Assembly: GCA_016868455.1 (NCBI GenBank)
Contig: VGGV01000001.1
Location: 1-64,000 of the forward strand
Direction of reading: 5' to 3'
Source of the DNA: Bacteroidota bacterium
GTDB taxonomy: Bacteria; Bacteroidota; Bacteroidia; Chitinophagales; Chitinophagaceae
DNA: 64,000 bases
Both the position numbers and the translations under genes were made by a program. Below are positions 1 to 64,000 of the stretch, in pieces (the stretch's first letter is position 1; each line of letters begins with the position of its first letter). The notes beneath the pieces were generated by a model. The model had not been told where the DNA came from. It ran no database searches and worked only from the letters and a program-made list of their open reading frames with translations.

Positions 1-96
1 GTATTTAAATTGTTCCCTACTCTGTTAAAAGGCAAAGCGGGTTTCACCTGTCAAATTTATTGTTTTTTTATATTGTCGTGTTTTACCAATGAACGC

Positions 97-296
97 TAAC
101 GGCCACAGCTTTGCGTTCGGTAGGGCATTTGGAAAACGTCCAGCCCGAAACTGAAGCCAATGTAAGTTACTAAAGTTGAAAATATATTCTGTTGTTCATC
201 CGTGTTCGGTCAGCCGGATATTTAGCTGATAGTAGTACTGCGGATGAGGATTTATTCATTACCCCCTGCTGACGCAAAACTGAATGTTATGTGGCG
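97..296. repeat. Imperfect inverted repeat bounding a noncoding segment
   Basis: The left arm (97-115, TAACGGCCACAGCTTTGCG) and the right arm (about 273-296, beginning CGCAAAACTG and continuing through GTTATG) are related by the pattern CGCAAARCTG-N4-5-GTTA when one is reverse-complemented. The segment between them shows no convincing gene. The right arm contains the stop codon of the adjacent minus-strand gene. A related motif of opposite orientation lies just upstream of that gene at 1189-1214. This gives the gene the look of a cassette between boundary sites. It does not fit the integron attC core consensus. No gene is seen in bases 1-286. Confidence 0.4.
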
Positions 297-1180
297 TTTT
301 TCCTTAATGTTGTTACTGACCATTTAATAGCAATTAAGCAAAGCCTCAGTGGATAAACGATTACCCCTATTATTATTATAGTCCACAGAAGAATGTTTGT
401 TAATTGACGATCTTCAACAATGTTTCGTCTACCTTTTTCAATCAACGACTGAGCATCTTTTTTTTCATTCTCAAGCTTCTCCCTTTTAACTATTACGTCA
501 CTTTCATATTTTAGCCCATCATCAACTTTGGAGTCATAGGATGCTTTAGTCCCTATATCCAAGTCGCTTGAAAAAATCTCATAGAGCTTGTTTTTATAAA
601 GTTCCGATTTCAAACATTCTTTGAATTTGTCAAGGCTGATATACTCAAAGAGAAAAAGTGAGTCTTGGTTTAATAAAGTATTGATGTCTTTGTCAGACAT
701 TCCGTTTTTCTTTATTTCATTAAGATTGATTGAATAATAGTAATAATTTTTTGATAAGTATTTTTGGATTTCCTCACTTGTGTACCCTACTTTAACTGCT
801 CCTATGTAGTCAAACTTATGTTTATTTTTCATGTATGAATATCCTGTCTCGCTACTGGGTTGAGGTTTTGCGTTTGGAAAGTCTTTTAAAAACTCCGGCT
901 CTTCTTGTTTCGGAATGTTATAATTGTCAGCCCCTACAATATAATTGACTATGAACTTTTGTTTGATACCCTCATATAATGCCTTTAATCTGTCAGTTGG
1001 CAAACTATCTATTTGGGCGGTTATTGAAGCTATCCTTTTTTGACTGCTTGATATTTTGGTGTCATAATAAGTGTTGCGGATAATTAGGAAAAGCCATAGA
1101 AGCCCCACAAGTGTAAGTGATACGAAAAAAATCAACACTTCTCTTGCAATTAGTCGTTTAATTTTTGGTTTGTCGGTCAT
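287..1180 (-). CDS. Hypothetical two-helix membrane protein (297 aa)
   Basis: I do not recognise the family. The N-terminus has a charged stretch (KPKIKRLIAREV) followed by a hydrophobic helix at about residues 13-33. A second hydrophobic helix lies near residues 262-285 (LLWTIIIIGVIVYPL), just before a short basic tail. The roughly 225-residue region between them is hydrophilic and Lys/Asp/Ser rich, with a likely coiled coil near 225-258 (EKLENEKKDAQSLIEKG). This suggests a protein anchored at both ends with an extracytoplasmic middle domain. The gene is low in GC, stands alone, and is flanked on both sides by inverted boundary motifs. Its stop codon lies inside one of them. It may be a transferred cassette gene. 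Confidence 0.6.
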   Translation of the reverse strand: MTDKPKIKRLIAREVLIFFVSLTLVGLLWLFLIIRNTYYDTKISSSQKRIASITAQIDSLPTDRLKALYEGIKQKFIVNYIVGADNYNIPKQEEPEFLKDFPNAKPQPSSETGYSYMKNKHKFDYIGAVKVGYTSEEIQKYLSKNYYYYSINLNEIKKNGMSDKDINTLLNQDSLFLFEYISLDKFKECLKSELYKNKLYEIFSSDLDIGTKASYDSKVDDGLKYESDVIVKREKLENEKKDAQSLIEKGRRNIVEDRQLTNILLWTIIIIGVIVYPLRLCLIAIKWSVTTLRKNAT

Positions 1181-1188
1181 GTTAAAAT

Positions 1189-1214
1189 GCTACATAACGT
1201 ATGTATTTGCGATA
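1189..1214 (+). repeat. Boundary motif upstream of the orphan membrane-protein gene
   Basis: The motif GCTACATAACGTATGTATTTGCG matches, in inverted orientation, the motif at the 3' end of the gene (minus strand of about 273-296, read as GCCACATAAC then TTTTGCG). The two copies point outward from the 297-aa gene. The similarity is about GCYACATAAC-N6-TTTGCG. Bases 1215-1405 beyond it contain no convincing gene. Confidence 0.4.
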
Positions 1215-1405
1215 TTCCTGGTACAGTTTTATGCTGATATTCAATACTCATTTATGCCTTATAAATTTAAAACATAAAGGAAATTAATAATGGATTAACC
1301 TCAAAAAGAAGATGATTTATGACAGCCATAGTTGCCAGCAAAGGGAATAGAAAAATGACCCTTATTCGAGACGGGTGTCGGAAATGTGTCGGAGAAAAAA
1401 AATAA

Positions 1406-1431
1406 AAATGGTTACACTTATGTAACCATTT
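1406..1431 (-). terminator. Rho-independent terminator of tRNA-Arg
   Basis: A perfect 11-bp stem (AAATGGTTACA / TGTAACCATTT) with a CTTA loop lies 10 bp beyond the 3' end of the minus-strand tRNA. On the minus strand it is followed by a long T-rich run (TTTTTATTTTTTTT), the classic intrinsic terminator form. Confidence 0.75.
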
Positions 1432-1441
1432 CATTATCAAG

Positions 1442-1515
1442 TGATCCCGTCAGGATTCAAACCTGAAACCTTCTGATCCGTAGTCAGATGCTCTATTCAG
1501 TTGAGCTACGGGACC
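1442..1515 (-). tRNA. tRNA-Arg (anticodon ACG)
   Basis: On the minus strand the cloverleaf is complete. The acceptor arm GGTCCCG pairs with CGGGATC (one G-U) and is followed by discriminator A. The D-arm has AGCTCAACTGAATAGAGC, the anticodon stem TCTGA/TCAGA encloses loop CTACGGA, and the T-arm has GGTTTGAATCC. The loop places ACG at positions 34-36, giving Arg. CCA is not encoded. The gene stands alone and has its own terminator downstream. Confidence 0.93.
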
Positions 1516-1573
1516 AACGGGCGGCAAATATAAGCAAAAATGCCAAAGCAGTAAACCTCTTTCGCATAAAAAA

Positions 1574-1590
1574 CCCCGACATGATCGGGG
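1574..1590. terminator. Bidirectional terminator after the Bax1-type gene
   Basis: The stem CCCCGA/TCGGGG has a five-base loop, an A-run on the left and CTTTTTAT on the right. It can stop transcription of the minus-strand Bax1-type gene whose stop is 26 bp away, and would also work from the other side. Confidence 0.75.
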
Positions 1591-1615
1591 CTTTTTATCA
1601 ATATATCCTTGTTGG

Positions 1616-2368
1616 TTAATCTTTGAACTTGGACAACAAACGAAGTATTTCCAAATACAACCAAACAACAGTAACAAGCAAACCAAAACCGCTGTACCAC
1701 TCCATGTACTTTGGGGCTTTCATTTCAATCCCCTTTTCTACGGTATCAAAATTGAGCAGCAGGTTAAATGAAGCAAGGGCAACCATCAAAATAGAAAAGC
1801 CAATGCTAAGGGGTGTGTTGGTGCTGGTAAGTGAAGAGGCCACCGCTGACCCGGTGAAAGCATAAGTCGTCCACTGTATGAGGTAGAACAGGGCCACAGC
1901 CGATGTGGCAACCACTATCACTGTTCTTAACTTGCTGGTAACTTTAATAATTCTATACCTGTAGATGAGAAACATTACCAGGCAAACCAGGAGGGTAAGT
2001 GCAACCGCCTGAACCGGTAAGCCGGGATAGGCATAATTGTACATGGCGGAAATTGAGCCAACAAACAATCCTTCCAATATTGCGAATATAGGAGCAAGAA
2101 AGCTGGCCCACCTCATTTTAAATGCCAATACCAATGACACAGCCAGTCCCCCAAAAACTCCAATATACATGAGCGGTTTTGGGTCTGCACCTTTGTCAAA
2201 TTGAGTCCATGCCAGCAGGGTGGATCCAATCATCAGCATGATCAGCACACCAAATTTATTCATGGTGCCTTTCATAGTCATTTCTTCGCCGGTGCTGATA
2301 CCCTCCAGAACGGTTCCCTGGAACCTTTTTTCCTGAAAAACAGGATTACTTGATTTAAACAATGCCAT
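1616..2368 (-). CDS. Bax inhibitor-1/YccA family membrane protein
   Basis: A 250-aa protein of the Bax1-I (YccA/YbhL-like) superfamily. After a hydrophilic N-terminus of about 35 residues there are about seven hydrophobic helices. The first begins near FGVLIMLMIGSTLLAW, and the C-terminal helices include the family-typical LLNFDTVEKG segment and a last helix ending YLEILRLLSKF. Characterised homologues are inner-membrane proteins linked to calcium leak or to regulation of FtsH proteolysis; the role here is not known. The ATG start follows a 54-bp gap after the NagB-fusion gene, which runs in the same direction. A strong hairpin follows the stop. Confidence 0.88.
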   Translation of the reverse strand: MALFKSSNPVFQEKRFQGTVLEGISTGEEMTMKGTMNKFGVLIMLMIGSTLLAWTQFDKGADPKPLMYIGVFGGLAVSLVLAFKMRWASFLAPIFAILEGLFVGSISAMYNYAYPGLPVQAVALTLLVCLVMFLIYRYRIIKVTSKLRTVIVVATSAVALFYLIQWTTYAFTGSAVASSLTSTNTPLSIGFSILMVALASFNLLLNFDTVEKGIEMKAPKYMEWYSGFGLLVTVVWLYLEILRLLSKFKD

Positions 2369-2422
2369 AGATTTTTGTTTTTAGACGTTAAAATTACGGG
2401 AAAAAGAAATATACTGTATTTA

Positions 2423-4339
2423 TTAATAATGCCACCGGACAAAGGCCTCCATGGCGGCATAATGGGTTAATCCAAGATCTGCATACAGGTTGGCAGTGGT
2501 TGCATTTCTTTCTTCTGCCCGCTGCCAGAATTCTCTTGAATCACTACCCTGGAAGGGTACCATATCTTTTTGTGACTGGTGGATAAAAATCCCGAAGCGT
2601 TTTTTCAAAACCTGGTCGGGGCTCATGGGAATGGCCATTTCAATTTCTTCGATATTCCATTCCTGCCAGGCGCCTTTATACAGCCAGAGCCAGCAGTCAT
2701 TGATCCACTCATAGTTCAGTGACCCGGCTGCTTCTTTTTTTATCCTTTTCAATGCTTCCAGCACTACATTAAAACAAACGATGTGGGTGCCGTGCGGGTC
2801 GGCAAAATCGCCGGCGCAAAACACCTGGTGCGGTTTTATTTGCCGGAGCAGCTCAATGGTCGGTCTGATATCCTTTTCACTCATCGGTTTTTTCTCTATG
2901 GTACCGGTTTCATAAAAAGGAAGGTCCTGAAAATGGATATTCTCTTCTTTAATGCCAACATAGCGGCAGGTTGCCCTTGCTTCGCCACGGCGTATCAGTC
3001 CTTTAATGGAACGGATGGCATGCGTATCAACCTGGTTTGATTTTTTTCTTACTAAAAACTTCCGGGCATCTTCCAGAATTTTGCCTGATTTTTTTGTATC
3101 AATCCCTGTAATTTCCTCAAAACCAACGGCAAAATCCAGAAACCTTGTAACAAACTCATCGGTAACAGCAATGTTTCCGCTGGTCTGGTAAGCCACATGC
3201 ACATCATGCCCCTGGTCATGCAGTCGTTGAAAAGTGCCGCCCATGCTGATGATATCATCATCGGGATGAGGAGAAAAGATGACCACTTTTTTGGGGTACG
3301 GTGCAGGTCTTTCCGGGTGACCCGGAATAACGGAATTGGGTTTTCCGCCCGGCCATCCGGTAATGGTGTCCCGCAACATGTAATATGCTTCAAGGTTTAT
3401 TTCATAGGCATCCCCTTTTTCAACAAGCAGGTCGCTTAGGCCATATTCATTATAATCTGAATTGGTTAAGCTTAAAACAGGCTTCCTGAGTTTCATAGAC
3501 ATATTCACCACCGCTCTTTTTATCATTTTAGGCGTCCACTCACAGTCGCCGGTAAGCCAGGGTGATTTGTTTCTTGTGAGTTCAGCCGCGGCCGTTGCAT
3601 CCACTACAAAGGTTACATCATCATGATTTTGTAACAGGGATGCCGGTACATGCTCACTGTCGTCATCTTCCACTGCTTTTTTAATAACGGGGGCTTTGGC
3701 GCTGCCCCAGGCCATCAGAATAATTTTTTTTGATTTAAGGATGGAACTGATACCCATGGTAATGGCCAGCCGGGGCACCTGTGAGATATTGGCAAACTCA
3801 TAGGCATTGGCAATCCGGGTGGAATTGTCCAGTGTTATCAGCCTTGTTTTCGAGTAGATACCAGACCCGGGCTCATTAAAACCAATGTGACCATTATTGC
3901 CAATACCCAAAATCTGCAAATCAATGCCACCGGCATCTTCTATCATCTTTTCATATTGGCCGCAATGTTCTTTAATCTTCTCTTTATTAATGGCGCCGTT
4001 AGGTATATGGATATTCTTTGGGTCTATATCAATATGGTCGAACAATTGGGTACGCATACAGCGGTTATAACTCTGCAGGGCATTGTTAGCTATGGGGTAG
4101 TATTCATCCAGGTTGAAAGTGATAACATTTTTGAAGCTCAGTTTTTCTTCCCGGTGCAATCTTACCAGTTCAGCATAAAGAGACTTGGGTGTGGAGCCTG
4201 TGGCCAGGCCGAGCACACAGTTTTGCTTAAGTTTTTGTTTCGACCTGATAATATTAGCTATTTGCTGTGCGACGTAATCAGAACCATTTACAGGGGAACT
4301 AAATACTTTTACTGAAATTTTTTCGTATGAGTCTACCAT
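2423..4339 (-). CDS. nagB: Glucosamine-6-phosphate deaminase fused to a PIG-L deacetylase-like domain
   Basis: This 638-aa protein carries two domains. Residues about 10-265 are a NagB-type GlcN6P deaminase, which converts GlcN6P to Fru6P and ammonia. Visible motifs are LATGSTP (near 45), NLDEYYP with the catalytic Asp near 78, and GNNGHIGFNEPG with the ring-opening His near 151. Residues about 350-638 form a LmbE/PIG-L deacetylase-like domain with the zinc motif SPHPDDD (356-362) and a later PHGTH. The fusion is found in Bacteroidota, and the deacetylase substrate is not established. I chose the ATG at 4339 because upstream in-frame sequence runs into the antisense strand of an insertion sequence. 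A TAnnTTTG box lies 36 bp upstream. GH20 at 14.8 kb could supply GlcNAc. Confidence 0.92.
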   Translation of the reverse strand: MVDSYEKISVKVFSSPVNGSDYVAQQIANIIRSKQKLKQNCVLGLATGSTPKSLYAELVRLHREEKLSFKNVITFNLDEYYPIANNALQSYNRCMRTQLFDHIDIDPKNIHIPNGAINKEKIKEHCGQYEKMIEDAGGIDLQILGIGNNGHIGFNEPGSGIYSKTRLITLDNSTRIANAYEFANISQVPRLAITMGISSILKSKKIILMAWGSAKAPVIKKAVEDDDSEHVPASLLQNHDDVTFVVDATAAAELTRNKSPWLTGDCEWTPKMIKRAVVNMSMKLRKPVLSLTNSDYNEYGLSDLLVEKGDAYEINLEAYYMLRDTITGWPGGKPNSVIPGHPERPAPYPKKVVIFSPHPDDDIISMGGTFQRLHDQGHDVHVAYQTSGNIAVTDEFVTRFLDFAVGFEEITGIDTKKSGKILEDARKFLVRKKSNQVDTHAIRSIKGLIRRGEARATCRYVGIKEENIHFQDLPFYETGTIEKKPMSEKDIRPTIELLRQIKPHQVFCAGDFADPHGTHIVCFNVVLEALKRIKKEAAGSLNYEWINDCWLWLYKGAWQEWNIEEIEMAIPMSPDQVLKKRFGIFIHQSQKDMVPFQGSDSREFWQRAEERNATTANLYADLGLTHYAAMEAFVRWHY

Positions 4340-4374
4340 AATTATTAGAGTTGTGTATGTATATCCATAGCTAA

Positions 4375-4382
4375 CAAAAGTA
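4375..4382 (-). promoter_or_regulatory. Candidate -7 box for the NagB-fusion gene
   Basis: On the minus strand TACTTTTG matches the Bacteroidota TAnnTTTG element exactly and implies a 5' leader of about 29 nt. The -33 position falls at about 4402-4407, only a few bases from the end of the inserted IS, and shows no TTTG. The insertion may therefore have replaced the native upstream promoter half. Confidence 0.5.
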
Positions 4383-4407
4383 CTTAAAACTAATTTTAAA
4401 GTACCAG

Positions 4408-5312
4408 TGTAGGCTTCCCCATATTTCAACCAGCCAGGTTTGGAGAAATTTCCTAACTTAAATGGTTTAAACATGAAACGGAAGAACTTCTCGGAGGCAC
4501 AGATTGTCTCCATCCTGCAGATGCAGGAATCGGGCAGGTCGGTTAAAGAGATCTGTCGCGAGCATGGTATCAGTGATGCCACATTTTACAATTGGAAGGC
4601 TAAATACGGAGGCATGGAAAGTCAGTGATGTAGCCCGTATGAAAGACCTCCAGGAGGAAAATGCCCGCTTAAAACGCATCGTAGCTAACCTGACCTTGGA
4701 GATCGATGCGGTCAAAACGGTGCTCACAAAAAAGTACGGCGGCCTGACGATAAGCGAGAGGCGGTAGAGCTCTTGGTACAAGAGAAACTGAGTGTTCCTC
4801 AGGCCTGCAAGTGGGTATCCCTTCCCCGATCTGTAATGACCTATAAGAAGGTGCAGCGGGATGACAGTTCTTTGATCGATGCCCTGAACCAGCTGGTACA
4901 GAAACACCCCTCCATTGGCTTTTGGAAGTGTTACTACCGGCTTCGCAGAAAAGGGCTGACCTGTAATCATAAAAAGCTATACCGAGTGTATACCCTGCTG
5001 AAGCTCAATATCCGCAGGCGTACAAAACGCAGGATCCCGCAGCGGATTAAACAGCCACTGGTTGTTCCCCGGGGGTTAAATAAAGGCTGGAGCATGGATT
5101 TTATGACGGATAGTTTGGTCGACGGCAGGCGGTTCCGCTTGCTGAACATCATGGACGATTACAACCGGGAATCCCTGGCAGTAGAAGCTGATACATCTCT
5201 TCCCGCCGCGAGGGTGATCCGGGTGCTGGAGCGGCTGGTTGATTATAGAGGTGCCCCGCAGTCAATCCGGGTCGATAATGGCCCTGAGTTCATCAGTGAG
5301 CGACTCCATGGC
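4408..5312 (+). mobile_element. IS3-family element, copy 1, 3'-truncated
   Basis: The left end is TGTAGGCTTCCCC, the same terminal inverted repeat as the complete copy at 37.9-39.1 kb. The translated products are identical over the shared region. About 905 of 1204 bp remain. Identity ends at CCATGGC (5312), inside orfB and just after the second catalytic Asp, so the Glu of the DDE triad and the right inverted repeat are lost. The four bases before the left end (CCAG) are the same in both copies, by chance or as a target preference. Confidence 0.9.
4473..4767 (+). pseudogene. IS3 orfA, reading frame interrupted
   Basis: Residues from MKRKNFSEAQ through the helix-turn-helix (EICREHGISDATFYNWKAKY) are in one frame, which closes at TGA after GGMESQ. 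The coiled-coil half (RMKDLQEENARLKRIV) continues in the next frame. One extra A in GGAAAG at 4618-4620 accounts for it: removing it restores GGMEVSDVARMKDL. The same base is present in the other copy. Near the end, A_AAA_AAG at 4728-4734 lies in phase for the programmed -1 shift into orfB that IS3-family elements use. Either orfA is broken in both copies or a second recoding step is involved. Confidence 0.8.
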
Positions 5313-5366
5313 CCTTTTGGACAAGGGTTTCATTCGGGCTATTTTTTTAAAGCGTTTGACTTTTAA
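4773..5366 (+). pseudogene. IS3 orfB transposase, C-terminally truncated
   Basis: DDE integrase-fold transposase. The first acidic residue is in SMDFMTDSLVDG and the second in RVDNGPEFIS. After ERLHG the sequence leaves the IS and reads through 17 foreign codons (from PFGQGF) to a chance stop. The third catalytic residue, Glu, is missing, so the product cannot be active. It would normally be made as an OrfAB fusion through the A_AAA_AAG slip site just upstream. Confidence 0.85.
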
Positions 5367-5387
5367 AATAGGAAATAATTATATTTA
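5355..5387 (+). promoter_or_regulatory. Candidate promoter upstream of the FecR remnant
   Basis: TTTG at 5355-5358 and TATATTTA at 5380-5387 are separated by 21 bp, close to the Bacteroidota TTTG / TAnnTTTG consensus (last base A instead of G). It lies between the truncated IS and the FecR remnant and could now drive susC. Otherwise bases 5313-5457 show no gene. Confidence 0.4.
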
Positions 5388-5457
5388 CACGCCGAAGGTG
5401 TTTTATTTAAGGTCAGCGACCGGCAATAAATAGCGTTTGTGCCCGGAAATGTTTACT

Positions 5458-5750
5458 AAACAACCTCTTCAGATAAAAGGGTTGCTTATACGGAAATTGA
5501 AGGTATTTCAATTAGAGCAGCCTGGACGCAGAAGAAATTAGTATTGAAAAGCACAACAAATAACGAAATAGCAGAGATAATCAAGAACACCTAGGGCAAA
5601 AGCATACTGTTTGCATTTGAAAATATTAAAAACATCAGGCTTACAGGTATTATGCCCAACGATGATTTGGATGTTTTATTAAAGTCTATTGAAATTTCTG
5701 CTGGCTGTAAGTCCATACAAGATGAGGATAGTATAGTTTTTGAAAAATAA
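5458..5750 (+). pseudogene. FecR-family anti-sigma factor, C-terminal remnant
   Basis: An open frame reads DKRVAYTEIEGISI, then AAWTQKKLVLKSTTNNEIAE, then IIKNT, a TAG stop at 5592-5594, and GKSILFAFENIKNIRLTG through DDLDVLLKSIEIS to VFEK and TAA. This is the C-terminal DUF4974-type end of a FecR-like regulator: the usual NGxY/TYG residue before the final domain is replaced by TAG. The periplasmic signal-sensing and membrane parts and the partner ECF sigma gene are absent. FecR genes normally sit directly before susC, as here, so the regulatory front of this locus appears to have been deleted, probably with the IS event next to it. Confidence 0.75.
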
Positions 5751-5780
5751 TATTTGGTAACCATTATTAAATCAATCTGC

Positions 5781-8700
5781 ATGAGAAAAACAATTATCTG
5801 TTTATCAGTACTCAAGGTACTGTTCGTAACATCGCTACAATCTCAGCTGGCGTATAACCGCCCGCCCGGTGTGGTTAATGAACAACTTCAGAAGAGTAAC
5901 AGCGAATCCCAACAGGATGGCAAAAAAAGCCACCAAAGCAATCTTTTAGCAACTGCCAATAGTGAAAACCCCATCGCTGATCGGTCAACGGTGGGTATGC
6001 AAGCTAAGGCTGAAACGATTACAGGTAAGATAACAGGAGATGACGGCGACCCTTTATCCGGGGTAACAGTTCAGGTAAAAGGAACAACCCGCGGCACTTC
6101 AACTAATGAACGTGGTGAGTTTACCATTGAAGCCAATAAAGGAGATGTGCTGGTAATATCTTCGGTTGGTTTTGAGAGCAGGGAAATTACTGTTGGTGAT
6201 AGTAACAATATATCAGTTTCTCTTGCACGATCTGTTATAACTGGTACGGAAGTGGTGGTAACAGCCCTTGGTATTCAACGCCGTGCAAAGAGCTTAACCT
6301 ATAGTACGCAACGGGTTTCTAATGCAGATCTTACTACGGTCAAAGACTTGAATCCGATTAACAGTCTAAATGGTAGAGTCGCCGGGTTACAAATTAACCG
6401 CAGTTCATCCGGTATAGGAGGCTCGGCACGGGTTATTCTTCGTGGTCAAAAATCAACCCGCGAAAATCAGCCCTTGTATGTTATTGACGGTGTGCCTATG
6501 GCAAATTTTATCGGCTCACAGCCCGGAGATGTATGGGGCGGCCGCGGAGATGGCGGAGATATTATCAGTTCTATCAATCCGGAAGATATTGAGGGTATAA
6601 CTGTATTAAAAGGAGCTTCTGCCTCAGCGCTGTATGGCAGCCAGGCGGGTAATGGTGTTATTCTTATTTCTACTAAAAAGGGAAAGTCCGGAACTGCAAA
6701 GGTTGATTTTTCAACCACCGTTAATATGGAACGTCCCATGTACATGCCGGAGCTTCAATATGATTATAGGCAAACAAGCCCGGGGAATATTTATAGCTGG
6801 GGAGCAGCGGGCGCCAGCCAGGATCATGTAGAGCCTTTTTTTGAAACCGGCTTAACATTTATTAATACGCTTTCACTTTCTGCCGGCAATGAAAAAGCAC
6901 AAAGTTATTTTTCATATTCTAATACAAACAACGAAAGCATACTGCCCGGCAGCAAACTGAACCAGCATACATTTAACTACAGGCAAAATGCAAAATTCCT
7001 GAACGATAAACTGAGCCTGGATGCCAACATACTATTTTCAACACAGAAAATAATTAACCGCCCGGTAGCAGGATTATATTTTAATCCGCTTACAGGGCTC
7101 TTTTTGTTTCCAAGAGGGCTGAACTTTGAGTCATATAAAAACTATGAATATTATTCCAGCACCCGCAACCTGATGTTGCAGGACTGGTGGAATATTAACC
7201 ATGACAGGGGAGATGTGGGACAGGACAATCAGCAAAATCCCTTTTGGATTATTAACCGGAACAGAAATTCAGGCAAGAAGGATAATTTCTTTACCTCTGT
7301 CACACTTAAATATAATATCACTAAATGGCTTTCTGTTCAGGCCCGCGGCAATGTGAACAGAAATTATGATAACTATGATTTGAAAGCACATGCATCAACC
7401 CAGGGCACACTGGCTGACTTTAATGGAAGATATACTGTGGACAGGCTTACCAGTACATTGCTGTATGGTGATTTAATTCTTGCCGGTAACAGAAATATTA
7501 CTCCAAAACTCGGACTGTCATTTAACCTCGGTACAAGTATTAACGATCTGAAGCAGGACAGGGATTATTTTGATACAAAAGGAGCTGACCTGAAGTTTGC
7601 GAATATATTCACATTGGGTAATGTAAATCTGAACTCTTCTTTTACGGTTGCTCCCAGCGGTGTTCACCGTCAGGTACAGTCTGTATTTGCAACGACTACG
7701 CTGGATTATGATGATAAGCTGTTTTTGGATTTAACAGCCCGTAATGACTGGTCATCCACACTTGCCTTTACACCTAAAGCAAGCAATGGTTATCCGTATT
7801 TTTCAGTTGGATTGAACACAATTATTAGCGACCTGGCGACTATGCCTGACTTCTTTAATTATGGTAAAGTGCGGTTGTCGTATGCAAAAGTGGGTAATGA
7901 TGTGGCGCCTTTTGCTACTTATCCTACCAATTCACTTGCATCTGGTAACTATGGTTCTATACAGGCTGGCCCCTATAAAGGAGCTTTTCTGAGACCTGAA
8001 GATATCCGTTCATTTGAAATTGGTACCGAATGGAGAATGCTGAATAACCGCCTTGTTTTTGATTTTACCTGGTATAAGTCAAATACAAAGAATCAATATT
8101 TCGAATTCAGTGCGCCTTTAGGCAGCGGTCTTTCAAGATTCTTCGTTAATGCGGGTGATATTGAAAACAAGGGAATAGAAGTGGCTCTGACATACAATGT
8201 GCTGAAATCTAAAAATCTGAAATGGAACAGCGGGCTGAACCTGACACGAAACGTAAACAAAGTGGTTGAGCTGCTTCCTGAACTGGGTGGTGAGTATGAT
8301 ATAACCGGTGCAGGTGTAAATAACTATTCGCTCAGGATACGGGAAGGTGGTTCTTATGGCGATATATATGGCAAGAAGTTCAAAAGAGCTTCAGACGGCT
8401 CTATAATAGTTGATGATAATGGCCGCCCTCAGGGAGGTGACTTTGGTTTCCTGGGCAACCCCACACCAAAATTCATGGCGGGATGGAACAATACAATAGA
8501 ATGGGAAAATATTGTTATTGGTGTTTTGATTGATGGCCGGTTTGGAGGAAAGGTAATGAGTATTACACAGGCTATGATTGATGAGTATGGGGTTTCAACA
8601 GTTGCTGCAGATGCCCGCAAAGCAGGGGGTGTAAACATACCTGCTACAAAAGAAAATGGTGTTAAATGGCCAGGATTATTGCCGGCTGAAGCATTTTATA

Positions 8701-8981
8701 CTGCTGTTGGCGGCCGTGCCGGTATTACTGAGCATTATATGTATGATGCCACCAATGTAAGACTGCGTGAGCTGTCTGTAGGCTATAATATCAACTCGAG
8801 TGCAAAATGGATCAGAGAGATGCGGATTTCACTTACTGCACGCAACCTGTTCTTTATTTCAAAGAATGCTCCTTATGATCCGGAACTCAGCATGAGTACC
8901 GGCAATGGGGTTCAGGGCGTGGATGTGTTTGCATTACCTGCAACCCGCAGCATTGGTTTAAATTTCAGATGCTCATTCTAA
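5781..8981 (+). CDS. SusC/RagA-family TonB-linked outer-membrane transporter
   Basis: A 1066-aa receptor starting at MRKTIICLSV, with a signal peptide ending near LQSQLAYN. After a short linker comes a carboxypeptidase-D-like repeat (ITGKITGDDGDPLSGVTVQV), the plug domain with SusC-type motifs (VVVTALGIQRRAKSLTYSTQ, QPLYVIDGVPM, INPEDIEGITVLKGASASAL) and a 22-strand barrel ending in RSIGLNFRCSF. It imports oligosaccharides or peptides across the outer membrane with its SusD partner 34 bp downstream. The longer in-frame ATG at 5754 would precede the signal peptide and is less likely. The FecR gene that should control it is decayed, so the locus may have lost its trans-envelope regulation. The substrate cannot be read from sequence. 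Confidence 0.93.
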   Translation: MRKTIICLSVLKVLFVTSLQSQLAYNRPPGVVNEQLQKSNSESQQDGKKSHQSNLLATANSENPIADRSTVGMQAKAETITGKITGDDGDPLSGVTVQVKGTTRGTSTNERGEFTIEANKGDVLVISSVGFESREITVGDSNNISVSLARSVITGTEVVVTALGIQRRAKSLTYSTQRVSNADLTTVKDLNPINSLNGRVAGLQINRSSSGIGGSARVILRGQKSTRENQPLYVIDGVPMANFIGSQPGDVWGGRGDGGDIISSINPEDIEGITVLKGASASALYGSQAGNGVILISTKKGKSGTAKVDFSTTVNMERPMYMPELQYDYRQTSPGNIYSWGAAGASQDHVEPFFETGLTFINTLSLSAGNEKAQSYFSYSNTNNESILPGSKLNQHTFNYRQNAKFLNDKLSLDANILFSTQKIINRPVAGLYFNPLTGLFLFPRGLNFESYKNYEYYSSTRNLMLQDWWNINHDRGDVGQDNQQNPFWIINRNRNSGKKDNFFTSVTLKYNITKWLSVQARGNVNRNYDNYDLKAHASTQGTLADFNGRYTVDRLTSTLLYGDLILAGNRNITPKLGLSFNLGTSINDLKQDRDYFDTKGADLKFANIFTLGNVNLNSSFTVAPSGVHRQVQSVFATTTLDYDDKLFLDLTARNDWSSTLAFTPKASNGYPYFSVGLNTIISDLATMPDFFNYGKVRLSYAKVGNDVAPFATYPTNSLASGNYGSIQAGPYKGAFLRPEDIRSFEIGTEWRMLNNRLVFDFTWYKSNTKNQYFEFSAPLGSGLSRFFVNAGDIENKGIEVALTYNVLKSKNLKWNSGLNLTRNVNKVVELLPELGGEYDITGAGVNNYSLRIREGGSYGDIYGKKFKRASDGSIIVDDNGRPQGGDFGFLGNPTPKFMAGWNNTIEWENIVIGVLIDGRFGGKVMSITQAMIDEYGVSTVAADARKAGGVNIPATKENGVKWPGLLPAEAFYTAVGGRAGITEHYMYDATNVRLRELSVGYNINSSAKWIREMRISLTARNLFFISKNAPYDPELSMSTGNGVQGVDVFALPATRSIGLNFRCSF

Positions 8982-9015
8982 AACCAAAAATTGAAAAAAA
9001 ATAAATTTTCTGAAA

Positions 9016-10623
9016 ATGAAAACAAATACGATGAAATTAATATCGCTGGTTGCCGGATCCATCATCCTGCTCAGCAGTTGCACCAAAAAGTTTGAGGAGT
9101 TTAATACCAATCCGTATGGAGCCACAAACGAGCAATTGGCCGGTGATTATGCACTTGTACCTGCACAATTGCAGGAAGCCCAAAAAACAATTTATGCCTT
9201 TTCCCCGGCATGGGTAACCCAACTGCAGCAAAACCTGCTGGGTGATGTGTACAGCGGCTATATGATGCCGCCGACTCCTTTTCGGGGCAACAGTAACAAT
9301 ATGACTTACGATTTGGTGGATGGCTGGAATGGTTGGGCTTTTTTCCCGGCTTATTCGAGCGGCTTTGGAAGTGTGATGAGTCCGATTACAAACGTGGAAG
9401 CAACCACTAAAACCACCGCCCCCGAGGTGTATGCAATGGCCAAAATAGTAAAGGTGGAAGCTATGCACAGAGTGAGTGATATTTTCGGACCTATTATGTA
9501 CTCTAAATATAAAGATCAGAGTGCCGATGGGGCTTATGATTACGACAGTCAGCAGGATGCATACAATAATTTCTTTGCTGATCTGAAAACGGCAATTGAT
9601 ATCCTTACACCTATCCGCAGCAATGCTTCAACACAGCTGTTTCAAAAGTCAGATTTAATCTATGCCGGCAGCTATGCCAAATGGCTGAAACTGGCTAATA
9701 CACTTCGTCTGCGTCTTGCCTTACGTATTGTAAAAGCCGACCCGGCAAAAGCAAAGTCTGAAGGTGAAGCAGCGCTGGCCAATGTTGGCGGATTGTTATC
9801 AACTAATGCAGATGATTGTTTTGTAAATATTGGTTCTACGGAGCATCCGCTCAATGTAATGAACAATGCGTGGGCAGATATACGTATGGGTGCGCCGATG
9901 GAGTCAATTATGGGCGGATACAGCGATCCACGTTTATCGAAATATTTTGTACCTGCAACGGATCCTGCAGTAGCTGGTCAATATAAAGGCATCCGTAATG
10001 GGATTAATATTGATGCCAAAAGCCGGTACCAGGGATATTCTGCATTAATTACATTCCCAAGTAAAATACAACTGATGACAGCAGCAGAAGCATGGTTTTT
10101 GAAAGCTGAAGCGGCTATTCGTGGCTTAGCCGGTGCAGGTACTGCTCAGACAAATTATGAATCCGGGATATCTGTTTCATTCAGTCAGTACGGCCTTGCG
10201 GGTGCTGCAGCATATAGCAATAATGCTGTAAGCATTCCTGCTCAGTATTTAGACCCCAAAGCAGTCACGGCAGGTCAGAATAATGTTATTACCGGCTCAC
10301 CTTATTTGAGTACTGTTACTATTAAATGGAATGATGCTGATGCTTTTGAAAGGAAACTGGAAAGAATTATTACCCAAAAATGGATTGCGATGTATCCTGA
10401 CGGTCAGGAGGCATGGAGTGAGTTTCGTAGGACGGGTTATCCGAAATTATTCCCTGTTATTGTCAACAACAGCGGCGGTAAGATTTCCACAACCATATTT
10501 ATACGCCGTGTAAATCTGCCACCCAGCGAATATTCAACTAATCCTTTGGGTGCACAGAGGGCTGCTGCCACATTAGGCGGATCTGATAATGGTGGCACCC
10601 GCCTGTGGTGGGATAAACCATAA
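9016..10623 (+). CDS. SusD/RagB-family outer-membrane lipoprotein
   Basis: A 535-aa lipoprotein. The signal peptide ends in the lipobox LLSSC (Cys near 22), then the family-typical KKFEEFNTNPYGAT. The sequence fits the second SusD group (SusD-like_2), with alpha-helical repeats and a C-terminal region WKDADAFERKLERIITQKWI-like (here KWNDADAFERKLERIITQKW) and DGQEAWSEFRRTGYPKL. It caps the SusC barrel and captures ligand at the cell surface. It is the second gene of the susC-susD unit. A strong hairpin follows the stop, so the next gene may be expressed at a lower level or separately. An internal ATG six codons downstream is an alternative start. Confidence 0.93.
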   Translation: MKTNTMKLISLVAGSIILLSSCTKKFEEFNTNPYGATNEQLAGDYALVPAQLQEAQKTIYAFSPAWVTQLQQNLLGDVYSGYMMPPTPFRGNSNNMTYDLVDGWNGWAFFPAYSSGFGSVMSPITNVEATTKTTAPEVYAMAKIVKVEAMHRVSDIFGPIMYSKYKDQSADGAYDYDSQQDAYNNFFADLKTAIDILTPIRSNASTQLFQKSDLIYAGSYAKWLKLANTLRLRLALRIVKADPAKAKSEGEAALANVGGLLSTNADDCFVNIGSTEHPLNVMNNAWADIRMGAPMESIMGGYSDPRLSKYFVPATDPAVAGQYKGIRNGINIDAKSRYQGYSALITFPSKIQLMTAAEAWFLKAEAAIRGLAGAGTAQTNYESGISVSFSQYGLAGAAAYSNNAVSIPAQYLDPKAVTAGQNNVITGSPYLSTVTIKWNDADAFERKLERIITQKWIAMYPDGQEAWSEFRRTGYPKLFPVIVNNSGGKISTTIFIRRVNLPPSEYSTNPLGAQRAAATLGGSDNGGTRLWWDKP

Positions 10624-10654
10624 TTTTTTTCAGATATAAGCAATTAGTTTTGGA

Positions 10655-10679
10655 AAGGGCAGGAGCTAATCCTGCCCTT
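10655..10679 (+). terminator. Hairpin between susD and the VCBS lipoprotein gene
   Basis: A perfect 10-bp stem (AAGGGCAGGA / TCCTGCCCTT) with loop GCTAA, followed by AGTTTATATTTG. The U-tract is weak, so it is a terminator or an attenuator that would separate susCD expression from the downstream gene. Confidence 0.65.
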
Positions 10680-10712
10680 AGTTTATATTTGAAAATCCAT
10701 CTGTTGTTCTAT

Positions 10713-13700
10713 ATGCTTTCCAAATACCTTGTAGTTATTGTTTTGCTTATTTGCCTGTATTCATGCGGCGGGAAAAAGAAAACTGTTTTCACTTCATTAA
10801 GTAAATCTGAAACCGGTATTGATTTCCGCAATCTGCTGAAGGAAGATAATCCCTCATTTAATATAATGGCTTACCCTTATTTCTACAATGGCGGTGGAGT
10901 GGCTGCGGGAGATGTGAATAATGACGGTTTGCCTGATTTATTTTTTACAGGCAATATGGTGAAGAACAGGTTGTATATCAACAAAGGCCATTTCCGGTTT
11001 GACGATATAACGGTGAAGGCAGGCATTGCAGAAAAAGAAGGTTGGTGTACCGGAGTTGTGTTTGTGGATATTAATTCAGACGGGTGGCAGGATATATACA
11101 TCTGTCGCAGCGGGCTGTCTAATAAAGAGTACAGAAAAAATCTGTTGTTTATAAACAACCATGATTTGACGTTTACAGAAAAGGCAGCGGAATATGGATT
11201 GGATAATGAAGGCTATTCAACCCAGGCATCTTTTTTTGATTATGACAAAGACGGCGATTTGGATATGTTTCTTATCAACCAGTCATCGCCGGAGTATTCC
11301 AAAGCGCAACTGGAATATGCACAGCTCCGTAACAAGCCCGGCGATTCGGTTTACCACAATAAACTTTTCAGAAATGATAACGGCAAATTTCAAAATGTAT
11401 CTGCCGCGGCAGGTATATCTTCTAATGTACTTACATTCAGCCTGGGGGTAAGTACTGCTGATATCAATATGGATGGCTGGCCGGATATATATGTGGCCAA
11501 TGATTTTAATGAACATGATTACCTGTATATAAATAACAAAAACGGAAGCTTTACCGAATCGCTTGCCGGTATGATGGACCATGTATCGCAATACTCTATG
11601 GGTTGCGATGTGGCGGATTATAATAACGATTTACTACCCGACCTGTTTGTGCTGGATATGCTGCCGGAAAACAACCATGACCTGAAGATGCATGTAGGCG
11701 CTGATAACTTTGATAAATTCAAGCAGCTTTTTGACAATGGATATTATCAGCAGTACATGAAAAATTCATTGCAAAAAAATAATGGCGATGGCACTTTCAG
11801 TGAAGTGGGTTTTTTAAATGGTGTGGCCGCCACCGACTGGAGCTGGAGTACTCTAATAGCTGATTTTGATAATGACGGCTACAAAGACATTTTTGTTACC
11901 AACGGATATAAAAGGGACAATACCAATATCCAGTTTGTAAAGTTTACGATGGATGAAGCTTTGCGGTTGCAGCAAGGCGGTAAGCAAATCACTGTCAGTG
12001 ATTATATCAGTAAAATGGAGGGGATTCATATTCCCAACTATATGTACCATAATATCGCCAATGAACAGTTTGTAAATATAGCTGACGATTGGGGGCTGGG
12101 AGAAAAATCATTTGCACATGGTGCCGCTTATGCTGACCTTGATAATGATGGTGACCTTGATTTAGTAGTGAATAATACGGATAGCTACGCCGGTGTTTAC
12201 CGTAATAACAGTGAATCGGTTTTGAAAGACAATTATTTTATCAGTTTTTCATTTGAAGGCACAAAACAAAACCCAACAGCAACGGGAGCCAAAGTATGGA
12301 TATACCAGAGTGATAAAAATATTTACTTAGAAAACCTGCCTGTAAGAGGCTATCAGTCTTTTGCGGATGCAGGCCTGGTAGCAGGTCTTGGTAAAAATGA
12401 AGTGATTGATTCCATCCGCATTGTTTGGCCGGATGACAGGATGCAGCTTCTTACATCAGTAAAGGCCAATCAATCATTAAAAATAAAATACATGAATGCG
12501 GCGCTGGTATATCACTACCCGGCAGGCAAACAGGATATGCTCATGAGGGCTGTAGAAGGGTTTCTTCCTTTTACACACAAAGAAGAATATGTAAATGATT
12601 TTACACGGCAATTTTTGTTACCGCATTTTTACTCCAATGAAGGGCCATGTATGGCGAAGGCGGATGTAAATGGTGATGGAAGAGAAGATGTATTTATCGG
12701 AGGTGCAAAAGGGCAGGCAGGACAGCTGTATGTACAAAATTCTTCCGGAAGTTTTATGCTTAGCAGGCAACCTGTTTTTGATAATGACTCGCAGGCCGAA
12801 GATGAGGCTGCATTTTTTTTTGATGCTGATGGCGACAGTGATGCAGATTTATTTGTGGGTAGCGGCAGTTATGAGTTTCAGAAAGGTGATGAATTGTTGC
12901 AGGACAGGATCTATATAAATAATAATGGAGTATTCAGCAGGTCAGTAAATGGCCTGCCCGTTTTTAAAACCAATACTGCTTGTGCCGCAGCAGCGGATTT
13001 TGATGACGATGGAGATATAGATTTATTTTTAGGAGGCGGTGTTACTCCCGGCAATTACCCTTTGTTTGATGAATCAAGGATATTACTCAATGTCGGGAAA
13101 GGAAAATTTTTGGATGCTACAGAAAAATTTGCACCGTCGCTTAAGCAGGCCGGGTTGCTGCATGATGCAGTGGCGGTTGATATAAATAAAGACGGACTTA
13201 CTGACTTGATACTGGCAGGTGAATGGATGCCGATAAAAATATTTATTAATACAGGAAAAGGGCTGATAGATAAGACAGATGAATGGAACAAAGAATCCGG
13301 ACATGGTTGGTGGTTGTCATTAGCCGTGTCAGATTTTGATAAAGATGGTGATAAGGATATAATTGCCGGCAACTATGGCCTCAACAGTCCATTACAGGCG
13401 TCGTTCACAGAACCGGTTGAACTATTTTATCTTGATTTGGATGGAAACGGCTCGACAGACCCATTCATGACCAGCTATATTCAAGGAAAGTCATATCCTT
13501 TTGGAGTGATGGATGATGTAAACGGACAGGTACCATTGTTACGTAAGAAGTTTTTTGAATACCCTTCTTATGCTGATGCCGGAATAACTGATTTATTAGG
13601 TGATAAATTTTCCAATGCCGGCAGGCTAATGGCAAATGAGTTCAGGACATGCTATTTTGAAAATACAGGTTCAGGTTTAAAGCTGAAAGAACTTCCCCGC

Positions 13701-13988
13701 ATTGTTCAGGCATCACCTGTATGTGCTGTATTACCTGCGGATGTAAACGGAGACGGTAATATGGATATTATTGCTGCAGGCAATAACCGTTACAACCGTG
13801 TCAGGATTGGGCGACTGGATGCCAATCATGGTATGGTGCTGCTGGGAAATGGTAAAGGCTCATTTGTTATTGCCGGTAATAGCGGATTGAAAGTAAGGGG
13901 AGATGTTCGCAGTCTTTTACAGGTCAATAAATATATTATTGCCGGGGTTAATAATGAGCCATCTCTTTTGTTCAAACTGATGTATTGA
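10713..13988 (+). CDS. VCBS/FG-GAP repeat lipoprotein with ASPIC/UnbV domain
   Basis: A 1091-aa lipoprotein. MLSKYLVVIVLLICLYSCGG gives the signal peptide and lipobox Cys. At least 12 calcium-binding FG-GAP/VCBS motifs of the form DxNxDGxxD follow in two blocks, for example DVNNDGLPDLFF, DINSDGWQDIYI and DLDNDGDLDLVV, then after the middle DVNGDGREDVFIGG and DFDKDGDKDIIAGN. Between the blocks lies an ASPIC/UnbV domain (TATGAKVWIYQ to IRIVWPDDRMQLL). It is probably a surface beta-propeller protein that binds glycan or protein and works with the SusC/SusD pair; such genes commonly accompany these pairs in Chitinophagaceae. Catalysis is not evident. I chose the ATG at 10713 because it begins a clean lipoprotein signal. 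Confidence 0.9.
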   Translation: MLSKYLVVIVLLICLYSCGGKKKTVFTSLSKSETGIDFRNLLKEDNPSFNIMAYPYFYNGGGVAAGDVNNDGLPDLFFTGNMVKNRLYINKGHFRFDDITVKAGIAEKEGWCTGVVFVDINSDGWQDIYICRSGLSNKEYRKNLLFINNHDLTFTEKAAEYGLDNEGYSTQASFFDYDKDGDLDMFLINQSSPEYSKAQLEYAQLRNKPGDSVYHNKLFRNDNGKFQNVSAAAGISSNVLTFSLGVSTADINMDGWPDIYVANDFNEHDYLYINNKNGSFTESLAGMMDHVSQYSMGCDVADYNNDLLPDLFVLDMLPENNHDLKMHVGADNFDKFKQLFDNGYYQQYMKNSLQKNNGDGTFSEVGFLNGVAATDWSWSTLIADFDNDGYKDIFVTNGYKRDNTNIQFVKFTMDEALRLQQGGKQITVSDYISKMEGIHIPNYMYHNIANEQFVNIADDWGLGEKSFAHGAAYADLDNDGDLDLVVNNTDSYAGVYRNNSESVLKDNYFISFSFEGTKQNPTATGAKVWIYQSDKNIYLENLPVRGYQSFADAGLVAGLGKNEVIDSIRIVWPDDRMQLLTSVKANQSLKIKYMNAALVYHYPAGKQDMLMRAVEGFLPFTHKEEYVNDFTRQFLLPHFYSNEGPCMAKADVNGDGREDVFIGGAKGQAGQLYVQNSSGSFMLSRQPVFDNDSQAEDEAAFFFDADGDSDADLFVGSGSYEFQKGDELLQDRIYINNNGVFSRSVNGLPVFKTNTACAAAADFDDDGDIDLFLGGGVTPGNYPLFDESRILLNVGKGKFLDATEKFAPSLKQAGLLHDAVAVDINKDGLTDLILAGEWMPIKIFINTGKGLIDKTDEWNKESGHGWWLSLAVSDFDKDGDKDIIAGNYGLNSPLQASFTEPVELFYLDLDGNGSTDPFMTSYIQGKSYPFGVMDDVNGQVPLLRKKFFEYPSYADAGITDLLGDKFSNAGRLMANEFRTCYFENTGSGLKLKELPRIVQASPVCAVLPADVNGDGNMDIIAAGNNRYNRVRIGRLDANHGMVLLGNGKGSFVIAGNSGLKVRGDVRSLLQVNKYIIAGVNNEPSLLFKLMY

Positions 13989-13992
13989 ACAA

Positions 13993-14035
13993 AGCAGGAA
14001 AATCAGTGAATTTATTATAGAAAGGTTTCAGCTAA
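13993..14035 (+). repeat. Direct repeat, left copy
   Basis: AGCAGG, then TCAGTGAATTTATTATAGAA, then AGGTTTCAGCTAA, matches the copy at 14718-14765 over about 40 bp with several substitutions and a small gap. The two copies flank the frameshifted lipoprotein gene. Confidence 0.55.
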
Positions 14036-14133
14036 AACTATTATATAACTTCTCTAATATCCTTTATCTTTTATTAACTTCACCTTTAAGGCTGGTAAAG
14101 GGGATCGATTTAAATTCTAAATCTTTAAAGAAT

Positions 14134-14597
14134 ATGATAAAATCTACTCTGATGTTTTCGCTTTCCATTATATTATTTCTTGGTTGTAACACAGCAAGTA
14201 AACAATATCAACAGCCAATTATTGGAACCTGGAAATTAATATCAGGAACTACTATAAAAGGGGAGGATACCAGTTTTGTTGATTATACAAAGGGGCAGCA
14301 AGAAATGATAAAAATAATCCCCCTTCCCATTTTTCGTTTTTACGCCACGATTTAAACCATGGAAAGGACAGCCTTGCTGTATTTGTTGCGGGCGGGGGCC
14401 GGGCTCAAATTTCAGGAAATAAGTATAAAGAATACCTGGATTATTTTAATTACGGGGAATGGGAAGGCGGACAATTTGAGTTTGAGTTTCGTGTTAATGG
14501 CGATACGCTAACTACAACTGGTATTGAAAAAGTAGAAAAATTGGGGATTAATCATCTAAATATTGAGAAGTACATAAAAGTAAAACCGATGTTTTAA
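14134..14597 (+). pseudogene. Small lipoprotein gene, frameshifted
   Basis: The first 65 codons encode a lipoprotein (MIKSTLMFSLSIILFLGC lipobox, then IIGTWKLISGTTIKGED and the QQEMIKI segment). The frame then closes early. In the -1 frame the protein continues as NPPSHFSFLRHDLNHGKD, FVAGGGRAQISGNKYKEYLD, GEWEGGQFEFEFRVNGDTL and GIEKVEKLGINHLNIEKYI. This is a lipocalin-like family in which the GGGR...GNKYTEYLDY and GIEKVEKLG motifs are typical. A single missing base in the AATAATCCCCC tract near 14315-14325 explains it. It is either a true pseudogene or a sequencing error in a homopolymer. Confidence 0.75.
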
Positions 14598-14717
14598 AAT
14601 TAGCAACGGCAATTCAACGGAACGATGAAAGCAATGGCTGAATTTTTGAGTTATACAGGTCTGACGATTACTGACTGACGAAAAAACGCAACAGATTCAG
14701 TAATGACAATGGAAGTG

Positions 14718-14765
14718 AGCAGGGGAGGAGAGTCAGTGAATTTATTTTAAAAAGACTTCAGTTAA
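14718..14765 (+). repeat. Direct repeat, right copy
   Basis: AGCAGG, then GTCAGTGAATTTATTTTAAA, then GACTTCAGTTAA, an imperfect copy of 13993-14035. Bases 14598-14717 between the pseudogene and this repeat show no convincing gene. Confidence 0.55.
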
Positions 14766-14771
14766 GGCCAT

Positions 14772-17084
14772 TTAATTAATTTCTATTTCATCAACAAATA
14801 ACCAGGCTTTATGCCCCGCACCCGGGTTGCCGGATGGAATAGAGCCATAGTTGGCAATATTTATTTTTACAAATCTTGCTTGTACCGGTTTTGAAAATTC
14901 ATTAATAGATTCGCTATCTGTAATTATGGGATTTGAGATAGCAACAGGTAAGAAATTTATGCCATCAGCAGAAACAGTAACTGACACTGAGGCAGGTCTG
15001 TATATCCAACTTCCCGCCTGGTGATAGCAATGCACTTTTACAAAAGAAATATTTTCTTCTTTGCCTAAATCAATAGTAGCTATACAATCATCACCACTAA
15101 AGCCCAGAAATTCTTTAGACCTTGCAAGCCCTTTTTCATTTTGCACACCGTTAACTAATGTAAATGCACCGTCACCGGGATAACTATTAGAAGCCTCTTT
15201 TTCTAAAGTTATTTTTTTGCCGGTGGCTTTGTTGAAACAAAATTTTTGCTGAACACCAACCTGTTTACCTGAGGGAGAATAATAGGCGTAGGCTGTACGA
15301 GTTGATTTGGTAATTAGTTGCGGCTGCTTATATTGCCAAATAGAGTCGCCTCCATTAAAATTAATTGTAATAGGATTTGGGAGCTTGCTTTTAAGTTTCC
15401 AGTGAAGGCCATTGAAATTGTCAGTCGGCATCACCGTCGCTTTCAAATCAAAATATGCCTTACTATAATTCGCCTTCCATAAATCATATCTTTTAAATTG
15501 CATCAGCAACCGCTTTTCAAAATCATCCCAGTTCTTATCTTCTTTCTTACTCCATAACACCTCACTCAACGCTGCCATTCGGGGAAAAATCATGTACTCC
15601 ACTTTCTTGGTGTTCTTCATATACTCCGTCCATACATTGGCCTGTGCGCCCAGCACATGTTTGGCCTGTTCAGCAGTTAATGCCGCAGGCACAGGCTCAT
15701 AGGCATATACTTTTTCAATAGGGTTAAAGCCTCCAATCGTTACACTGTCTTCATTTTCACTTTGCGTATGGTCAAAATACACCGGGTTTCCGGGTGTCAT
15801 CACCACATCGTGGTTTTGTTGTGCCGCTTCTATACCGCCCTTTTCGCCCCGCCAGCTCATCACCACGGCATTGGGGGCAAGGCCGCCTTCCAGTATTTCA
15901 TCCCAGCCAATCAGAATTCTTCCCTTGCTGTTCAAATATTTTTCCACCCGCTGGATAAAATAGCTCTGCAGTTCATGTTCATCCTTGAGCTTATTGTCTT
16001 TTATTCTTTTCTGGCAATGCAGGCAGCGGTGCCAGTTTTCCTTGGGGCATTCATCGCCGCCAATATGAATGTACTTTGAAGGAAACAGTGCCAGCACTTC
16101 ATCCAGCACATTTTCGATAAATTGAAAAGTATTTTCCTGTCCGGCACAGAACACATCATTAAACACCCCCCAGGTTTGCTGCACCTGTTTGCCGGTGGTA
16201 TCGCCGTTCCACTTGCATTGTTTGGAAAAGTATTTTATGGTTGGTTCATCAGGAAAACAACTCAGTTCGGGATAGGCAGCAATAGCAGCAGAGGAGTGGC
16301 CGGGCATTTCTATTTCCGGAATGACAGTGATGTAGCGGTCAGCCGCATATTTTACAATCTCTTTGATTTGTTCCTGTGTGTACAAGCCGCCGTATCTTAT
16401 TCCGTCATTGCCGGTACCGGGGTATCGGCCGATGATGGTCCCGTTTCTCCAGCCGCCAACAGCAGTAAGCTTTGGATATTTTTTTATTTCTATGCGCCAG
16501 CCCTGGTCTTCCGTAAGGTGCCAGTGAAATTTATTGAACTTATGCAGGGCGAGGTAATCAATATATTTTTTTATAAAGTCAATGGAAAAGAAATGACGGC
16601 CACAGTCAAGGTGCATGCCGCGGTAGCCAAAGCGGGGGTAATCAGTAATGGTTATCCCCGCAACAATTAGCTTTTGTGCAGGTTGTTTCAGGGCCGGGAG
16701 AAGCTGAATTAATGTTTGCATCCCATAAAACGTTCCGGATGCAGTTTCCCCTGCGATGTACACATTAGTTTTGCCTGCTACCAGATTGTAAGCCCCTTCT
16801 TTACCGGGTACAAGGGTTTCAAGGGTAGTGAACTGAATATAATTATCAGCAGGTGGCGCTTTTACTTTTTTCAGCTTTATTCCGTAAAACCGTTTCAGGT
16901 AGTCATTGAAAAAATTAGCGGTATTATCATCCACAGCATTTATTACTACCAATGATGTGGTGGAAGTAATGGTAAAAGTTCCGGTGCCCCGCTTTACTTC
17001 AACCGGTTGCGGAACGATATTTAGATTCTGGGAATTGGCAGTAAGCGCAATCAGTGTAATAAAAAGGCTTAATTGTAATTTCAT
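14772..17084 (-). CDS. Beta-N-acetylhexosaminidase, GH20
   Basis: A 770-aa secreted enzyme that removes terminal beta-linked GlcNAc/GalNAc from glycans or chitooligosaccharides. It has a signal peptide (LFITLIALTANSQ), a GH20 N-terminal domain (residues about 22-148) and a catalytic barrel from RFGYRGMHLDCGRHF (about 151). The catalytic Asp-Glu pair is in IHIGGDECPKENW (D344-E345), the His-containing HLTEDQGWRIEI is near 189, and VWTEYM follows. The C-terminus carries a chitobiase-type segment and a discoidin-like carbohydrate-binding region (FVKVHCYHQAGSWIYRPASV). It is encoded 11 bp after the CocE-type hydrolase on the same strand, so the two may be cotranscribed. The products fit the NagB fusion at 2.4 kb. 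Confidence 0.95.
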   Translation of the reverse strand: MKLQLSLFITLIALTANSQNLNIVPQPVEVKRGTGTFTITSTTSLVVINAVDDNTANFFNDYLKRFYGIKLKKVKAPPADNYIQFTTLETLVPGKEGAYNLVAGKTNVYIAGETASGTFYGMQTLIQLLPALKQPAQKLIVAGITITDYPRFGYRGMHLDCGRHFFSIDFIKKYIDYLALHKFNKFHWHLTEDQGWRIEIKKYPKLTAVGGWRNGTIIGRYPGTGNDGIRYGGLYTQEQIKEIVKYAADRYITVIPEIEMPGHSSAAIAAYPELSCFPDEPTIKYFSKQCKWNGDTTGKQVQQTWGVFNDVFCAGQENTFQFIENVLDEVLALFPSKYIHIGGDECPKENWHRCLHCQKRIKDNKLKDEHELQSYFIQRVEKYLNSKGRILIGWDEILEGGLAPNAVVMSWRGEKGGIEAAQQNHDVVMTPGNPVYFDHTQSENEDSVTIGGFNPIEKVYAYEPVPAALTAEQAKHVLGAQANVWTEYMKNTKKVEYMIFPRMAALSEVLWSKKEDKNWDDFEKRLLMQFKRYDLWKANYSKAYFDLKATVMPTDNFNGLHWKLKSKLPNPITINFNGGDSIWQYKQPQLITKSTRTAYAYYSPSGKQVGVQQKFCFNKATGKKITLEKEASNSYPGDGAFTLVNGVQNEKGLARSKEFLGFSGDDCIATIDLGKEENISFVKVHCYHQAGSWIYRPASVSVTVSADGINFLPVAISNPIITDSESINEFSKPVQARFVKINIANYGSIPSGNPGAGHKAWLFVDEIEIN

Positions 17085-17095
17085 TTTTATTCAGT

Positions 17096-18982
17096 TTATC
17101 TAAGTATGGGTATGATGATAGAAGAAGCATTTGTCCCATCATGATAAATCCGGATGGCCGCTTTTTTATAATCTTCCTGTTTCGCTTCATAAATATTAAT
17201 AAACTGCTGGGGGTTCATATCTGCCAATGGAAACCAACTGCTTTGTACCTGTATCATCAGCTTATGGTCCTTTTTAAATGTATGTGCAATGTCAGGTAAA
17301 TCAAATTTTACTGTTTCAATTTTGCCGGGTTTAAAGGCATCCGGTTTCTCAAAACTGTTTCTGAACCGCCCTCTCATTATCTCACCCCGCACCAGCATTT
17401 GATAACCGGCCATCATATAAGAGCCGCCCCCGGCACGGCCTTGTTGCGCCACATCTCCGGCATACCTGAAATTTTCAGGAAATACATCAATGATTTTTAC
17501 TACAAAGTCTGCATCGGTCCCGCTTATATTCACCTTGAGGTTGGCTGTCAGTACTCCGGCCAGCGTTAAGTCTTCTTCCAGCGGAGCGGTTTCAAATGTC
17601 AATACATCCGGTCTTCTTGAAGCAAAGCGCTGGTCATCGGTCATATAGGCATTAGTGCGGCTTTGGTGCACATCTTCTGTATAGGGAACAGGATGCTCCG
17701 GGTCGCTGATGTATTCTGAAAAACTCCCGGCTTTTAAATACGTTGGAAGATTCCATGATAATGCGCCGTCGGACGCCAGGTAGATGGGCCGTGGCTGTAC
17801 CTGTTTTGGAGGCCATTGATCAAATTTTATCCATTTGTTTTCACCGGTAATAAAAATGGTTGCTTCTGCAATATCAGGTTCATCTCCTTTTCCTTTCAGG
17901 TGATAATTGAAGAAGGGGATTTCAATAGTGTTTTGATACCAGATGGAAGTGGAAGTACCAAACCGGATATTGCCCAGGCTGTTTCCTTCGCCGCGGCTCC
18001 ACTGGCCATGGCTCCAGGGGCCCATCACAATTTTGTTGTGGATGCCGGGGTTTTGTTTCTCAATGGCCTTATACAAATTCAAGGCACCCCAGCAATCTTC
18101 GGCATCAAATAATCCGCCTACCACCAGCATAGCGGGTTTAATATGGTACATGGCACGACGGGCATCCCTTGCCTGCCACCAGTCATCATAATTGGAGTGT
18201 GCATACATTTCTTTCCAGAATGCCACACTGTCGCCGATTAATTGCATCAGTTTGGAGGGCGGATTTTCCAGATAGAATTTGTAATTGTCACGGATGGGAA
18301 AATCAAAACCGCGGCTGCCGGCTGTGGTAGGTTTGGGCCTTGGTTTACCAAAGCCGGAGTAAAAACTGAAGCCATCCATCTGAAAAAATGCGCCGTTATG
18401 ATGAAAGTCATCGCCCATAAACCAATCGGTAACCGGCGCCTGCGGGCTAACAGCCTTCAAGGCCGGGTGACCGCTTGCCGCCGCCATAGTGGAATAAAAT
18501 CCCGGGTAGGAAATGCCAAACACACCTACATTGCCATTGTTGTTGGGAAGATTCTTAGTCAGCCATTCAATGGCGTCATAAGTATCGCTAGCTTCGTCAA
18601 TCTCATTACCGGTTTTGTCCTTGTTAAAGGGCCTAACATCCACAAAATTTCCCTCGCTCATCCATCTTCCCCGCACATCCTGGATAACGATGATATAATT
18701 TTCCCGCATATAATATTTCCAGTGGCTGTTCCAGAATTCCCGCCAGTTATTTTCGCCATAGGGCCGGCAGGAATAGGGGGTGCGGTTCATCAATATCGGG
18801 TGTTTTTCACTGTTGTCTTTGGGCATGTAAATGGCAGTAAACAAATGAATACCATCCCGCATGGGGATCGTTTTTTCCATCTTAATATAATTGTCCCGTA
18901 TCCATGCTGAATCCTGTTCATGTTGAGAAAAACAGGTGCCCGAGGCGAGAAGGCCCAATATGTAAAGGATTGTTTTCTTCAT
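17096..18982 (-). CDS. CocE/NonD-family serine hydrolase (X-Pro peptidase-like)
   Basis: A 628-aa protein with a signal peptide (TILYILGLLASGTCFS). The alpha/beta-hydrolase core begins near 37 (IPMRDGIHLFTAIYMP), with the oxyanion strand VIVIQDVRGRWMSEG and nucleophile Ser158 in FGISYPGF. Asp is in GGLFDAEDCWG and His in VMGPWSHGQW. A C-terminal jelly-roll domain of the X-Pro dipeptidyl-peptidase type (from LTFETAPLEEDLTLAG) ends the chain. The family cleaves acyl or peptide bonds: cocaine esterase, glutaryl-7-ACA acylase, X-Pro peptidases. The substrate here is not determined. Its first ATG faces the NTF2-like gene across an 88-bp divergent spacer. Confidence 0.9.
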   Translation of the reverse strand: MKKTILYILGLLASGTCFSQHEQDSAWIRDNYIKMEKTIPMRDGIHLFTAIYMPKDNSEKHPILMNRTPYSCRPYGENNWREFWNSHWKYYMRENYIIVIQDVRGRWMSEGNFVDVRPFNKDKTGNEIDEASDTYDAIEWLTKNLPNNNGNVGVFGISYPGFYSTMAAASGHPALKAVSPQAPVTDWFMGDDFHHNGAFFQMDGFSFYSGFGKPRPKPTTAGSRGFDFPIRDNYKFYLENPPSKLMQLIGDSVAFWKEMYAHSNYDDWWQARDARRAMYHIKPAMLVVGGLFDAEDCWGALNLYKAIEKQNPGIHNKIVMGPWSHGQWSRGEGNSLGNIRFGTSTSIWYQNTIEIPFFNYHLKGKGDEPDIAEATIFITGENKWIKFDQWPPKQVQPRPIYLASDGALSWNLPTYLKAGSFSEYISDPEHPVPYTEDVHQSRTNAYMTDDQRFASRRPDVLTFETAPLEEDLTLAGVLTANLKVNISGTDADFVVKIIDVFPENFRYAGDVAQQGRAGGGSYMMAGYQMLVRGEIMRGRFRNSFEKPDAFKPGKIETVKFDLPDIAHTFKKDHKLMIQVQSSWFPLADMNPQQFINIYEAKQEDYKKAAIRIYHDGTNASSIIIPILR

Positions 18983-19070
18983 TTATTTATTTTTTCTGGA
19001 TATATTTTAAAGGGGGTTGGTTTTGAAGGATTAAATTTACAGATTCTGTCTTTTCATTCATTTTTATTTT

Positions 19071-19562
19071 ATGCATCCAAACGAAGCAGTTATCACCCGT
19101 TTCTATTCCGCTTTTCAGCAAAGAGATGCTGCCACTATGAACGCTTGCTACAGCGATGATATTATTTTCAGCGATCCGGCTTTTGGTTTGCTTAAGGGTG
19201 ATGAGGTGAAGGCAATGTGGGAAATGCTTTGCAAAAATGCCAAAGATTTTTCGTTAACCTTCTCCAATATTCAATTGCCGGATGAAGAGTATGCCACCTG
19301 CAACTGGACAGCCACCTATACATTTTCTAAAACAGGACGCAAAGTTGTAAACAATATAAAGGCTTTTATGAAATTGAAAGACGGACAAATAATTGAACAC
19401 AGTGATGCATTCAAATTAAGCAAATGGGCTGCACAGGCCCTGGGATGGAAGGGCGCACTTTTTGGCTGGATGGGCTGGTTTCAGCGCAAAGTGCAAAAGA
19501 TGGCAAGAAAAAATCTTGAGAAGTTCATGCAGAATAAGGAAGCAGTGTCAGCCCGTCAATAA
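19071..19562 (+). CDS. NTF2-like (SnoaL-fold) protein
   Basis: A 163-aa cytosolic protein with a single SnoaL/NTF2-like cone fold. The N-terminal helix EAVITRFYSAFQQRDAATMN, the segment CYSDDIIFSDPAFGLLKG and strand-rich ATCNWTATYTFSKTG are family-typical. The basic C-terminal extension (WFQRKVQKMARKNLEKF) resembles limonene-epoxide-hydrolase-like family members of this phylum. It may bind or isomerise a small hydrophobic ligand, but the catalytic residues cannot be assigned with confidence. Confidence 0.8.
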   Translation: MHPNEAVITRFYSAFQQRDAATMNACYSDDIIFSDPAFGLLKGDEVKAMWEMLCKNAKDFSLTFSNIQLPDEEYATCNWTATYTFSKTGRKVVNNIKAFMKLKDGQIIEHSDAFKLSKWAAQALGWKGALFGWMGWFQRKVQKMARKNLEKFMQNKEAVSARQ

Positions 19563-19576
19563 CGGGATTTTCTTTG

Positions 19577-20290
19577 TTATAAGTGCATCGGAACTTCCAT
19601 TAATAACAGTTCTGTTTCGCCGCCGGCCTTTATTTCCAGTTTATTGGTTTCGGTGATACCCAAACCATCTCTGCGTTTCAGGTTTATACCGTTGATGACA
19701 GCATCACCTTCAATTACAAAAACATAAACTCCGTTGCCTTCTTTTTTAATTTTATATTCCGTGGTAAACCCTTTATCCAGTTTACCGATACTGAACCAGG
19801 CCTGCTGGTGAATGTTCAGGCCCTCATCATTCCCCATCGGGGAAACGATAGTGATAAAAGAATTTTTCAGGGAATCAAAATCAAATGCCTGCTGGTCGTA
19901 GCGGGGCTGTACGTTTTTCTTTTCCGGGAAAACCCATACCTGGAATAATGTGACCGCTTCATCTTTATTGTGATTGTACTCTGAATGCTGAATGCCGGTG
20001 CCGGCGCTCATCACCTGCACTTCGCCCTTGCTGATGATGCCGCTATTGCCCATGCTGTCTTTGTGCTCCAGCTGGCCGCTCATGGGAATGGTGATGATTT
20101 CCATATTATCATGCGGATGGGTGCCAAAGCCCATTCCCCCGGCGATATAATCGTCGTTCAATACCCGCAGGGCGCCGAAATGAATTCTTTCCGGATTGTA
20201 CCAGTTGGAGAAACTGAAACTGTATCTCGTCTTAAGCCAGCCATAGCCGGCAGCGCCTCTTGATTCCGCTTTATATAAAACACTTTTCAT
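19577..20290 (-). CDS. Pirin-family cupin protein
   Basis: A 237-aa bicupin with start at MKSVLYKAESRGAAGYGWLK; longer in-frame starts precede the conserved N-terminus. The metal motif is seen in FGTHPHDNMEIITIPMSG (HxH), LEHKDSMGN and GTGIQHSEYNHN with the His/Glu ligands. These are the residues of YhhW-type quercetin-2,3-dioxygenase-like pirins. The physiological role is unknown. Its 3' end lies 14 bp from the convergent NTF2-like gene. Confidence 0.92.
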   Translation of the reverse strand: MKSVLYKAESRGAAGYGWLKTRYSFSFSNWYNPERIHFGALRVLNDDYIAGGMGFGTHPHDNMEIITIPMSGQLEHKDSMGNSGIISKGEVQVMSAGTGIQHSEYNHNKDEAVTLFQVWVFPEKKNVQPRYDQQAFDFDSLKNSFITIVSPMGNDEGLNIHQQAWFSIGKLDKGFTTEYKIKKEGNGVYVFVIEGDAVINGINLKRRDGLGITETNKLEIKAGGETELLLMEVPMHL

Positions 20291-20392
20291 ATTGGTTGGG
20301 TAAAAAAGGTTGATAAAGTTATGAACTACCGGATTAAATCTATACGTCTTCTGAACTGAAACAACTAATTTCGGCACATTCAACCATTAACA

Positions 20393-21418
20393 ATGATAAG
20401 CAGAAGAAAATTCATCCGGGCATCGGCTTTAACGGGCATGGCGGGTCTATTATCCGAAAAAATAACAGCGGAGACCACAGCGGTTAATGCAAGGCCTGTT
20501 GTTATTTCCACCTGGAGTTCGGGGCTGGAAGCCAATAAAGCAGCATGGGAAATCTTAAAAAAAGGCGGCAGGGCATTGGATGCGGTGGAGAAAGGAGTGA
20601 TGGTGACAGAATCCGAACAAAATTGTTGTGTGGGTCTTGGCGCCAATCCCGACCGGGATGGATTTGTAACACTGGATGCCTGTATTATGGATGAATTTTA
20701 TAATTGCGGAAGCGTAGCTTTTCTTGAAAGAATCAAGCATCCCATTTCAGTGGCAAGAAGAGTGATGGAAAAAACACCGCATGTAATGCTGGCGGGTCAG
20801 GGGGCACAACAGTTTGCCGTAGCAGAAGGTTTTCCATTAGAAGAACAAAAGCTTTCACCATCTGCACAAAAGAATTATGAAAAATGGTTGAAAAAATCAG
20901 AATACAAACCGCCGGCAATTAATATAGAAAGTAAAAGCGGACAGGGTCCTTTTGCACCAAATAAATTAGAAAATGGTGAATGGAATCATGATACCATCGG
21001 CATGGTGGCGATGGATGCGAATGGAAACCTGAGCGGCAGTTGCACCACCAGCGGCGCCGGATTTAAAATGCGAGGCAGGGTGGGGGATTCGCCGATCATC
21101 GGGGCCGGTTTATTTGTAGACAATGAAGTGGGGGCCTGTACTGCTACCGGGCAGGGTGAGGATGTGATAAGGGTAGCCGGCTCTCATTCAGTGGTGGAAC
21201 TGATGCGGCAGGGATTATCGCCTGAATCGGCCTGTAAAAAAGTAATTGAACGGATTGTGAAAATAAAAGGAACAAAGGCTAAGGATATACAGGTGGCTTT
21301 TCTTGCTTTGAATAAAAAGGGGCAGGCGGGGGCCTATGCCATTCACAAGGGATTTAGTTACGCTATAAAGACGAATGAGATGGAGAAGATGGTGAATGCG
21401 AAGTATCTGATGGTGTAA
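20393..21418 (+). CDS. N4-(beta-N-acetylglucosaminyl)-L-asparaginase
   Basis: A 341-aa Ntn-hydrolase of the glycosylasparaginase family that cleaves the GlcNAc-Asn bond of N-glycopeptides. The N-terminus carries a twin-arginine signal (SRRKFIRASALTGMAG), so export folded to the periplasm is likely. The autoprocessing site is HDTIGMVAMD: Thr201 becomes the N-terminal nucleophile of the beta chain. Other conserved parts are GGRALDAVEKGVMVTE, GLGANPDRDGFVTLDA and ATGQGEDVIRVAGSHSVVE. With the GH20 enzyme and the NagB fusion it points to use of host or protein-linked N-glycans. Confidence 0.94.
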   Translation: MISRRKFIRASALTGMAGLLSEKITAETTAVNARPVVISTWSSGLEANKAAWEILKKGGRALDAVEKGVMVTESEQNCCVGLGANPDRDGFVTLDACIMDEFYNCGSVAFLERIKHPISVARRVMEKTPHVMLAGQGAQQFAVAEGFPLEEQKLSPSAQKNYEKWLKKSEYKPPAINIESKSGQGPFAPNKLENGEWNHDTIGMVAMDANGNLSGSCTTSGAGFKMRGRVGDSPIIGAGLFVDNEVGACTATGQGEDVIRVAGSHSVVELMRQGLSPESACKKVIERIVKIKGTKAKDIQVAFLALNKKGQAGAYAIHKGFSYAIKTNEMEKMVNAKYLMV

Positions 21419-21454
21419 TTCTGCTTCGGTATGAGGCTTCAGATTTTCAGAGTC

Positions 21455-21562
21455 TTGTCACTCCGACCTGCCTGGCGGCAGGCAGGCGAAGGAGGAGTCT
21501 CAAAGAATTCTATTTAAAACCAGTTTGTAGTTTTTGAGATGCTTCGTTCCTCGGCATGACCA
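21455..21562. repeat. Dispersed palindromic intergenic element, copy A
   Basis: About 108 bp forming an imperfect stem-loop with ends GTCACTCCGA and TCGGCATGAC. Inner arms are GAAGGAGGAGTCTC and GAGATGCTTCGTTCC. The left arm carries an inserted perfect palindrome (CCTGCCTG-GCGG-CAGGCAGG, 21467-21486). A second copy in opposite orientation lies at 58345-58435, and the palindromic module recurs near 44951. No gene is seen in the 21419-21605 gap. Confidence 0.65.
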
Positions 21563-21605
21563 ACACTCCGATTGTATGTAATGGTTTACAAATACAGAAT
21601 TGCTA

Positions 21606-22349
21606 ATGGAAGAAAAAAAGTACATCATCGAAATCGCCACCTCCGATTTTGCCACCACTCAATCAGCTGTGGAAGGCGGCGCCGACAGGATTGAACTTTG
21701 CGCCAATCTTACCGAAGGCGGAACAACACAATCTTATGCGACGATAAAAAAATGCCGGGAGGCATTTGAAGGTTTACTTTACCCCATCATACGGCCAAGG
21801 GGCGGCGATTTTCTTTATACGAAGGATGAATTTGATATAATGCTGCAGGATGTGAAACTCTGCAAACAACTGGGCTGCGATGGGGTGGTGATTGGCATGC
21901 TGAATATGGACGGCAGCATTGATGTGGCAAGAACAGCGAAGCTGATTGATGCAGCTTATCCCATGGGGGTTACCTTTCACCGGGCATTTGACCGGTGCAG
22001 AGAACCATTTGAGGCATTGGAGCAATTGATTGAAATTGGTTGTGAAAGAATTCTTACCTCAGGTCAAAAACCAACGGTATCGGATGCAGGAGCAGTTGAA
22101 ATGATCGCTGAATTAAATAAAAGAGCCGACAACAGAATTATCATTATGCCCGGAAGCGGAGTAAGGGCTGATAATATAAAAATGCTGGCTGAGAAAACGG
22201 ATTGTACCGAGTTTCATTCTTCTCTGCGTGGTAAAACCAAAAGCATGATGCAGTTTATTCATCCTGCTTTTAAAGACTTGGAGGAGAGGTACAGCAATAA
22301 TGCAATAAAGCCCGATGATGTCAGCGCCTTGCGCAATAACCTGAGTTAA
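21606..22349 (+). CDS. cutC: CutC-family protein (copper homeostasis family)
   Basis: A 247-aa TIM-barrel protein of the CutC family. The N-terminus IEIATSDFATTQSAVEGGAD and the segments RIELCANLTEGGTTQSY, IRPRGGDFLY, GVVIGML, TFHRAFDRC and RILTSGQ are diagnostic. The family is linked to copper tolerance, though the biochemical role is disputed. I chose ATG at 21606; a TTG two codons upstream is in frame. The 3' end converges with the next minus-strand gene at 9 bp. Confidence 0.92.
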   Translation: MEEKKYIIEIATSDFATTQSAVEGGADRIELCANLTEGGTTQSYATIKKCREAFEGLLYPIIRPRGGDFLYTKDEFDIMLQDVKLCKQLGCDGVVIGMLNMDGSIDVARTAKLIDAAYPMGVTFHRAFDRCREPFEALEQLIEIGCERILTSGQKPTVSDAGAVEMIAELNKRADNRIIIMPGSGVRADNIKMLAEKTDCTEFHSSLRGKTKSMMQFIHPAFKDLEERYSNNAIKPDDVSALRNNLS

Positions 22350-22358
22350 AAAAGGGGT

Positions 22359-23258
22359 TCAGATTTTCAACTTCTTCATATACTCCGCATTCTTCTTCAC
22401 AGCTTCCAGCGGAGTTCCGTTCGGATAAGCTTCCTGCTCCACAATAAAATATTGCATGCCGTTGTCAAGGGCTGTCTTTAATATTCTTTTGAAATCAATG
22501 CTGCCGGTACCAAGGTCAACAGAATTCTTGCTGTTATCCGCTACGGGGGTTTTGCTGCGGTCCTTTACATGGCATAGCCTGAACCGGTTTTTATATTTCT
22601 TTACCCAGTTTTCGGGATCTTCACCCGCTGTGACCACCCAGTAGATATCCATCTCAAAGTCCACCAGTGCAGGGTCGGTTTCATTCATCATTACTTCCTG
22701 CGGCACCTGCCCGCCGAGTGGTTTAAAACTGTAATCATGATTATGATAGGCAAAGAGGATCCCTTCCTTTTTGCATATTTCCCCGCACTTGTTAAACTTT
22801 TCAGCGGCTTTTTTATAATCATCCATTGTTTTTTGCGGCCCCAGCCAGGGGCAAATCAGGTATTTCATGCCGATCTCTGCTGCTTCAGCTGCTTTCTTTT
22901 CAAAATCCTTATTGATATCGCAGTGGCTGGCAACAAGGTTCATACCCAGCTCATCCATAAATTTCTTGAAATCGGTATTGCTCATTCCCCAGAACATACC
23001 TTTGCCTCCTTCATAACCCTCAATTTGTTTGTAACCAAACGAGGCAACCTGTCTTAATATGCCTGCAGGATCTTTCGGCATATCGTTACGCAAAGTGTAC
23101 AACTGCAGACCGAAGTCTTTCAGGTAATTACTTCCCGGCAGTCCGGAAGCTTCAGGCGACCCGCCGGTTTTTACTGATGTGCAGCCCGTTTGCGCCAGTA
23201 TCGATCCTAATGCCAGCCCCCCTGTAAAGCGTAAAAATTCTCTGCGGTTTTTCTTCAT
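22359..23258 (-). CDS. Sugar phosphate isomerase/epimerase-like TIM-barrel protein, exported
   Basis: A 299-aa xylose-isomerase-like TIM barrel (AP endonuclease 2 superfamily). The N-terminus has a twin-arginine signal with a possible lipobox (KNRREFLRFTGG to LAQTGC). Metal-ligand candidates are in VASHCDIN, LFAYHNHDYSF, DFEMDIYWV, RLCHVKDRS and FIVEQEAY. It is the last gene of the minus-strand set that starts with the GMC dehydrogenase and its small subunit (gaps of 15 and 17 bp). That suggests it acts on the oxidised sugar in the periplasm. The exact reaction is not known. Confidence 0.85.
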   Translation of the reverse strand: MKKNRREFLRFTGGLALGSILAQTGCTSVKTGGSPEASGLPGSNYLKDFGLQLYTLRNDMPKDPAGILRQVASFGYKQIEGYEGGKGMFWGMSNTDFKKFMDELGMNLVASHCDINKDFEKKAAEAAEIGMKYLICPWLGPQKTMDDYKKAAEKFNKCGEICKKEGILFAYHNHDYSFKPLGGQVPQEVMMNETDPALVDFEMDIYWVVTAGEDPENWVKKYKNRFRLCHVKDRSKTPVADNSKNSVDLGTGSIDFKRILKTALDNGMQYFIVEQEAYPNGTPLEAVKKNAEYMKKLKI

Positions 23259-23273
23259 TGATAGTTTATTTTG

Positions 23274-23894
23274 TTATTCGGCCCAGGCTTTTTCGCCTTT
23301 TGTGTAAGGATAAGCGCCGTCAAATTTACCCGGAACTGCAATATGCCTGAGAGTTTCTGTCATTCCGGTTTTGGAAGTAAAGAAACCAAGTAAAGTAAGT
23401 TGCTTCATCATCGTATAATAATGCCGGGGGGAGCCAACAAAATCATAAGATTTCCCGGCTTTTTCGAACTCCTCCCTCTTGGGTTTATCTTTTTCCTCAA
23501 CCGCTTTATTAAACTCTTTGGCTTCTTTTTCCAGGCTTACCAGCAGGCTATGTCGTTGTTCAGGCGGGCAATCCATGAAAGATTTGCCGTGCATTTTCCT
23601 GCAGGCCTCGTCAATGGCGCTGATACCTTTCATAAATGCATCCTGCTGTGCCTGGGTATAGCAGTCGGTCACCATAATTTTCATAAACTCACCTACCTGA
23701 GCGGCTTTTGCACCGGGTGTATGGGTGGCGGGAATAATGGTCTCGCCAATTTCATCAAGCAAGGAAATATTGGCAGCCGTAAATCCGGCATCTGTTTTTA
23801 CCCCGGTTTTACAACCACTCAGAAAAACTTCGCCGCCAACAACAGCGCCGCCTGTAAGTACGGCAATCAGTTTTAATAACTCTCGTCTTTCCAT
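23274..23894 (-). CDS. Gluconate 2-dehydrogenase subunit 3-like protein
   Basis: A 206-aa small subunit of membrane-associated FAD-dependent sugar dehydrogenases. The N-terminus is a twin-arginine-like signal (ERRELLKLIAVLTGG) with possible lipobox SGC. The mature part contains the family signature LLDEIGETIIPATHTPGAKA and FMDCPPEQRHSLL, with the C-terminal RHYYTMMKQLTLLGFFTS. In characterised systems this subunit carries the Tat signal for the large catalytic subunit and exports it as a complex. Here the large subunit is the adjacent GMC gene, 17 bp away, which has no signal peptide of its own. This fits that hitch-hiker model. Confidence 0.9.
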   Translation of the reverse strand: MERRELLKLIAVLTGGAVVGGEVFLSGCKTGVKTDAGFTAANISLLDEIGETIIPATHTPGAKAAQVGEFMKIMVTDCYTQAQQDAFMKGISAIDEACRKMHGKSFMDCPPEQRHSLLVSLEKEAKEFNKAVEEKDKPKREEFEKAGKSYDFVGSPRHYYTMMKQLTLLGFFTSKTGMTETLRHIAVPGKFDGAYPYTKGEKAWAE

Positions 23895-23911
23895 TTAAAA
23901 GATTTGGTGTT

Positions 23912-25591
23912 TTAAAGATTTCCTTTTTTTAGTTCTGCAACTGCAAAATCAGCAGCCCTTGCCGTCAATGCCATATAGGTTAATGACGGGTTCACACAGG
24001 AAGCGGATGTCATGCAGGCGCCATCGGTTACAAACACATTGGGCGCATCCCACACCTGGTTATTTCCGTTTAGCACCGATGTTTTCGGGTCACGGCCCAT
24101 GCGGGCAGTGCCCATTTCATGAATACCCATTCCCACTTCGTAGCCCCAGTCATAGGTCTGTATATTTTTTACACCGGCGGCTTCCAGCATTTCTTTGGCA
24201 TCGTTCCGCATATCCTCCCGCATCTTTTTTTCGTTTTCCTTTATTTCCACGTCCATGTTCAGCACCGGCAGGCCCCATTTATCTTTTACATCTTTGTTCA
24301 GGCTGATCCTGTTTTCATGGTAAGGCAGCATTTCACCGAAGCCGAGAAAGTTGATTCCCCAGTTTTCGGAGGGTACGCTCAACGCTTCTTTTAATCCGGC
24401 ACCAATGGTAAACTCTGCCACATCAACACCTCTGCCGCGGCCGGCACCTCCCTGGTAACCAAAGCCCCTTACATAATCTCTTTTATCATTGTAAATATTA
24501 CGGAAACGGGGAATATAAATACCGGTAGGCCGGCGGCCATATTCATATTTATCACTGAAACCTTCTACAGTTCCGCTGGCTCCTGTGCGGAAGTGGTGGT
24601 CCATTACATTATTACCGAGTTCATTGCTGCTGCTGCCCAGGCCATCGGGCCAGATGTCGGTAGCGGAATTCATCAGTATCCAGGAGCTGTTGAATGCAGA
24701 TGCACAGAGGAATACAATTTTTGATTTGAACTCGTAGGTTTTATTTTCATTGGCATCCAGTACCTCCACTCCGGATGCTTTTTTTGTATCCTTATCATAC
24801 AGCACTTTGGTTACAATGGAAAAAGGACGAAGGGTAAGATTGCCCGTTTTCATGGCGGCAGGCAGGGTGGAAGATTGGGTGCTGAAGTATCCGCCGAAGG
24901 GACATCCTCTCCAGCATCGGTCGCGGTACTGGCAGTTCGTTCTTCCGTAATGAGGTTGGGTAATGTTGGCCGAACGGCCGATGATAAGTTTGCGCCGGTT
25001 TTTATAAAAGGCTTCCATTTTTTTCTTTACATCTTTTTCAGCGCAGTTCAGTTCCATAGCCGGCATAAATTCACTGTCGGGCAACACTTCCAGTCCTTCT
25101 TTACTTCCCTGTATGCCGGCAAATCTTTCTACATAGCTGTACCAGGAGGCCAGGTCATCATACCGAACGGGCCAGTCCACAGCAATTCCTTCTTTTGCAT
25201 TAGCTTCAAAATCCCATTTGTTCCACCGGTAACTTTGCCTGCCCCATAGCAGTGAGCGGCCGCCTACATGATAGCCGCGGTACCAGGAGAAGGGTTTTGT
25301 TTCTGTATAGGGACAATCTTTGTCACTGGCCCACATGTCGAGCACTATTTCGTTCAGCGGATAGTCTCTTTTCAGTTTCGGATAATCTTCAATCATTTTT
25401 TGTGTACGGCCGCCGCGGTGCGGGAACTCCCAGTATTCTTTATTCGCATTTACATAGTCTTTAATATGCTCGATATTTCTTCCTCTTTCGAGCAACAGCA
25501 CCTTTAAGCCTTTTTCGGTAAGCTCTTTGGCTGCCCAGCCGCCGGCTATTCCGGAGCCGACTACAATTGCATCGTATGTATTGTCTGCCAT
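23912..25591 (-). CDS. GMC oxidoreductase, catalytic subunit of a periplasmic sugar (glucoside 3-)dehydrogenase
   Basis: A 559-aa FAD enzyme. The dinucleotide-binding motif is VVGSGIAGGWAAKEL (about 10-24), followed by VLLLERG and HVGGRSLLWGRQSYRW. Cys220, Cys226 and Cys230 (NCQYRDRCWRGC) have the C-x5-C-x3-C spacing of the iron-sulfur site of FAD glucose dehydrogenases, where electrons leave the flavin. The C-terminal GIHEMGTARMG and SCVNPSLTYMALT hold the His/Asn active pair. No signal peptide is present, so export would depend on the small subunit encoded next to it. With the cytochrome c and DUF1080 genes across the divergent spacer, this fits glucoside 3-dehydrogenase, which makes 3-keto sugars. 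The substrate is inferred. Confidence 0.88.
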   Translation of the reverse strand: MADNTYDAIVVGSGIAGGWAAKELTEKGLKVLLLERGRNIEHIKDYVNANKEYWEFPHRGGRTQKMIEDYPKLKRDYPLNEIVLDMWASDKDCPYTETKPFSWYRGYHVGGRSLLWGRQSYRWNKWDFEANAKEGIAVDWPVRYDDLASWYSYVERFAGIQGSKEGLEVLPDSEFMPAMELNCAEKDVKKKMEAFYKNRRKLIIGRSANITQPHYGRTNCQYRDRCWRGCPFGGYFSTQSSTLPAAMKTGNLTLRPFSIVTKVLYDKDTKKASGVEVLDANENKTYEFKSKIVFLCASAFNSSWILMNSATDIWPDGLGSSSNELGNNVMDHHFRTGASGTVEGFSDKYEYGRRPTGIYIPRFRNIYNDKRDYVRGFGYQGGAGRGRGVDVAEFTIGAGLKEALSVPSENWGINFLGFGEMLPYHENRISLNKDVKDKWGLPVLNMDVEIKENEKKMREDMRNDAKEMLEAAGVKNIQTYDWGYEVGMGIHEMGTARMGRDPKTSVLNGNNQVWDAPNVFVTDGACMTSASCVNPSLTYMALTARAADFAVAELKKGNL

Positions 25592-25703
25592 TGTTTATTG
25601 AATATTTATAAATTATTTTTTGTTACGAACTTCTGTTCCCTGATGATCGTCCCTTGCGTCGCACACTTCATCGTTTTGTAATTCTATTCATCAATTATAT
25701 ACC

Positions 25704-25786
25704 GCCCCTATGGGGCTTTAAACGTTTTACTACTTGTTTACCCCGGATTTCATCCGGGGCTACCAACATTCAGTCCCTCCGGGACT
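25704..25786. repeat. Array of three GC-rich perfect hairpins
   Basis: GCCCC-TAT-GGGGC (25704-25716), CCCCGGAT-TTC-ATCCGGGG (25741-25759) and AGTCCC-TCC-GGGACT (25772-25786) follow one another in a 287-bp gap with no gene. Short 3-nt loops and perfect stems are typical of REP-like dispersed elements of this phylum. Confidence 0.6.
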
Positions 25787-25849
25787 AAAGCTCCAACTAT
25801 TATGCTGTATAAATAATTAAAAGAACTTATCAATAATATGAAGTTAAAG

Positions 25850-25866
25850 CCCCTCCTTCGGAGGGG
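25850..25866 (-). terminator. Terminator after the hydroxypyruvate-isomerase-like gene
   Basis: The stem CCCCTCC/GGAGGGG with loop TTC is followed on the minus strand by CTTTAACTT. It lies 12 bp past the stop of the minus-strand TIM-barrel gene. It also resembles the hairpin array just beside it. Confidence 0.55.
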
Positions 25867-25878
25867 TTTGGGGAGGCT

Positions 25879-26763
25879 TCATACATCACACCTCCTCACC
25901 GCATACCTCAGCGCCTTTATCTTTTCTTCTTTCGTCTTTCCGGTAGGAATGAATTCCTGCGCCACATAGCCTTTAAAACCGGTTTTTATTATAGCCCTCA
26001 TGATGGCAGGATAATACAACTCCTGTGTATCATCAATTTCATGCCTTCCGGGTACGCCAGCCGTATGATAGTGACCGAAATACGGGTGATGGTCCTGGAT
26101 CGTCCGGATCACATCGCCTTCATTGATCTGCATATGGTAAATATCATACAGCAGTTTGAAATATTCCGAGCCGATCTTTTTGCATAGTTCAACCCCCCAG
26201 CTGCTTTTATCGCACATATAATCTTTATGGTCCACCTTGCTGTTGAACAATTCCATTTGTATCACCACCTTGCTGGTTTCGGCCAGTTTCATGATTTTTT
26301 TAAGTCCTTCGGCACAGTTGTTCATTCCCGTTTCATCATCCATGCCGCGCCGGTTGCCGCTGAAACATATCAGGTTTTTGTACCCGGCTTTTGCCACCTG
26401 CGGAATAGCTTCAGTAAAATCTTTGATCAGCCAGTCATGGTTTTTTTTGTCGTTCCATCCCTCTGTAAGACTGATTTTTCCGGCCGTATAGCACATGGAG
26501 CAATAAATGCCGTTTTTCTGAATAACCGGCCAGTCTTTGGGTGCCAGAAGGTCAATGGCTGAAAATCCCAGCTTGTTCACCGTGAGGCACATTTCATCCA
26601 ACGGTAAAAAATTATAGGTCCATGAACAGACGGAGTGATTGATATTGCCTTTCAGCGGGGCTGTATCGTATTCATCATCTTTCATGGAAGCAAAACTTTT
26701 TCCTGAAACGGCCACGCCTGCGGTTCCTAAGGCCAGTGATTGTATCAGTTTGCGGCGGTTCAT
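25879..26763 (-). CDS. Hydroxypyruvate isomerase-like TIM-barrel protein, Tat-exported
   Basis: A 294-aa protein of the xylose-isomerase-like superfamily, closest in pattern to hydroxypyruvate isomerase/Hyi. The N-terminus NRRKLIQSLALGTAGVAVSG is a Tat signal. Conserved metal-site segments are QMELFNSKVDHKDYMCD, LLYDIYHMQINEGD, YFGHYHTAGVPGRHEID and YVAQEFIPTG. The start overlaps the stop of the permease gene by 4 bp (ATGA), so the two are translationally coupled. It probably isomerises a sugar derived from the 3-keto pathway. The precise substrate is unknown. Confidence 0.87.
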   Translation of the reverse strand: MNRRKLIQSLALGTAGVAVSGKSFASMKDDEYDTAPLKGNINHSVCSWTYNFLPLDEMCLTVNKLGFSAIDLLAPKDWPVIQKNGIYCSMCYTAGKISLTEGWNDKKNHDWLIKDFTEAIPQVAKAGYKNLICFSGNRRGMDDETGMNNCAEGLKKIMKLAETSKVVIQMELFNSKVDHKDYMCDKSSWGVELCKKIGSEYFKLLYDIYHMQINEGDVIRTIQDHHPYFGHYHTAGVPGRHEIDDTQELYYPAIMRAIIKTGFKGYVAQEFIPTGKTKEEKIKALRYAVRRCDV

Positions 26764-27986
26764 TTTTTAGTTTCAACTTTCTCGTCTTTAAATAAAACAA
26801 GAAACATCAGCAGTACAGCAGTGGCAATGGCAGCAGGAATCAGCCATATCATTTTAAAATCAGTTCCGGTTGGCCCTGTATACGCATCGGATACCCATCC
26901 GGCAACTTTAAAACCAACCAGCATGCCCACGCCATAAGTGGCAAGCGTAATAAGCCCCTGTGCGGCGCTTTTATATTTTTCACCTGCCCTTGCATTGGTG
27001 TACAGTTGGCCGGATACAAAAAAGAAATCGTAGCAGATGCCATGCAGCGCAATTCCGATAATCAGCATAAAACTCAGTTCGCCTGCATTGCCAAAGGCAA
27101 AAAGCACATAACGCAATACCCATGCAAGCATACCGACCAAAATAGTCTTCTTAAATCCAAACTTTGTAAAGAATATTGGCAGCGCCAGAAGGAACAAAAC
27201 TTCTGATATCTGACCGATGGTCATTTTGCCTGTTGGGTTTTCAACGCCAATTCCGGCAAGAAAAGGATTGGCGATCTGGTAATAAAAAGCGAGGGGGATG
27301 CAAATAAGAACAGAAGCGATAAAAAAGACAGCAAAGTTCCGGTCTTTTAAAAGCTTTAATGCATCAAGCCCGATGATCTGCCCAAAGCTTACTTTTTGCC
27401 CGGATGATTTGGCAGGAGGTGTGGCTGGTAACGTAAAACTCATCAGGCCGAGTGCAAGGGCGGCGCCACCCGAGAGAAGAAAAGTATTCTTCAGCATGCC
27501 GCTGGCAATATTTTCTTTGGAATCCCAATGAAAAAGATAGCTGATGAGCAGGCCGGCAACAATCCAGCCGATGGTTCCGAATGCCCGGATAAGTGAAAAT
27601 TCCTTTTCGGGATTCTTCATTTGTTTAAAAGAAACAGAATTTACCAGTGCCAGTGTTGGCATATACAATATCATATAACCGAGTGAATACGGGAAAAAAG
27701 CCGAGACATTATCAGACGAATACATCAGATACATAAGACCCGCACCGGCTATATGCAGTACCCCTAAAATTTTTTCTGCATTAAAATACCTGTCGGCAAT
27801 CAGCCCGATGATGAACGGGGCAATAATGGCGCCCCACGACTGGGTGGAATACACATTGGCAATCTGCCCTCCGCTTGCCTGCAGGTTGGCGCCTAAAAAA
27901 GTCCCAAGCGTCACAAACCATCCGCCCCAGATAAAAAATTCAAGAAACATCATTACAGAAAGCTGAACACGGGTGGCAAGCTTCAT
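26760..27986 (-). CDS. MFS permease of the nucleoside:H+ symporter type
   Basis: A 408-aa integral membrane protein with about 12 helices. It resembles the NupG/XapB group (for example LSVMMFLEFFIWGGWFVTLG and GLIADRYFNAEKILG, with APFIIG before it). Although annotated as nucleoside transporters, members in Bacteroidota often sit in sugar-oxidation clusters, and here the neighbours suggest import of a (keto)sugar. It is the first gene of a minus-strand pair with the hydroxypyruvate-isomerase-like gene. An ATG two codons upstream (27992) is possible. The promoter region is shared with the divergent oxidoreductase operon. Confidence 0.87.
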   Translation of the reverse strand: MKLATRVQLSVMMFLEFFIWGGWFVTLGTFLGANLQASGGQIANVYSTQSWGAIIAPFIIGLIADRYFNAEKILGVLHIAGAGLMYLMYSSDNVSAFFPYSLGYMILYMPTLALVNSVSFKQMKNPEKEFSLIRAFGTIGWIVAGLLISYLFHWDSKENIASGMLKNTFLLSGGAALALGLMSFTLPATPPAKSSGQKVSFGQIIGLDALKLLKDRNFAVFFIASVLICIPLAFYYQIANPFLAGIGVENPTGKMTIGQISEVLFLLALPIFFTKFGFKKTILVGMLAWVLRYVLFAFGNAGELSFMLIIGIALHGICYDFFFVSGQLYTNARAGEKYKSAAQGLITLATYGVGMLVGFKVAGWVSDAYTGPTGTDFKMIWLIPAAIATAVLLMFLVLFKDEKVETKK

Positions 27987-28041
27987 ATACAATCAGAGGT
28001 TTTAACCGTTCAGTGAATAATTATTTCAGAAAGCTAAATGT

Positions 28042-28058
28042 AGTATTTTTAAAATACT
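28042..28058. promoter_or_regulatory. 17-bp perfect palindrome, candidate operator
   Basis: AGTATTTT-T-AAAATACT is perfectly symmetric. It sits in the 128-bp spacer between the divergent permease and oxidoreductase operons and directly abuts the -7 box at 28061. A regulator bound here could control both halves of the sugar cluster. No regulator gene is found nearby. Confidence 0.45.
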
Positions 28059-28060
28059 TT

Positions 28061-28068
28061 TATGTTTG
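28061..28068 (+). promoter_or_regulatory. Candidate -7 box of the Gfo/Idh operon
   Basis: TATGTTTG matches TAnnTTTG exactly and would give a leader of about 40 nt before the ATG at 28115. No clear TTTG is seen 18-21 bp upstream, where the palindrome lies. Confidence 0.45.
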
Positions 28069-28114
28069 TATTACACAATTTTAATTCACAGAAACTTCTC
28101 AAACGTTTGCAGCA

Positions 28115-29275
28115 ATGGGCAGAAAATTAAGGATGGCAATGATTGGCGGTGGCAAAGATGCGTTTATCGGTGCTGTTCACCGTCTTGCTTTTAATATGGA
28201 CGGACAGGTGGATCTGGTAGCTGGGGCATTAAGTGTAAACCCGGAAGTGGCCGTAGAATCAGGCCGCAGTTTATACCTTGATGAGAACAGGATATACACA
28301 GATTACAAAGTGATGCTGGAAAAGGAAGCAGCCATGCCTGCTGATAAAAGGATTGATTTTGTCAGCATCGTTACTCCCAATTTTGTTCATTTTGAACCGG
28401 CCATGCTGGCGCTGGAGAAAGGATTTCATGCAGTGATTGAAAAGCCCATCACTTTTACATTGGAACAGGCAAAGCAACTGAAGCAGAAAGTGGAGGAAAC
28501 AGGCCTCACCTTATTATTATGCCACACTTATACCGGCTACCCGATGGTAAAGCAGGCAAAGCAATTATTAAAATCCGGGACGCTGGGAAAAATAAGAAAG
28601 GTATATGTGGAATACCCGCAGGGATGGCTCAGCACTTTTTTAGAAGGAACAGGACAAGCTCAGGCAAGCTGGCGTACCGATCCGAAGCGAAGCGGTAAAG
28701 CCGGTTCCATGGGAGATATAGGCACTCATGCGTTTAACCTGGCTGAATATATTACAGGATTGCAGGTTGTAAAAATTTGCGCTGACTTAAACACAATTGT
28801 CCCGGGCAGAATGCTGGATGATGATGGCGCTGTGCTGCTTCATTTTAACAATGGCGCCAGCGGTGTGCTGATGGCCACACAGGTGGCAGCGGGGGAGGAG
28901 AACAATGTGAAGATAAGGGTGTATGGGGAAAAGGGCGGTATAGAATGGAAACAGGAGGATGCGAATACCTTGCTTGTAAAATGGCTGGATAAGCCAACAG
29001 AAGTTTATCGTGCCGGCACAGGTTATCTAAACTCATTCGCTTCACACAATTGCCGCACACCGGCCGGACATCCGGAGGGATACCTGGAAGCATTTGCCAA
29101 TCTTTACCGGAATTTTGCATTTACATTACAGGCAAAGATCAGTAAACGGCCACCGAAGGAAGAATGGCTTGATTTTCCATCAGTGAATGAGGGAGTGAGG
29201 GGGATGGCGTTTATTGATAATGTGGTAGCGTCCTCCCGGTCGGATAAAAAATGGATTGAATTCAAAATATCTTAG
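28115..29275 (+). CDS. Gfo/Idh/MocA-family oxidoreductase
   Basis: A 386-aa NAD(P)-dependent sugar oxidoreductase. The Rossmann fold starts with MAMIGGGKDAFIGAVHR, followed by VSIVTPNFVHFEPAMLAL and the EKP motif (FHAVIEKPITFTLEQAK). The second domain has GDIGTHAFNLAEYI, with the catalytic Asp/His. No signal peptide is seen, so it acts in the cytosol. It is the first gene of a four-gene plus-strand operon with a TIM-barrel isomerase (3-bp gap), cytochrome c and DUF1080 hydrolase. Reduction of a 3-keto sugar back to the parent sugar is a reasonable inferred role. Confidence 0.92.
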   Translation: MGRKLRMAMIGGGKDAFIGAVHRLAFNMDGQVDLVAGALSVNPEVAVESGRSLYLDENRIYTDYKVMLEKEAAMPADKRIDFVSIVTPNFVHFEPAMLALEKGFHAVIEKPITFTLEQAKQLKQKVEETGLTLLLCHTYTGYPMVKQAKQLLKSGTLGKIRKVYVEYPQGWLSTFLEGTGQAQASWRTDPKRSGKAGSMGDIGTHAFNLAEYITGLQVVKICADLNTIVPGRMLDDDGAVLLHFNNGASGVLMATQVAAGEENNVKIRVYGEKGGIEWKQEDANTLLVKWLDKPTEVYRAGTGYLNSFASHNCRTPAGHPEGYLEAFANLYRNFAFTLQAKISKRPPKEEWLDFPSVNEGVRGMAFIDNVVASSRSDKKWIEFKIS

Positions 29276-29278
29276 CAG

Positions 29279-30334
29279 ATGACCACAATACAAGGACCCG
29301 GAATTTTTCTGGCCCAGTTCATGGGCGATAAATCTCCTTTTGATAATCTGAAATCTATTTGTTTATGGGCAGAAGCGCTGGGTTATAAAGCCGTACAGAT
29401 TCCCACCTGGGACAGCCGCTGTTTTGATTTGCAGAAAGCTGCAGAAAGCAAAACTTATGCAGATGAAATAAAGGGTACAGTTAATGAATGCGGGCTGGAG
29501 ATATCTGAATTATCTACTCACCTGCAGGGGCAATTGGTGGCAGTGCACCCGGCTTATGATATCTTGTTTGACGGCTTTGCTCCGGAAAATTTAAAAGGCA
29601 ATCCAAAAGCCAGAACAGAATGGGCCATAAAGCAGGTAATGTATGGCGCCAAAGCATCAGCAAACATGGGATTGACGGCACATCCCACATTCAGCGGTTC
29701 TTTATTATGGCATACTTTTCATCCCTGGCCGCAGCGGCCGGCAGGATTGGTGGAGGAAGGTTTCAGAGAACTGGCAAAAAGATGGTTGCCCATACTCAAT
29801 TATTTTGATGATTGCGGTGTAGATGTTTGTTATGAAGTTCATCCGGGTGAAGACCTGTTTGACGGCATTACTTATGAAATGTTTTTGAAAGAGGTAAACA
29901 ATCATCCAAGAGCCTGTTTGCTGTATGATCCTTCGCATTTTGTGCTGCAACAGTTGGATTACATCCAGTATATAGATTTTTATCATGAAAGAATAAAAGC
30001 GTTTCATGTAAAGGATGCGGAGTTTAATAAAACGGGCAAGCAGGGAACATTCGGGGGCTATCAAAGCTGGGCCAACAGGGCAGGCCGGTACCGCAGCCCC
30101 GGCGACGGACAGGTGGATTTTAAAACTATTTTCAGTAAACTGACGCAGTATGATTATAAGGGTTGGGCTGTAATGGAATGGGAATGTTGCATAAAACATC
30201 CTGAAGACGGGGCAAGAGAAGGCGCTGAGTTCATTAACAATCATATTATCCGTGTTACCGGAAAAGCCTTTGATGACTTTGCTTCAGCAGGAACTGACTT
30301 AAATCATAACCGGAAAATTCTCGGACTTGAATAA
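29279..30334 (+). CDS. Sugar phosphate isomerase/epimerase-like TIM-barrel protein
   Basis: A 351-aa cytosolic xylose-isomerase-like TIM barrel. Metal-binding segments include CYEVHPGEDLFDG, LLYDPSHFVLQQ and KAFHVKDAEF, and the last strand is WAVMEWECCIKHPEDGAREG. It follows the Gfo/Idh gene by 3 bp, a pairing that recurs in inositol- and keto-sugar-type catabolic operons. It probably isomerises the intermediate made or used by that oxidoreductase. Confidence 0.9.
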   Translation: MTTIQGPGIFLAQFMGDKSPFDNLKSICLWAEALGYKAVQIPTWDSRCFDLQKAAESKTYADEIKGTVNECGLEISELSTHLQGQLVAVHPAYDILFDGFAPENLKGNPKARTEWAIKQVMYGAKASANMGLTAHPTFSGSLLWHTFHPWPQRPAGLVEEGFRELAKRWLPILNYFDDCGVDVCYEVHPGEDLFDGITYEMFLKEVNNHPRACLLYDPSHFVLQQLDYIQYIDFYHERIKAFHVKDAEFNKTGKQGTFGGYQSWANRAGRYRSPGDGQVDFKTIFSKLTQYDYKGWAVMEWECCIKHPEDGAREGAEFINNHIIRVTGKAFDDFASAGTDLNHNRKILGLE

Positions 30335-30377
30335 ATTTGATTTGTCTGGCTTTATTTTTAAACTTTAAAACAATCGT

Positions 30378-30788
30378 ATGAAAAAGTTTTTTTTAATTAT
30401 GACCGCGGTCCTCTTCCTTGCCTCCTGCGGCGGTGGGGGAGATAAGAAAGGAACTGAGACCAATAAGGATACGGATGAAAAAAAAGAAACTCCTGCTGAC
30501 GACCTTTCACAAAACCCTGACTACCAGGAAGGACTGGCCATTGTTTCGAAGCCCGAAAATCTTTGTCTTACTTGTCATAAGATAGAAGAAAAGCTGACGG
30601 GACCCGCCTACCGGGATGTGGCCAACAAATATGAGAACAATGAAGAATCGATAGCTAAATTGGCCAAAAAAGTAAAAGAAGGAGGAATCGGAGTTTGGGA
30701 TGAAGTGCCCATGCCGGCTAATGCAGTTATAACTGAAGAGGATGCCAAGAAAGCTGTGAAGTACATACTTTTACTTAGAAATAAATAA
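30378..30788 (+). CDS. Cytochrome c lipoprotein
   Basis: A 136-aa class I cytochrome c. The signal peptide ends in the lipobox LASC, then comes a Gly/Lys/Asp/Glu-rich linker, and the heme motif CLTCHK (CxxCH) is near residue 57. The distal Met ligand is in VPMPANAVI, and the fold closes with EDAKKAVKYILLL. It would be tethered at a membrane facing the periplasm. Its position in the sugar-oxidation cluster suggests it is the electron acceptor of the GMC/subunit 3 dehydrogenase. It is 4 bp from the DUF1080 gene. Confidence 0.92.
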   Translation: MKKFFLIMTAVLFLASCGGGGDKKGTETNKDTDEKKETPADDLSQNPDYQEGLAIVSKPENLCLTCHKIEEKLTGPAYRDVANKYENNEESIAKLAKKVKEGGIGVWDEVPMPANAVITEEDAKKAVKYILLLRNK

Positions 30789-30791
30789 TTT

Positions 30792-31565
30792 ATGCACAAA
30801 AAAAAATTGCTCTGGCTGGCCGGAATAATTCTTATTGCATGTAACAATTCATCAACCCCGGGAAAAAAAGACAGCGATACAGCAAATATTACAGTGACTG
30901 CAACAATGAATACACTAACAGAGCAGCAAAAAACTGAAGGATGGCAGTTATTATTTGACGGCCAGTCAATGAAAGGATGGCATCAATATGGCGGAGGGCC
31001 GGCAGGAGAGGCCTGGAAAATTGCCGATGGCGCCCTGTATCTTGACACCACAAATAAGAAAGACGGTAAAATTGCCGGCGGCGGTGATATTGTAACGGAT
31101 GAAGAGTTTGAGAATTTTCACCTGAAACTGGAGTGGAAAATTGCCCCGGCGGGCAACAGCGGCATCATGTTTTATGTGAACGAGGATACAAGTGTTTATA
31201 AAAGACCCTACGAAACGGGACCTGAAATGCAGGTGCTGGACAATGAGGCGCACCCGGACGCAAAAATTCAAAAGCACAGGGCAGGAGATCTGTATGACCT
31301 CATTTCCTGCAGCAAGGAAACCGTAAAACCTGCCGGTGAATGGAACCAGGCAGAGATAAAATGTGCAGACGGAAAGCTGGACTTTTACCTGAATGGAGAA
31401 AATGTTATTTCAACCACCTTGTGGGATGATAACTGGACCCAGATGGTGGCGGCCAGTAAATTTAAACAGTGGCCGGGCTTCGGCACCTTCCGGAAAGGTA
31501 AAATATGTCTGCAGGACCATGATAATACCGTTTGGTACAGGAATATCGCGGTGAAGAAACTTTGA
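30792..31565 (+). CDS. DUF1080 (3-keto-disaccharide hydrolase family) lipoprotein
   Basis: A 257-aa lipoprotein (signal ending LIAC) with one DUF1080 concanavalin-like domain from about residue 50: EGWQLLFDGQSMKGWHQYG, WKIADGALYL, GGDIVTDEEFENFHLKLEWK, GNSGIMFYV, TGPEMQVLDNEAHPD, then AGDLYDLI and WNQAEIKC. Family members act on 3-keto-glycosides, cleaving the bond made labile by C3 oxidation. It is the last gene of the plus-strand operon and is followed by a strong terminator. Confidence 0.9.
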   Translation: MHKKKLLWLAGIILIACNNSSTPGKKDSDTANITVTATMNTLTEQQKTEGWQLLFDGQSMKGWHQYGGGPAGEAWKIADGALYLDTTNKKDGKIAGGGDIVTDEEFENFHLKLEWKIAPAGNSGIMFYVNEDTSVYKRPYETGPEMQVLDNEAHPDAKIQKHRAGDLYDLISCSKETVKPAGEWNQAEIKCADGKLDFYLNGENVISTTLWDDNWTQMVAASKFKQWPGFGTFRKGKICLQDHDNTVWYRNIAVKKL

Positions 31566-31570
31566 TTAAT

Positions 31571-31594
31571 AAAGTCCCGCAATTCCGGGACTTT
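31571..31594. terminator. Bidirectional terminator between DUF1080 and pyk
   Basis: A perfect 9-bp stem (AAAGTCCCG / CGGGACTTT) with a six-base loop lies in the 33-bp gap between two convergent genes, with T-rich sequence on both exits. Confidence 0.85.
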
Positions 31595-31598
31595 ATTG

Positions 31599-33089
31599 TT
31601 ATTCTACTTTTACAATCTTAATTATGTTGGTGGGCAGGTGCAGGTGCACCGGTGTGCTGCCCGTGCTTACAAGCACATCTCCCTTCTTAATAAACCCTCT
31701 GACTTTCAGAATCTCTATCTGGTCTGAAAAAATATCATCCAGGCTTTCTTCCTCGCTGTAAAAAAAAGCCCTTACACCCCAGCTCAGGCTAAGCTGGTTC
31801 ACCAGTGATCTTTCCTTGGTAAAAACATAGAGCAGGGACTTGGGGCGATAACTGCTGAGCATAAAACCAGTATAGCCGCTTTGTGTCATTCCGATAATGG
31901 CATTTGCATCTACATCCTGTGCCAGCTTGCAGGCATTATAGCAAATAGCATCGCTGAGAAAAGAAGGGGAATGGGGCTGCGGTTTCAAAATTTCTTCCCG
32001 GTTGTAATCATAGGCTTTTTGTTCGGCTTCAAGGATAATTTTTGTCATCACCTCCACTACCAAACGGGGATGCTTTCCGGTGGCGGTCTCCCCGCTGAGC
32101 ATCACCGCATCAGCGCCTTCCAGTACCGCATTGGCCACATCCGTCACTTCACTGCGGTTGGGCTGGTTGCGGTCAATCATGCTTTCCATCATTTGAGTGG
32201 CCACTATAACCGGTTTCGCCCGGTGCAGGCATTTTTTGATAATGTCTTTTTGTATAAGAGGTACTTCTTCAATGGGCAGTTCTACACCCAGGTCGCCCCG
32301 GGCAATCATCACCCCGTCGCTTTCCACAATAATATCACGGAGATTTTTCAGCGCTTCGGGCATTTCTATTTTTGCAATTACTTTGGCCTTGCTGCCGGCA
32401 TCCGTCAGCATTTTTTTCAATTGCCTTATATCATCCGCTTTTCTGACAAAAGAAAGCGCCACCCAGTCCACCTTGTTTTTTATCATGTATTCAAGATCCG
32501 ACAGATCTTTTTCAGTGAGAGAGGGCAGTGATATATTGGTATCAGGCAGATTTACTCCTTTTTTGGGATAAAGCATTCCGCCCAGGGTAACCTCCACTTT
32601 AACATCATTATCTTTGGTAATTTCTTTCACCACTACTTCCAGTTTGCCGTCATCCACAAGAATTTTTTCACCGATTTGCACATCTGCATGCAAATCGGGA
32701 TATGAAACGTAAATCCTGTCTTTATTACCCACCACCTGTTTAGAGGTAAAAGTGAGGGCATCTCCTTCATTTATTTCCAGTGATCCTGCTTCCAGTTCAC
32801 CGATCCGTAGTTTTGGCCCCGGCAGATCGGCGAGTATAGCTATGTTATATGGTTCTGTTTTGTTGATCTTACGGATATCTTCAATAATTCTGGTTTTATC
32901 TTCGTAAGTGCCATGTGAGAAATTAAGCCGGAAAACATTCACCCCGGCTTTTACCAGTTCCAGCAACTGTTCATAAGCTTCGCAGGCCGGGCCTACCGTG
33001 GCTACAATCTTTGTTCTTTTATAAACATGCTGCCGGCCGGCTTCCTGATCAAAATCTTTATGCAGGTATTTTTCCAGATTTTTACTCAT
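31599..33089 (-). CDS. pyk: Pyruvate kinase
   Basis: A 496-aa enzyme that converts phosphoenolpyruvate and ADP to pyruvate and ATP. The N-terminal barrel has KIVATVGPACEAYEQL, GVNVFRLNFSHGTYED and LADLPGPKLRIG. The B domain follows, and the catalytic signature is AKIEMPEALKNL. Further motifs are MIARGDLGVELP, PVIVATQMMESM, NRSEVTDVANAVLEGADAVM and LSGETATGKHP. The C-terminal allosteric domain ends LPTNIIKIVKVE. It lies 39 bp after pfkA on the same strand, a likely two-gene glycolytic unit. Confidence 0.97.
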   Translation of the reverse strand: MSKNLEKYLHKDFDQEAGRQHVYKRTKIVATVGPACEAYEQLLELVKAGVNVFRLNFSHGTYEDKTRIIEDIRKINKTEPYNIAILADLPGPKLRIGELEAGSLEINEGDALTFTSKQVVGNKDRIYVSYPDLHADVQIGEKILVDDGKLEVVVKEITKDNDVKVEVTLGGMLYPKKGVNLPDTNISLPSLTEKDLSDLEYMIKNKVDWVALSFVRKADDIRQLKKMLTDAGSKAKVIAKIEMPEALKNLRDIIVESDGVMIARGDLGVELPIEEVPLIQKDIIKKCLHRAKPVIVATQMMESMIDRNQPNRSEVTDVANAVLEGADAVMLSGETATGKHPRLVVEVMTKIILEAEQKAYDYNREEILKPQPHSPSFLSDAICYNACKLAQDVDANAIIGMTQSGYTGFMLSSYRPKSLLYVFTKERSLVNQLSLSWGVRAFFYSEEESLDDIFSDQIEILKVRGFIKKGDVLVSTGSTPVHLHLPTNIIKIVKVE

Positions 33090-33128
33090 GGGGTAATTAC
33101 AGTTTATTAAAACGGCCGGTGATTGTAT

Positions 33129-34112
33129 TCATGAAGCCAGGATTTTTACAATTCGCAGCCATTCATCGCTTATTTTTCCCTTGTTTTTTACAGCATCCCC
33201 TAAGGGCATATAATGCATTTTATTGTTCATGATACCCACGAATACATTATATCTTCCCTGCAACAGGCACTCTATGGCGTGGTAGCCCATGCGGCTCGCA
33301 GTCAGGCGGTCAAGACTACTGGGAGCCCCGCCCCTTTGTATATGCCCCAGAATGCAGACCCTGATCTCGGCATTCGGCAGTTTTTCTTTCAGAACCGACT
33401 GCACTTTATTAGCGCCTCCAAAATCATCGCCTTCGGCCACTACAATCAGGTTTACCAGTTTTTTTCGCCGTTCTTTTTCCAGCAGCGAAGCAATTACATC
33501 ATCCATATTGGTTTTACGTTCAGGTATCAGAATGTTTTCTGCCCCTGTAGCAATACCGCTGTGAAGAGCAATATAACCGGCATCACGGCCCATCACTTCA
33601 ATAATAAATATCCTGTCGTGTGCATCCATTGTATCCCGCACTTTGTCAATCGCTTCCACCGCTGTGTTTACAGCTGTGTCAAACCCGATGGTAAAATCGG
33701 TGCCGCTGATATCCTTGTCAATGGTACCGGCCAGCCCGATACAGGGTATATCAAATTCCTCGCTGAATTTTACGGCGCCCCGGAATGAGCCGTCGCCGCC
33801 GATAATAACCAGCCCGTCGATACCCCGCAGTATAAGATTATCATATGCTTTTTTCCTCCCCTCATATTCAAAAAATTCTTTGCACCGGGCTGTTTTTAAA
33901 ATGGTGCCGCCCCGCTGAATGATATTGGCCACCGAACGGGATTCCATTTTGCAAATATCATCTTCAATCATGCCCTGGTAGCCCCGCATGATACCATACA
34001 TCTCAAGCCCATAATATAATCCTGTGCGGACAACTGCCCGTATCGCTGCATTCATTCCGGGCGAATCTCCTCCTGAGGTAAGTACGCCGATCTTTGATAC
34101 TTTTTTTCCCAT
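33129..34112 (-). CDS. pfkA: ATP-dependent 6-phosphofructokinase
   Basis: A 327-aa PfkA-type enzyme that phosphorylates fructose-6-phosphate. Visible motifs are LTSGGDSPGMNAAIRAVVRT (ATP site), IIGGDGSFRGA, the catalytic GTIDKDISGTDFTIGFDTA and IIEVMGRDAGYIALHSG. It also has GHIQRGGAPSSLDRL and RMGYHAIECL. The Gly after GGDG favours ATP rather than pyrophosphate as donor. The length is normal for bacterial PfkA. It precedes pyk in the same direction. Confidence 0.96.
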   Translation of the reverse strand: MGKKVSKIGVLTSGGDSPGMNAAIRAVVRTGLYYGLEMYGIMRGYQGMIEDDICKMESRSVANIIQRGGTILKTARCKEFFEYEGRKKAYDNLILRGIDGLVIIGGDGSFRGAVKFSEEFDIPCIGLAGTIDKDISGTDFTIGFDTAVNTAVEAIDKVRDTMDAHDRIFIIEVMGRDAGYIALHSGIATGAENILIPERKTNMDDVIASLLEKERRKKLVNLIVVAEGDDFGGANKVQSVLKEKLPNAEIRVCILGHIQRGGAPSSLDRLTASRMGYHAIECLLQGRYNVFVGIMNNKMHYMPLGDAVKNKGKISDEWLRIVKILAS

Positions 34113-34492
34113 TTAGCTGTTTGAGCGGGTAAAAATAAGTAATTGTTTTGTATGTGTTTTTAATACACTAACAGCCGTTTGATCCGGAACAATTTTCATT
34201 TCTCAGTTTATAATGGAACTGCCTGAATCATGGGTTATCAATAACCGGAGGCCTGTTACCTGTTGTGTGTAAAGAAACAACTTACTGCTGCTGGGCGAAA
34301 AGATTTTTAGCATCCAACATTGCCCGGCGCCGGGTGAAGGCGGGTAGAAAATAGAAAATAGCGGAGATATTCGCTGCCTGCAGCCCTGCTGCGATATGAA
34401 AAGCATACGGCCTAAACCAGTTTTACCACTTATACATGCGGTTATATTTTTGAGCCCTTTTCACTTAACTTTACCGGTTCAAAATATGACAT
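34113..34492. other. 380-bp divergent spacer without a gene
   Basis: It lies between pfkA (minus) and the prolyl oligopeptidase gene (plus). I see no coding sequence. It holds a 12-bp perfect palindrome CCCGGCGCCGGG (34323-34334) and a TAACTTTA box (34466-34473) that could be a weak -7 element for the peptidase gene, but without a TTTG at proper spacing. Confidence 0.4.
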
Positions 34493-36739
34493 ATGAAGAC
34501 GAGATTGCTATTATTTTCATTTTTCATTACACAGTTACTTGTTGCGCAACTTCATTATCCCAATGTAAGAAAAGGCGATGTATACGAAGGTTATTTTGGC
34601 CAGTATAAATTGCAGGATCCCTACCGCTGGCTCGAGGATGAAAACAGCGATGACACTAAAGCATGGGTGGAAGCTCAGAACAAGGTAACATTTGATTATC
34701 TCGCTTCCATTCCGGTACGAGACAAGGTTAAAAAAAGACTGGAGGAACTCTGGAATTATCCCCGCTATTCGTCTCCTTTTAAAAAGGGGCAACACTATTA
34801 TTTTTTTAAGAATGACGGATTGCAAAACCAGTCTGTGTTGTACCGGCAACTGGGAATGATCGGTAAGCCTGAGGTATTTTTGGATCCCAACCTTTTGAGC
34901 AAAGACGGGACTGCTGCTATTGGCAGTTATGGGTTCAGCAAGTCAGGCAAATATTTTCATTATACGGTATCTGTTGCCGGCAGTGACTGGCAGGAAGGGT
35001 ATATAATGGAAACTGCCACTAAAAAGATATTACCGGACACTATCAAATGGATTAAGTTTGGCGGATTTAGTTGGTATGGTGACGGGGGATTTTATTACAG
35101 CGGCTATGAGGCACCGGATGAAAAATCAAAACTCAGCCAGCAGAACCAGTACAATATGGTTAAATACCACCGGCTGGGTCTGCCACAGGATAAAGATCAG
35201 CTTATTTATGTGGACCGTGTTCATCCGTTACGTTACTGCTTTGCCGGTATAACTGAAGATAACCGGTATATCATCCTTCTGACCTCAGAAGGCACCAGCG
35301 GTACTGAATTGTATTTTATTGACAAACATAACCGGGAGCAGGTACGGTTTGAAATGATAGTGGAAGGGTTCAATACAGAAGCTGAAGTGATAGACAACCA
35401 TGGCAATAAACTGCTGCTGCTGACCAATGACGGGGCGCCCAATTACCAGGTGGTTTCCATAACGCCTGTCGGGCCGAAAGCAAGGGAAGAGGGGCTGGAA
35501 AAAATGGCGAAAGACGCCATGGCCAGAAATCTTTCTTCTGAAGAACAAAGAAAGGTACAGCGGGAACATGAAATTAAAGTAATGCGCAACGGATGGAAAG
35601 TAATAATACCTGAAAAGAAAATGGCCTTGCAGAGTGTAACCACCTGCGGGGGCTTTCTGTTTGCCAGTTACCTGCAGGATGCTTCTACCAGGGTTTATCA
35701 ATATACCTATGATGGAAAACTGGTACGGGAAGTGAAATTGCCCGGTATAGGATCTGCAGGCGGATTCAGGGGAGAACGAAAGGACAAAGAACTGTTTTAT
35801 ACATTTTCTTCGTTTAATGCACCACCCGCTATTTACAGGTATAATCTGGCTACGGGGCAGTCTGTGCTTTTCAGAAAAACAGAGGTAAAAGTAAAAACGG
35901 ATGATATTGTAACTGAACAGGTTTTTTTCAAAAGCAAAGACGGCACCCGGGTGCCCATGTTCCTTACTTACAAAAAGGGAATGGTAAAGAATGGCAACAA
36001 CCCGGTTTTAATGTTCGGGTACGGGGGGTTTAATATACCCGTCACACCTTCATTCAGTGTAAGCAACGCTTTCTTTATTGAACAGGGGGGCATTTATGTA
36101 TCGGTTAATTTGCGTGGTGGCAGTGAATATGGTGAAAAATGGCATAAAGACGGTATGCTGGACAAAAAGCAGAATGTATTTGATGATTTTATTGCTGCGG
36201 CGGAATACCTGATAAAAGAAAAATACACCAGCAGTGAAAAACTGGCCATCCGCGGCGGAAGTAACGGAGGTTTGCTGGTTGGAGCAGTAATAACGCAGCG
36301 TCCGGAGTTATTTAAAGTGGCACTTCCCGCAGTGGGTGTTATGGATATGCTGCGTTTTCACAAGTTTACTGTAGGATGGGGTTGGGCAGTTGAATATGGT
36401 AATCCTGATTCTTCACAGCACTTTCCGTTTCTCTATAAATATTCACCATATCATAATCTGAAGCCGGGAACGGAATATCCGGCTACACTGGTTACAACAG
36501 CCGATCATGATGACCGGGTAGTACCGGCGCATTCGTATAAGTTTGTATCCCGTTTGCAGGAATATCATACCGGCAATAATCCTGTTTTAATCCGGATTGA
36601 AACAAAGGCAGGCCATGGCGCTGGCAAGCCTACCAGCAAGCAAATTGATGAAGCGGCAGATATTTGGAGCTTTGTAATGCACCACCTGGGCATGGAATAT
36701 AAAGAACCCCCCACGCCGCCGGTTAAAAAAGCTTTTTAA
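34493..36739 (+). CDS. Prolyl oligopeptidase, S9A family, exported
   Basis: A 748-aa serine peptidase that cleaves after proline in short peptides. The signal peptide is LLLFSFFITQLLVAQ. It is followed by the S9 N-terminal seven-bladed propeller (from DPYRWLEDENSDDTKAWVEA) and the C-terminal hydrolase domain. The catalytic Ser is in IRGGSNGGLLVGA, Asp in TADHDDRVVPAHSYKF and His in TKAGHGAGKPTSK, all in canonical order. GYGGFNIPVTP and NLRGGSEYGEKWH are also typical. It is followed by a strong terminator, so it is monocistronic. Confidence 0.95.
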   Translation: MKTRLLLFSFFITQLLVAQLHYPNVRKGDVYEGYFGQYKLQDPYRWLEDENSDDTKAWVEAQNKVTFDYLASIPVRDKVKKRLEELWNYPRYSSPFKKGQHYYFFKNDGLQNQSVLYRQLGMIGKPEVFLDPNLLSKDGTAAIGSYGFSKSGKYFHYTVSVAGSDWQEGYIMETATKKILPDTIKWIKFGGFSWYGDGGFYYSGYEAPDEKSKLSQQNQYNMVKYHRLGLPQDKDQLIYVDRVHPLRYCFAGITEDNRYIILLTSEGTSGTELYFIDKHNREQVRFEMIVEGFNTEAEVIDNHGNKLLLLTNDGAPNYQVVSITPVGPKAREEGLEKMAKDAMARNLSSEEQRKVQREHEIKVMRNGWKVIIPEKKMALQSVTTCGGFLFASYLQDASTRVYQYTYDGKLVREVKLPGIGSAGGFRGERKDKELFYTFSSFNAPPAIYRYNLATGQSVLFRKTEVKVKTDDIVTEQVFFKSKDGTRVPMFLTYKKGMVKNGNNPVLMFGYGGFNIPVTPSFSVSNAFFIEQGGIYVSVNLRGGSEYGEKWHKDGMLDKKQNVFDDFIAAAEYLIKEKYTSSEKLAIRGGSNGGLLVGAVITQRPELFKVALPAVGVMDMLRFHKFTVGWGWAVEYGNPDSSQHFPFLYKYSPYHNLKPGTEYPATLVTTADHDDRVVPAHSYKFVSRLQEYHTGNNPVLIRIETKAGHGAGKPTSKQIDEAADIWSFVMHHLGMEYKEPPTPPVKKAF

Positions 36740-36758
36740 TTGCTCACTATATATAAGG

Positions 36759-36780
36759 AATCCTGCTTACCGGCAGGATT
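36759..36780 (+). terminator. Terminator of the prolyl oligopeptidase gene
   Basis: An 8-bp stem (AATCCTGC / GCAGGATT) with a six-base loop is followed directly by TTTTTAT. Confidence 0.85.
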
Positions 36781-36803
36781 TTTTTATAAACTATTTTTGG
36801 ATA

Positions 36804-37700
36804 ATGAGTGTATTGATTACAGGAGCCAACGGATTTCTGGGTTATTATCTTACTGATTTATTACTGCAGAAGGGGCACCAGGTTATAGCAACAGGCCGCG
36901 GCGAATGCCGTCTTCCTTTCCACGGGCGGCAGGATTTTCAATACATACCGATGGATTTTACGGAACCGGCTGCAATATTATCCGTTTTCGAAAGATGCAA
37001 GCCGGAAACAGTCGTTCATGCCGGTGCTATGAGTAAACCTGATGACTGTGAGCTGAATCAGGAACTGGCCTTTAATATCAATGTGCAGGGTACAGCGAAT
37101 GTGCTTCAGGCTTCGGAAAAGCACCAAAGCTTTTTCATTTTAGTTTCCAGCGATTTTGTTTTTGACGGCGAAAGGGGCATGTACCGGGAGCATGATAAAC
37201 CCAACCCCGTCAGCTATTACGGCAGCACCAAACTGCAGGCAGAGCTGGCGGTTCAGCAATATATTTTTGACTGGAGTATTATACGGACAGTGCTGGTTTA
37301 TGGAAGACCCATCACGGGCCGTTCCAACCTTCTCAGTATCGTAAAAGAAAAACTGGAGAAAGGTGAAGAGTACTGCGTTGTGGATGACCAATTACGGACA
37401 CCTACTTATGTGGAAGACCTGGCAACCGGCATTGCTGCTGTTATTGAAATAAAAGCGAAAGGCATTTTTCATGTCTCCGGTGAAGAAGTGCTGACACCGT
37501 ATCAAATGGCAATCCGTACTGCAGAATACCTGAAACTTGATTCTTCGCTGATAAAAAGAGTTACTGCTGCTGATTTTTCGCAGCCTGCCAAAAGGCCGCC
37601 CCGGACAGGTTTTGTTATTGATAAAGCCAAAAAGCAATTTGGGTTTCATCCTGTTTCTTTTGAGATTGGCCTGGAAAAAACGTTCAACGGTCAGAAATAA
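36804..37700 (+). CDS. RmlD-like NAD(P)-dependent short-chain reductase
   Basis: A 298-aa extended SDR. The N-terminal cofactor motif is VLITGANGFLGYYLTDLLL. DFTEPAAILSVFERCKPETV, HAGAMSKPDDCE and NINVQGTANVLQA follow. The catalytic YGSTKLQAELAVQ (YxxxK) and the specificity loop VLVYGRPITGRSN resemble dTDP-4-dehydrorhamnose reductase and methionine adenosyltransferase subunit beta-like proteins. No nucleotide-sugar genes are adjacent, so the substrate is open. The last 10 bp overlap the end of a convergent TonB-receptor fragment. Confidence 0.88.
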   Translation: MSVLITGANGFLGYYLTDLLLQKGHQVIATGRGECRLPFHGRQDFQYIPMDFTEPAAILSVFERCKPETVVHAGAMSKPDDCELNQELAFNINVQGTANVLQASEKHQSFFILVSSDFVFDGERGMYREHDKPNPVSYYGSTKLQAELAVQQYIFDWSIIRTVLVYGRPITGRSNLLSIVKEKLEKGEEYCVVDDQLRTPTYVEDLATGIAAVIEIKAKGIFHVSGEEVLTPYQMAIRTAEYLKLDSSLIKRVTAADFSQPAKRPPRTGFVIDKAKKQFGFHPVSFEIGLEKTFNGQK

Positions 37701-37885
37701 AAGCTTACTCCTGCTTTGATAAAACGGGGAATTCCCGGTGTGTAATGGATTTCTGAAACAGGATCAGTTTCGAACTTCAATCTTGACTCTGTATTAAACT
37801 GTGCTTCCCGCCATTGGGTGTTTAAAAGATTTTCACCTGATAATGCAAGGTCAAACTTTTTTATCCGGTAGCTTAGAACGGCATC
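37691..37885 (-). pseudogene. TonB-dependent receptor, C-terminal fragment cut by the IS
   Basis: The open frame from the IS edge reads DAVLSYRIKKFDLALSGENL, LNTQWREAQFNTESRL, then TPGIPRFIKAGVSFYF and TGA. This is the last barrel strands of a TonB-dependent receptor, with the NLLNTQWREAQF pattern and a terminal aromatic Phe. About 64 residues remain. The rest of the gene is not on the other side of the IS, so sequence was lost or moved. It overlaps the end of the convergent RmlD-like gene by 10 bp. Confidence 0.75.
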
Positions 37886-37935
37886 TGTAAGCTCCCCTTA
37901 TTTTCGGACCACCTGGATTTAGAGTTTTTTGTCTT

Positions 37936-38724
37936 TTAGTTTTCAAGGGATATGGGGCTTGGATATTCAGCTGGGGGTACGTTTCCGAGTGATTCATGAG
38001 GACGTTCGTGGTTGTAATCGTGGCGCCACTGCTCCGCCAGAACTCTCACATCCTCAAGGCTGTAAAACAGAAAGGCGTCCAGAAGCTCCTTTCTCATAGA
38101 TCCGTTTTTACGTTCAATAAAGGCGTTTTGCACTAGTTTACCAGGCTGGATGAACTGCAGGCGTATGCCATGATACTCACACCAGCCATGGAGTCGCTCA
38201 CTGATGAACTCAGGGCCATTATCGACCCGGATTGACTGCGGGGCACCTCTATAATCAACCAGCCGCTCCAGCACCCGGATCACCCTCGCGGCGGGAAGAG
38301 ATGTATCAGCTTCTACTGCCAGGGATTCCCGGTTGTAATCGTCCATGATGTTCAGCAAGCGGAACCGCCTGCCGTCGACCAAACTATCCGTCATAAAATC
38401 CATGCTCCAGCCTTTATTTAACCCCCGGGGAACAACCAGTGGCTGTTTAATCCGCTGCGGGATCCTGCGTTTTGTACGCCTGCGGATATTGAGCTTCAGC
38501 AGGGTATACACTCGGTATAGCTTTTTATGATTACAGGTCAGCCCTTTTCTGCGAAGCCGGTAGTAACACTTCCAAAAGCCAATGGAGGGGTGTTTCTGTA
38601 CCAGCTGGTTCAGGGCATCGATCAAAGAACTGTCATCCCGCTGCACCTTCTTATAGGTCATTACAGATCGGGGAAGGGATACCCACTTGCAGGCCTGAGG
38701 AACACTCAGTTTCTCTTGTACCAA
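37936..38724 (-). CDS. IS3-family transposase OrfB
   Basis: A 262-aa DDE transposase with the complete catalytic set: Asp in SMDFMTDSLVDG, Asp in RVDNGPEFIS and Glu in VQNAFIERKNGSMRKELLDA, with the family-typical Lys/Arg seven residues after the Glu. The tail has NHERPHESLGNVPPAEY. The real product is expected to be the OrfAB fusion made by -1 slippage at A_AAA_AAG upstream of the annotated ATG. In copy 2 the catalytic part is intact, so it could move elements in trans if expressed. Confidence 0.9.
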   Translation of the reverse strand: MVQEKLSVPQACKWVSLPRSVMTYKKVQRDDSSLIDALNQLVQKHPSIGFWKCYYRLRRKGLTCNHKKLYRVYTLLKLNIRRRTKRRIPQRIKQPLVVPRGLNKGWSMDFMTDSLVDGRRFRLLNIMDDYNRESLAVEADTSLPAARVIRVLERLVDYRGAPQSIRVDNGPEFISERLHGWCEYHGIRLQFIQPGKLVQNAFIERKNGSMRKELLDAFLFYSLEDVRVLAEQWRHDYNHERPHESLGNVPPAEYPSPISLEN

Positions 38725-38729
38725 GAGCT

Positions 38730-39024
38730 CTACCGCCTCTCGCTTATCGTCAGGCCGCCGTACTTTTTTGTGAGCACCGTTTTGACCGCATCGATCTCCA
38801 AGGTCAGGTTAGCTACGATGCGTTTTAAGCGGGCATTTTCCTCCTGGAGGTCTTTCATACGGGCTACATCACTGACTTTCCATGCCTCCGTATTTAGCCT
38901 TCCAATTGTAAAATGTGGCATCACTGATACCATGCTCGCGACAGATCTCTTTAACCGACCTGCCCGATTCCTGCATCTGCAGGATGGAGACAATCTGTGC
39001 CTCCGAGAAGTTCTTCCGTTTCAT
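38730..39024 (-). pseudogene. IS3 orfA of copy 2, with the same frame interruption
   Basis: The same two-frame structure as copy 1. MKRKNFSEAQ with the helix-turn-helix ends after GGMESQ, and the coiled coil RMKDLQEENARLKRIV is in the next frame, because of an extra A in GGAAAG. A_AAA_AAG is present in phase. The shared lesion shows that one copy descends from the other, or both from the same damaged or specially recoded parent. Confidence 0.8.
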
Positions 39025-39089
39025 GTTTAAACCATTTAAGTTAGGAAATTTCTCCAAACCTGGCTGGTTGAAATATGGGGAAGCCTACA

Positions 39090-39384
39090 CTGGCGCAAAA
39101 GGGACTGAACAACCGGTTGACACCCGAAACCTGCGACCAGCTGGCATGGGTACTGTATCTTAAAGGGAATTACCGGGAAGGCAAGGCTAAAGGCTCAACT
39201 GGCCAAGGCTTATGTTTACAAACACAGCTTCGAACCGGAAGTACTGCTGCATACTGCTCTGATATTTGCCAAAAATGGAAAGAGAAAAGAAGCAAAGATG
39301 CTGCTGAAGCAATGCCTGGAAAGTTCATTTGAGCTGGGGCGGATTGTTATCCGCCGGGTTAAAGAAAAGCTTGCCTCTTTATAA
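39090..39384 (+). pseudogene. TPR-type protein, 5'-truncated and frameshifted
   Basis: From the IS edge the frame reads LAQKGLNNRLTPETCDQLAW then VLYLKGNYREGKAK. After a one-base shift near 39187 it continues KAQLAKAYVYKHSFEPEVLL, HTALIFAKNGKRKEAKMLLK and QCLESSFELGRIVIRRVK to TAA. The helix-turn-helix pattern with AW.LY..GNY and LLHTALIFAKNG is tetratricopeptide-like. It is a C-terminal remnant of a larger protein whose start was lost at the IS. Confidence 0.65.
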
Positions 39385-39388
39385 TGAA

Positions 39389-39991
39389 TCAATGATCTTT
39401 TTTGTATTTCATCTCGCCTGCACGGATAGCCACCGGCAGATCATTTTCCTTTGGCGGCAGCGGGCAGTTGTATACATTACTTACATAAGCACAATAAGGA
39501 TTATATGCTTTGTTAAAATCCAGCAGGTTAAACCCGTTTTCCATTTCACCGGTAGTGGCATCAATATACCTTCCGTTTTCATAGGTATTGGAACCGGTAG
39601 TTTTGTCGGTAAAGGCGATAAGCAGGTAATCTGCATATTTGGGAACCGCAAGCAATCCCTGCGACTGGTAAACCTGCAATGTCATTGCTGTATCATGAAT
39701 GGAAAAATAAAGAATACCGTAAACACGGAATAACTTTTTTTCCCGCCCGGTCGTTTCTATCCTGAACCAGGGTACTTCTTTGGCTCTTTCGAACCGTGCC
39801 GTTACATAGTATGAAGTATCAACGGGGAAAAAGCATAATCTCTTTTTGTCTTCGCTTTTTATGACTTCATGTTCATCTATATATTTTTTTCTGAAAACCT
39901 GAAGCGAGTCGGAATAACCATTTCCCTGGGCAATGCCTTCGCCGGGGGCCAGGGCAAAGAAAGAAACCAAACTGAAAAAGAGATATTTCAT
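39389..39991 (-). CDS. DUF1684 domain protein, exported
   Basis: A 200-aa protein with signal peptide (YLFFSLVSFFALAPGEGIAQ). A DUF1684 domain runs from YSDSLQVFRKKYIDEH to the end. Typical segments are LCFFPVDTSYYVTARFE, VYGILYFSIHDTAMTLQVYQ, FTDKTTGSNTYENGRYID and FNKAYNPYCAYVSNVYNCPLP. The function of the family is unknown. The gene is 10 bp downstream of the arginase-family gene on the same strand. An unrelated broken gene converges on it from the left. Confidence 0.88.
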   Translation of the reverse strand: MKYLFFSLVSFFALAPGEGIAQGNGYSDSLQVFRKKYIDEHEVIKSEDKKRLCFFPVDTSYYVTARFERAKEVPWFRIETTGREKKLFRVYGILYFSIHDTAMTLQVYQSQGLLAVPKYADYLLIAFTDKTTGSNTYENGRYIDATTGEMENGFNLLDFNKAYNPYCAYVSNVYNCPLPPKENDLPVAIRAGEMKYKKDH

Positions 39992-40001
39992 ATCGGTCTT
40001 G

Positions 40002-40949
40002 TTAACTCATCATAAGCACATTTACACTGCGCTGGAGGATATTAAAGGCGATTTCTGCCATCAGATTTTCTTTGTCAAGTGTAGGGTTCACTTCCGTGAT
40101 TTCAAAGCAGCAAACTTTGCGGTTTTGCATGAATTTGCTGATCAGGTCTTCAGCTTCCCTTTCCCGCAGTCCGTTGCTTACCGGCGTACCGGTTCCTTTG
40201 GAAATAGATGAGTCCAGGCTGTCCACATCAAATGAAACATAAATGTCGGTACAATCACCCAGGTAGCGGAGTACAGCCCTTACAATATTTTCTGCTCCTT
40301 TATTTCTTACTTCCTTTGTGGTCACCACTTTCATATCGTATTTTTCAATCAGGTGCCGTTCTTCTTTTTCATAGTCCCTCAGCGAAATAAAAACAACATC
40401 TTCGGGCAGAACCTTGGGCGCTATTTTCCCGATATTCTTCAGATGGTTCCAGTATTTGGCTGTTTCTTCATCCACGTCATGTACGGCACAATCCTCATTG
40501 TTTTTGCTGATGGAGACAGCCATCGGCATACCATGTACATTGCCCGAAGGGGTGGTGTAGGGGGTGTGGAGGTCAGCGTGGGCATCAATCCAGATTACAC
40601 CCAGTTTGCTTTTGGGTTTGGCCATCTTAATGCCTGCAATGGTAGCGCCGGCGGTACTGTGATCGCCGCTGATCACTACGGGGAAGAAATTGTTTTTAAG
40701 AGTATCGCTTACTGCTTTGCTTACCCTGTCGTACATGGTGGCAATGCCCTTGATGCGTTTGGCATAGGGCGACTCAATAGGTTCATACAGCAGCTTATTG
40801 TCAACAGGGATTTTTTCAGAGGGAAAATGAATAAAAAAGTTGCTCATAAAATCAAGGGCGGCGATTTTTATGGCTTCCACACCCAGGCTGGCGCCACGGG
40901 TACCGGCCCCTATTTCAGAAGGTACTTCAATCAGTTTTATATTTTTCAT
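40002..40949 (-). CDS. Arginase/agmatinase/formiminoglutamase-family ureohydrolase
   Basis: A 315-aa ureohydrolase of the binuclear manganese family. Metal-ligand motifs in order are VVISGDHSTAGA, IWIDAHADLHTPYTTPSGN and YVSFDVDSLDSSIS, with the C-terminal FEITEVNPTLD. The pattern PSGNVHGMP is close to true arginases (arginine to ornithine and urea), which I favour. It would be cytosolic. A TACATTTG box on the minus strand at 41082-41089 could be its -7 element with a long leader. Confidence 0.9.
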   Translation of the reverse strand: MKNIKLIEVPSEIGAGTRGASLGVEAIKIAALDFMSNFFIHFPSEKIPVDNKLLYEPIESPYAKRIKGIATMYDRVSKAVSDTLKNNFFPVVISGDHSTAGATIAGIKMAKPKSKLGVIWIDAHADLHTPYTTPSGNVHGMPMAVSISKNNEDCAVHDVDEETAKYWNHLKNIGKIAPKVLPEDVVFISLRDYEKEERHLIEKYDMKVVTTKEVRNKGAENIVRAVLRYLGDCTDIYVSFDVDSLDSSISKGTGTPVSNGLREREAEDLISKFMQNRKVCCFEITEVNPTLDKENLMAEIAFNILQRSVNVLMMS

Positions 40950-41181
40950 ACAGCGATCATTAATGAAACAAACGGCAAAAACCGTACAGAACCAATGGGC
41001 AGCGAAGTAAAGGGTGGCGGCAACTGATTACCCGGCAGCAGGGCCGGGGATATAAAAGTTGGCAGGCAATGACTGCTCTGCAAATGTATAAAAGCGTTTC
41101 AGTTTTTTTGAGAAGATACTCATAACGGCCATCCCAAAGGTAGGCTTTTGTTTTCTTGATGTCAAGCGGAAAACAAGGATA

Positions 41182-41419
41182 TTATTCATGCAGAGCCAAT
41201 ACCGGTACAGAGCTCTGGTAAATCAGTTTTTTTGTATGGCTTTTTACCAATAAGCGGGAGAACAGATTTTGTTCCTTATGAATTACTATGATAAAATCCA
41301 CTTTTTTGTCTTCAGCAAACCGGCTGATGGCCTCATCCACATCATGCAGTTCCATAAAATAAAATTCAGGAAAAAACTCACTGAACATTTCCTGCAGTTT
41401 GGCTTTTTCAGCCTGGTAA
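41182..41419 (-). pseudogene. Universal stress protein, C-terminal fragment
   Basis: Reads YQAEKAKLQEMFSEFFPEFY, then MELHDVDEAISRFAEDKKVD, FIIVIHKEQNLFSRLLVK, SHTKKLIYQSSVPVLALHE. This is the second half of a UspA domain, ending in the usual SSVPVLAL. The N-terminal half is missing. At about 41420 the sequence switches to a regulator gene of opposite orientation. Bases 40950-41181 to the right of the arginase-family gene show no other gene. Confidence 0.75.
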
Positions 41420-41863
41420 ATCGGGGATATGAGTGCCAATGCCCAGGCAAAAGTACTACGGGCCCTGCAGGAAGGAAAAATTACCCGGGTGGGGGCTGAT
41501 AAGGATATTAATGTGGATGTGCGGGTTATTGCCGCTACTAATAAAGACCTGCTGAAAGAAGTAGAGACCAAAAACTTCCGGCTTGATCTTTATCACAGGC
41601 TCAGTGTAATCATTATTCATGTTCCCTCTCTCAATGAAAGAAGGGACGACATTCCCTTACTGGTTGACCAGTTTCTGAAAGATATTTGCGGTGACTATGT
41701 TATAGCCGTAAAAAACATAGAACCCGAAGCCATCAAGCTGCTGCAGCAGTATAACTGGACGGGAAATATCCGGGAACTCCGGAACGTAGTGGAAAGACTG
41801 GTTATTCTTTCCGGTAAATCCATTACAGAAGAGGATATAAAAAACTATGTGATGCCGAAGTAA
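41420..41863 (+). pseudogene. NtrC-type sigma-54 activator, C-terminal fragment
   Basis: Begins IGDMSANAQAKVLRALQEGK (Walker B follow-on region), then VGADKDINVDVRVIAATNKD, FRLDLYHRLSVIIIHVPSLN, ERRDDIPLLVDQFL and YNWTGNIRELRNVVERLVIL. This is the second half of the AAA+ domain with the arginine-finger and sensor regions. The receiver domain, Walker A and the sigma-54 contact loop are missing. A stop codon precedes the first Ile. The junction with the stress-protein fragment is head-to-head, with no IS between them. Confidence 0.8.
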
Positions 41864-41953
41864 AAACCTTTGCATTCATGGAGCCTTATTTGTTCATTTA
41901 CCGCCCATAATGCTCCGTTTACCGTTGTTTCACAAAACTTTTCTCTTTAAAAT

Positions 41954-41983
41954 TTTGAAGGGCAGATATTTATGATATTTTTG
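41954..41983 (+). promoter_or_regulatory. Promoter of lepB
   Basis: TTTG (41954-41957) and TATTTTTG (41976-41983) are separated by 18 bp, a full match to the Bacteroidota sigma-A consensus. It would start transcription near 41990, 13 nt before the lepB ATG. Bases 41864-41953 show nothing else. Confidence 0.65.
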
Positions 41984-42002
41984 ACCGCTTAAAAAACGGC
42001 TC

Positions 42003-43547
42003 ATGCCCCTGAATCACCTGTTTATAGTTTACCTGATCGGAACATTGCTGGTTTTTTTGCCCTCTTTCGGGCTGGCAAAGCTTTTTCCGAAAGCAGGCAT
42101 TGCATCCTGGAAGGCCTATATACCTTTTTATAATACCTGGGAAATGCAAAAGGCGGTCAAACGGCCGGTGCATTGGGTGTTCTGGCAATTTATTCCTGTG
42201 GTCGGATGGTTCATCACTCCCGGTATATTTATTGAATTTGTAAAGGCATTTGGAAAATTTACGCTGGGTCAGCATACCCTCGCTTCACTGTTTGCACCGT
42301 TTTATTTTCCTTATCTCGGGTATAAAGAGAACCCCGGTTTTATCGGTTATGAAGGAGTAAAAAAACATAAAAAGCACAGCTGGCGGGAGTGGGTGGATGC
42401 AGCCATATTTGCGGTGGTGGCTGCCACGCTGATCCGGACTTTTGTTTTTGAAGCCTATACTATTCCTTCTCCTTCCATGGAGAAAACTTTGCTGGTGAAA
42501 GATTTTTTATTTGTCAGCAAACTGAGCTATGGTCCCCGTATCCCAAACACCCCTTTGTCAGTTCCTTTTGTTCACAACTATCTTCCCTTTGGAAGCAAAA
42601 GGAAATCTTATTCAGAAGCGATCAAGATTCCTTATACCAGATGGTTTGCTTCGCCGGTAAAAAGAGGGGATTGTGTGGTGTTTAACTTCCCGGCCGGCGA
42701 TACAGTGATTAACCTGCCGGATTACCAGTCCAAACATCCTTACTACCAGCTTTGCCGGGAATTGGGAAACGGCGATATGGACAAAGGAAGGCAGATTATT
42801 CTGGCTGACCCTGACCAATACCCGCTGGCCATACACCCGGTTGATAAAAGTGATAATTACATCAAGCGCTGCGTAGCCATTGCGGGTGACACCCTCCAGG
42901 TTATTAACGGGGAAGTTTATATCAGCGGTAGCAAAAACGAAATGGCGCCTTATGCCCAGATGGATTACCTGATTGAAACAACACAGCCGCTTGACGGCGA
43001 TTTTGCCAAAAGCGAATTTGATGTGGACATTTTTAACATGCAGGAAACGGATATCCTCGGGAATAACCGGTACCGGATGACACTTACCACAAAAGCGGTT
43101 GACAAACTGAAGCAATCAGGATTGCTGAAAAATATCAGTATGTATGTTGATACAGTAGCAATAAAATACCGCCCTGAATTTGAGAACTATGTATGGTATA
43201 ATAAATGGAGTACCGATAATTATGGTAAAATATGGATACCTGAGCAAGGTGCAGTGCTTTCGCTCAACGAAAATAATTATTACATCTATGAAAGGGCCAT
43301 CCGGGTGTATGAGAATAATGATTTCTATATGAAAGAAGGAAAGTTTTTCCTGAATGGAAAAGAAGTGACTTCCTATACTTTCAAAATGGATTATTACTGG
43401 ATGATGGGAGATAACCGTCACCAGTCGCAGGACAGCCGCTTCTGGGGCTTTGTACCGGAAGACCGGATTGTGGGCAAGGCGTGGATGATCTGGTTCAGCT
43501 GGGATGGCGGACCGAGGTGGGAACGGTTTTTCAAAATAGTACGGTAA
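42003..43547 (+). CDS. lepB: Signal peptidase I, long Bacteroidota form
   Basis: A 514-aa inner-membrane peptidase that removes signal peptides of exported proteins. An N-terminal extension of about 115 residues with two or three helices (LFIVYLIGTLLVFLPSFGLA, FIPVVGWFITPGIFIEF) precedes the anchor helix at 130-148. The catalytic dyad is Ser158 in AYTIPSPSMEKTLL and Lys288 in DNYIKRCVAIAGDTLQV. A large insert separates that from the final MMGDNRHQSQDSRFWGFVPE box. The length is greater than in E. coli but usual for this phylum. Confidence 0.95.
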   Translation: MPLNHLFIVYLIGTLLVFLPSFGLAKLFPKAGIASWKAYIPFYNTWEMQKAVKRPVHWVFWQFIPVVGWFITPGIFIEFVKAFGKFTLGQHTLASLFAPFYFPYLGYKENPGFIGYEGVKKHKKHSWREWVDAAIFAVVAATLIRTFVFEAYTIPSPSMEKTLLVKDFLFVSKLSYGPRIPNTPLSVPFVHNYLPFGSKRKSYSEAIKIPYTRWFASPVKRGDCVVFNFPAGDTVINLPDYQSKHPYYQLCRELGNGDMDKGRQIILADPDQYPLAIHPVDKSDNYIKRCVAIAGDTLQVINGEVYISGSKNEMAPYAQMDYLIETTQPLDGDFAKSEFDVDIFNMQETDILGNNRYRMTLTTKAVDKLKQSGLLKNISMYVDTVAIKYRPEFENYVWYNKWSTDNYGKIWIPEQGAVLSLNENNYYIYERAIRVYENNDFYMKEGKFFLNGKEVTSYTFKMDYYWMMGDNRHQSQDSRFWGFVPEDRIVGKAWMIWFSWDGGPRWERFFKIVR

Positions 43548-43575
43548 ACGATGTTGTCCCTCTGCACGGCGGAAT

Positions 43576-43607
43576 TTTGCTTCTTTGTAATATTTGATTT
43601 ACTTTAA
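43576..43607 (+). promoter_or_regulatory. Possible promoter of cdd
   Basis: TTTG (43576-43579) and TACTTTAA (43600-43607) with 20-bp spacing. The -7 box lies only 4 bp before the ATG, so transcripts would be nearly leaderless, which lowers confidence. Confidence 0.25.
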
Positions 43608-43611
43608 TAGT

Positions 43612-44097
43612 ATGAAGCAAAGCAAAATAGAGTTTGAATACGAGGTGTATAATGATATTGGTGAGCTTAACGAAGAAGATGCCTGGCTGCTGAACGAAGC
43701 AAGGTCGGTTACCGAACAGGCCTATGCGCCTTATTCCAACTTTAATGTGGGGGCTGTAGCCATGCTGGCCAATGGTGAAGTGGTGGCGGGCACCAACCAG
43801 GAAAATGCTTCTTACCCGGTAGGTATTTGTGCCGAAAGGGTATTACTGGGCACAGCAGCCAACCTGCATCCCAATGTGGCCATAAAAACAATAGCCATCA
43901 GTTACAACGGCGATGAAGTAAAAAGCGATCACCCCATTTCACCCTGCGGTATGTGCCGCCAGGCTTTGCTGGAATATGAAACCCGGTTGAAACAGCCCAT
44001 TCGGCTGATACTCGGCGGCATGGAAGGGAAAGTGTATATCATTAAATCTGCAGAATTGTTGCTGCCGTTTGCTTTTACAAGTACTGAGTTAAAATAA
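43612..44097 (+). CDS. cdd: Cytidine deaminase
   Basis: A 161-aa zinc enzyme that deaminates cytidine and deoxycytidine to uridine. The motifs are SNFNVGAVAMLANGEVV, NASYPVGICAERVLLGTA with the zinc Cys and catalytic Glu (CAE), and ISPCGMCRQALLEYE with the two further zinc Cys (PCGxCRQ). The length is that of the homotetrameric class. I chose ATG at 43612 over one 18 bp upstream because it starts the conserved region more closely. The stop region overlaps the convergent ogt by 9 bp. Confidence 0.94.
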   Translation: MKQSKIEFEYEVYNDIGELNEEDAWLLNEARSVTEQAYAPYSNFNVGAVAMLANGEVVAGTNQENASYPVGICAERVLLGTAANLHPNVAIKTIAISYNGDEVKSDHPISPCGMCRQALLEYETRLKQPIRLILGGMEGKVYIIKSAELLLPFAFTSTELK

Positions 44098-44586
44098 CGT
44101 TTGCACTCCATACGCCACTTTTGCCTCATGTTCCAGCAGCCATTTCTTTCTCCAAAGCCCTCCTGCATAGCCAACTAATTCTTTATTGGAACCAATTACC
44201 CGGTGGCAGGGCACAATGATGGCGATATTGTTTTTCCCGTTGGCATTGGCAACGGCACGGGTGGCTTTTGTGTCGCCTGTCCGGCGGGCAAGTTCCAGGT
44301 AACTGATGGTTTTTCCGAATGGTATCTGCATCAGTTCACCCCAGACCTCCTGCTGAAAAGGGGTGCCCGGCTGATTCAGCGGCAATTCAAACTGCCTGCG
44401 CTGCCCGTTAAAATACTGGATAAGCTGTTCGATACATTGTATAAACAAGGGCGGCAGTTGTTTCTTTCGGCCGGCTGTTTTTTGCGTTGTGTCATGAAAA
44501 CTCACTTCACTGATATAACCGGGAGTACCGCTTATTTTCAGCAGGCCAACAGGAGAGTGGTAGTATGTGCTGTAAGTTTCAGCCAA
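44089..44586 (-). CDS. ogt: Methylated-DNA--protein-cysteine methyltransferase
   Basis: A 165-aa suicide enzyme that repairs O6-methylguanine. TPFQQEVWGELMQIPFGKTISY is the DNA-binding helix region. The active site is IVPCHRVIGSNKELVGYAGG with Cys127 as methyl acceptor, and the Asn hinge is in ANANGKNNIAI. The N-terminal ribonuclease-like domain is short, as in Ogt. It overlaps the upstream csaA gene by 8 bp, which suggests coupled translation. Confidence 0.94.
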   Translation of the reverse strand: MAETYSTYYHSPVGLLKISGTPGYISEVSFHDTTQKTAGRKKQLPPLFIQCIEQLIQYFNGQRRQFELPLNQPGTPFQQEVWGELMQIPFGKTISYLELARRTGDTKATRAVANANGKNNIAIIVPCHRVIGSNKELVGYAGGLWRKKWLLEHEAKVAYGVQTLF

Positions 44587-44911
44587 TCTTTTGACCGTTT
44601 TGTACAGGACGTTCAGGCTGCAATAAAATTACATCATTGCCGGCTTCATAAATGCCCAGCACCAGGCATTCACTGATAAAATCAGCAATCTGTTTGGGCG
44701 GGAAGTTGACAACAGCAATCACCTGCCGGTTCACCAGGTCTTCCTTTTTATAATATGCCGTTATTTGTGCCGATGATCTTTTCAGGCCGATTTCACTTCC
44801 GAAATCAATTACCAGTTGCCAGGCAGGCTTCCGGGCCTTCGGAAAGTCATTTACCTCAACGACGGTTCCCACCCGCATATCTATTTTTTCAAAATCGTTC
44901 CAGGTGATCAT
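44579..44911 (-). CDS. csaA: tRNA-binding protein CsaA-like
   Basis: A 110-aa single OB-fold (tRNA_bind) protein. ITWNDFEKIDMRVGTVVEV begins the fold, followed by KARKPAWQLVIDFG, KRSSAQITAYY and VNFPPKQIADFISECLVLG, ending with VILLQPERPVQNG. CsaA in Bacillus has chaperone activity and binds tRNA. It is the first gene of a two-gene unit with ogt. Its start codon is 3 bp from a tandem array of 9-bp repeats that occupies the place of the leader. Confidence 0.9.
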   Translation of the reverse strand: MITWNDFEKIDMRVGTVVEVNDFPKARKPAWQLVIDFGSEIGLKRSSAQITAYYKKEDLVNRQVIAVVNFPPKQIADFISECLVLGIYEAGNDVILLQPERPVQNGQKIG

Positions 44912-44914
44912 GCG

Positions 44915-44955
44915 GTCAAATTAGTCAAATAGGTCAAATATGTCAAATTGGTCAT
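44915..44955. repeat. Tandem 9-bp repeat directly upstream of csaA
   Basis: Units of the form GTCAAATNN begin at 44915, 44924, 44933 and 44942, followed by a partial unit at 44951. The array covers the region where the csaA ribosome-binding site and leader would lie on the minus strand. Confidence 0.7.
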
Positions 44956-44993
44956 CCCGACCTGGCTGCCGACAGGCAGGTAGCTATCGGGAA
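44951..44993. repeat. Palindromic module related to the dispersed element
   Basis: GTCATCCCGACCTG followed by GCTGCCGACAGGCAGG and closing CTATCGGGA. The start matches the left end of the element at 21455 (GTCACTCCGACCTG) and shares its CAGGCAGG palindrome. Outer arms TCCCGA/TCGGGA can pair. Confidence 0.5.
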
Positions 44994-45070
44994 AGTCAGG
45001 TTAATTGATCAGTCTGCAAGAAGCGGATATCCATATCCCATTTCTGATTATCTTTCTCAAAAATTTTGAA

Positions 45071-46513
45071 ATGACACCTTTTAAGAAAGGAACCGGTATT
45101 TCACGCAGAAAATTCATCCGCCATGCCGTTGTGACCGGCGCAGGGTTTATAATTGTACCGCGACATGTACTGGGTCGTGGATATATAGCCCCAAGTGATA
45201 AGCTGAATATTGCCGGTATTGGGGTTGGAGGAAAGGGAACCAGCGATTTGGCAGAGTTTGCCAAAAGCCCCCGGGTGAATATTGTGGCGCTTTGTGATGT
45301 GGATGACAGGCAGGCAAAAAAATCAAGGGAATGTTTTCCGCAGGCGCCGTATTATCATGATTTCAGGGAGATGCTGGAAAAAGAAAAATACACCATTGAT
45401 GCCTGCAGCATTTCCACGCCTGATCACACCCATGCAATTGCAACACTGGCGGCCATGCAGCTTGGCAAACATGTATACACACAAAAACCCCTTACACACA
45501 ATATTTACGAGGCAAGGATACTGACCGAAGCTGCAAAAAAATATAAAGTAGTAACGCAAATGGGCAATCAGGGCGGATCAGGCGATGGGGTTCGCAAAGC
45601 CAAAGAAATGGTGGATGCCGGAATGATCGGAAAGGTATATGAGGCAAAGGCCTGGACCAACAGGCCAGTATGGTCACAGGGAATTCCTACGCCCACGGGC
45701 AAGTTTGATATACCCGGTGAGCTGAAGTGGGATCTCTGGCTGGGCCCGGCACAATATATTGATTATAATCCCGCATACCTGCCATTTAACTGGAGGGGCT
45801 GGTGGGCTTTTGGTACCGGCGCTTTGGGAGATATGGCCTGCCACATCATGGACCCTGTTTTCAGAATATTACCCATTGACTATCCCGAATCGGCCGAATG
45901 CAGTGTGGCCACCATCTGGAAAGAAATGTGGAACGATACACAGAATACGGAGGCCTGCCCGCCTGCCTCCATTATTCACCTTACTTATCCCAGTAAAAAA
46001 GGTAAACAAAAAATTAAGGTTTCCTGGTATGATGGCGGCCTGTTGCCCGAACGGCCTTCTGCATTATTGCCCGGAGAGCCTTTTGGCAACTGGGATGGCG
46101 GTGTACTGCTGATAGGTACAAAGGGAAAACTATTGCTGGATTGTTACGGCGAGAATCCCAGGTTACTGCCCACCCGGCTGATGCAGGAGGTAAATATGCC
46201 GAAAGAAAAAATCAAACGGGTACCCGAAGGGCATTACCTGCAATGGGTGAATGCCTGTATTGCCGGTTATGGCAATGCTGAAACCAGCTCACCGTTTGAA
46301 TTTGCTGGTCCCTTTACCGAAAGTATACTCATGGGTAACCTGGCAATCCGCAGCTGGCAAATGAAAAACCCGAACCTGAAGGGATGGGTTGACAAATACC
46401 TCGGCCGAAAAAAACTGTTGTGGGATGCGCAGAACATGAAGGTGACCAATTTTGATGAAGCCAACCAGTTCGTAAAAAGGGAATACAGGGATGGATGGAA
46501 ATTAGCACTTTAA
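45071..46513 (+). CDS. Gfo/Idh/MocA-family oxidoreductase, Tat-exported
   Basis: A 480-aa protein with a twin-arginine signal (ISRRKFIRHAVVTGAGFII). The Rossmann domain has LNIAGIGVGGKGTSDLAEF, NIVALCDVDDRQAKKS, ACSISTPDHTHAIATLAAM and the HVYTQKPLTHNIYEARIL site. The C-terminal domain has GDMACHIMDPVFRIL. The EKP motif reads QKP, as in the exported Gfo/Idh group that acts on glycosides with tightly bound NAD. It stands alone. The periplasmic location suggests a partner role to the sugar-oxidation cluster at 22-31 kb, but that is inference. Confidence 0.88.
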   Translation: MTPFKKGTGISRRKFIRHAVVTGAGFIIVPRHVLGRGYIAPSDKLNIAGIGVGGKGTSDLAEFAKSPRVNIVALCDVDDRQAKKSRECFPQAPYYHDFREMLEKEKYTIDACSISTPDHTHAIATLAAMQLGKHVYTQKPLTHNIYEARILTEAAKKYKVVTQMGNQGGSGDGVRKAKEMVDAGMIGKVYEAKAWTNRPVWSQGIPTPTGKFDIPGELKWDLWLGPAQYIDYNPAYLPFNWRGWWAFGTGALGDMACHIMDPVFRILPIDYPESAECSVATIWKEMWNDTQNTEACPPASIIHLTYPSKKGKQKIKVSWYDGGLLPERPSALLPGEPFGNWDGGVLLIGTKGKLLLDCYGENPRLLPTRLMQEVNMPKEKIKRVPEGHYLQWVNACIAGYGNAETSSPFEFAGPFTESILMGNLAIRSWQMKNPNLKGWVDKYLGRKKLLWDAQNMKVTNFDEANQFVKREYRDGWKLAL

Positions 46514-46524
46514 AGACATCACTC

Positions 46525-47391
46525 TTACTCAAGGGCTCTGGCAAGCTCTGACAATTCTTTTTGCTTGGATGCCTCTTTATCAGTGGTGAAGCATTTGCCA
46601 AATTCTTCCAGCAATTGCTGGATTACCTGCTTATTTTTCTGCGGTTTAAAATAAGAACCTACCGGTGGCACAGAAATCCGCTTAAAATAACCTTCCACAT
46701 CCTGGTGGGTGAACACCTGCCCTGAAGCAGGGTCAATAAAAAATTCAATTTTGTGAACAGGGTTCGGCAGGTTTTCGTCAGAATAACCCGGTTTGAAATA
46801 AGCAATAATGAATTGCTTGGGTATGCGGACAGCCTTTACGGGTATATCCAGTAATTCAGACAGCACAAGGTACAATATTCCATTACTGATCTGGTTTCCT
46901 CTTTTTGCTTCCAGTGTTTTGTGCAGCAGGAATTCGTTTGGTTCTTTGTAATTGATTTCATTGCCCTTTAAACCATAATAGCTGTACAGGATGCTGGTAA
47001 CGATATTGATCTGTTCCAGCGGGGTGAGATAATTGTTCAGTTCCAGCCAGATGTTGCGGCGCACTTTTTCAATTTCCTGCAGTACCTGGGTGGTGGATAC
47101 ATCAGGATATTGAAATTTTCCCACCAGCATGGCGCCCAGCATCAGATCGTGGTGCCCGGACAAACCCCATTGGCGAAAATCTTCGGTGAGGTCGGTATAA
47201 TGCAGGCGGTGGATCAGCAGTTCGATACGGGTTTGCACCGCTTCATCAGGCGTGGTTTCCCAGAGATGCTCCAGGTTGGGGATGATATTTTTTCCGTAGT
47301 CAACGATCTTATTGGATACTGCACCGAATACTTCTTCATCAGGATCGTCAATAAGATTAAACAGGGCCGATATTTCTTTATTGGTTTCCAT
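46525..47391 (-). CDS. Transglutaminase-like (SirB1-type) protein
   Basis: A 288-aa protein starting METNKEISALFNLIDDPDEE. The N-terminal helical repeat-like part ends near RIELLIHRL. It is followed by the SirB1-type transglutaminase-like domain (VRRNIWLELNNYLTPLEQIN, KRGNQISNGILYLVLSELLD, HKIEFFIDPASGQVFTHQDVEGYFKRI). The catalytic Cys of true transglutaminases is replaced by Asn/Ser around GNQISNG, so it is probably non-catalytic. The function is unknown. An in-frame ATG 20 codons upstream is possible. Confidence 0.75.
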   Translation of the reverse strand: METNKEISALFNLIDDPDEEVFGAVSNKIVDYGKNIIPNLEHLWETTPDEAVQTRIELLIHRLHYTDLTEDFRQWGLSGHHDLMLGAMLVGKFQYPDVSTTQVLQEIEKVRRNIWLELNNYLTPLEQINIVTSILYSYYGLKGNEINYKEPNEFLLHKTLEAKRGNQISNGILYLVLSELLDIPVKAVRIPKQFIIAYFKPGYSDENLPNPVHKIEFFIDPASGQVFTHQDVEGYFKRISVPPVGSYFKPQKNKQVIQQLLEEFGKCFTTDKEASKQKELSELARALE

Positions 47392-47468
47392 GGACTGATT
47401 CGGGCACAAGTTCTCTATTGCAGACGGAATAAAATAGTTAATCTTTTCCACAAGTGGGGATAGGAAGA

Positions 47469-47577
47469 AGTCGGTAGTCGGTAGTCGATAGTTGTTAGGC
47501 TTCAGATCAGCTGGCAGATATAAATGAAGACTGATAAAAAAACTTAACTAATGACTATTGACTCAGGACTAAAGACT
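47469..47577. repeat. Heptad-word inverted repeat
   Basis: The left arm (47469-47498) is four degenerate 7-nt words of the form GTCNNTA in tandem. The right arm (47543-47577), read on the opposite strand, is five words of the same form. The arms pair imperfectly around a loop of about 45 bp. It lies after the methyltransferase stop, on the way to the transglutaminase-like gene. Confidence 0.7.
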
Positions 47578-48323
47578 CATTTCCTCCTTGCCACCACCAT
47601 CCAGTCCCAGGGTTTGGGTTCTTTCAGCCATTGGGGCGGTTTAATGAATTCAGTGTCCCAGTCGTATTCTATTTTTTGAAATTCTTCTGCAATAAAACCG
47701 GCATCCTGTAGCAGTAATTGCAACTCTTCTTTCAGATAATGTTTGTGCGGCACATCGTCAATATCGGCATTGCCCCTTCGGATATTGTTCCATTTACGAA
47801 GCGCCTCTTTTGCATTTTTTGTAACAGGAAAAAGCGAACGGTCAATTTTATATTGCTGCTGCACAATGCTGGTAAGCAGCCATGATTCCAATGAAGGAAT
47901 GGTGATAATAATACGGCCGCCTTTTTTTACACAGACCTGCAGCGACTGAAAGAAAATATTCCTGTCTTTGGCAGAAGGGGTGAGGATGGCGTTGATGCAA
48001 ATGCCAAAGTCGCATTTGGGAACCTTTGTTTTTCTGCCGCTCATATCGGCCCGCAGGTATTGCACATTTTTGTATTGCGGGTAAAGCTGTGCAGCTGTCT
48101 CCAGGTTTTTGGCTGAAATATCCACTGCTACCACTTTTTTAAAAGCCGGTGCCAGCACGGGCAGCCATTTGCCGATGGCACAGCCGATGTCAATCACTGT
48201 TTTATTTTTGGAAGCATGTTTATTGATAACAGAGCGGATGAGTGCTTTTTTATCGTTATGCAGTACATCAAAAATTTCTTCACCGTAGGAGGGGGCTATT
48301 TTTTCCCAGTAGGAACGTTTCAT
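47577..48323 (-). CDS. Class I SAM-dependent methyltransferase
   Basis: A 248-aa Rossmann methyltransferase. Motif I is VIDIGCAIGKWLPVLAPAF (SAM-binding GxGxG variant GCAIG), followed by VVAVDISAKNLETAA, YLRADMS and CDFGICINAILTPS, with the post-motif strand GGRIIITIPSLESWL. The C-terminus ends DWMVVARRK. The substrate cannot be predicted. Its neighbour upstream is the degraded toxin-antitoxin locus, and its end touches a heptad-word inverted repeat. Confidence 0.85.
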   Translation of the reverse strand: MKRSYWEKIAPSYGEEIFDVLHNDKKALIRSVINKHASKNKTVIDIGCAIGKWLPVLAPAFKKVVAVDISAKNLETAAQLYPQYKNVQYLRADMSGRKTKVPKCDFGICINAILTPSAKDRNIFFQSLQVCVKKGGRIIITIPSLESWLLTSIVQQQYKIDRSLFPVTKNAKEALRKWNNIRRGNADIDDVPHKHYLKEELQLLLQDAGFIAEEFQKIEYDWDTEFIKPPQWLKEPKPWDWMVVARRK

Positions 48324-48332
48324 AGGAAATGG

Positions 48333-48590
48333 TTAATCATATTTATCTTTTCTGTCGCCCACTGCAATAATTTCTATAATGAGCATTTTATCATAAATAT
48401 CGTAGATAATTCTGAAAACACCTTTGCGAATGCGGTCACCATCTCTTCCTCGTAGCTTTCTGCACCTATGCGGGAGGGGATTCAGAGAAAGATTATAATA
48501 GTTTCAATAAGAGTTTCTGCAACCGGGGTCGGGTAACTTATCTAATTGCTTTTGTGCCGTTCAGGTGATAGGTATCTGGTACTCAGGCAT
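48333..48590 (-). pseudogene. RelE/ParE-family toxin, degraded
   Basis: On the minus strand, ATGCCTGAG starts MPEYQIPIT, then a TGA, then TAQKQLDKLPDP. After a frameshift comes VAETLIETIIIF, and after further damage RGRDGDRIRKGVFRIIYDIY and DKMLIIEIIAVGDRKDKYD with TAA. This is the full RelE pattern: the KQLDKLP helix, GRDxxRIRKGxxRIIY and a GDRKDxY end. It has at least one stop and two frameshifts, so no toxin can be made. The start overlaps the antitoxin end by 8 bp. Confidence 0.8.
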
Positions 48591-48795
48591 GTTTTTTACA
48601 GCGGCGCTGGAGGTATCGGTTGAATGGAATAGTTTTTTCTTTTTTTGCTTTCACGGCATCATACATCCTGATATCTTCCAGCTCTTCGAGTTCAGACAGC
48701 AGTTTTTTATACTCGGCAATGGAAATTACCACCGAGAGTTTTTCCCCTTTTTTGTCGGTTATGTAGTGTGGTGTTCTTTTAGCTAAGATTTTCAT
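48583..48795 (-). CDS. Phd/YefM-type antitoxin, solitary
   Basis: A 70-aa protein, MKILAKRTPHYITDKKGEKL, then SVVISIAEYKKLLSELEELE and DIRMYDAVKAKKEKTIPF. The first half is the antitoxin DNA-binding/dimer fold (TDKKGEKLSVVISIAEYKKLL), and the second is the acidic-to-basic helix that wraps around a RelE-type toxin. The partner toxin gene directly after it is degraded, so this antitoxin has outlived its target. It may still autoregulate or neutralise related toxins elsewhere. Confidence 0.7.
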   Translation of the reverse strand: MKILAKRTPHYITDKKGEKLSVVISIAEYKKLLSELEELEDIRMYDAVKAKKEKTIPFNRYLQRRCKKHA

Positions 48796-48860
48796 ATTGC
48801 CAAGATACGAATTTTATTTCAGCTATTTTTCCAGATATCTCTTAGCTTGTACTTTACTGA

Positions 48861-51455
48861 CTATTTTTTCTTCGCAGCCTTCTTCTTTACTGCAGCTTTC
48901 TTGGTTGAAACCTTTTTAGTTGCAGCCTTTTTTGCGGTGACCTTTTTCCCCTTCTTTGCAAATGCTCCCGGCATCGCAGCTTCTATAAAATTCTTAACCT
49001 GTTCTAATGTAAAGGCAGCGGCATCTTCAGCCGTGTATTTGGTATCATCCGCTTTCTTGGGCAGGCGGATTATTTTTTTACCGTATTTGATAATGGGTCC
49101 CCAGCGGGCATTCTCCACCAATATTTTTTCTTCCGCCCATTGATGGATATAGCGGCCGGCCTCTTTCTTAATTTTGGCTTCTATCAGTTCATTCATCTCC
49201 GCCTGGGTAAGTTTGGCGAAATTGTACCGCCTCGGAACATTGATGAACATGCCATTCCATTTTATGTAAGGCCCGAACCGCCCGCTGCCTTTGGTAACCG
49301 GTTTTCCGTCAAAAGTTCCTACAGGCGCAGCTGCAATCTGCTTGGCCTTTATATGCTTTATGGCTTTTTCAAAATCAACAGTACCAAGATCAGTGCCTTT
49401 CGGTAACGAAATAAACTCTTCGCCCCATTTTACATAAGGTCCAAAACGTCCTACGTTAACCGATACATCCTTGCCTTCATATTGCCCCATGCTGCCCTGT
49501 GCGCCAAACAGGTTCATGGCTTCTTCAAAACTGATGGTCTCAATGCTCTGACCGGTTGGTATTTTGGCAAACCTTGGTTTTTCCTCATCGGTCGCTTCTC
49601 CAATCTGTATCATGGCGCCATAGCGTCCCATTCTTGCCACCACAGGTTTACCGGTTTCAGGATCAATACCCAGTTCCCTTTCACCAGTGGCCCTTTCGGC
49701 TTTCTCAATGGTTTTCTCCACATCCTTTTTGAAAGGGTCGTAAAAATCCCTGATCATGGCATTCCACTTCATCTTGCCTTCGGCCACTTCATCAAACTCC
49801 TCTTCAATTCGGGCTGTAAAGCCATAGTCCATGATGTCGTCAAAATATTTGTTCAGGAAATCGGTGACCACTAAACCAAGATCAGACGGAAAAAGTTTTG
49901 ACTTCTCGGCGCCGGTCATTTCGCTGTCCAGTTTTTTATTCACCTGGTCATTCCTCAGCGAATAAACGGTGTAAAAGTGCTGCACACCTTCCTTGTCCCT
50001 TTTCTCCACATAACCTCTTTTGAGAATGGTGGAGATGGTAGGTGCATAAGTGGAGGGACGGCCGATACTGAGTTCTTCCAGCTTTTTTACCAGGGAGGCT
50101 TCCGTATATCTTGCCGGAGGGCGGCTGAACCGTTCTGTTGCTTTCATTTCATTCAGCGGCAGCTGCTGATCAACGGTCAATGGTGGCAACATACCCCCGT
50201 TTGCTTCTTCTTCCAGTTCATCTTCGTCTTTATCTTCCCGGTACACTTTCAGAAAGCCGTCAAATTTCAATACTTCGCCGCTGGCAGTAAGTTCTTCCCG
50301 GTTGGTGGATATTTCAATTTTGGCGGTGGTTTTCTCCAATTCAGCATCAGCCATCTGGCAGGCCATGGTTCTTTTCCAGATCAGTTCATACAATCTTGCC
50401 CAATCCTGTTCCGGCACCGAAGTATTGCTCATAAAGGTGGGCCTTATCGCTTCATGGGCTTCCTGTGCCGCTTCATTTTTATTTTTGTATTTGCGGAACT
50501 GGTGGTATTGCCCGCCATAAATGCTCTTTACTGTGCTGGTAATATCGCCGAGTGCCGTATTACTTAAATTCACACTGTCCGTACGCATGTAAGTGATGTA
50601 ACCATTCTCATACAGCTTTTGGGCTATCAGCATGGTACGGGAAACACCGTACCCCAATTTTCTCGATGCTTCCTGCTGCAGGGTGGAAGTGGTAAAAGGC
50701 GGCGCCGGGCTGCGCTTGCCGGGCCTTACCTGTATGTCGGTGACTTTGTAGTTTGCGTCAATGCAGCTCTTTAAAAAACTTTCTGCATCTTCCGATGAAT
50801 CCTGTTTTTTGCCTTCAGCGGTGAAGGTTACATTTTTAGCTGAAACATCTTTGGCGGTGAACTGTGCCTCTATTTTAAATGTGCTGACCGCTGTAAAAGC
50901 GTTGATTTCTCTTTCCCGCTCAACAATTAAGCGCACTGCCACACTTTGCACCCTGCCGGCGCTCAAATTATTTCTTACGCTGATTTTACGCCAGAGTACC
51001 GGGCTCAGTTCAAAACCAACAATACGGTCAAGAATGCGGCGGGCCTGCTGCGCCATTACCAGGTTCATGTCCACCCGGCGGGGGTTTTCCACAGCTTCTT
51101 TGATGGCAGGTTTGGTGATTTCATGAAAAACGATCCGTTTAGTTTTTTTTGAGTCAAGTCCCAGTACTTCGCAAAGATGCCAGCTGATGGCTTCGCCTTC
51201 CCGGTCCTCATCCGTGGCCAGCCACACTTCATCGGATTTGTCAGCCAGTTTTTTTAATTCATTCACCACTTTTTCCTTATCGGCGGGTACAATATAAGTG
51301 GGCTGAAAGTTTTTTTCAATATTGATGCCCATATCGGCCTTTTCCAGGTCACGGATATGGCCAAAACAACTTTTTACCTGGAAATCTTTTCCCAGGATCT
51401 TTTCAATTGTTTTCGCTTTCGCAGGGCTTTCGACTATCAGTAAGTTTTTCGCCAT
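48861..51455 (-). CDS. topA: DNA topoisomerase I
   Basis: A 864-aa type IA topoisomerase that relaxes negative supercoils. The Toprim domain starts MAKNLLIVESPAKAKTIEK and carries ATDEDREGEAISWHL. The catalytic Tyr is in ENGYITYMRTDSVNLS. The C-terminal part has three TopoI-C repeats with GRFGPYVKWGEE and GRFGPYIKWNG. The last 25 residues are almost only Lys and Ala with Thr/Val, a basic tail that replaces zinc-ribbon domains in this phylum. I chose the start two codons into the reading frame at MAKN. Confidence 0.96.
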   Translation of the reverse strand: MAKNLLIVESPAKAKTIEKILGKDFQVKSCFGHIRDLEKADMGINIEKNFQPTYIVPADKEKVVNELKKLADKSDEVWLATDEDREGEAISWHLCEVLGLDSKKTKRIVFHEITKPAIKEAVENPRRVDMNLVMAQQARRILDRIVGFELSPVLWRKISVRNNLSAGRVQSVAVRLIVEREREINAFTAVSTFKIEAQFTAKDVSAKNVTFTAEGKKQDSSEDAESFLKSCIDANYKVTDIQVRPGKRSPAPPFTTSTLQQEASRKLGYGVSRTMLIAQKLYENGYITYMRTDSVNLSNTALGDITSTVKSIYGGQYHQFRKYKNKNEAAQEAHEAIRPTFMSNTSVPEQDWARLYELIWKRTMACQMADAELEKTTAKIEISTNREELTASGEVLKFDGFLKVYREDKDEDELEEEANGGMLPPLTVDQQLPLNEMKATERFSRPPARYTEASLVKKLEELSIGRPSTYAPTISTILKRGYVEKRDKEGVQHFYTVYSLRNDQVNKKLDSEMTGAEKSKLFPSDLGLVVTDFLNKYFDDIMDYGFTARIEEEFDEVAEGKMKWNAMIRDFYDPFKKDVEKTIEKAERATGERELGIDPETGKPVVARMGRYGAMIQIGEATDEEKPRFAKIPTGQSIETISFEEAMNLFGAQGSMGQYEGKDVSVNVGRFGPYVKWGEEFISLPKGTDLGTVDFEKAIKHIKAKQIAAAPVGTFDGKPVTKGSGRFGPYIKWNGMFINVPRRYNFAKLTQAEMNELIEAKIKKEAGRYIHQWAEEKILVENARWGPIIKYGKKIIRLPKKADDTKYTAEDAAAFTLEQVKNFIEAAMPGAFAKKGKKVTAKKAATKKVSTKKAAVKKKAAKKK

Positions 51456-51602
51456 ATTCACATTAAATTTTGCGTATTACAACGCTGTTCAGCGGCCGCA
51501 AATTGGGGGCAAGGATAGGGATTTTTTTTGAAACGAATTTTTGTACCGGTTAGATGGTTGTTTTTCAAAGCAGAAATACGGGAGATATTTCGTTGTATTC
51601 GG

Positions 51603-52328
51603 TTACATTTTTGCTTTAAAATAACCGGCGACAGCTTTTGCCCAGCGGTTATAATCTTTCCCGGAAGGGTGCAGCCCGTCGGTGGCTAATAAGGTAAGAT
51701 CGGTTGCCGCCTCTCTTGTCCACGGAGTGATATCTATATAATATACATTGTAACGCATGGCAATTTCTTTGCTGGCAGCATTATAGACATCAATTGCTCT
51801 TGCTATCTGTTCTTTGTCCCTGCCCTCTGCAAAAGGAGTAACACCCCAGTCGGGAATAGAAAGCACCACCACTCTTTCTGGCCTGTTAGCTGCATAATGG
51901 ATCGCTTTTTTCAGCAACGCTTCAAATTCGGGTTTATAATTTTCAACTGAACGGCCACGGTACTGGTTGTTCACACCGATGAGCAATGAAACAAAATCAT
52001 ATTTCGCCAGCAAGGGTGTTGCATTGTTAGCGGAAACAATACCTTCTTCCAGTTCATCAGTTGTCCACCCTGTTCGGGCAATGATACGGGTCTCAACAAC
52101 TGATGTGTCTGTTTTCAGCATGGCGGCAGCCTGGCTGGGAAAATTATCCTGTGGGGTCACCGATTCACCGATTGTGTACGAATCACCAAGGGCGAGGTAC
52201 TGGTATTTTTTTGCTGATGAAGGTGGTGGCATGGTATCTGTAATGGAAAAATACAAACTGTCCGTGCCCTTTTTGGAGCAGGAACTGCTGCAAGTAAGGA
52301 AAAAAAGTATTGCAAAGATGTTCTTCAT
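51603..52328 (-). CDS. SGNH/GDSL hydrolase lipoprotein
   Basis: A 241-aa lipoprotein with signal FAILFFLTCSSSC. The SGNH blocks are YLALGDSYTIGESV (Ser nucleophile), RIIARTGWTTDEL (Gly), SLLIGVNNQYRG (Asn) and LATDGLHPSGKDY (Asp-His). It is a lipase/esterase or carbohydrate esterase facing the periplasm. The substrate is not known. Its ATGA overlaps the stop of the upstream alpha/beta hydrolase gene, so the two are coupled. Confidence 0.9.
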   Translation of the reverse strand: MKNIFAILFFLTCSSSCSKKGTDSLYFSITDTMPPPSSAKKYQYLALGDSYTIGESVTPQDNFPSQAAAMLKTDTSVVETRIIARTGWTTDELEEGIVSANNATPLLAKYDFVSLLIGVNNQYRGRSVENYKPEFEALLKKAIHYAANRPERVVVLSIPDWGVTPFAEGRDKEQIARAIDVYNAASKEIAMRYNVYYIDITPWTREAATDLTLLATDGLHPSGKDYNRWAKAVAGYFKAKM

Positions 52329-53167
52329 AAAAAATCAACAATTGATTTGACCACTTTACTATCCCGGTAAATGCGGCGGTGGCCCAGTCCTTTTGTAATT
52401 ACGAATTCAATGTTCGGGTGGTTTTCTGCTTTTACTTTTAGTGCATCTTTGATTGGGGTGGTATCATCGTCTTCATCATGCAGCCACAATACTTTGGCCC
52501 GGAGATGCTTCATGGCCCTGCTGATGGAATACCAGGCAGGGCTGACACCCCCGTTTTTGATTATTACTTTATCAAACTCAGAACGGATGGCCGGGTCAAG
52601 TTTCAGAAAGTTGAAAAAAGTATCAATGGCGGTAGTGGTTTCAGTTACCGGTGCTATTAATACAAGCCGGTAATCCGCCGTATGGCTTATTTCTTCCAGC
52701 GCCAGGCAAACAGCGAGTCCGCCGAATGAATGAGCCGTATAAGATTGTACCGGCCCGAATTTTTTGTTAATCTCCAGGATCGTCCTTTTATAAAACGGTG
52801 CAGTAATTTGCCTGCCGCCGCTTCTGCCATGTGCCGGAGCATCAAAAGCCAGTACTTCATATCCTTTTCTTATCAGAGGCCTGATATAACGGTCGAAGTT
52901 CACAACGGTAGACTCAAATCCATGTAATATCAGCGCTTTTCTTCCGGCCGGGTGGTTCCATCGACAGCCTTGTATCATAAGGCCATTTATTTTCAATTGC
53001 AGTTTTTCTGCTTCGTCAAATATTTTAGGCGGTTTTCTAAGATTTCTTTTCTGCGGGGTACAGAAAAGTTTAAAAGCCCTTTCGGCAGCTTTCTTTTTGG
53101 AGATGGCAGAAAGAAATTTGAATTTTGTACGGATGTAGCTTAAAGCAAGTTTTTGAGATAATTTCAT
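52325..53167 (-). CDS. Alpha/beta hydrolase
   Basis: A 280-aa alpha/beta-hydrolase. The N-terminus SQKLALSYIRTKFKFLSAIS has no clear signal. HGFESTVVNFDRYIRPLIRK and VLAFDAPAHGRSGG precede the nucleophile elbow SYTAHSFGGLAVCLAL (Ser in HSFGG). Asp is in LWLHDEDDDTTPI and His in KGLGHRRIYRD. It is the first gene of a two-gene unit with the SGNH lipoprotein. The substrate is unknown. Confidence 0.88.
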   Translation of the reverse strand: MKLSQKLALSYIRTKFKFLSAISKKKAAERAFKLFCTPQKRNLRKPPKIFDEAEKLQLKINGLMIQGCRWNHPAGRKALILHGFESTVVNFDRYIRPLIRKGYEVLAFDAPAHGRSGGRQITAPFYKRTILEINKKFGPVQSYTAHSFGGLAVCLALEEISHTADYRLVLIAPVTETTTAIDTFFNFLKLDPAIRSEFDKVIIKNGGVSPAWYSISRAMKHLRAKVLWLHDEDDDTTPIKDALKVKAENHPNIEFVITKGLGHRRIYRDSKVVKSIVDFL

Positions 53168-53267
53168 TGAAACAAAAATAAGTCACACTGACTGCTTTAA
53201 GGAATTTTCCATATCTCCCCTTTAGGGGAATAAGGAATATTGTTAATTTGAAAAACTATCTGGGGGT

Positions 53268-54029
53268 ATGGACATTGTCATCATCGGTTCCGGAAATGTG
53301 GCTGCTGTGCTGGGACGAAAATTCAAAGCAGCAGGCCACCATATTTTGCAGATATACAGCCGTAATGCTTCAGCAGCTTCCCAGCTTGCCTATGAATGGG
53401 ATACCGAGTCCACCAATTATAAAAGCCTGATCAATCCCTATGCAGATATTTACATTGTGGCGGTAACTGATGATGCCATTGATGATATAACAAAGGATTT
53501 ATTACTGCCCGGCAAAGTGGTGGCGCATACGGCGGCATCGGTGCCCAAAGAAGTATTAAAAAATGTTACATCTCATTACGGCGTTTTTTATCCACTTCAG
53601 AGTTTACGGAAGGAAATGACTATTGTGCCGGATGTGCCGGTTTTTTTTGACGGGAGCGATGAGACTTCCAGAAAAAAACTGGAAGCGCTGGCCCGTTCCA
53701 TTTCCAGCGAGAATGTAACAGAGGCCGGCGATGATGCCCGGCTGAAACTGCATGCGGCTGCTGTAGTGGTCAGCAATTTCACCAATCATTTGTATCAACT
53801 GGCGGAAGATTATTGCAATAAGGAGGGGCTTGATTTTAAGCAATTGCTTCCCCTTATCGAAGAAACGGCCTTGCGGCTAAAGACTATCTCACCGGCGGCT
53901 GTACAAACCGGCCCGGCCATCCGGCATGATAAGGAAACCATACAGAAACACCTTGGCCTGCTGAAAGATCACCCGCAGCTGAAAAACATTTACCTTCTTT
54001 TAACGGAAAGCATCCAGCAGGGTAATTGA
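53268..54029 (+). CDS. DUF2520 Rossmann-fold protein
   Basis: A 253-aa protein of the DUF2520/Rossmann-like family, similar in fold to F420-dependent NADP reductases and pyrroline-carboxylate reductase. The cofactor motif is MDIVIIGSGNVAAVLGRKFK. Further segments are YIVAVTDDAIDDI, VVAHTAASVPKEVL, YGVFYPLQSLRK and LHAAAVVVSNFTNHLYQLA. The family's reaction is not established. It begins a plus-strand run with ferredoxin and iscX. A small CCCC-TTTA-GGGG hairpin lies in the upstream spacer. Confidence 0.88.
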   Translation: MDIVIIGSGNVAAVLGRKFKAAGHHILQIYSRNASAASQLAYEWDTESTNYKSLINPYADIYIVAVTDDAIDDITKDLLLPGKVVAHTAASVPKEVLKNVTSHYGVFYPLQSLRKEMTIVPDVPVFFDGSDETSRKKLEALARSISSENVTEAGDDARLKLHAAAVVVSNFTNHLYQLAEDYCNKEGLDFKQLLPLIEETALRLKTISPAAVQTGPAIRHDKETIQKHLGLLKDHPQLKNIYLLLTESIQQGN

Positions 54030-54070
54030 TTCTTTTCCCGAACAAGTAAGTGCCTTTTTTGTTTATCTGC

Positions 54071-54078
54071 TACATTTG
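54071..54078 (+). promoter_or_regulatory. Candidate -7 box for the ferredoxin gene
   Basis: TACATTTG matches TAnnTTTG exactly. A start near 54085 would leave about 19 nt before ATG at 54104. No well-spaced TTTG is seen upstream. Confidence 0.4.
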
Positions 54079-54103
54079 CACTCCCCAAAGACAAGCACAG
54101 GAA

Positions 54104-54439
54104 ATGTTTACGGTAAAATTCAACTTTGAACAGAAAGGACTGGAACCCATCACCCTTGAAAATGTGGAAGCGGGGCAAAGCCTGCTGGAACTGGCGCTGA
54201 AGAACGATATTGAGCTTCACCATAACTGCGGAGGTGTGTGCGCCTGCACTACCTGCCATCTGTATGTGGAAAAGGGAATGGAGCATATTGATGAACTGAG
54301 CGACAGGGAAGAAAATTTTATTGACCGGGCGGTAAACCCGAAACTGAATTCAAGACTGGGCTGCCAGTCGCTGTTGCTTGAGGGCAGTGGTGAGATTGAA
54401 GTAACTTTACCCGACCAGACGCAATTCCTGGGAGAATAA
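54104..54439 (+). CDS. fdx: 2Fe-2S ferredoxin, ISC/adrenodoxin type
   Basis: A 111-aa ferredoxin starting MFTVKFNFEQKG. The cluster ligands are in NCGGVCACTTCHLYV (Cys-x5-Cys-x2-Cys, with an extra Cys in between as in E. coli Fdx), and the fourth Cys is in RLGCQSLLL. DELSDREENFID is the typical acidic helix region. It gives electrons for Fe-S cluster assembly. The neighbour iscX supports that. A longer in-frame ATG at 54050 would add an unrelated hydrophobic stretch. Confidence 0.93.
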   Translation: MFTVKFNFEQKGLEPITLENVEAGQSLLELALKNDIELHHNCGGVCACTTCHLYVEKGMEHIDELSDREENFIDRAVNPKLNSRLGCQSLLLEGSGEIEVTLPDQTQFLGE

Positions 54440-54443
54440 AACC

Positions 54444-54517
54444 GAAGTAAGAGGCCAGAAGTAAGAAGTCTGAATTCCGGCCTCCGATATCATACATCAG
54501 ACTTCTGACTTCCGATT
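54444..54517. repeat. Heptad-word inverted repeat between fdx and iscX
   Basis: The strongest pairing is GAAGTAAGAAGTCTGA (54458-54473) with TCAGACTTCTGACTTC (54497-54512), 15 of 16 matched. Both arms, and the loop, break into 7-nt words of the form GAAGTNN and GANNNNN. It ends just before the iscX start codon. Confidence 0.7.
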
Positions 54518-54518
54518 T

Positions 54519-54758
54519 ATGAGCCAATTTGAACCTCCGATACACTGGAACGATTATGAAGACATTGCCCTGAAACTCTATGATCGCTTCGGTGATGATT
54601 TCAATGAAGGAAAAATTTACCGCATCCGCTTTACCGACCTGCTGGAGTGGGTATTGCAGATTCCCGGCTTTGCCGGAAAAAGGGAAGAATGTAATGAAGG
54701 GCACCTGGAAATGATACAGAGCGCCTGGGTGTATGAGTGGAGGGATAACCAGAAGTGA
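54519..54758 (+). CDS. iscX: IscX-like Fe-S assembly protein
   Basis: A 79-aa acidic protein, IHWNDYEDIALKLYDRFGDD, then KIYRIRFTDLLEWVLQIPGF and EGHLEMIQSAWVYEW. The WxDxxxIALxLYD opening, RFTDLxxWV middle and LExIQxxWxxEW end are the IscX/YfhJ pattern. IscX binds IscS and iron and adjusts cluster assembly. It follows the ferredoxin gene in the same direction. Confidence 0.88.
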   Translation: MSQFEPPIHWNDYEDIALKLYDRFGDDFNEGKIYRIRFTDLLEWVLQIPGFAGKREECNEGHLEMIQSAWVYEWRDNQK

Positions 54759-54788
54759 TTTCAGAGTTACGAATTCAGATTGCAGTTT
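54757..54788 (+). repeat. Short heptad-word tract after iscX
   Basis: Four 7-nt words of the form GANTNCA-like sequence (GATTTCA, then GAGTTAC and similar) start in the iscX stop codon. A weak partner, TGCAATGAGA, lies about 10 bp on. It could be a degraded member of the heptad-word repeats. Confidence 0.35.
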
Positions 54789-54836
54789 TATTCTGCTGCA
54801 ATGAGATTAAAAACATCCGCCTTAAGCCTGCTAACA

Positions 54837-55358
54837 ATGAACGTACTTGAACTTTTTAAACCCATCAGGGCCTTTATTTTTGATTTGGATGGGGTGCTTA
54901 CTGACGGCACCGTGCTGGTGGTGGCAAACGGCCTGCAGGCAAGGAAGATGAGCATCAAAGACGGGTTTGCCATACAAATGGCATTGAAAATGGGGTACAG
55001 GGTCAAGATTATTTCCGGGGGTCATTCTCCGGAATTGCAGGACCGGCTGGAAAAACTGGGAGTAAAAGATATAAGCATGTCTGTGCCGGACAAGAAGAAA
55101 TTAATAACAGAGTTCATTACAGGTAAAAAACTGAAGCAGGAGCAGGTTTTGTATATGGGCGATGATCTGCCCGATATTCCCGCTCTCGGAGCAGTGGGGC
55201 TGGCCTGCTGCCCTGCTGATGCAGCCGGTGAGGTAAAAGAAGCTGTGCAATATATTTCTCCCTATAAGGGAGGCGACAACTGTGTAAGGGATGTAATTGA
55301 AAAAGTGCTGAAGCTGAATGACCACTGGCAGTACAGGGTGGATGTGACTTCAAGATAA
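54837..55358 (+). CDS. kdsC: 3-deoxy-D-manno-octulosonate 8-phosphate phosphatase-like HAD hydrolase
   Basis: A 173-aa type C0 HAD phosphatase. The nucleophile motif is FIFDLDGVLTDGTVLV (DxD), followed by MSIKDGFAIQMALKMGYRVK, IISGGHSPELQDRLEKLGV and MGDDLPDIPALGAVGLACCP (motif IV), then AVQYISPYKGGDNCVRDVIE. This is the KdsC pattern, which makes Kdo for lipopolysaccharide. N-acylneuraminate-9-phosphatase-type paralogues look similar, so the substrate is likely rather than certain. Upstream in-frame ATG codons at 54780 and 54801 give a non-conserved extension. Confidence 0.9.
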   Translation: MNVLELFKPIRAFIFDLDGVLTDGTVLVVANGLQARKMSIKDGFAIQMALKMGYRVKIISGGHSPELQDRLEKLGVKDISMSVPDKKKLITEFITGKKLKQEQVLYMGDDLPDIPALGAVGLACCPADAAGEVKEAVQYISPYKGGDNCVRDVIEKVLKLNDHWQYRVDVTSR

Positions 55359-55364
55359 ATACCT

Positions 55365-55467
55365 GTTTAATGTTTAAGGTTTAAAGTTTAATGTTTTAGT
55401 TTTGGGAATATAAGCCGGATGAAGTCGTTAACCTGAAACATTAAACCTTCAACTTCAAACTTTTTTT
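55365..55467. repeat. Heptad-word inverted repeat between kdsC and the UbiA-family gene
   Basis: The left arm (55365-55397) is five tandem words of the form GTTTAAN or GTTTNAN. The right arm (55435-55460), read on the other strand, is four words of the same type (GTTTGAA, GTTGAAG and two more). A run of seven T (55461-55467) follows at once and ends one base before the ATG of the next gene, so it also looks like an intrinsic terminator. Confidence 0.75.
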
Positions 55468-55468
55468 C

Positions 55469-56392
55469 ATGAGATTGATAGCCGCCTTCCTTAAACTGGT
55501 GCGACTGCCCAATCTTTTTTTTCTGGCGCTGACACAGGTACTTTTCCAGGTTTGTATTTATTATCCCTTATATAAAGACCGGGTTCCTGCAGAAGATCTT
55601 ACCCGGTTCATCCTGCTTGTGTTTGCTTCGCTGTTCATCGCTACAGCCGGTTACATCATTAACGATTATTTTGATATCAATATTGATGAAGTAAACAAGC
55701 CACGGCGGATGGTGGTGGATAAGGTTATTCACCGCCGCTGGGCCATTGCCTGGCATTTTATGCTGAGCGGGGCCGGTATCATCCTTACAGTGCTGGCATT
55801 ACCCTTTTTGCAGAAATGGTACCTGGTACTGGCAAATATCCTTTGTGTGGCCCTGCTCTGGTTCTATTCCACCAATTTTAAAAAAAGCCTGCTCACCGGT
55901 AATATTGTTATCTCACTGCTTACGGCATGGACCATACTCATCATCTTTTTTTCCAAGGTGGATCTTTCTGATGCAGTCAGCCCGGATCATTCCCGTTTTT
56001 TCAGACTTGCCATATTATATGCGGGATTTGCCTTTATCATCTCGCTCATCCGGGAAGCCATTAAAGACATGGAAGATATGCCCGGCGATGCTAAATATGG
56101 TTGCCGTACCATGCCCATCGTTTGGGGGGTAAATGCCACCAAAGTATATGCAGCCGTTTGGCTGGTGGTGCTTATTGCCATTCTCCTCATTCTGCAGGTT
56201 TATGTACTGCAATTCAAATGGTGGCTTGCTGTGGCATACAGTGTGCCTGCGATCATATTCCCGCTGACTGTTATTTTGTTTAAGCTGAAGAACAGTAATA
56301 CAACTGAACAGTTTCATACACTGAGCAGCCTGACAAAACTGGTAATGCTAACCGGGATACTTTCTATGCTTATCTTTTATTATTATCCATGA
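55469..56392 (+). CDS. UbiA-family prenyltransferase (geranylgeranylglycerol-phosphate synthase-like)
   Basis: A 307-aa membrane enzyme with eight or nine helices. The first aspartate motif is GYIINDYFDINIDEVNKP (NDYFDxxxD) and the second is IREAIKDMEDMPGDAKYG (DMEDxxGD). These are the polyprenyl-diphosphate binding sites of UbiA enzymes. Related proteins in Bacteroidota are named geranylgeranylglycerol-phosphate geranylgeranyltransferase, but their product is not firmly known. The stop overlaps the maf start by 4 bp (ATGA), so the two are coupled. Confidence 0.88.
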   Translation: MRLIAAFLKLVRLPNLFFLALTQVLFQVCIYYPLYKDRVPAEDLTRFILLVFASLFIATAGYIINDYFDINIDEVNKPRRMVVDKVIHRRWAIAWHFMLSGAGIILTVLALPFLQKWYLVLANILCVALLWFYSTNFKKSLLTGNIVISLLTAWTILIIFFSKVDLSDAVSPDHSRFFRLAILYAGFAFIISLIREAIKDMEDMPGDAKYGCRTMPIVWGVNATKVYAAVWLVVLIAILLILQVYVLQFKWWLAVAYSVPAIIFPLTVILFKLKNSNTTEQFHTLSSLTKLVMLTGILSMLIFYYYP

Positions 56393-56955
56393 TGAATAAA
56401 ATAATCCTTGCTTCACAGTCGCCAAGAAGAAAACAACTGCTGGAATGGGCTGAAGTGCCTTTTGAAGTCATCGTTAAAGAAACTGACGAATATTTTTCTC
56501 CCGGTATAGCGCCGGAAGAAGCGGCATTATACATTGCCCGCAACAAAGCTGCTGCTGTGCAGGAAGCAGCGGGCGGCAGGGTGGTGCTGGCGGCCGACAC
56601 TATTGTGGTACTGGGTGACCATATCATCGGCAAACCAGTGCACAGGGAAGATGCAATAAGCATGCTGCTGGCTTTGCAGGGTGAAAAACACCGGGTGATA
56701 ACTGGTGTAGTAATACTACAGGGTGAAAAAGAAATTGCATTTACGGATGTAACAGAAGTGGAATTTCATGAGCTCAGCGAAGAACAGATAGAATATTATG
56801 TTGACAAATACAAACCTTACGACAAGGCCGGCGCCTATGCCATACAGGAATGGATCGGTGTGGTGGGCATAAAATCCATCACAGGAGATTTTTACAATGT
56901 GATGGGATTGCCCGTGAGCAGGGTGGTGGGGGAGTTAGAAAAGGTAATTGGTTAA
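56389..56955 (+). CDS. maf: Maf-family nucleotide pyrophosphatase
   Basis: A 188-aa Maf/Ham1-superfamily enzyme that hydrolyses non-canonical or regular nucleoside triphosphates. The motifs are IILASQSPRRKQLLEWAEV (SxSPRR), KETDEY, ARNKAAAV, VLAADTIVVLGDHIIGKP, HRVITGVV and YDKAGAYAIQEWIGVVGIKS, ending with NVMGLPVSRV. It follows the UbiA-family gene with ATGA overlap. A second ATG at 56392 is also possible. Confidence 0.94.
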   Translation: MMNKIILASQSPRRKQLLEWAEVPFEVIVKETDEYFSPGIAPEEAALYIARNKAAAVQEAAGGRVVLAADTIVVLGDHIIGKPVHREDAISMLLALQGEKHRVITGVVILQGEKEIAFTDVTEVEFHELSEEQIEYYVDKYKPYDKAGAYAIQEWIGVVGIKSITGDFYNVMGLPVSRVVGELEKVIG

Positions 56956-57040
56956 TTGGTATATTAGTAATCAGGCTTCTAACTCATTGAGGGCATTAAT
57001 GCTTTGGTGAATCTCCTGATTAACTAATTAACCTGTTAAC
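56943..57040. repeat. Word-built inverted repeat between maf and the DUF2851 gene
   Basis: The left arm runs from about 56943 to 56975 and the right arm from 57015 to 57040. Both end on CCTGATTA-type sequence next to the loop, and both consist of 7-8-nt words of GTTAAT/GGTAAT type. The left arm covers the last codons of maf. Word length is less regular than in the other members. Confidence 0.6.
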
Positions 57041-57043
57041 TAT

Positions 57044-58312
57044 ATGACCGAGCGGCTTCTCCAATTCATCTGGCAGTTTCAATATTTCAACAGAAATGAC
57101 CTGGCAACCACAGCCGGCGAAGCAGTGCAAATATATTTTACCGGGCACTATAATACCAACCAGGGCCCTGATTTCAGCGATGCCAAAATCAAAATAGGAG
57201 CAACCACCTGGGCCGGAACTGTTGAATTGCATGTGAAATCATCAGACTGGAAAAAGCATAAACATATCGGCGATGCCAATTATGATAATGTAGTGCTGCA
57301 TGTGGTATGGGATCATGTCTCCGGGCCTGGCGAAGCGCCAACTAATATTCCTACACTTGAATTAAATGGCAGAGTTTCAAAAATCCTGTTGCAGCGGTTT
57401 GAAGAGCTGATGAATGCCGCTTCGTTTATTCCCTGCGAAAAAATGATTGGCGCTGTAAGAGAGATCACCTGGCGAAGCTGGAAGGACCGGTTGCTGGCAG
57501 AACGGCTGATGCGTAAGGCCGGTATTGTTGAGCAATACCTGAAGGAGAACAATTACCACTGGGAGGAAACCTTCTGGTGGTTGTTCGCAAAAAGTTTCGG
57601 AACTAAAGTAAATGCATCAGCTTTTGAAGAAATGGCCCGAAGCATTCCTGTGAATGTGCTCGCCAAACATAAATCACAGATTCATCAGCTGGAAGCCCTG
57701 CTGCTGGGGCAGGCGGGGTTGCTGAAGGAAAAGCATAATGATAACTATTATAAACTGCTGCAGCGGGAGTATAAATTCCTGAAGGAAAAATATAAACTGA
57801 AGCCCATACACCAGCCGGTGCATTTTCTGCGGATGCGGCCGGGTAATTTTCCAACTATAAGGCTGGCACAACTGGCTGCATTGATACAAAACTCGGCACA
57901 CCTGTTCTCCAAAATAAAAGAGACAGAGCAGGCAAAAGATGTTAAGGCTTTGTTTGATGTAACCGCTCATGACTACTGGCATTACCACTACCGTTTTGGA
58001 GAGCAGGCGGCATTTAAAAAGAAAAATCTTGGCGCCGCCATGATTGATAATATCATCATTAATACGGTTGCCCCGGTGTTATTTGCCTATGGCAGTTATC
58101 ACAGCGAAGAAAAATACAAGGCCAAAGCGTTGAAATGGCTGGAGAAAACAGCCGCCGAAAGCAACAGCATAACCAAAGGATTTGTTAGCCTGGGCATTGA
58201 AAACAAAAATGCTTTTGACAGCCAGGCCCTGATTGAACTAAAGAATGAGTATTGCAGTAAAAAACGCTGTTTGGAATGCGGGGTGGGGAATGCGATATTG
58301 AAAGAACAGTAA
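57044..58312 (+). CDS. DUF2851 family protein
   Basis: A 422-aa protein of the DUF2851 family, found almost only in Bacteroidota. Recognisable segments are LLQFIWQFQYFNRNDLATTA, GHYNTNQGPDFSDAKIKIG, WAGTVELHVKSSDWKKH, NVVLHVVWDH and RPGNFPTIRLAQLAALI. The Cys pattern at the end is YCSKKRCLECGVGNAIL. The N-terminal half with GPDFxDAxI and VELHxxSSDW has the look of a nuclease-like fold, but no function has been shown. The start ATG at 57044 follows the word-built inverted repeat by 3 bp. Confidence 0.88.
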   Translation: MTERLLQFIWQFQYFNRNDLATTAGEAVQIYFTGHYNTNQGPDFSDAKIKIGATTWAGTVELHVKSSDWKKHKHIGDANYDNVVLHVVWDHVSGPGEAPTNIPTLELNGRVSKILLQRFEELMNAASFIPCEKMIGAVREITWRSWKDRLLAERLMRKAGIVEQYLKENNYHWEETFWWLFAKSFGTKVNASAFEEMARSIPVNVLAKHKSQIHQLEALLLGQAGLLKEKHNDNYYKLLQREYKFLKEKYKLKPIHQPVHFLRMRPGNFPTIRLAQLAALIQNSAHLFSKIKETEQAKDVKALFDVTAHDYWHYHYRFGEQAAFKKKNLGAAMIDNIIINTVAPVLFAYGSYHSEEKYKAKALKWLEKTAAESNSITKGFVSLGIENKNAFDSQALIELKNEYCSKKRCLECGVGNAILKEQ

Positions 58313-58344
58313 TGATTTAATTTCATTTCAAGCTTCCGGAGTAC

Positions 58345-58435
58345 TTGTAATGCCGAGGTACGAGGCATCTCATGGAATTCAACCAGCCAATATAATTGGA
58401 GTCTTTGAGACTTCTCCTTCGTCGAATTGACAAAC
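58345..58435. repeat. Dispersed palindromic intergenic element, copy B
   Basis: In reverse complement it begins TTGTCAATTCGACGAAGGAG, continues AAGTCTCAAAG and ends GAGATGCCTCGTACCTCGG and CATTACAAG. It matches copy A at 21455-21562, without the CAGGCAGG insert, and points the opposite way. Confidence 0.65.
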
Positions 58436-58438
58436 ACT

Positions 58439-58648
58439 TTATGGTTTGATTTTTTTTCCTTTAAGAACAAAAATTAAGGCAACAAAAAAACAAATAGCTA
58501 CTATAATAAGAAAATATCCTGTAAAGGAATTATGTACCCATTGTCCCAATTGATTGTCGAAGTAGCTTCCTTCAATTTTCCTTCCGGAGATAATTAAATA
58601 AATACCAATGATAAATAGAAAAAAAGAGTAATTGTGGAAAATACTATT
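58439..58648 (-). pseudogene. Small two-helix membrane protein, probable 5'-truncated remnant
   Basis: An open frame without a normal start codon reads SIFHNYSFFLFIIGIYLIIS, GRKIEGSYFDNQLGQWVHNS, FTGYFLIIVAICFFVALIFV and LKGKKIKP. It forms two hydrophobic helices with a short linker and a basic tail, the look of a small integral membrane protein. A TAA closes the frame just upstream. Either the gene begins at a rare codon or its 5' part is lost. The stop is next to the dispersed palindromic element. Confidence 0.35.
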
Positions 58649-58694
58649 TTAACAATCATTGATTATTTTTTAACTCATTTCAATCTCTATATTT

Positions 58695-59108
58695 CTATCC
58701 CCAACTTCCCCAATCCACCTTCACCTCAATATCGGGGTGGATGCTTTTCATTACGGGGCAGTTATCACCCGTATTCTTCAGGATCGTTTTTGTTTTTTCA
58801 TCCATATCTCTTAAAGATTCGGGTATATAAACAGTGAGCTCAATACCGCCAACCCGGCGGGGGTCGGCCTTCATTATTTTCAGCACATCCACTTTTATAC
58901 CGTCAAGGTCAAAGCCCATGCTGCGGGCCTTAATGGCCATGGTGGTTACCATGCAAGATGCAAGGCTGGTAGCCAGTGTATCGGTAGGTGAGAAGCGTTC
59001 GCCTTTGCCATGGTTATCGGTGGGTGCATCGGTTTCAAAAGAAGAACCGCTTTTCAAATGGGTGCTTACTGCCCGTAATGCGCCATTGTAAACAACTGTG
59101 GAAGTCAT
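58695..59108 (-). CDS. OsmC-family peroxide-reductase-like protein
   Basis: A 137-aa protein of the OsmC/YhfA family. It starts MTSTVVYNGALRAVSTHLKS and has the segment GERFSPTDTLATSLASCMVT with the first reactive Cys. AKSMGFDLDGIKVDVLK-like sequence (here ARSMGFDLDGIKVDVLKIM) follows, and the second Cys is in NTGDNCPVMKSIHPDIEV. The two Cys form the peroxidatic pair that reduces organic hydroperoxides. It is a single cytosolic gene, divergent from the next. Confidence 0.93.
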   Translation of the reverse strand: MTSTVVYNGALRAVSTHLKSGSSFETDAPTDNHGKGERFSPTDTLATSLASCMVTTMAIKARSMGFDLDGIKVDVLKIMKADPRRVGGIELTVYIPESLRDMDEKTKTILKNTGDNCPVMKSIHPDIEVKVDWGSWG

Positions 59109-59159
59109 TATAAATAATTTGCCCTAAATTTACGTTTAGTACTCATTAAAAGTATTTCT

Positions 59160-59975
59160 GTGAAGAAACTGACAATTACACTGCTGTTGCTTGCCCCTGT
59201 TTTATGGGTATCGGCCCAGGATACCACTTCCAAAAAAAAACCAGCCACCAAAGCGGATAAAAAAGAAGAACGCCGTCAGCGGATCAATGAAATGATGAAA
59301 CAGGCGGAAGAAGGTGTATTGGTGTACAGCCGTCAAAACCTGTTCGGGCTTCAGTTCAGGACAAATGGGTATGGCGGTTTTTTGGAGCTGGGCCGGATGA
59401 AGACCAACCGGAGGACCAATATTTACCGGGCTGACTTCACAGAAATAAAACATCAGAAAGAAGATAAACAGCCGAATGCCGGTTTTATTTTCGGCAACCC
59501 CTATATCTATGCCAAAAAGAATTATTTCTATCAGTTAACACTGGGTTTCGGCCAGCAGTATATACTTGGCCAGAAAGGCAATAAAAACGGGGTGGCTGTT
59601 TCAGCAATCTACAACGGCGGACTGGCGCTGGGATTATTAAGGCCTTATTATATTGAGGTGAAAGACCCCGTCAGGCCCGGCGAAACCAAAGTGATCAAGT
59701 ACTCTTCGGCTGACAGCTCGCTGTTTGTAGGCCCCACTATTCATGGCGGTGCAGGATTTGGCAAGGGCTGGAACGAGATAAAAATAAAACCCGGCGCATT
59801 TGCCAAGGCAGCGCTCCGGTTCGATTTTGGCCGCTTTAATGAAGTAGTATCCGGTATTGAAGTAGGTGTAAGCGCCGAGTTTTACAGCGATAAAATCCCT
59901 ATTATGGTAGCCCAAAAAGACAGGCAGTTCTTCTACCAGGGCTATATTGCCGTACTGTTTGGCAGGCGCAAGTAA
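59160..59975 (+). CDS. Hypothetical exported protein with beta-rich C-terminus
   Basis: A 271-aa protein with a GTG start and signal peptide (KLTITLLLLAPVLWVSAQ). A short charged linker (SKKKPATKADKKEERRQRIN) follows, then a domain of alternating aromatic beta strands (FGLQFRTNGYGGFLELG, YFYQLTLGFGQQYIL) that ends FFYQGYIAVLFGRRK. The many Gly/aromatic repeats suggest a small outer-membrane barrel. I do not recognise the family. It lies 18 bp upstream of lipA, so it may be cotranscribed with it. Confidence 0.75.
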   Translation: MKKLTITLLLLAPVLWVSAQDTTSKKKPATKADKKEERRQRINEMMKQAEEGVLVYSRQNLFGLQFRTNGYGGFLELGRMKTNRRTNIYRADFTEIKHQKEDKQPNAGFIFGNPYIYAKKNYFYQLTLGFGQQYILGQKGNKNGVAVSAIYNGGLALGLLRPYYIEVKDPVRPGETKVIKYSSADSSLFVGPTIHGGAGFGKGWNEIKIKPGAFAKAALRFDFGRFNEVVSGIEVGVSAEFYSDKIPIMVAQKDRQFFYQGYIAVLFGRRK

Positions 59976-59993
59976 TGGATGTATTTTTGCCGG

Positions 59994-60914
59994 ATGACTG
60001 AACTTCCCGTAGTTACAGCAGTTGATAATACGAGGGTGAAAAAACCAGAATGGCTCCGGGTAAAACTTCCTATAGGAGAAGAATACAGGCATGTGCGCAG
60101 CCTGGTTGATAATTACCAGCTTCATACAATTTGCGAAAGCGGCAATTGTCCCAATATGGGCGAATGCTGGGGCGCCGGAACCGCAACCTTCATGATACTG
60201 GGTAACACCTGTACAAGAAGCTGCGGTTTTTGTGCAGTAGCAACTGGAAAGCCAGAAGAGGTTGACTGGGATGAACCGCAACGGGTAGCTGAAGCCATTC
60301 ACCTGATGAAAGTAAAACATGCGGTGATTACTTCTGTTGACAGGGATGAACTGAAAGACGGTGGTTCTATTATTTGGTGCAATACTATCAAGGCAGTAAA
60401 AGCCCTGAATCCACAAACAACACTTGAAACGCTGATACCCGATTTTAAAGGCGATAAAGAAAACATTCAGCGCATTATTGATGCTGCGCCGGAAGTGGTA
60501 AGCCATAATATTGAAACCGTAGAGAGCCTTACAAGGCAGGTGCGTATACAGGCCAAGTACTGGCGAAGCATGGAAGTGATACGGATATTGAAAGATGGAG
60601 GAATGAGAACCAAGAGCGGCATTATGCTTGGACTTGGCGAAGCAAAAGAGGAAGTGATACAGACCATGACTGATTTGCGGGATAACGGATGCGATGTGAT
60701 CACCATTGGTCAGTACCTGCAGCCGACGAAGAAACATTTACCTGTTCACCGTTTTGTTCATCCGGATGAGTTTGCAGAGTACCGGGAGATCGGTTACAAT
60801 CTTGGTTTGGATTATGTGGAGAGCGGCCCGCTGGTACGGTCTTCTTATCATAGCGAAAGGCATGTGCTTGCGGGATTGGGTCGCAAAGTGTGGATCAAGA
60901 GCCGGGAGCCATGA
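59994..60914 (+). CDS. lipA: Lipoyl synthase
   Basis: A 306-aa radical SAM enzyme that inserts sulfur into octanoyl groups to make lipoyl cofactors. The auxiliary cluster motif is [18 protein letters not shown] (CxxxxCxxxxxC) and the radical SAM motif is [18 protein letters not shown] (CxxxCxxC). It ends with [13 protein letters not shown], the RSSY motif of the C-terminal ligand Ser. I chose ATG at 59994. Its stop overlaps the start of the next gene by 4 bp. Confidence 0.96.
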
Positions 60915-61903
60915 GAAAATTTTTATTTATAGTAATTATTAATTATTTATTAGTAATTATTACTTCTTACAATGTCTTTGCACAATTAAAGTGGCAGAAT
61001 GTAGATTCCCTGTTCCAGCCGCTGCCTCCTGCGGTACATGTGTATAAAACCACGGAACCGCTGGATGGAAAGCCTAATGTTGCTTATTATGTTGAAGTGG
61101 ATTTGAAAGACAGGAAACTTGATTTTACTGTTGATACTACATACAAGAGAAGATTAACCCCGGCTGCATTTTATGAAAAGAACGACAGGCCGCTGCTGGT
61201 GGTGAACACCACATTTTTTTCTTTCGCCACCCACCAAAATCTGAATGTGGTGATAAAGGATAAAAAGCTGGTTGGCTATAATGTTCATACGATACCGGGA
61301 AGAGGAAAGGACACATTTACTTACCGCCATCCCTGGGGGAGCGCCATAGGAATTTCCAAGGAAAGAGAAGCTGATATTGGATGGCTGGTTACTGATTCAT
61401 CGTGGAAGTATCCGTTTGCTTCTCAGTTGTCAAAATGGGTGATTAAAGATTCATCTGTATTCTTTGATACAAGAAAAGCCAGAAAAGACCACACCCCGCT
61501 ATTTCTTGGTGGGGTCTCAAAAATTGAAAAATGGAAAATGCAAACCGCAGTCGGCGGCGGTCCTGTTCTTCTGCAAAACGGTGAAATTAAAATCACCAAC
61601 AATGAAGAATTAAAGTTTGCCGGTAAAGCCATTGATGATAAACATCCCCGCACAGCAATGGGTTACACAAGTGACAATAAACTCATCATACTCGTAATAG
61701 AAGGCCGTAACCCTGGCAAAGCCGAAGGCGCCACACTTACACAGGAAGCACAAATATTAAAGGACCTTGGCAGTTGGGAGGCTTTAAACCTTGACGGAGG
61801 TGGAAGCAGTTGTATGCTGGTGAACGGAAAAGAAACTATCAAGGTTTCAGATGCCGGTGGGCAGCGACCGGTGCCTGCGGTTTTTATCATCCGGAAAAAA
61901 TAA
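60911..61903 (+). CDS. Phosphodiester glycosidase (NAGPA-domain) family protein, exported
   Basis: A 330-aa protein with an N-terminal signal ([20 protein letters not shown]) and a NAGPA domain, the fold of the uncovering enzyme that removes GlcNAc from phosphodiesters. Typical segments are [61 protein letters not shown] and [20 protein letters not shown]. It is translationally coupled to lipA (ATGA), which is unusual, since their roles have no clear link. The substrate is not known. Confidence 0.9.
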
Positions 61904-61942
61904 TATCCTTTTTGTGGGAAACTAAACCCTTACCTGCTGTTT

Positions 61943-61961
61943 CATGCCCCCCTTTGGCATG
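61943..61961 (+). terminator. Terminator of the lipA operon
   Basis: The stem CATGCC/GGCATG with loop CCCCTTT is followed by GTTTTG, 40 bp past the stop. The U-tract is short. Confidence 0.55.
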
Positions 61962-61995
61962 GTTTTGCTGATTTTTGGATATAAAAAATCATACT

Positions 61996-62532
61996 ATGAG
62001 AAAACTACTTGTGTCTTTGTTTGCAGTTGTCGGGGCAACTGCTATTGTGCTGATTGCCTGTTCAAAAAATGGCTCCCGAAGTGGCTCCGGTGAAGAAAAG
62101 CCCACTACACTGAAAATCCATATGACGGATAACCCCATCAATGCCGAAGAGGTGAATGTGGATTTGCTTCAGGTCAGGGTGAACTTCCGGAACGACTCAA
62201 CCGGCTGGGTTGACCTGAACACCAATGCCGGTATATATGACCTCCTGGGCCTGCAAAACGGAGTGGATACCCTGATTGCCAGCGGCCCTATACCTTCCAA
62301 TGCAGTAAAGGAAATAAGACTGGTTCTGGGGCCCAACAACAGCATCAAAATAAGTGGCGTGATGCACCCCCTGATGGTGCCCAGCGGCCAGCAATCTGGT
62401 TTTAAGATATAGGTGGACAGGCAACTAACCGCCCCGCTTGATTCCATAATGATTGATTTTGATGCAGCCCTCTCTGTTATCAAGGCCGGGCCTGTAAAAT
62501 ACATTCTGAAACCTGTTATCAGGGTATTGTAA
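61996..62532 (+). pseudogene. DUF4382 lipoprotein interrupted by an amber stop
   Basis: A lipoprotein (signal MRKLLVSLFAVVGATAIVLI then AC lipobox) of the DUF4382 family: LKIHMTDNPINAEEVNVDLL, QVRVNFRNDSTGWVDLNTNA, GIYDLLGLQNGVDTLIAS and IRLVLGPNNSIKISG. At 62410-62412 a TAG follows GFKI, and beyond it the same frame continues VDRQLTAPLDSIMIDFDAAL then SVIKAGPVKYILKPVIRVL to TAA. The position fits a CAG (Gln) codon in an intact gene, so one base changed. Without readthrough the domain loses its last two strands. Confidence 0.8.
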
Positions 62533-62553
62533 GATTCAATTTCTGTGAGGGAT

Positions 62554-62580
62554 AAGCAGCACTCCTAAGGGAGGCTGCTT
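62554..62580 (+). terminator. Terminator after the DUF4382 gene
   Basis: Outer stem AAGCAGC/GCTGCTT with an inner CTCC/GGAG pair and loop TAAG, followed by TTTTTAT. It separates the DUF4382 gene from the convergent ROK gene. Confidence 0.8.
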
Positions 62581-62583
62581 TTT

Positions 62584-63540
62584 TTATTCCGTTACCAAAG
62601 CGCTGGCGCCCAGTATAGCGGCATCGGCTTCCTGCAGGTCGCTGAATAATAATTTTATTTTTCCCTTGTATATCTGGATGAGGTTAGCCTCCATGGCCTG
62701 CCGGGTCGGGTTCATAATTAAATCGCCGGTCTTGGTTAGCCCGCCAAACAGTATAATGGCTTCCGGTGAGGAGAACATAACAAAGTTCGCCAGCGCCTCA
62801 CCCAGTATCTGCCCGGTAAATTCAAACACTTCATTGGCGATTTTATCGCCTTTGGCGGCGCACTCATAAACCGTTTGGCTTGTAATCAGGTCATTAATAC
62901 TGTAATCCCGAAGCAGGCTTTCCACATCCGGATTTTGCGTCAGCATTTCAATGGCGGTTTCCCTTACACCCGTAGCGGAGGCATATGCTTCCAGAGAGCC
63001 GCGGATACCGGTTCCTTTGTGCAGTCTGCCGCCGGGCCTCACAATAACATGGCCCAGTTCGCCGGCAAAGCCATCATGTCCCAGTACAATTTTGCCATCA
63101 ATAACAATACCGCTGCCCACACCCGTGCCAAGGGTGATGACGATAAAATGCTTCATCCCTTTGGCGCAGCCGTACATCATTTCACCCACGGCAGCAGCGT
63201 TGGCATCGTTGGTAAGCCTCACCTTCATTCCGAACTTTTCTGACACCATTTTGGCCAAGGGGATAATGCCCCGCCATTTCAGGTTAGCTGCATATTCAAT
63301 ATTGCCGGTGTAGTAGTTACCGTTGGGGGCGCCGATACCGATCCCGGTAAACTGCTCCGGCCCGCCGGCCCCGGTTATCATCGGCGCCAGTTTTTCATGC
63401 AGCTCTGCAATAAAATCCTGCACCATTTCATGTTTGTTGGTCAGCAGCCGGTCCTGCCGCAGGATATTGCCGTGTTTATCTACTACCCCAAACTTGGTGT
63501 TGGTGCCGCCGATGTCAATGCCGATAGCATATTTTGCCAT
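62584..63540 (-). CDS. ROK-family sugar kinase (glucokinase-like)
   Basis: A 318-aa ROK kinase. The phosphate-binding ATP motif is YAIGIDIGGTNTKFGVVD. NDANAAAVGEMMYG holds the catalytic Asp, VITLGTGVGSGIVIDGK the second ATP motif, and HDGFAGELGHVIV the ROK His. The zinc site, usually CxCGxxGCxE, is here KGTGIRGSLEAYASATG: all Cys are replaced, so zinc is probably not bound. This occurs in some Bacteroidota members. Glucose or an N-acetylhexosamine is the likely substrate. It is divergent from a FucP-type transporter. Confidence 0.9.
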   Translation of the reverse strand: MAKYAIGIDIGGTNTKFGVVDKHGNILRQDRLLTNKHEMVQDFIAELHEKLAPMITGAGGPEQFTGIGIGAPNGNYYTGNIEYAANLKWRGIIPLAKMVSEKFGMKVRLTNDANAAAVGEMMYGCAKGMKHFIVITLGTGVGSGIVIDGKIVLGHDGFAGELGHVIVRPGGRLHKGTGIRGSLEAYASATGVRETAIEMLTQNPDVESLLRDYSINDLITSQTVYECAAKGDKIANEVFEFTGQILGEALANFVMFSSPEAIILFGGLTKTGDLIMNPTRQAMEANLIQIYKGKIKLLFSDLQEADAAILGASALVTE

Positions 63541-63577
63541 AAAAGAGAATTCGGTTATGCGCCTAAATTACAATTTT

Positions 63578-63600
63578 AAGCAGGAACAATGTTTCTGCTT
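63578..63600. promoter_or_regulatory. Near-perfect palindrome between the ROK and transporter genes
   Basis: Arms AAGCAGGAAC and GTTTCTGCTT (9 of 10 paired) around AAT in the 125-bp divergent spacer. It is a candidate operator for joint control of the kinase and transporter. Confidence 0.4.
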
Positions 63601-63665
63601 TTCTTATTAAAATAGTTTATGGCAATTACCGATTCTTCATTAAGTTCGGGAAACATTTAAATAAA

Positions 63666-64000
63666 ATGAACAATACCCAGACTCTACCTGGTCAGCGGAT
63701 AAGTTACTTGCTGCCTTTAACTGTAATCGGTGCTTTGTTTTTCATTTTCGGTTTTGTAACCTGGGCCAACAGCCAGTTGATTCCCTATTTAAAAATAGCA
63801 TGCGAATTAACCGATACCCAGTCGTTCCTGGTGGCAACTGCTTTTTTTGCAGCTTATTTTGTTATGGCCATTCCTTCTTCTGTTATTTTAAAAAAAACCG
63901 GATTTCAAAAAGGAATGTCTCTGGGCCTGCTGGTAATGGCAGCGGGAGCGTTGTTGTTTGTTCCCGCTGCAAATGCAAGAAGCTATCCCCTGTTTCTTAC
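63666..64000 (+). CDS. FucP/GluP-type sugar:H+ symporter, cut by the window end
   Basis: The first 111 residues of an MFS sugar transporter. ATG at 63666 begins MNNTQTLPGQRISYLLPLTV, then IGALFFIFGFVTWANSQLIP, YLKIACELTDTQSFLVATA and FFAAYFVMAIPSSVILKKTG. The FFxFGFxTWxNxxLIPYL and TAFFxAYFxxAxPS motifs mark the fucose/glucose/galactose permease group in Bacteroidota. It is divergent from the ROK kinase, which would phosphorylate the imported sugar. Confidence 0.9.
   Translation, partial: MNNTQTLPGQRISYLLPLTVIGALFFIFGFVTWANSQLIPYLKIACELTDTQSFLVATAFFAAYFVMAIPSSVILKKTGFQKGMSLGLLVMAAGALLFVPAANARSYPLFL

Follow-up and report, generated by a model that had tools for sequence, protein, structure and literature searches.

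Intergenic hairpins with arms of tandem 7- or 8-nt words at gene junctions of a Chitinophagaceae genome and its relatives

REP/BIME and MITE elements are short intergenic palindromes dispersed as copies of one sequence, and cyanobacterial STRR heptads repeat with a period of 7 nt. Heptanucleotide long simple sequence repeats have also been described (Mrazek 2007, as cited in PMC4679880 and PMC4692102), as have heptads in Calothrix (report cited in PMC4692102). MacGregor (2015; PMC4679880) reported TAACTGA direct repeats in Beggiatoaceae, Cyanobacteria and five Bacteroidetes. Rehm et al. (2015; PMC4692102) found GGGAATC heptads in Xanthomonas and GGGGA(C/T)T heptads in Nostoc, mostly between same-direction genes (16% convergent, 7-8% divergent); two Xanthomonas genomes had 70 and 75 cases, respectively, of paired heptad arrays in convergent orientation.

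The window analysed here is a stretch of 64,000 nt from a Chitinophagaceae genome (GCA_016868455.1, contig VGGV01000001.1). An earlier note on this DNA described heptad inverted repeats at three gene boundaries, and these were borne out: with period 7, the arms are complementary at 20/28 positions at site 1 (47465-47492/47554-47581), 19/28 at site 2 (54442-54469/54487-54514) and 23/28 at site 3 (55369-55396/55436-55463). At a fourth boundary, where words of 7-8 nt had been proposed, there is indeed an inverted repeat with periodic arms (20/28; 56940-56967/57016-57043), but its period is 8. A weak tract noted at 54757 missed the lag-7 and lag-8 thresholds and is unsupported. A general repeat finder picked up the inverted repeats at sites 2 and 3 and missed those at sites 1 and 4, and in an Rfam scan of the window the sole match at gathering score was a tRNA, with no known family at the hairpins. 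Folding of the + strand gave RNA z-scores of -4.9, -2.8, -1.5 and -4.5 for sites 1-4, the genes at site 1 lying on the - strand.

Table 1. Arms of the four hairpins in the window.
Feature	Coordinates	Strand	Remarks
Site 1, arm adjoining start of transglutaminase-like gene (gene on - strand)	47462..47498		AGTC-type heptads
Site 1, second arm, extends into 3' end of methyltransferase gene (- strand)	47548..47585		GACT-type heptads
Site 2, 5' arm, begins at ferredoxin stop codon	54436..54473	+	AGAAGTN heptads
Site 2, 3' arm, runs to Fe-S assembly gene start codon	54483..54520	+	GACTTCN heptads
Site 3, 5' arm, downstream of HAD-type gene	55365..55402	+	GTTTAAN heptads; 39/39 identical in L094
Site 3, 3' arm, then T run, then UbiA start codon	55430..55463	+	29/31 identical in L094
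Site 4, 5' arm, overlaps Maf gene end	56940..56967	+	GTTAATTG-type octads (period 8)
Site 4, 3' arm, ends at DUF2851 start codon	57016..57043	+	period 8

Like the Xanthomonas repeats (PMC4692102), these hairpins consist of intergenic 7-nt units with variable positions (GGGANTN there), lie mostly between same-direction genes and form paired arrays with the G-type arm first, a polarity that we infer for Xanthomonas and that stands at 63:5 here. The claim that no such element class had been described is not supported, since the Xanthomonas inverted heptad pairs precede it. Unlike the Xanthomonas system, which is built on one G-rich, quadruplex-capable word, the present hairpins use many mostly AT-rich words in place of a single word with a GGG core; they also occur with period 8, and their word changes at orthologous spacers. 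The TAACTGA repeats likewise are spacer heptads adjoining start or stop codons and are sometimes missing in a relative, but they consist of one fixed word in direct arrays, and of the 170 sets in the main genome a single one was inverted (PMC4679880); direct TAACTGA arrays are not the words at the four window sites. Heptanucleotide long simple repeats and STRR heptads share the period of 7. REP/BIME and MITE elements are also short intergenic palindromes, but they have dispersed copies of one sequence, for which we found no counterpart in the 63% of the window's genome that was searched. Our literature search yielded no further elements of this kind beyond those cited.

The heptad and octad hairpins are real and more widespread than first noticed; relatives rich in them include Terrimonas ferruginea and Pinibacter aurantiacus (loci L129 and L193). 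Among 2,025 spacers of the window's own genome and related Chitinophagaceae genomes, 36 held period-7 and 31 held period-8 inverted repeats, against chance levels of 0.05 and 0.0 per shuffle (mean of 20 dinucleotide-preserving shuffles), so that shuffled spacers yield almost none. The same spacers held 1, 0, 9, 3 and 3 inverted repeats with periods of 5, 6, 9, 10 and 11 nt, and a separate count of classes gave 43 of period 7 and 34 of period 8, the latter being nearly as common. In 1.66 Mb (63%) of the window's own genome we found 82 lag-7 tracts with at least 20/28 matches, and a single second-order Markov copy contained 0. No inverted repeat of either period turned up in 200 kb of E. coli K-12. 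Two of the spacer scans covered spacers up to 300 nt, flanks included (954 of 1,109), and another those up to 400 nt. Low-complexity arms and tracts were excluded from the main inverted-repeat, word and chirality counts, and the class, chirality and later counts used the relatives minus L116 and L117, which duplicate L087 and L088. The resulting set of 72 inverted repeats was cut at 20/28, which places window site 2 (19/28) outside it.

Two regularities had not been foreseen. The hairpins are chiral: in 63 of the 72 the 5' arm carries the G and the 3' arm the C (G-first), 5 show the reverse and 4 are ties. The bias also holds among convergent spacers (10:1) and in two further genomes of the family that had been held out (12:0, 2 ties, n = 14). 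No such bias was seen among 56 non-periodic inverted repeats (26:24), a control sought only in spacers of 45-300 nt. In the more distant genome G225 the G-first ratio was 8:3 for periods 7 and 8; G182 gave 1:1 and G178 no cases. In G225 the polarity was reversed at period 9 (1:3), and in that scan the G-first rule did not extend to arrays separated from the nearest gene by over 60 nt. The hairpins also avoid divergent spacers, in which we found 3 of the 65 mapped repeats against 461 of 2,025 spacers (odds ratio 0.16, p = 1e-4, an optimistic value because the sampled genomes are kin). They sit close to genes, the median distances from arm to flanking gene being 10 and 8 nt.

Comparison of orthologous spacers showed hairpins in part of the species only, often with another word, and many orthologues without any hairpin; a hairpin is thus dispensable at any one place. 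One orthologous spacer holds unrelated words in different species. Between two genomes 92% identical, the whole spacer is swapped from stop to start codon while the flanks are 94-97% identical, and similar spacer alleles occur in distant species as well. Since relatives can carry quite different words at one and the same position, the shape may count for more than the sequence. At site 3, the arms are identical to those of L094 at 68/70 positions, compared with 18/31 in the loop and 0.43-0.59 at third codon positions of four neighbouring genes. In the ferredoxin spacer, arms and middle were identical at 44/45 and 19/24 positions in L091 and at 39/51 and 15/24 in L089. There the arms were less conserved than the middle in L119 (33/45 vs 20/24), L121 (35/45 vs 22/24), L097 (32/45 vs 20/24) and L096 (21/45 vs 17/24). 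Arms are thus retained over the loop in a single species pair and to some extent in another, and four further comparisons lack this pattern. Covariation was weak, with changes on both sides in 2 of 16 pairs, a level reached in 29 of 500 shuffles, with helices picked by eye and from a predicted fold.

Our preferred reading, to which we give a probability of about 45%, is that the hairpins are born locally by slippage and fold-back and then kept for their RNA shape at cistron junctions. Judging from their anatomy, a 7- or 8-nt unit would be tandemly duplicated by slippage in the gap after a stop codon, and fold-back (strand-switch) copying would yield the second, inverted arm. In the best cases (L156:2100 and L252:10738) the arms are 28/28 complementary though their units differ among themselves, and such near-perfect arms of non-identical units point to inverted copying. 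As a general rule, exact-register copying of the arms was weak, though plain in those best cases: among repeats with at least three distinct units per arm, the mirrored unit order came out best in 56 of 82, where chance would give about 59%. In 63% of the window's own genome, a search with 73 of the 86 heptad spacers (those up to 260 nt) found no dispersed near-identical full-length copies; best non-self matches were 20-80 nt long and covered less than half of every spacer longer than 100 nt, and such short, partial matches argue for local birth. The hairpin would then be retained for its shape between two cistrons, the arms staying nearly fixed while the loop drifts. Its putative job would be structuring the untranslated RNA there: when the G-type arm leads, the C-rich, G-poor arm emerges later and could pair immediately, so that neither Rho nor nucleases would reach it. 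Common architecture without long stretches of common sequence, local generation and selection for an RNA shape had all been raised before, and each of the three finds some support here.

The most serious competitor is a neutral origin, a real if lesser possibility, in which the hairpins are functionless products of hot spots for 7-8 nt slippage and fold-back template switching in unconstrained gaps, and in which they are placed as they are simply because promoters in divergent spacers leave no room for them. Patchy presence and word turnover among orthologous spacers fit this account, as do a long CTTGTAC array in L021 and the ferredoxin spacer, where four of the six comparisons show no advantage of the arms over the middle. 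An excess of heptads in bacteria has moreover been ascribed to polymerase slippage (Mrazek 2007, as cited in PMC4679880 and PMC4692102). Unit variation is likewise spread over the columns as at random: after de-duplication, 388 unit columns were unvaried against 377 expected. A fixed five-letter core with two free letters under selection was dropped as a candidate, because duplicated multi-unit blocks had inflated its signal; substitutions among units (293 transitions to 418 transversions) were also not far from the 53:58 of L120/L121 non-coding DNA. Against neutrality stand the site 3 arms, far better kept than loop and third codon positions, and the G-first chirality, which simple slippage does not predict.

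The words themselves bear on a reading that we consider unlikely, namely that an RNA- or DNA-binding protein recognises the arrays, reading one unit per 7-8 nt, much like TRAP with its regularly spaced GAG-type triplets. It had been claimed that the sites share architecture and no sequence. The words at the four window sites do all differ and there are no long copies, but short words recur between sites and between genomes, and a soft common word exists: units of the 5' arm tend to carry one G, and 62 of 72 repeats have a conserved G column. That common word would suit a protein, as would the runs of 12 chosen cores at spacings of 7 or 8 but not 6, 9, 10 or 11, a result biased by drawing the cores from heptad tracts. 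GTNAATN in three copies was found in 77 of 296 genomes, the window's own included; the reversed-pattern control is not a clean null, being itself a TAACTGA-type word found in other Bacteroidota families. The wide variation of words even inside one genome argues against a single reader, as does the loss of the fixed-core signal on de-duplication.

Mobile repeats (MITE, REP), or spacer cassettes passed from species to species by recombination, would account for the sharp whole-spacer swaps and for the similar alleles in distant species. We hold this to be quite improbable: non-self matches at E<1e-3 were found for 31 of the 73 spacers in 63% of the genome, the best of them partial as described above, and against L094 the loop has diverged while the arms have not. 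Intrinsic termination, suggested by the T run after the 3' arm of site 3 (the only one among the four sites), can hardly be the general rule, as T runs follow the 3' arm in 3/72 and lie on the other side in 1/72, below the 9/85 and 8/85 of non-periodic inverted repeats from spacers of 45-300 nt, and convergent spacers are not enriched (11/65 vs 262/2,025, against 28/56 for non-periodic inverted repeats).

More speculatively, and in our view with rather low probability, the hairpins could represent a cross-phylum class of cistron-junction hairpins set by rules rather than sequence: tandem 7- or 8-nt words, a 5' arm bearing G and a 3' arm bearing C whichever the strand, a place after stop codons, avoidance of divergent genes, and a freely replaced word. 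If so, structure would persist at a place while sequence turns over completely, and the polarity would come either from strand-polar making, in which a G-type array folds back and is copied, or from selection hiding a C-rich Rho-loading arm. Such intergenic elements would have shape and a polarity rule as their identity, and ordinary repeat and RNA-family searches would miss them for that reason. The chirality, the strong bias towards periods of 7 and 8 and the exchange of whole spacers give a handle on two questions: what makes seven letters a favoured unit of bacterial simple repeats, and how Bacteroidota protect or regulate their operon junctions. As a separate property of the words, stop codons in all three frames were considered and rejected (71 of 133 tracts vs 73.8, sd 4.7, for column-permuted words); counted on both strands, stop codons were slightly raised, at 5.31 per tract vs 4.82 (sd 0.19) for column-permuted words.

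Period 7 was recovered in the arms of three of the inverted repeats that the earlier note had described at gene boundaries, sites 1 to 3, and the fourth, for which 7-8-nt words had been proposed, proved to have inverted arms with period 8. A general repeat finder picked up sites 2 and 3 only. The genome comprises 2.64 Mb in 64 contigs, and its closest named relatives carry the label Chitinophagaceae; the window takes up the initial 64 kb of contig 1. In a 1.66 Mb sample (63%) of this genome, 82 tracts gave at least 20 of 28 matches when shifted by 7 nt, versus 0 in a Markov copy. At the same cut-off, 0 to 11 tracts were obtained with lags divisible by neither 3 nor 7. A lag-7 tract scoring at least 18 was present in 86 of 1,109 spacers; lags 4 to 13 gave 4 to 21. 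The shuffle test proposed with the original observation showed an excess at both periods, as inverted repeats were found in 36 of 2,025 spacers at period 7 and in 31 at period 8, versus 0.05 and 0.0 after shuffling, respectively. No inverted repeat with either period was detected in the 200 kb of E. coli K-12 scanned. Lag-7 tracts were very dense in L193 (Pinibacter aurantiacus), at 12 per 21 kb.

Periodic features in the window and in further loci (L numbers, loci retrieved for the comparison)
Feature	Coordinates	Setting or observation
Site 1	47462-47585	methyltransferase gene and transglutaminase-like gene, both - strand
Site 2	54436-54520	2Fe-2S ferredoxin and Fe-S assembly protein (PF04384)
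Site 3	55365-55463	HAD-type hydrolase and UbiA prenyltransferase
Site 4	56940-57043	Maf and DUF2851
Weak tract claimed earlier	54757	below the threshold of the periodic inverted-arm scan
Lag-7 stretch	60917-60975	beginning of a coding region; inverted partner weak (18/28)
CTTGTAC array	L021:16601-16778	long, almost perfect; probably a recent expansion
Arrays of ~24-nt units	L158 vs L164, alignment columns 16315-16476	wholly different at one place between sister genomes

Two regularities absent from the earlier note, chirality and placement, were found in these repeats. The 5' arm was richer in G than in C in 63 of the 72 periodic inverted repeats, poorer in 5 and balanced in 4, and this G-first order extended to convergent spacers (10:1); 56 non-periodic inverted repeats had no such bias (26:24). 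In held-out stretches the order was G-first at 12:0 with 2 ties in two genomes of the same family, at 8:3 with 1 tie in a genome of the same class (its four period-9 repeats, 1:3) and at 1:1 in a distant genome; another held-out genome had zero periodic inverted repeats and hence contributed no chirality counts. Lone arrays, read outward from the closer gene, were G-first as well (75:37), and the twelve lying more than 60 nt from a gene broke the rule (3:9). Of 65 periodic inverted repeats mapped to spacers, 51 were codirectional, 11 convergent and 3 divergent, versus a divergent share of 461 of 2,025 among all spacers. Median distances between the arm ends and the genes on either side were 10 and 8 nt, though the distributions were long-tailed, reaching 56 and 46 nt at the 75th percentile.

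Orthologous spacers, whose comparison the earlier note had suggested, carry the ferredoxin-spacer hairpin of site 2 in some relatives, and different repeated words occupy that spacer in other species. Loci were gathered by searching one conserved gene, UbiA, across 58 genomes including our own (55 matches, 30 loci retained), and a further 80 loci with flanks were the best 80 of 567 in a named-genome collection. The AGAAGTN hairpin recurred in L089, L091, L092, L096/L127, L097, L119 and L121. In other species, with words assigned by eye, we found GAGCTNY (L087, L120, L157), GAGTTGY (L088), AATGTGA (L094), AAACYCC (L131), AAACAAC (L156), TTGGTTC (L101) and period-8 words (L128, L166, L172, L194). 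Among the more distant relatives, many show just a short plain gap, and L118, L124 and L125 have an unrelated palindrome instead. This palindrome, also present in the next spacer of L087, is of the CTCCTAAAAGGGAG type with CCCTTTAGGG and is similar in sequence across species. Words also turn over between close relatives: L120 and L121 are 91.9% identical across 17 kb, with the ferredoxin spacer swapped entire from stop codon to start codon between flanks of 94-97% identity, and L095 and L127 (~90% identical) differ in both the ferredoxin and the Maf-DUF2851 spacers.

Better conservation of arms than of loop is not general: one species pair shows it, and another does so in part. In the HAD-UbiA spacer, our genome and L094 share 39/39 and 29/31 arm positions and 18/31 in the loop, with third codon positions of four neighbouring genes at 0.43 to 0.59 identity. 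In the ferredoxin spacer the arms and middle matched at 28/29 + 16/16 and 19/24 against L091, and at 25/29 + 14/22 and 15/24 against L089; the middle was better conserved than the arms against L119, L121, L097 and L096. Arms paired in register in 91% of cells, which sliding reduced to 34-48%. Double-sided changes, in helices picked by eye and from the predicted fold, numbered 2 in 16 pairs, a level equalled in 29 of 500 shuffles.

The claim that the sites do not share sequence held in part. A non-self match, counted irrespective of location within the spacer, was found for 31 of 73 heptad spacers in the sampled genome; the best were 20 to 80 nt long and covered less than half of every spacer above 100 nt. 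However, words recur, with similar word pairs at 2 to 8 times the column-permuted level (one permutation), and 5' arms follow a soft rule, approximately G-N-T-W-A-T-N-N, clear at period 8 and loose at period 7, when anchored on their most strongly conserved G column, which 62 of 72 possess. The sites are therefore less dissimilar than the earlier note supposed. A reading of the words as fixed cores with free spacers was dropped, as de-duplicated counts gave no support.

Since near-perfect arms have mutually differing units, the repeats may be born by slippage and fold-back copying, and they might be retained for an RNA hairpin role at junctions between cistrons. A terminator role, suggested earlier for some sites, is disfavoured, as a T run occurs in only 3 of 72. 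G-first order could reflect avoidance of Rho, which a C-rich, G-poor arm emerging first past the stop codon would attract; PMC9239205 describes an intercistronic site of Rho-dependent termination in the E. coli gal operon.

The earlier statement that no such element class was known is not supported, as Xanthomonas inverted heptad pairs share this anatomy. In the account of Rehm et al. (2015, PMC4692102), heterogeneous GGGANTN heptads lie mostly in codirectional and rarely in divergent gaps, form inverted pairs (70 and 75) in convergent orientation, and show extensive length and sequence variation when two species are compared, for the most part at the same genes. The likeness extends by inference to polarity; unlike the present repeats, the Xanthomonas heptads described there use a single G-rich word. 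Because that anatomy was already matched, and MacGregor (2015, PMC4679880) describes spacers of Bacteroidetes with TAACTGA heptads and with "other heptamer direct repeats", what is new relative to the literature searched is the rule of polarity, the sister class with period 8 and the swapping of words. Three copies of TAANTGN, a reversed control pattern, were frequent in some Bacteroidota families, so TAACTGA-type heptads are present there.
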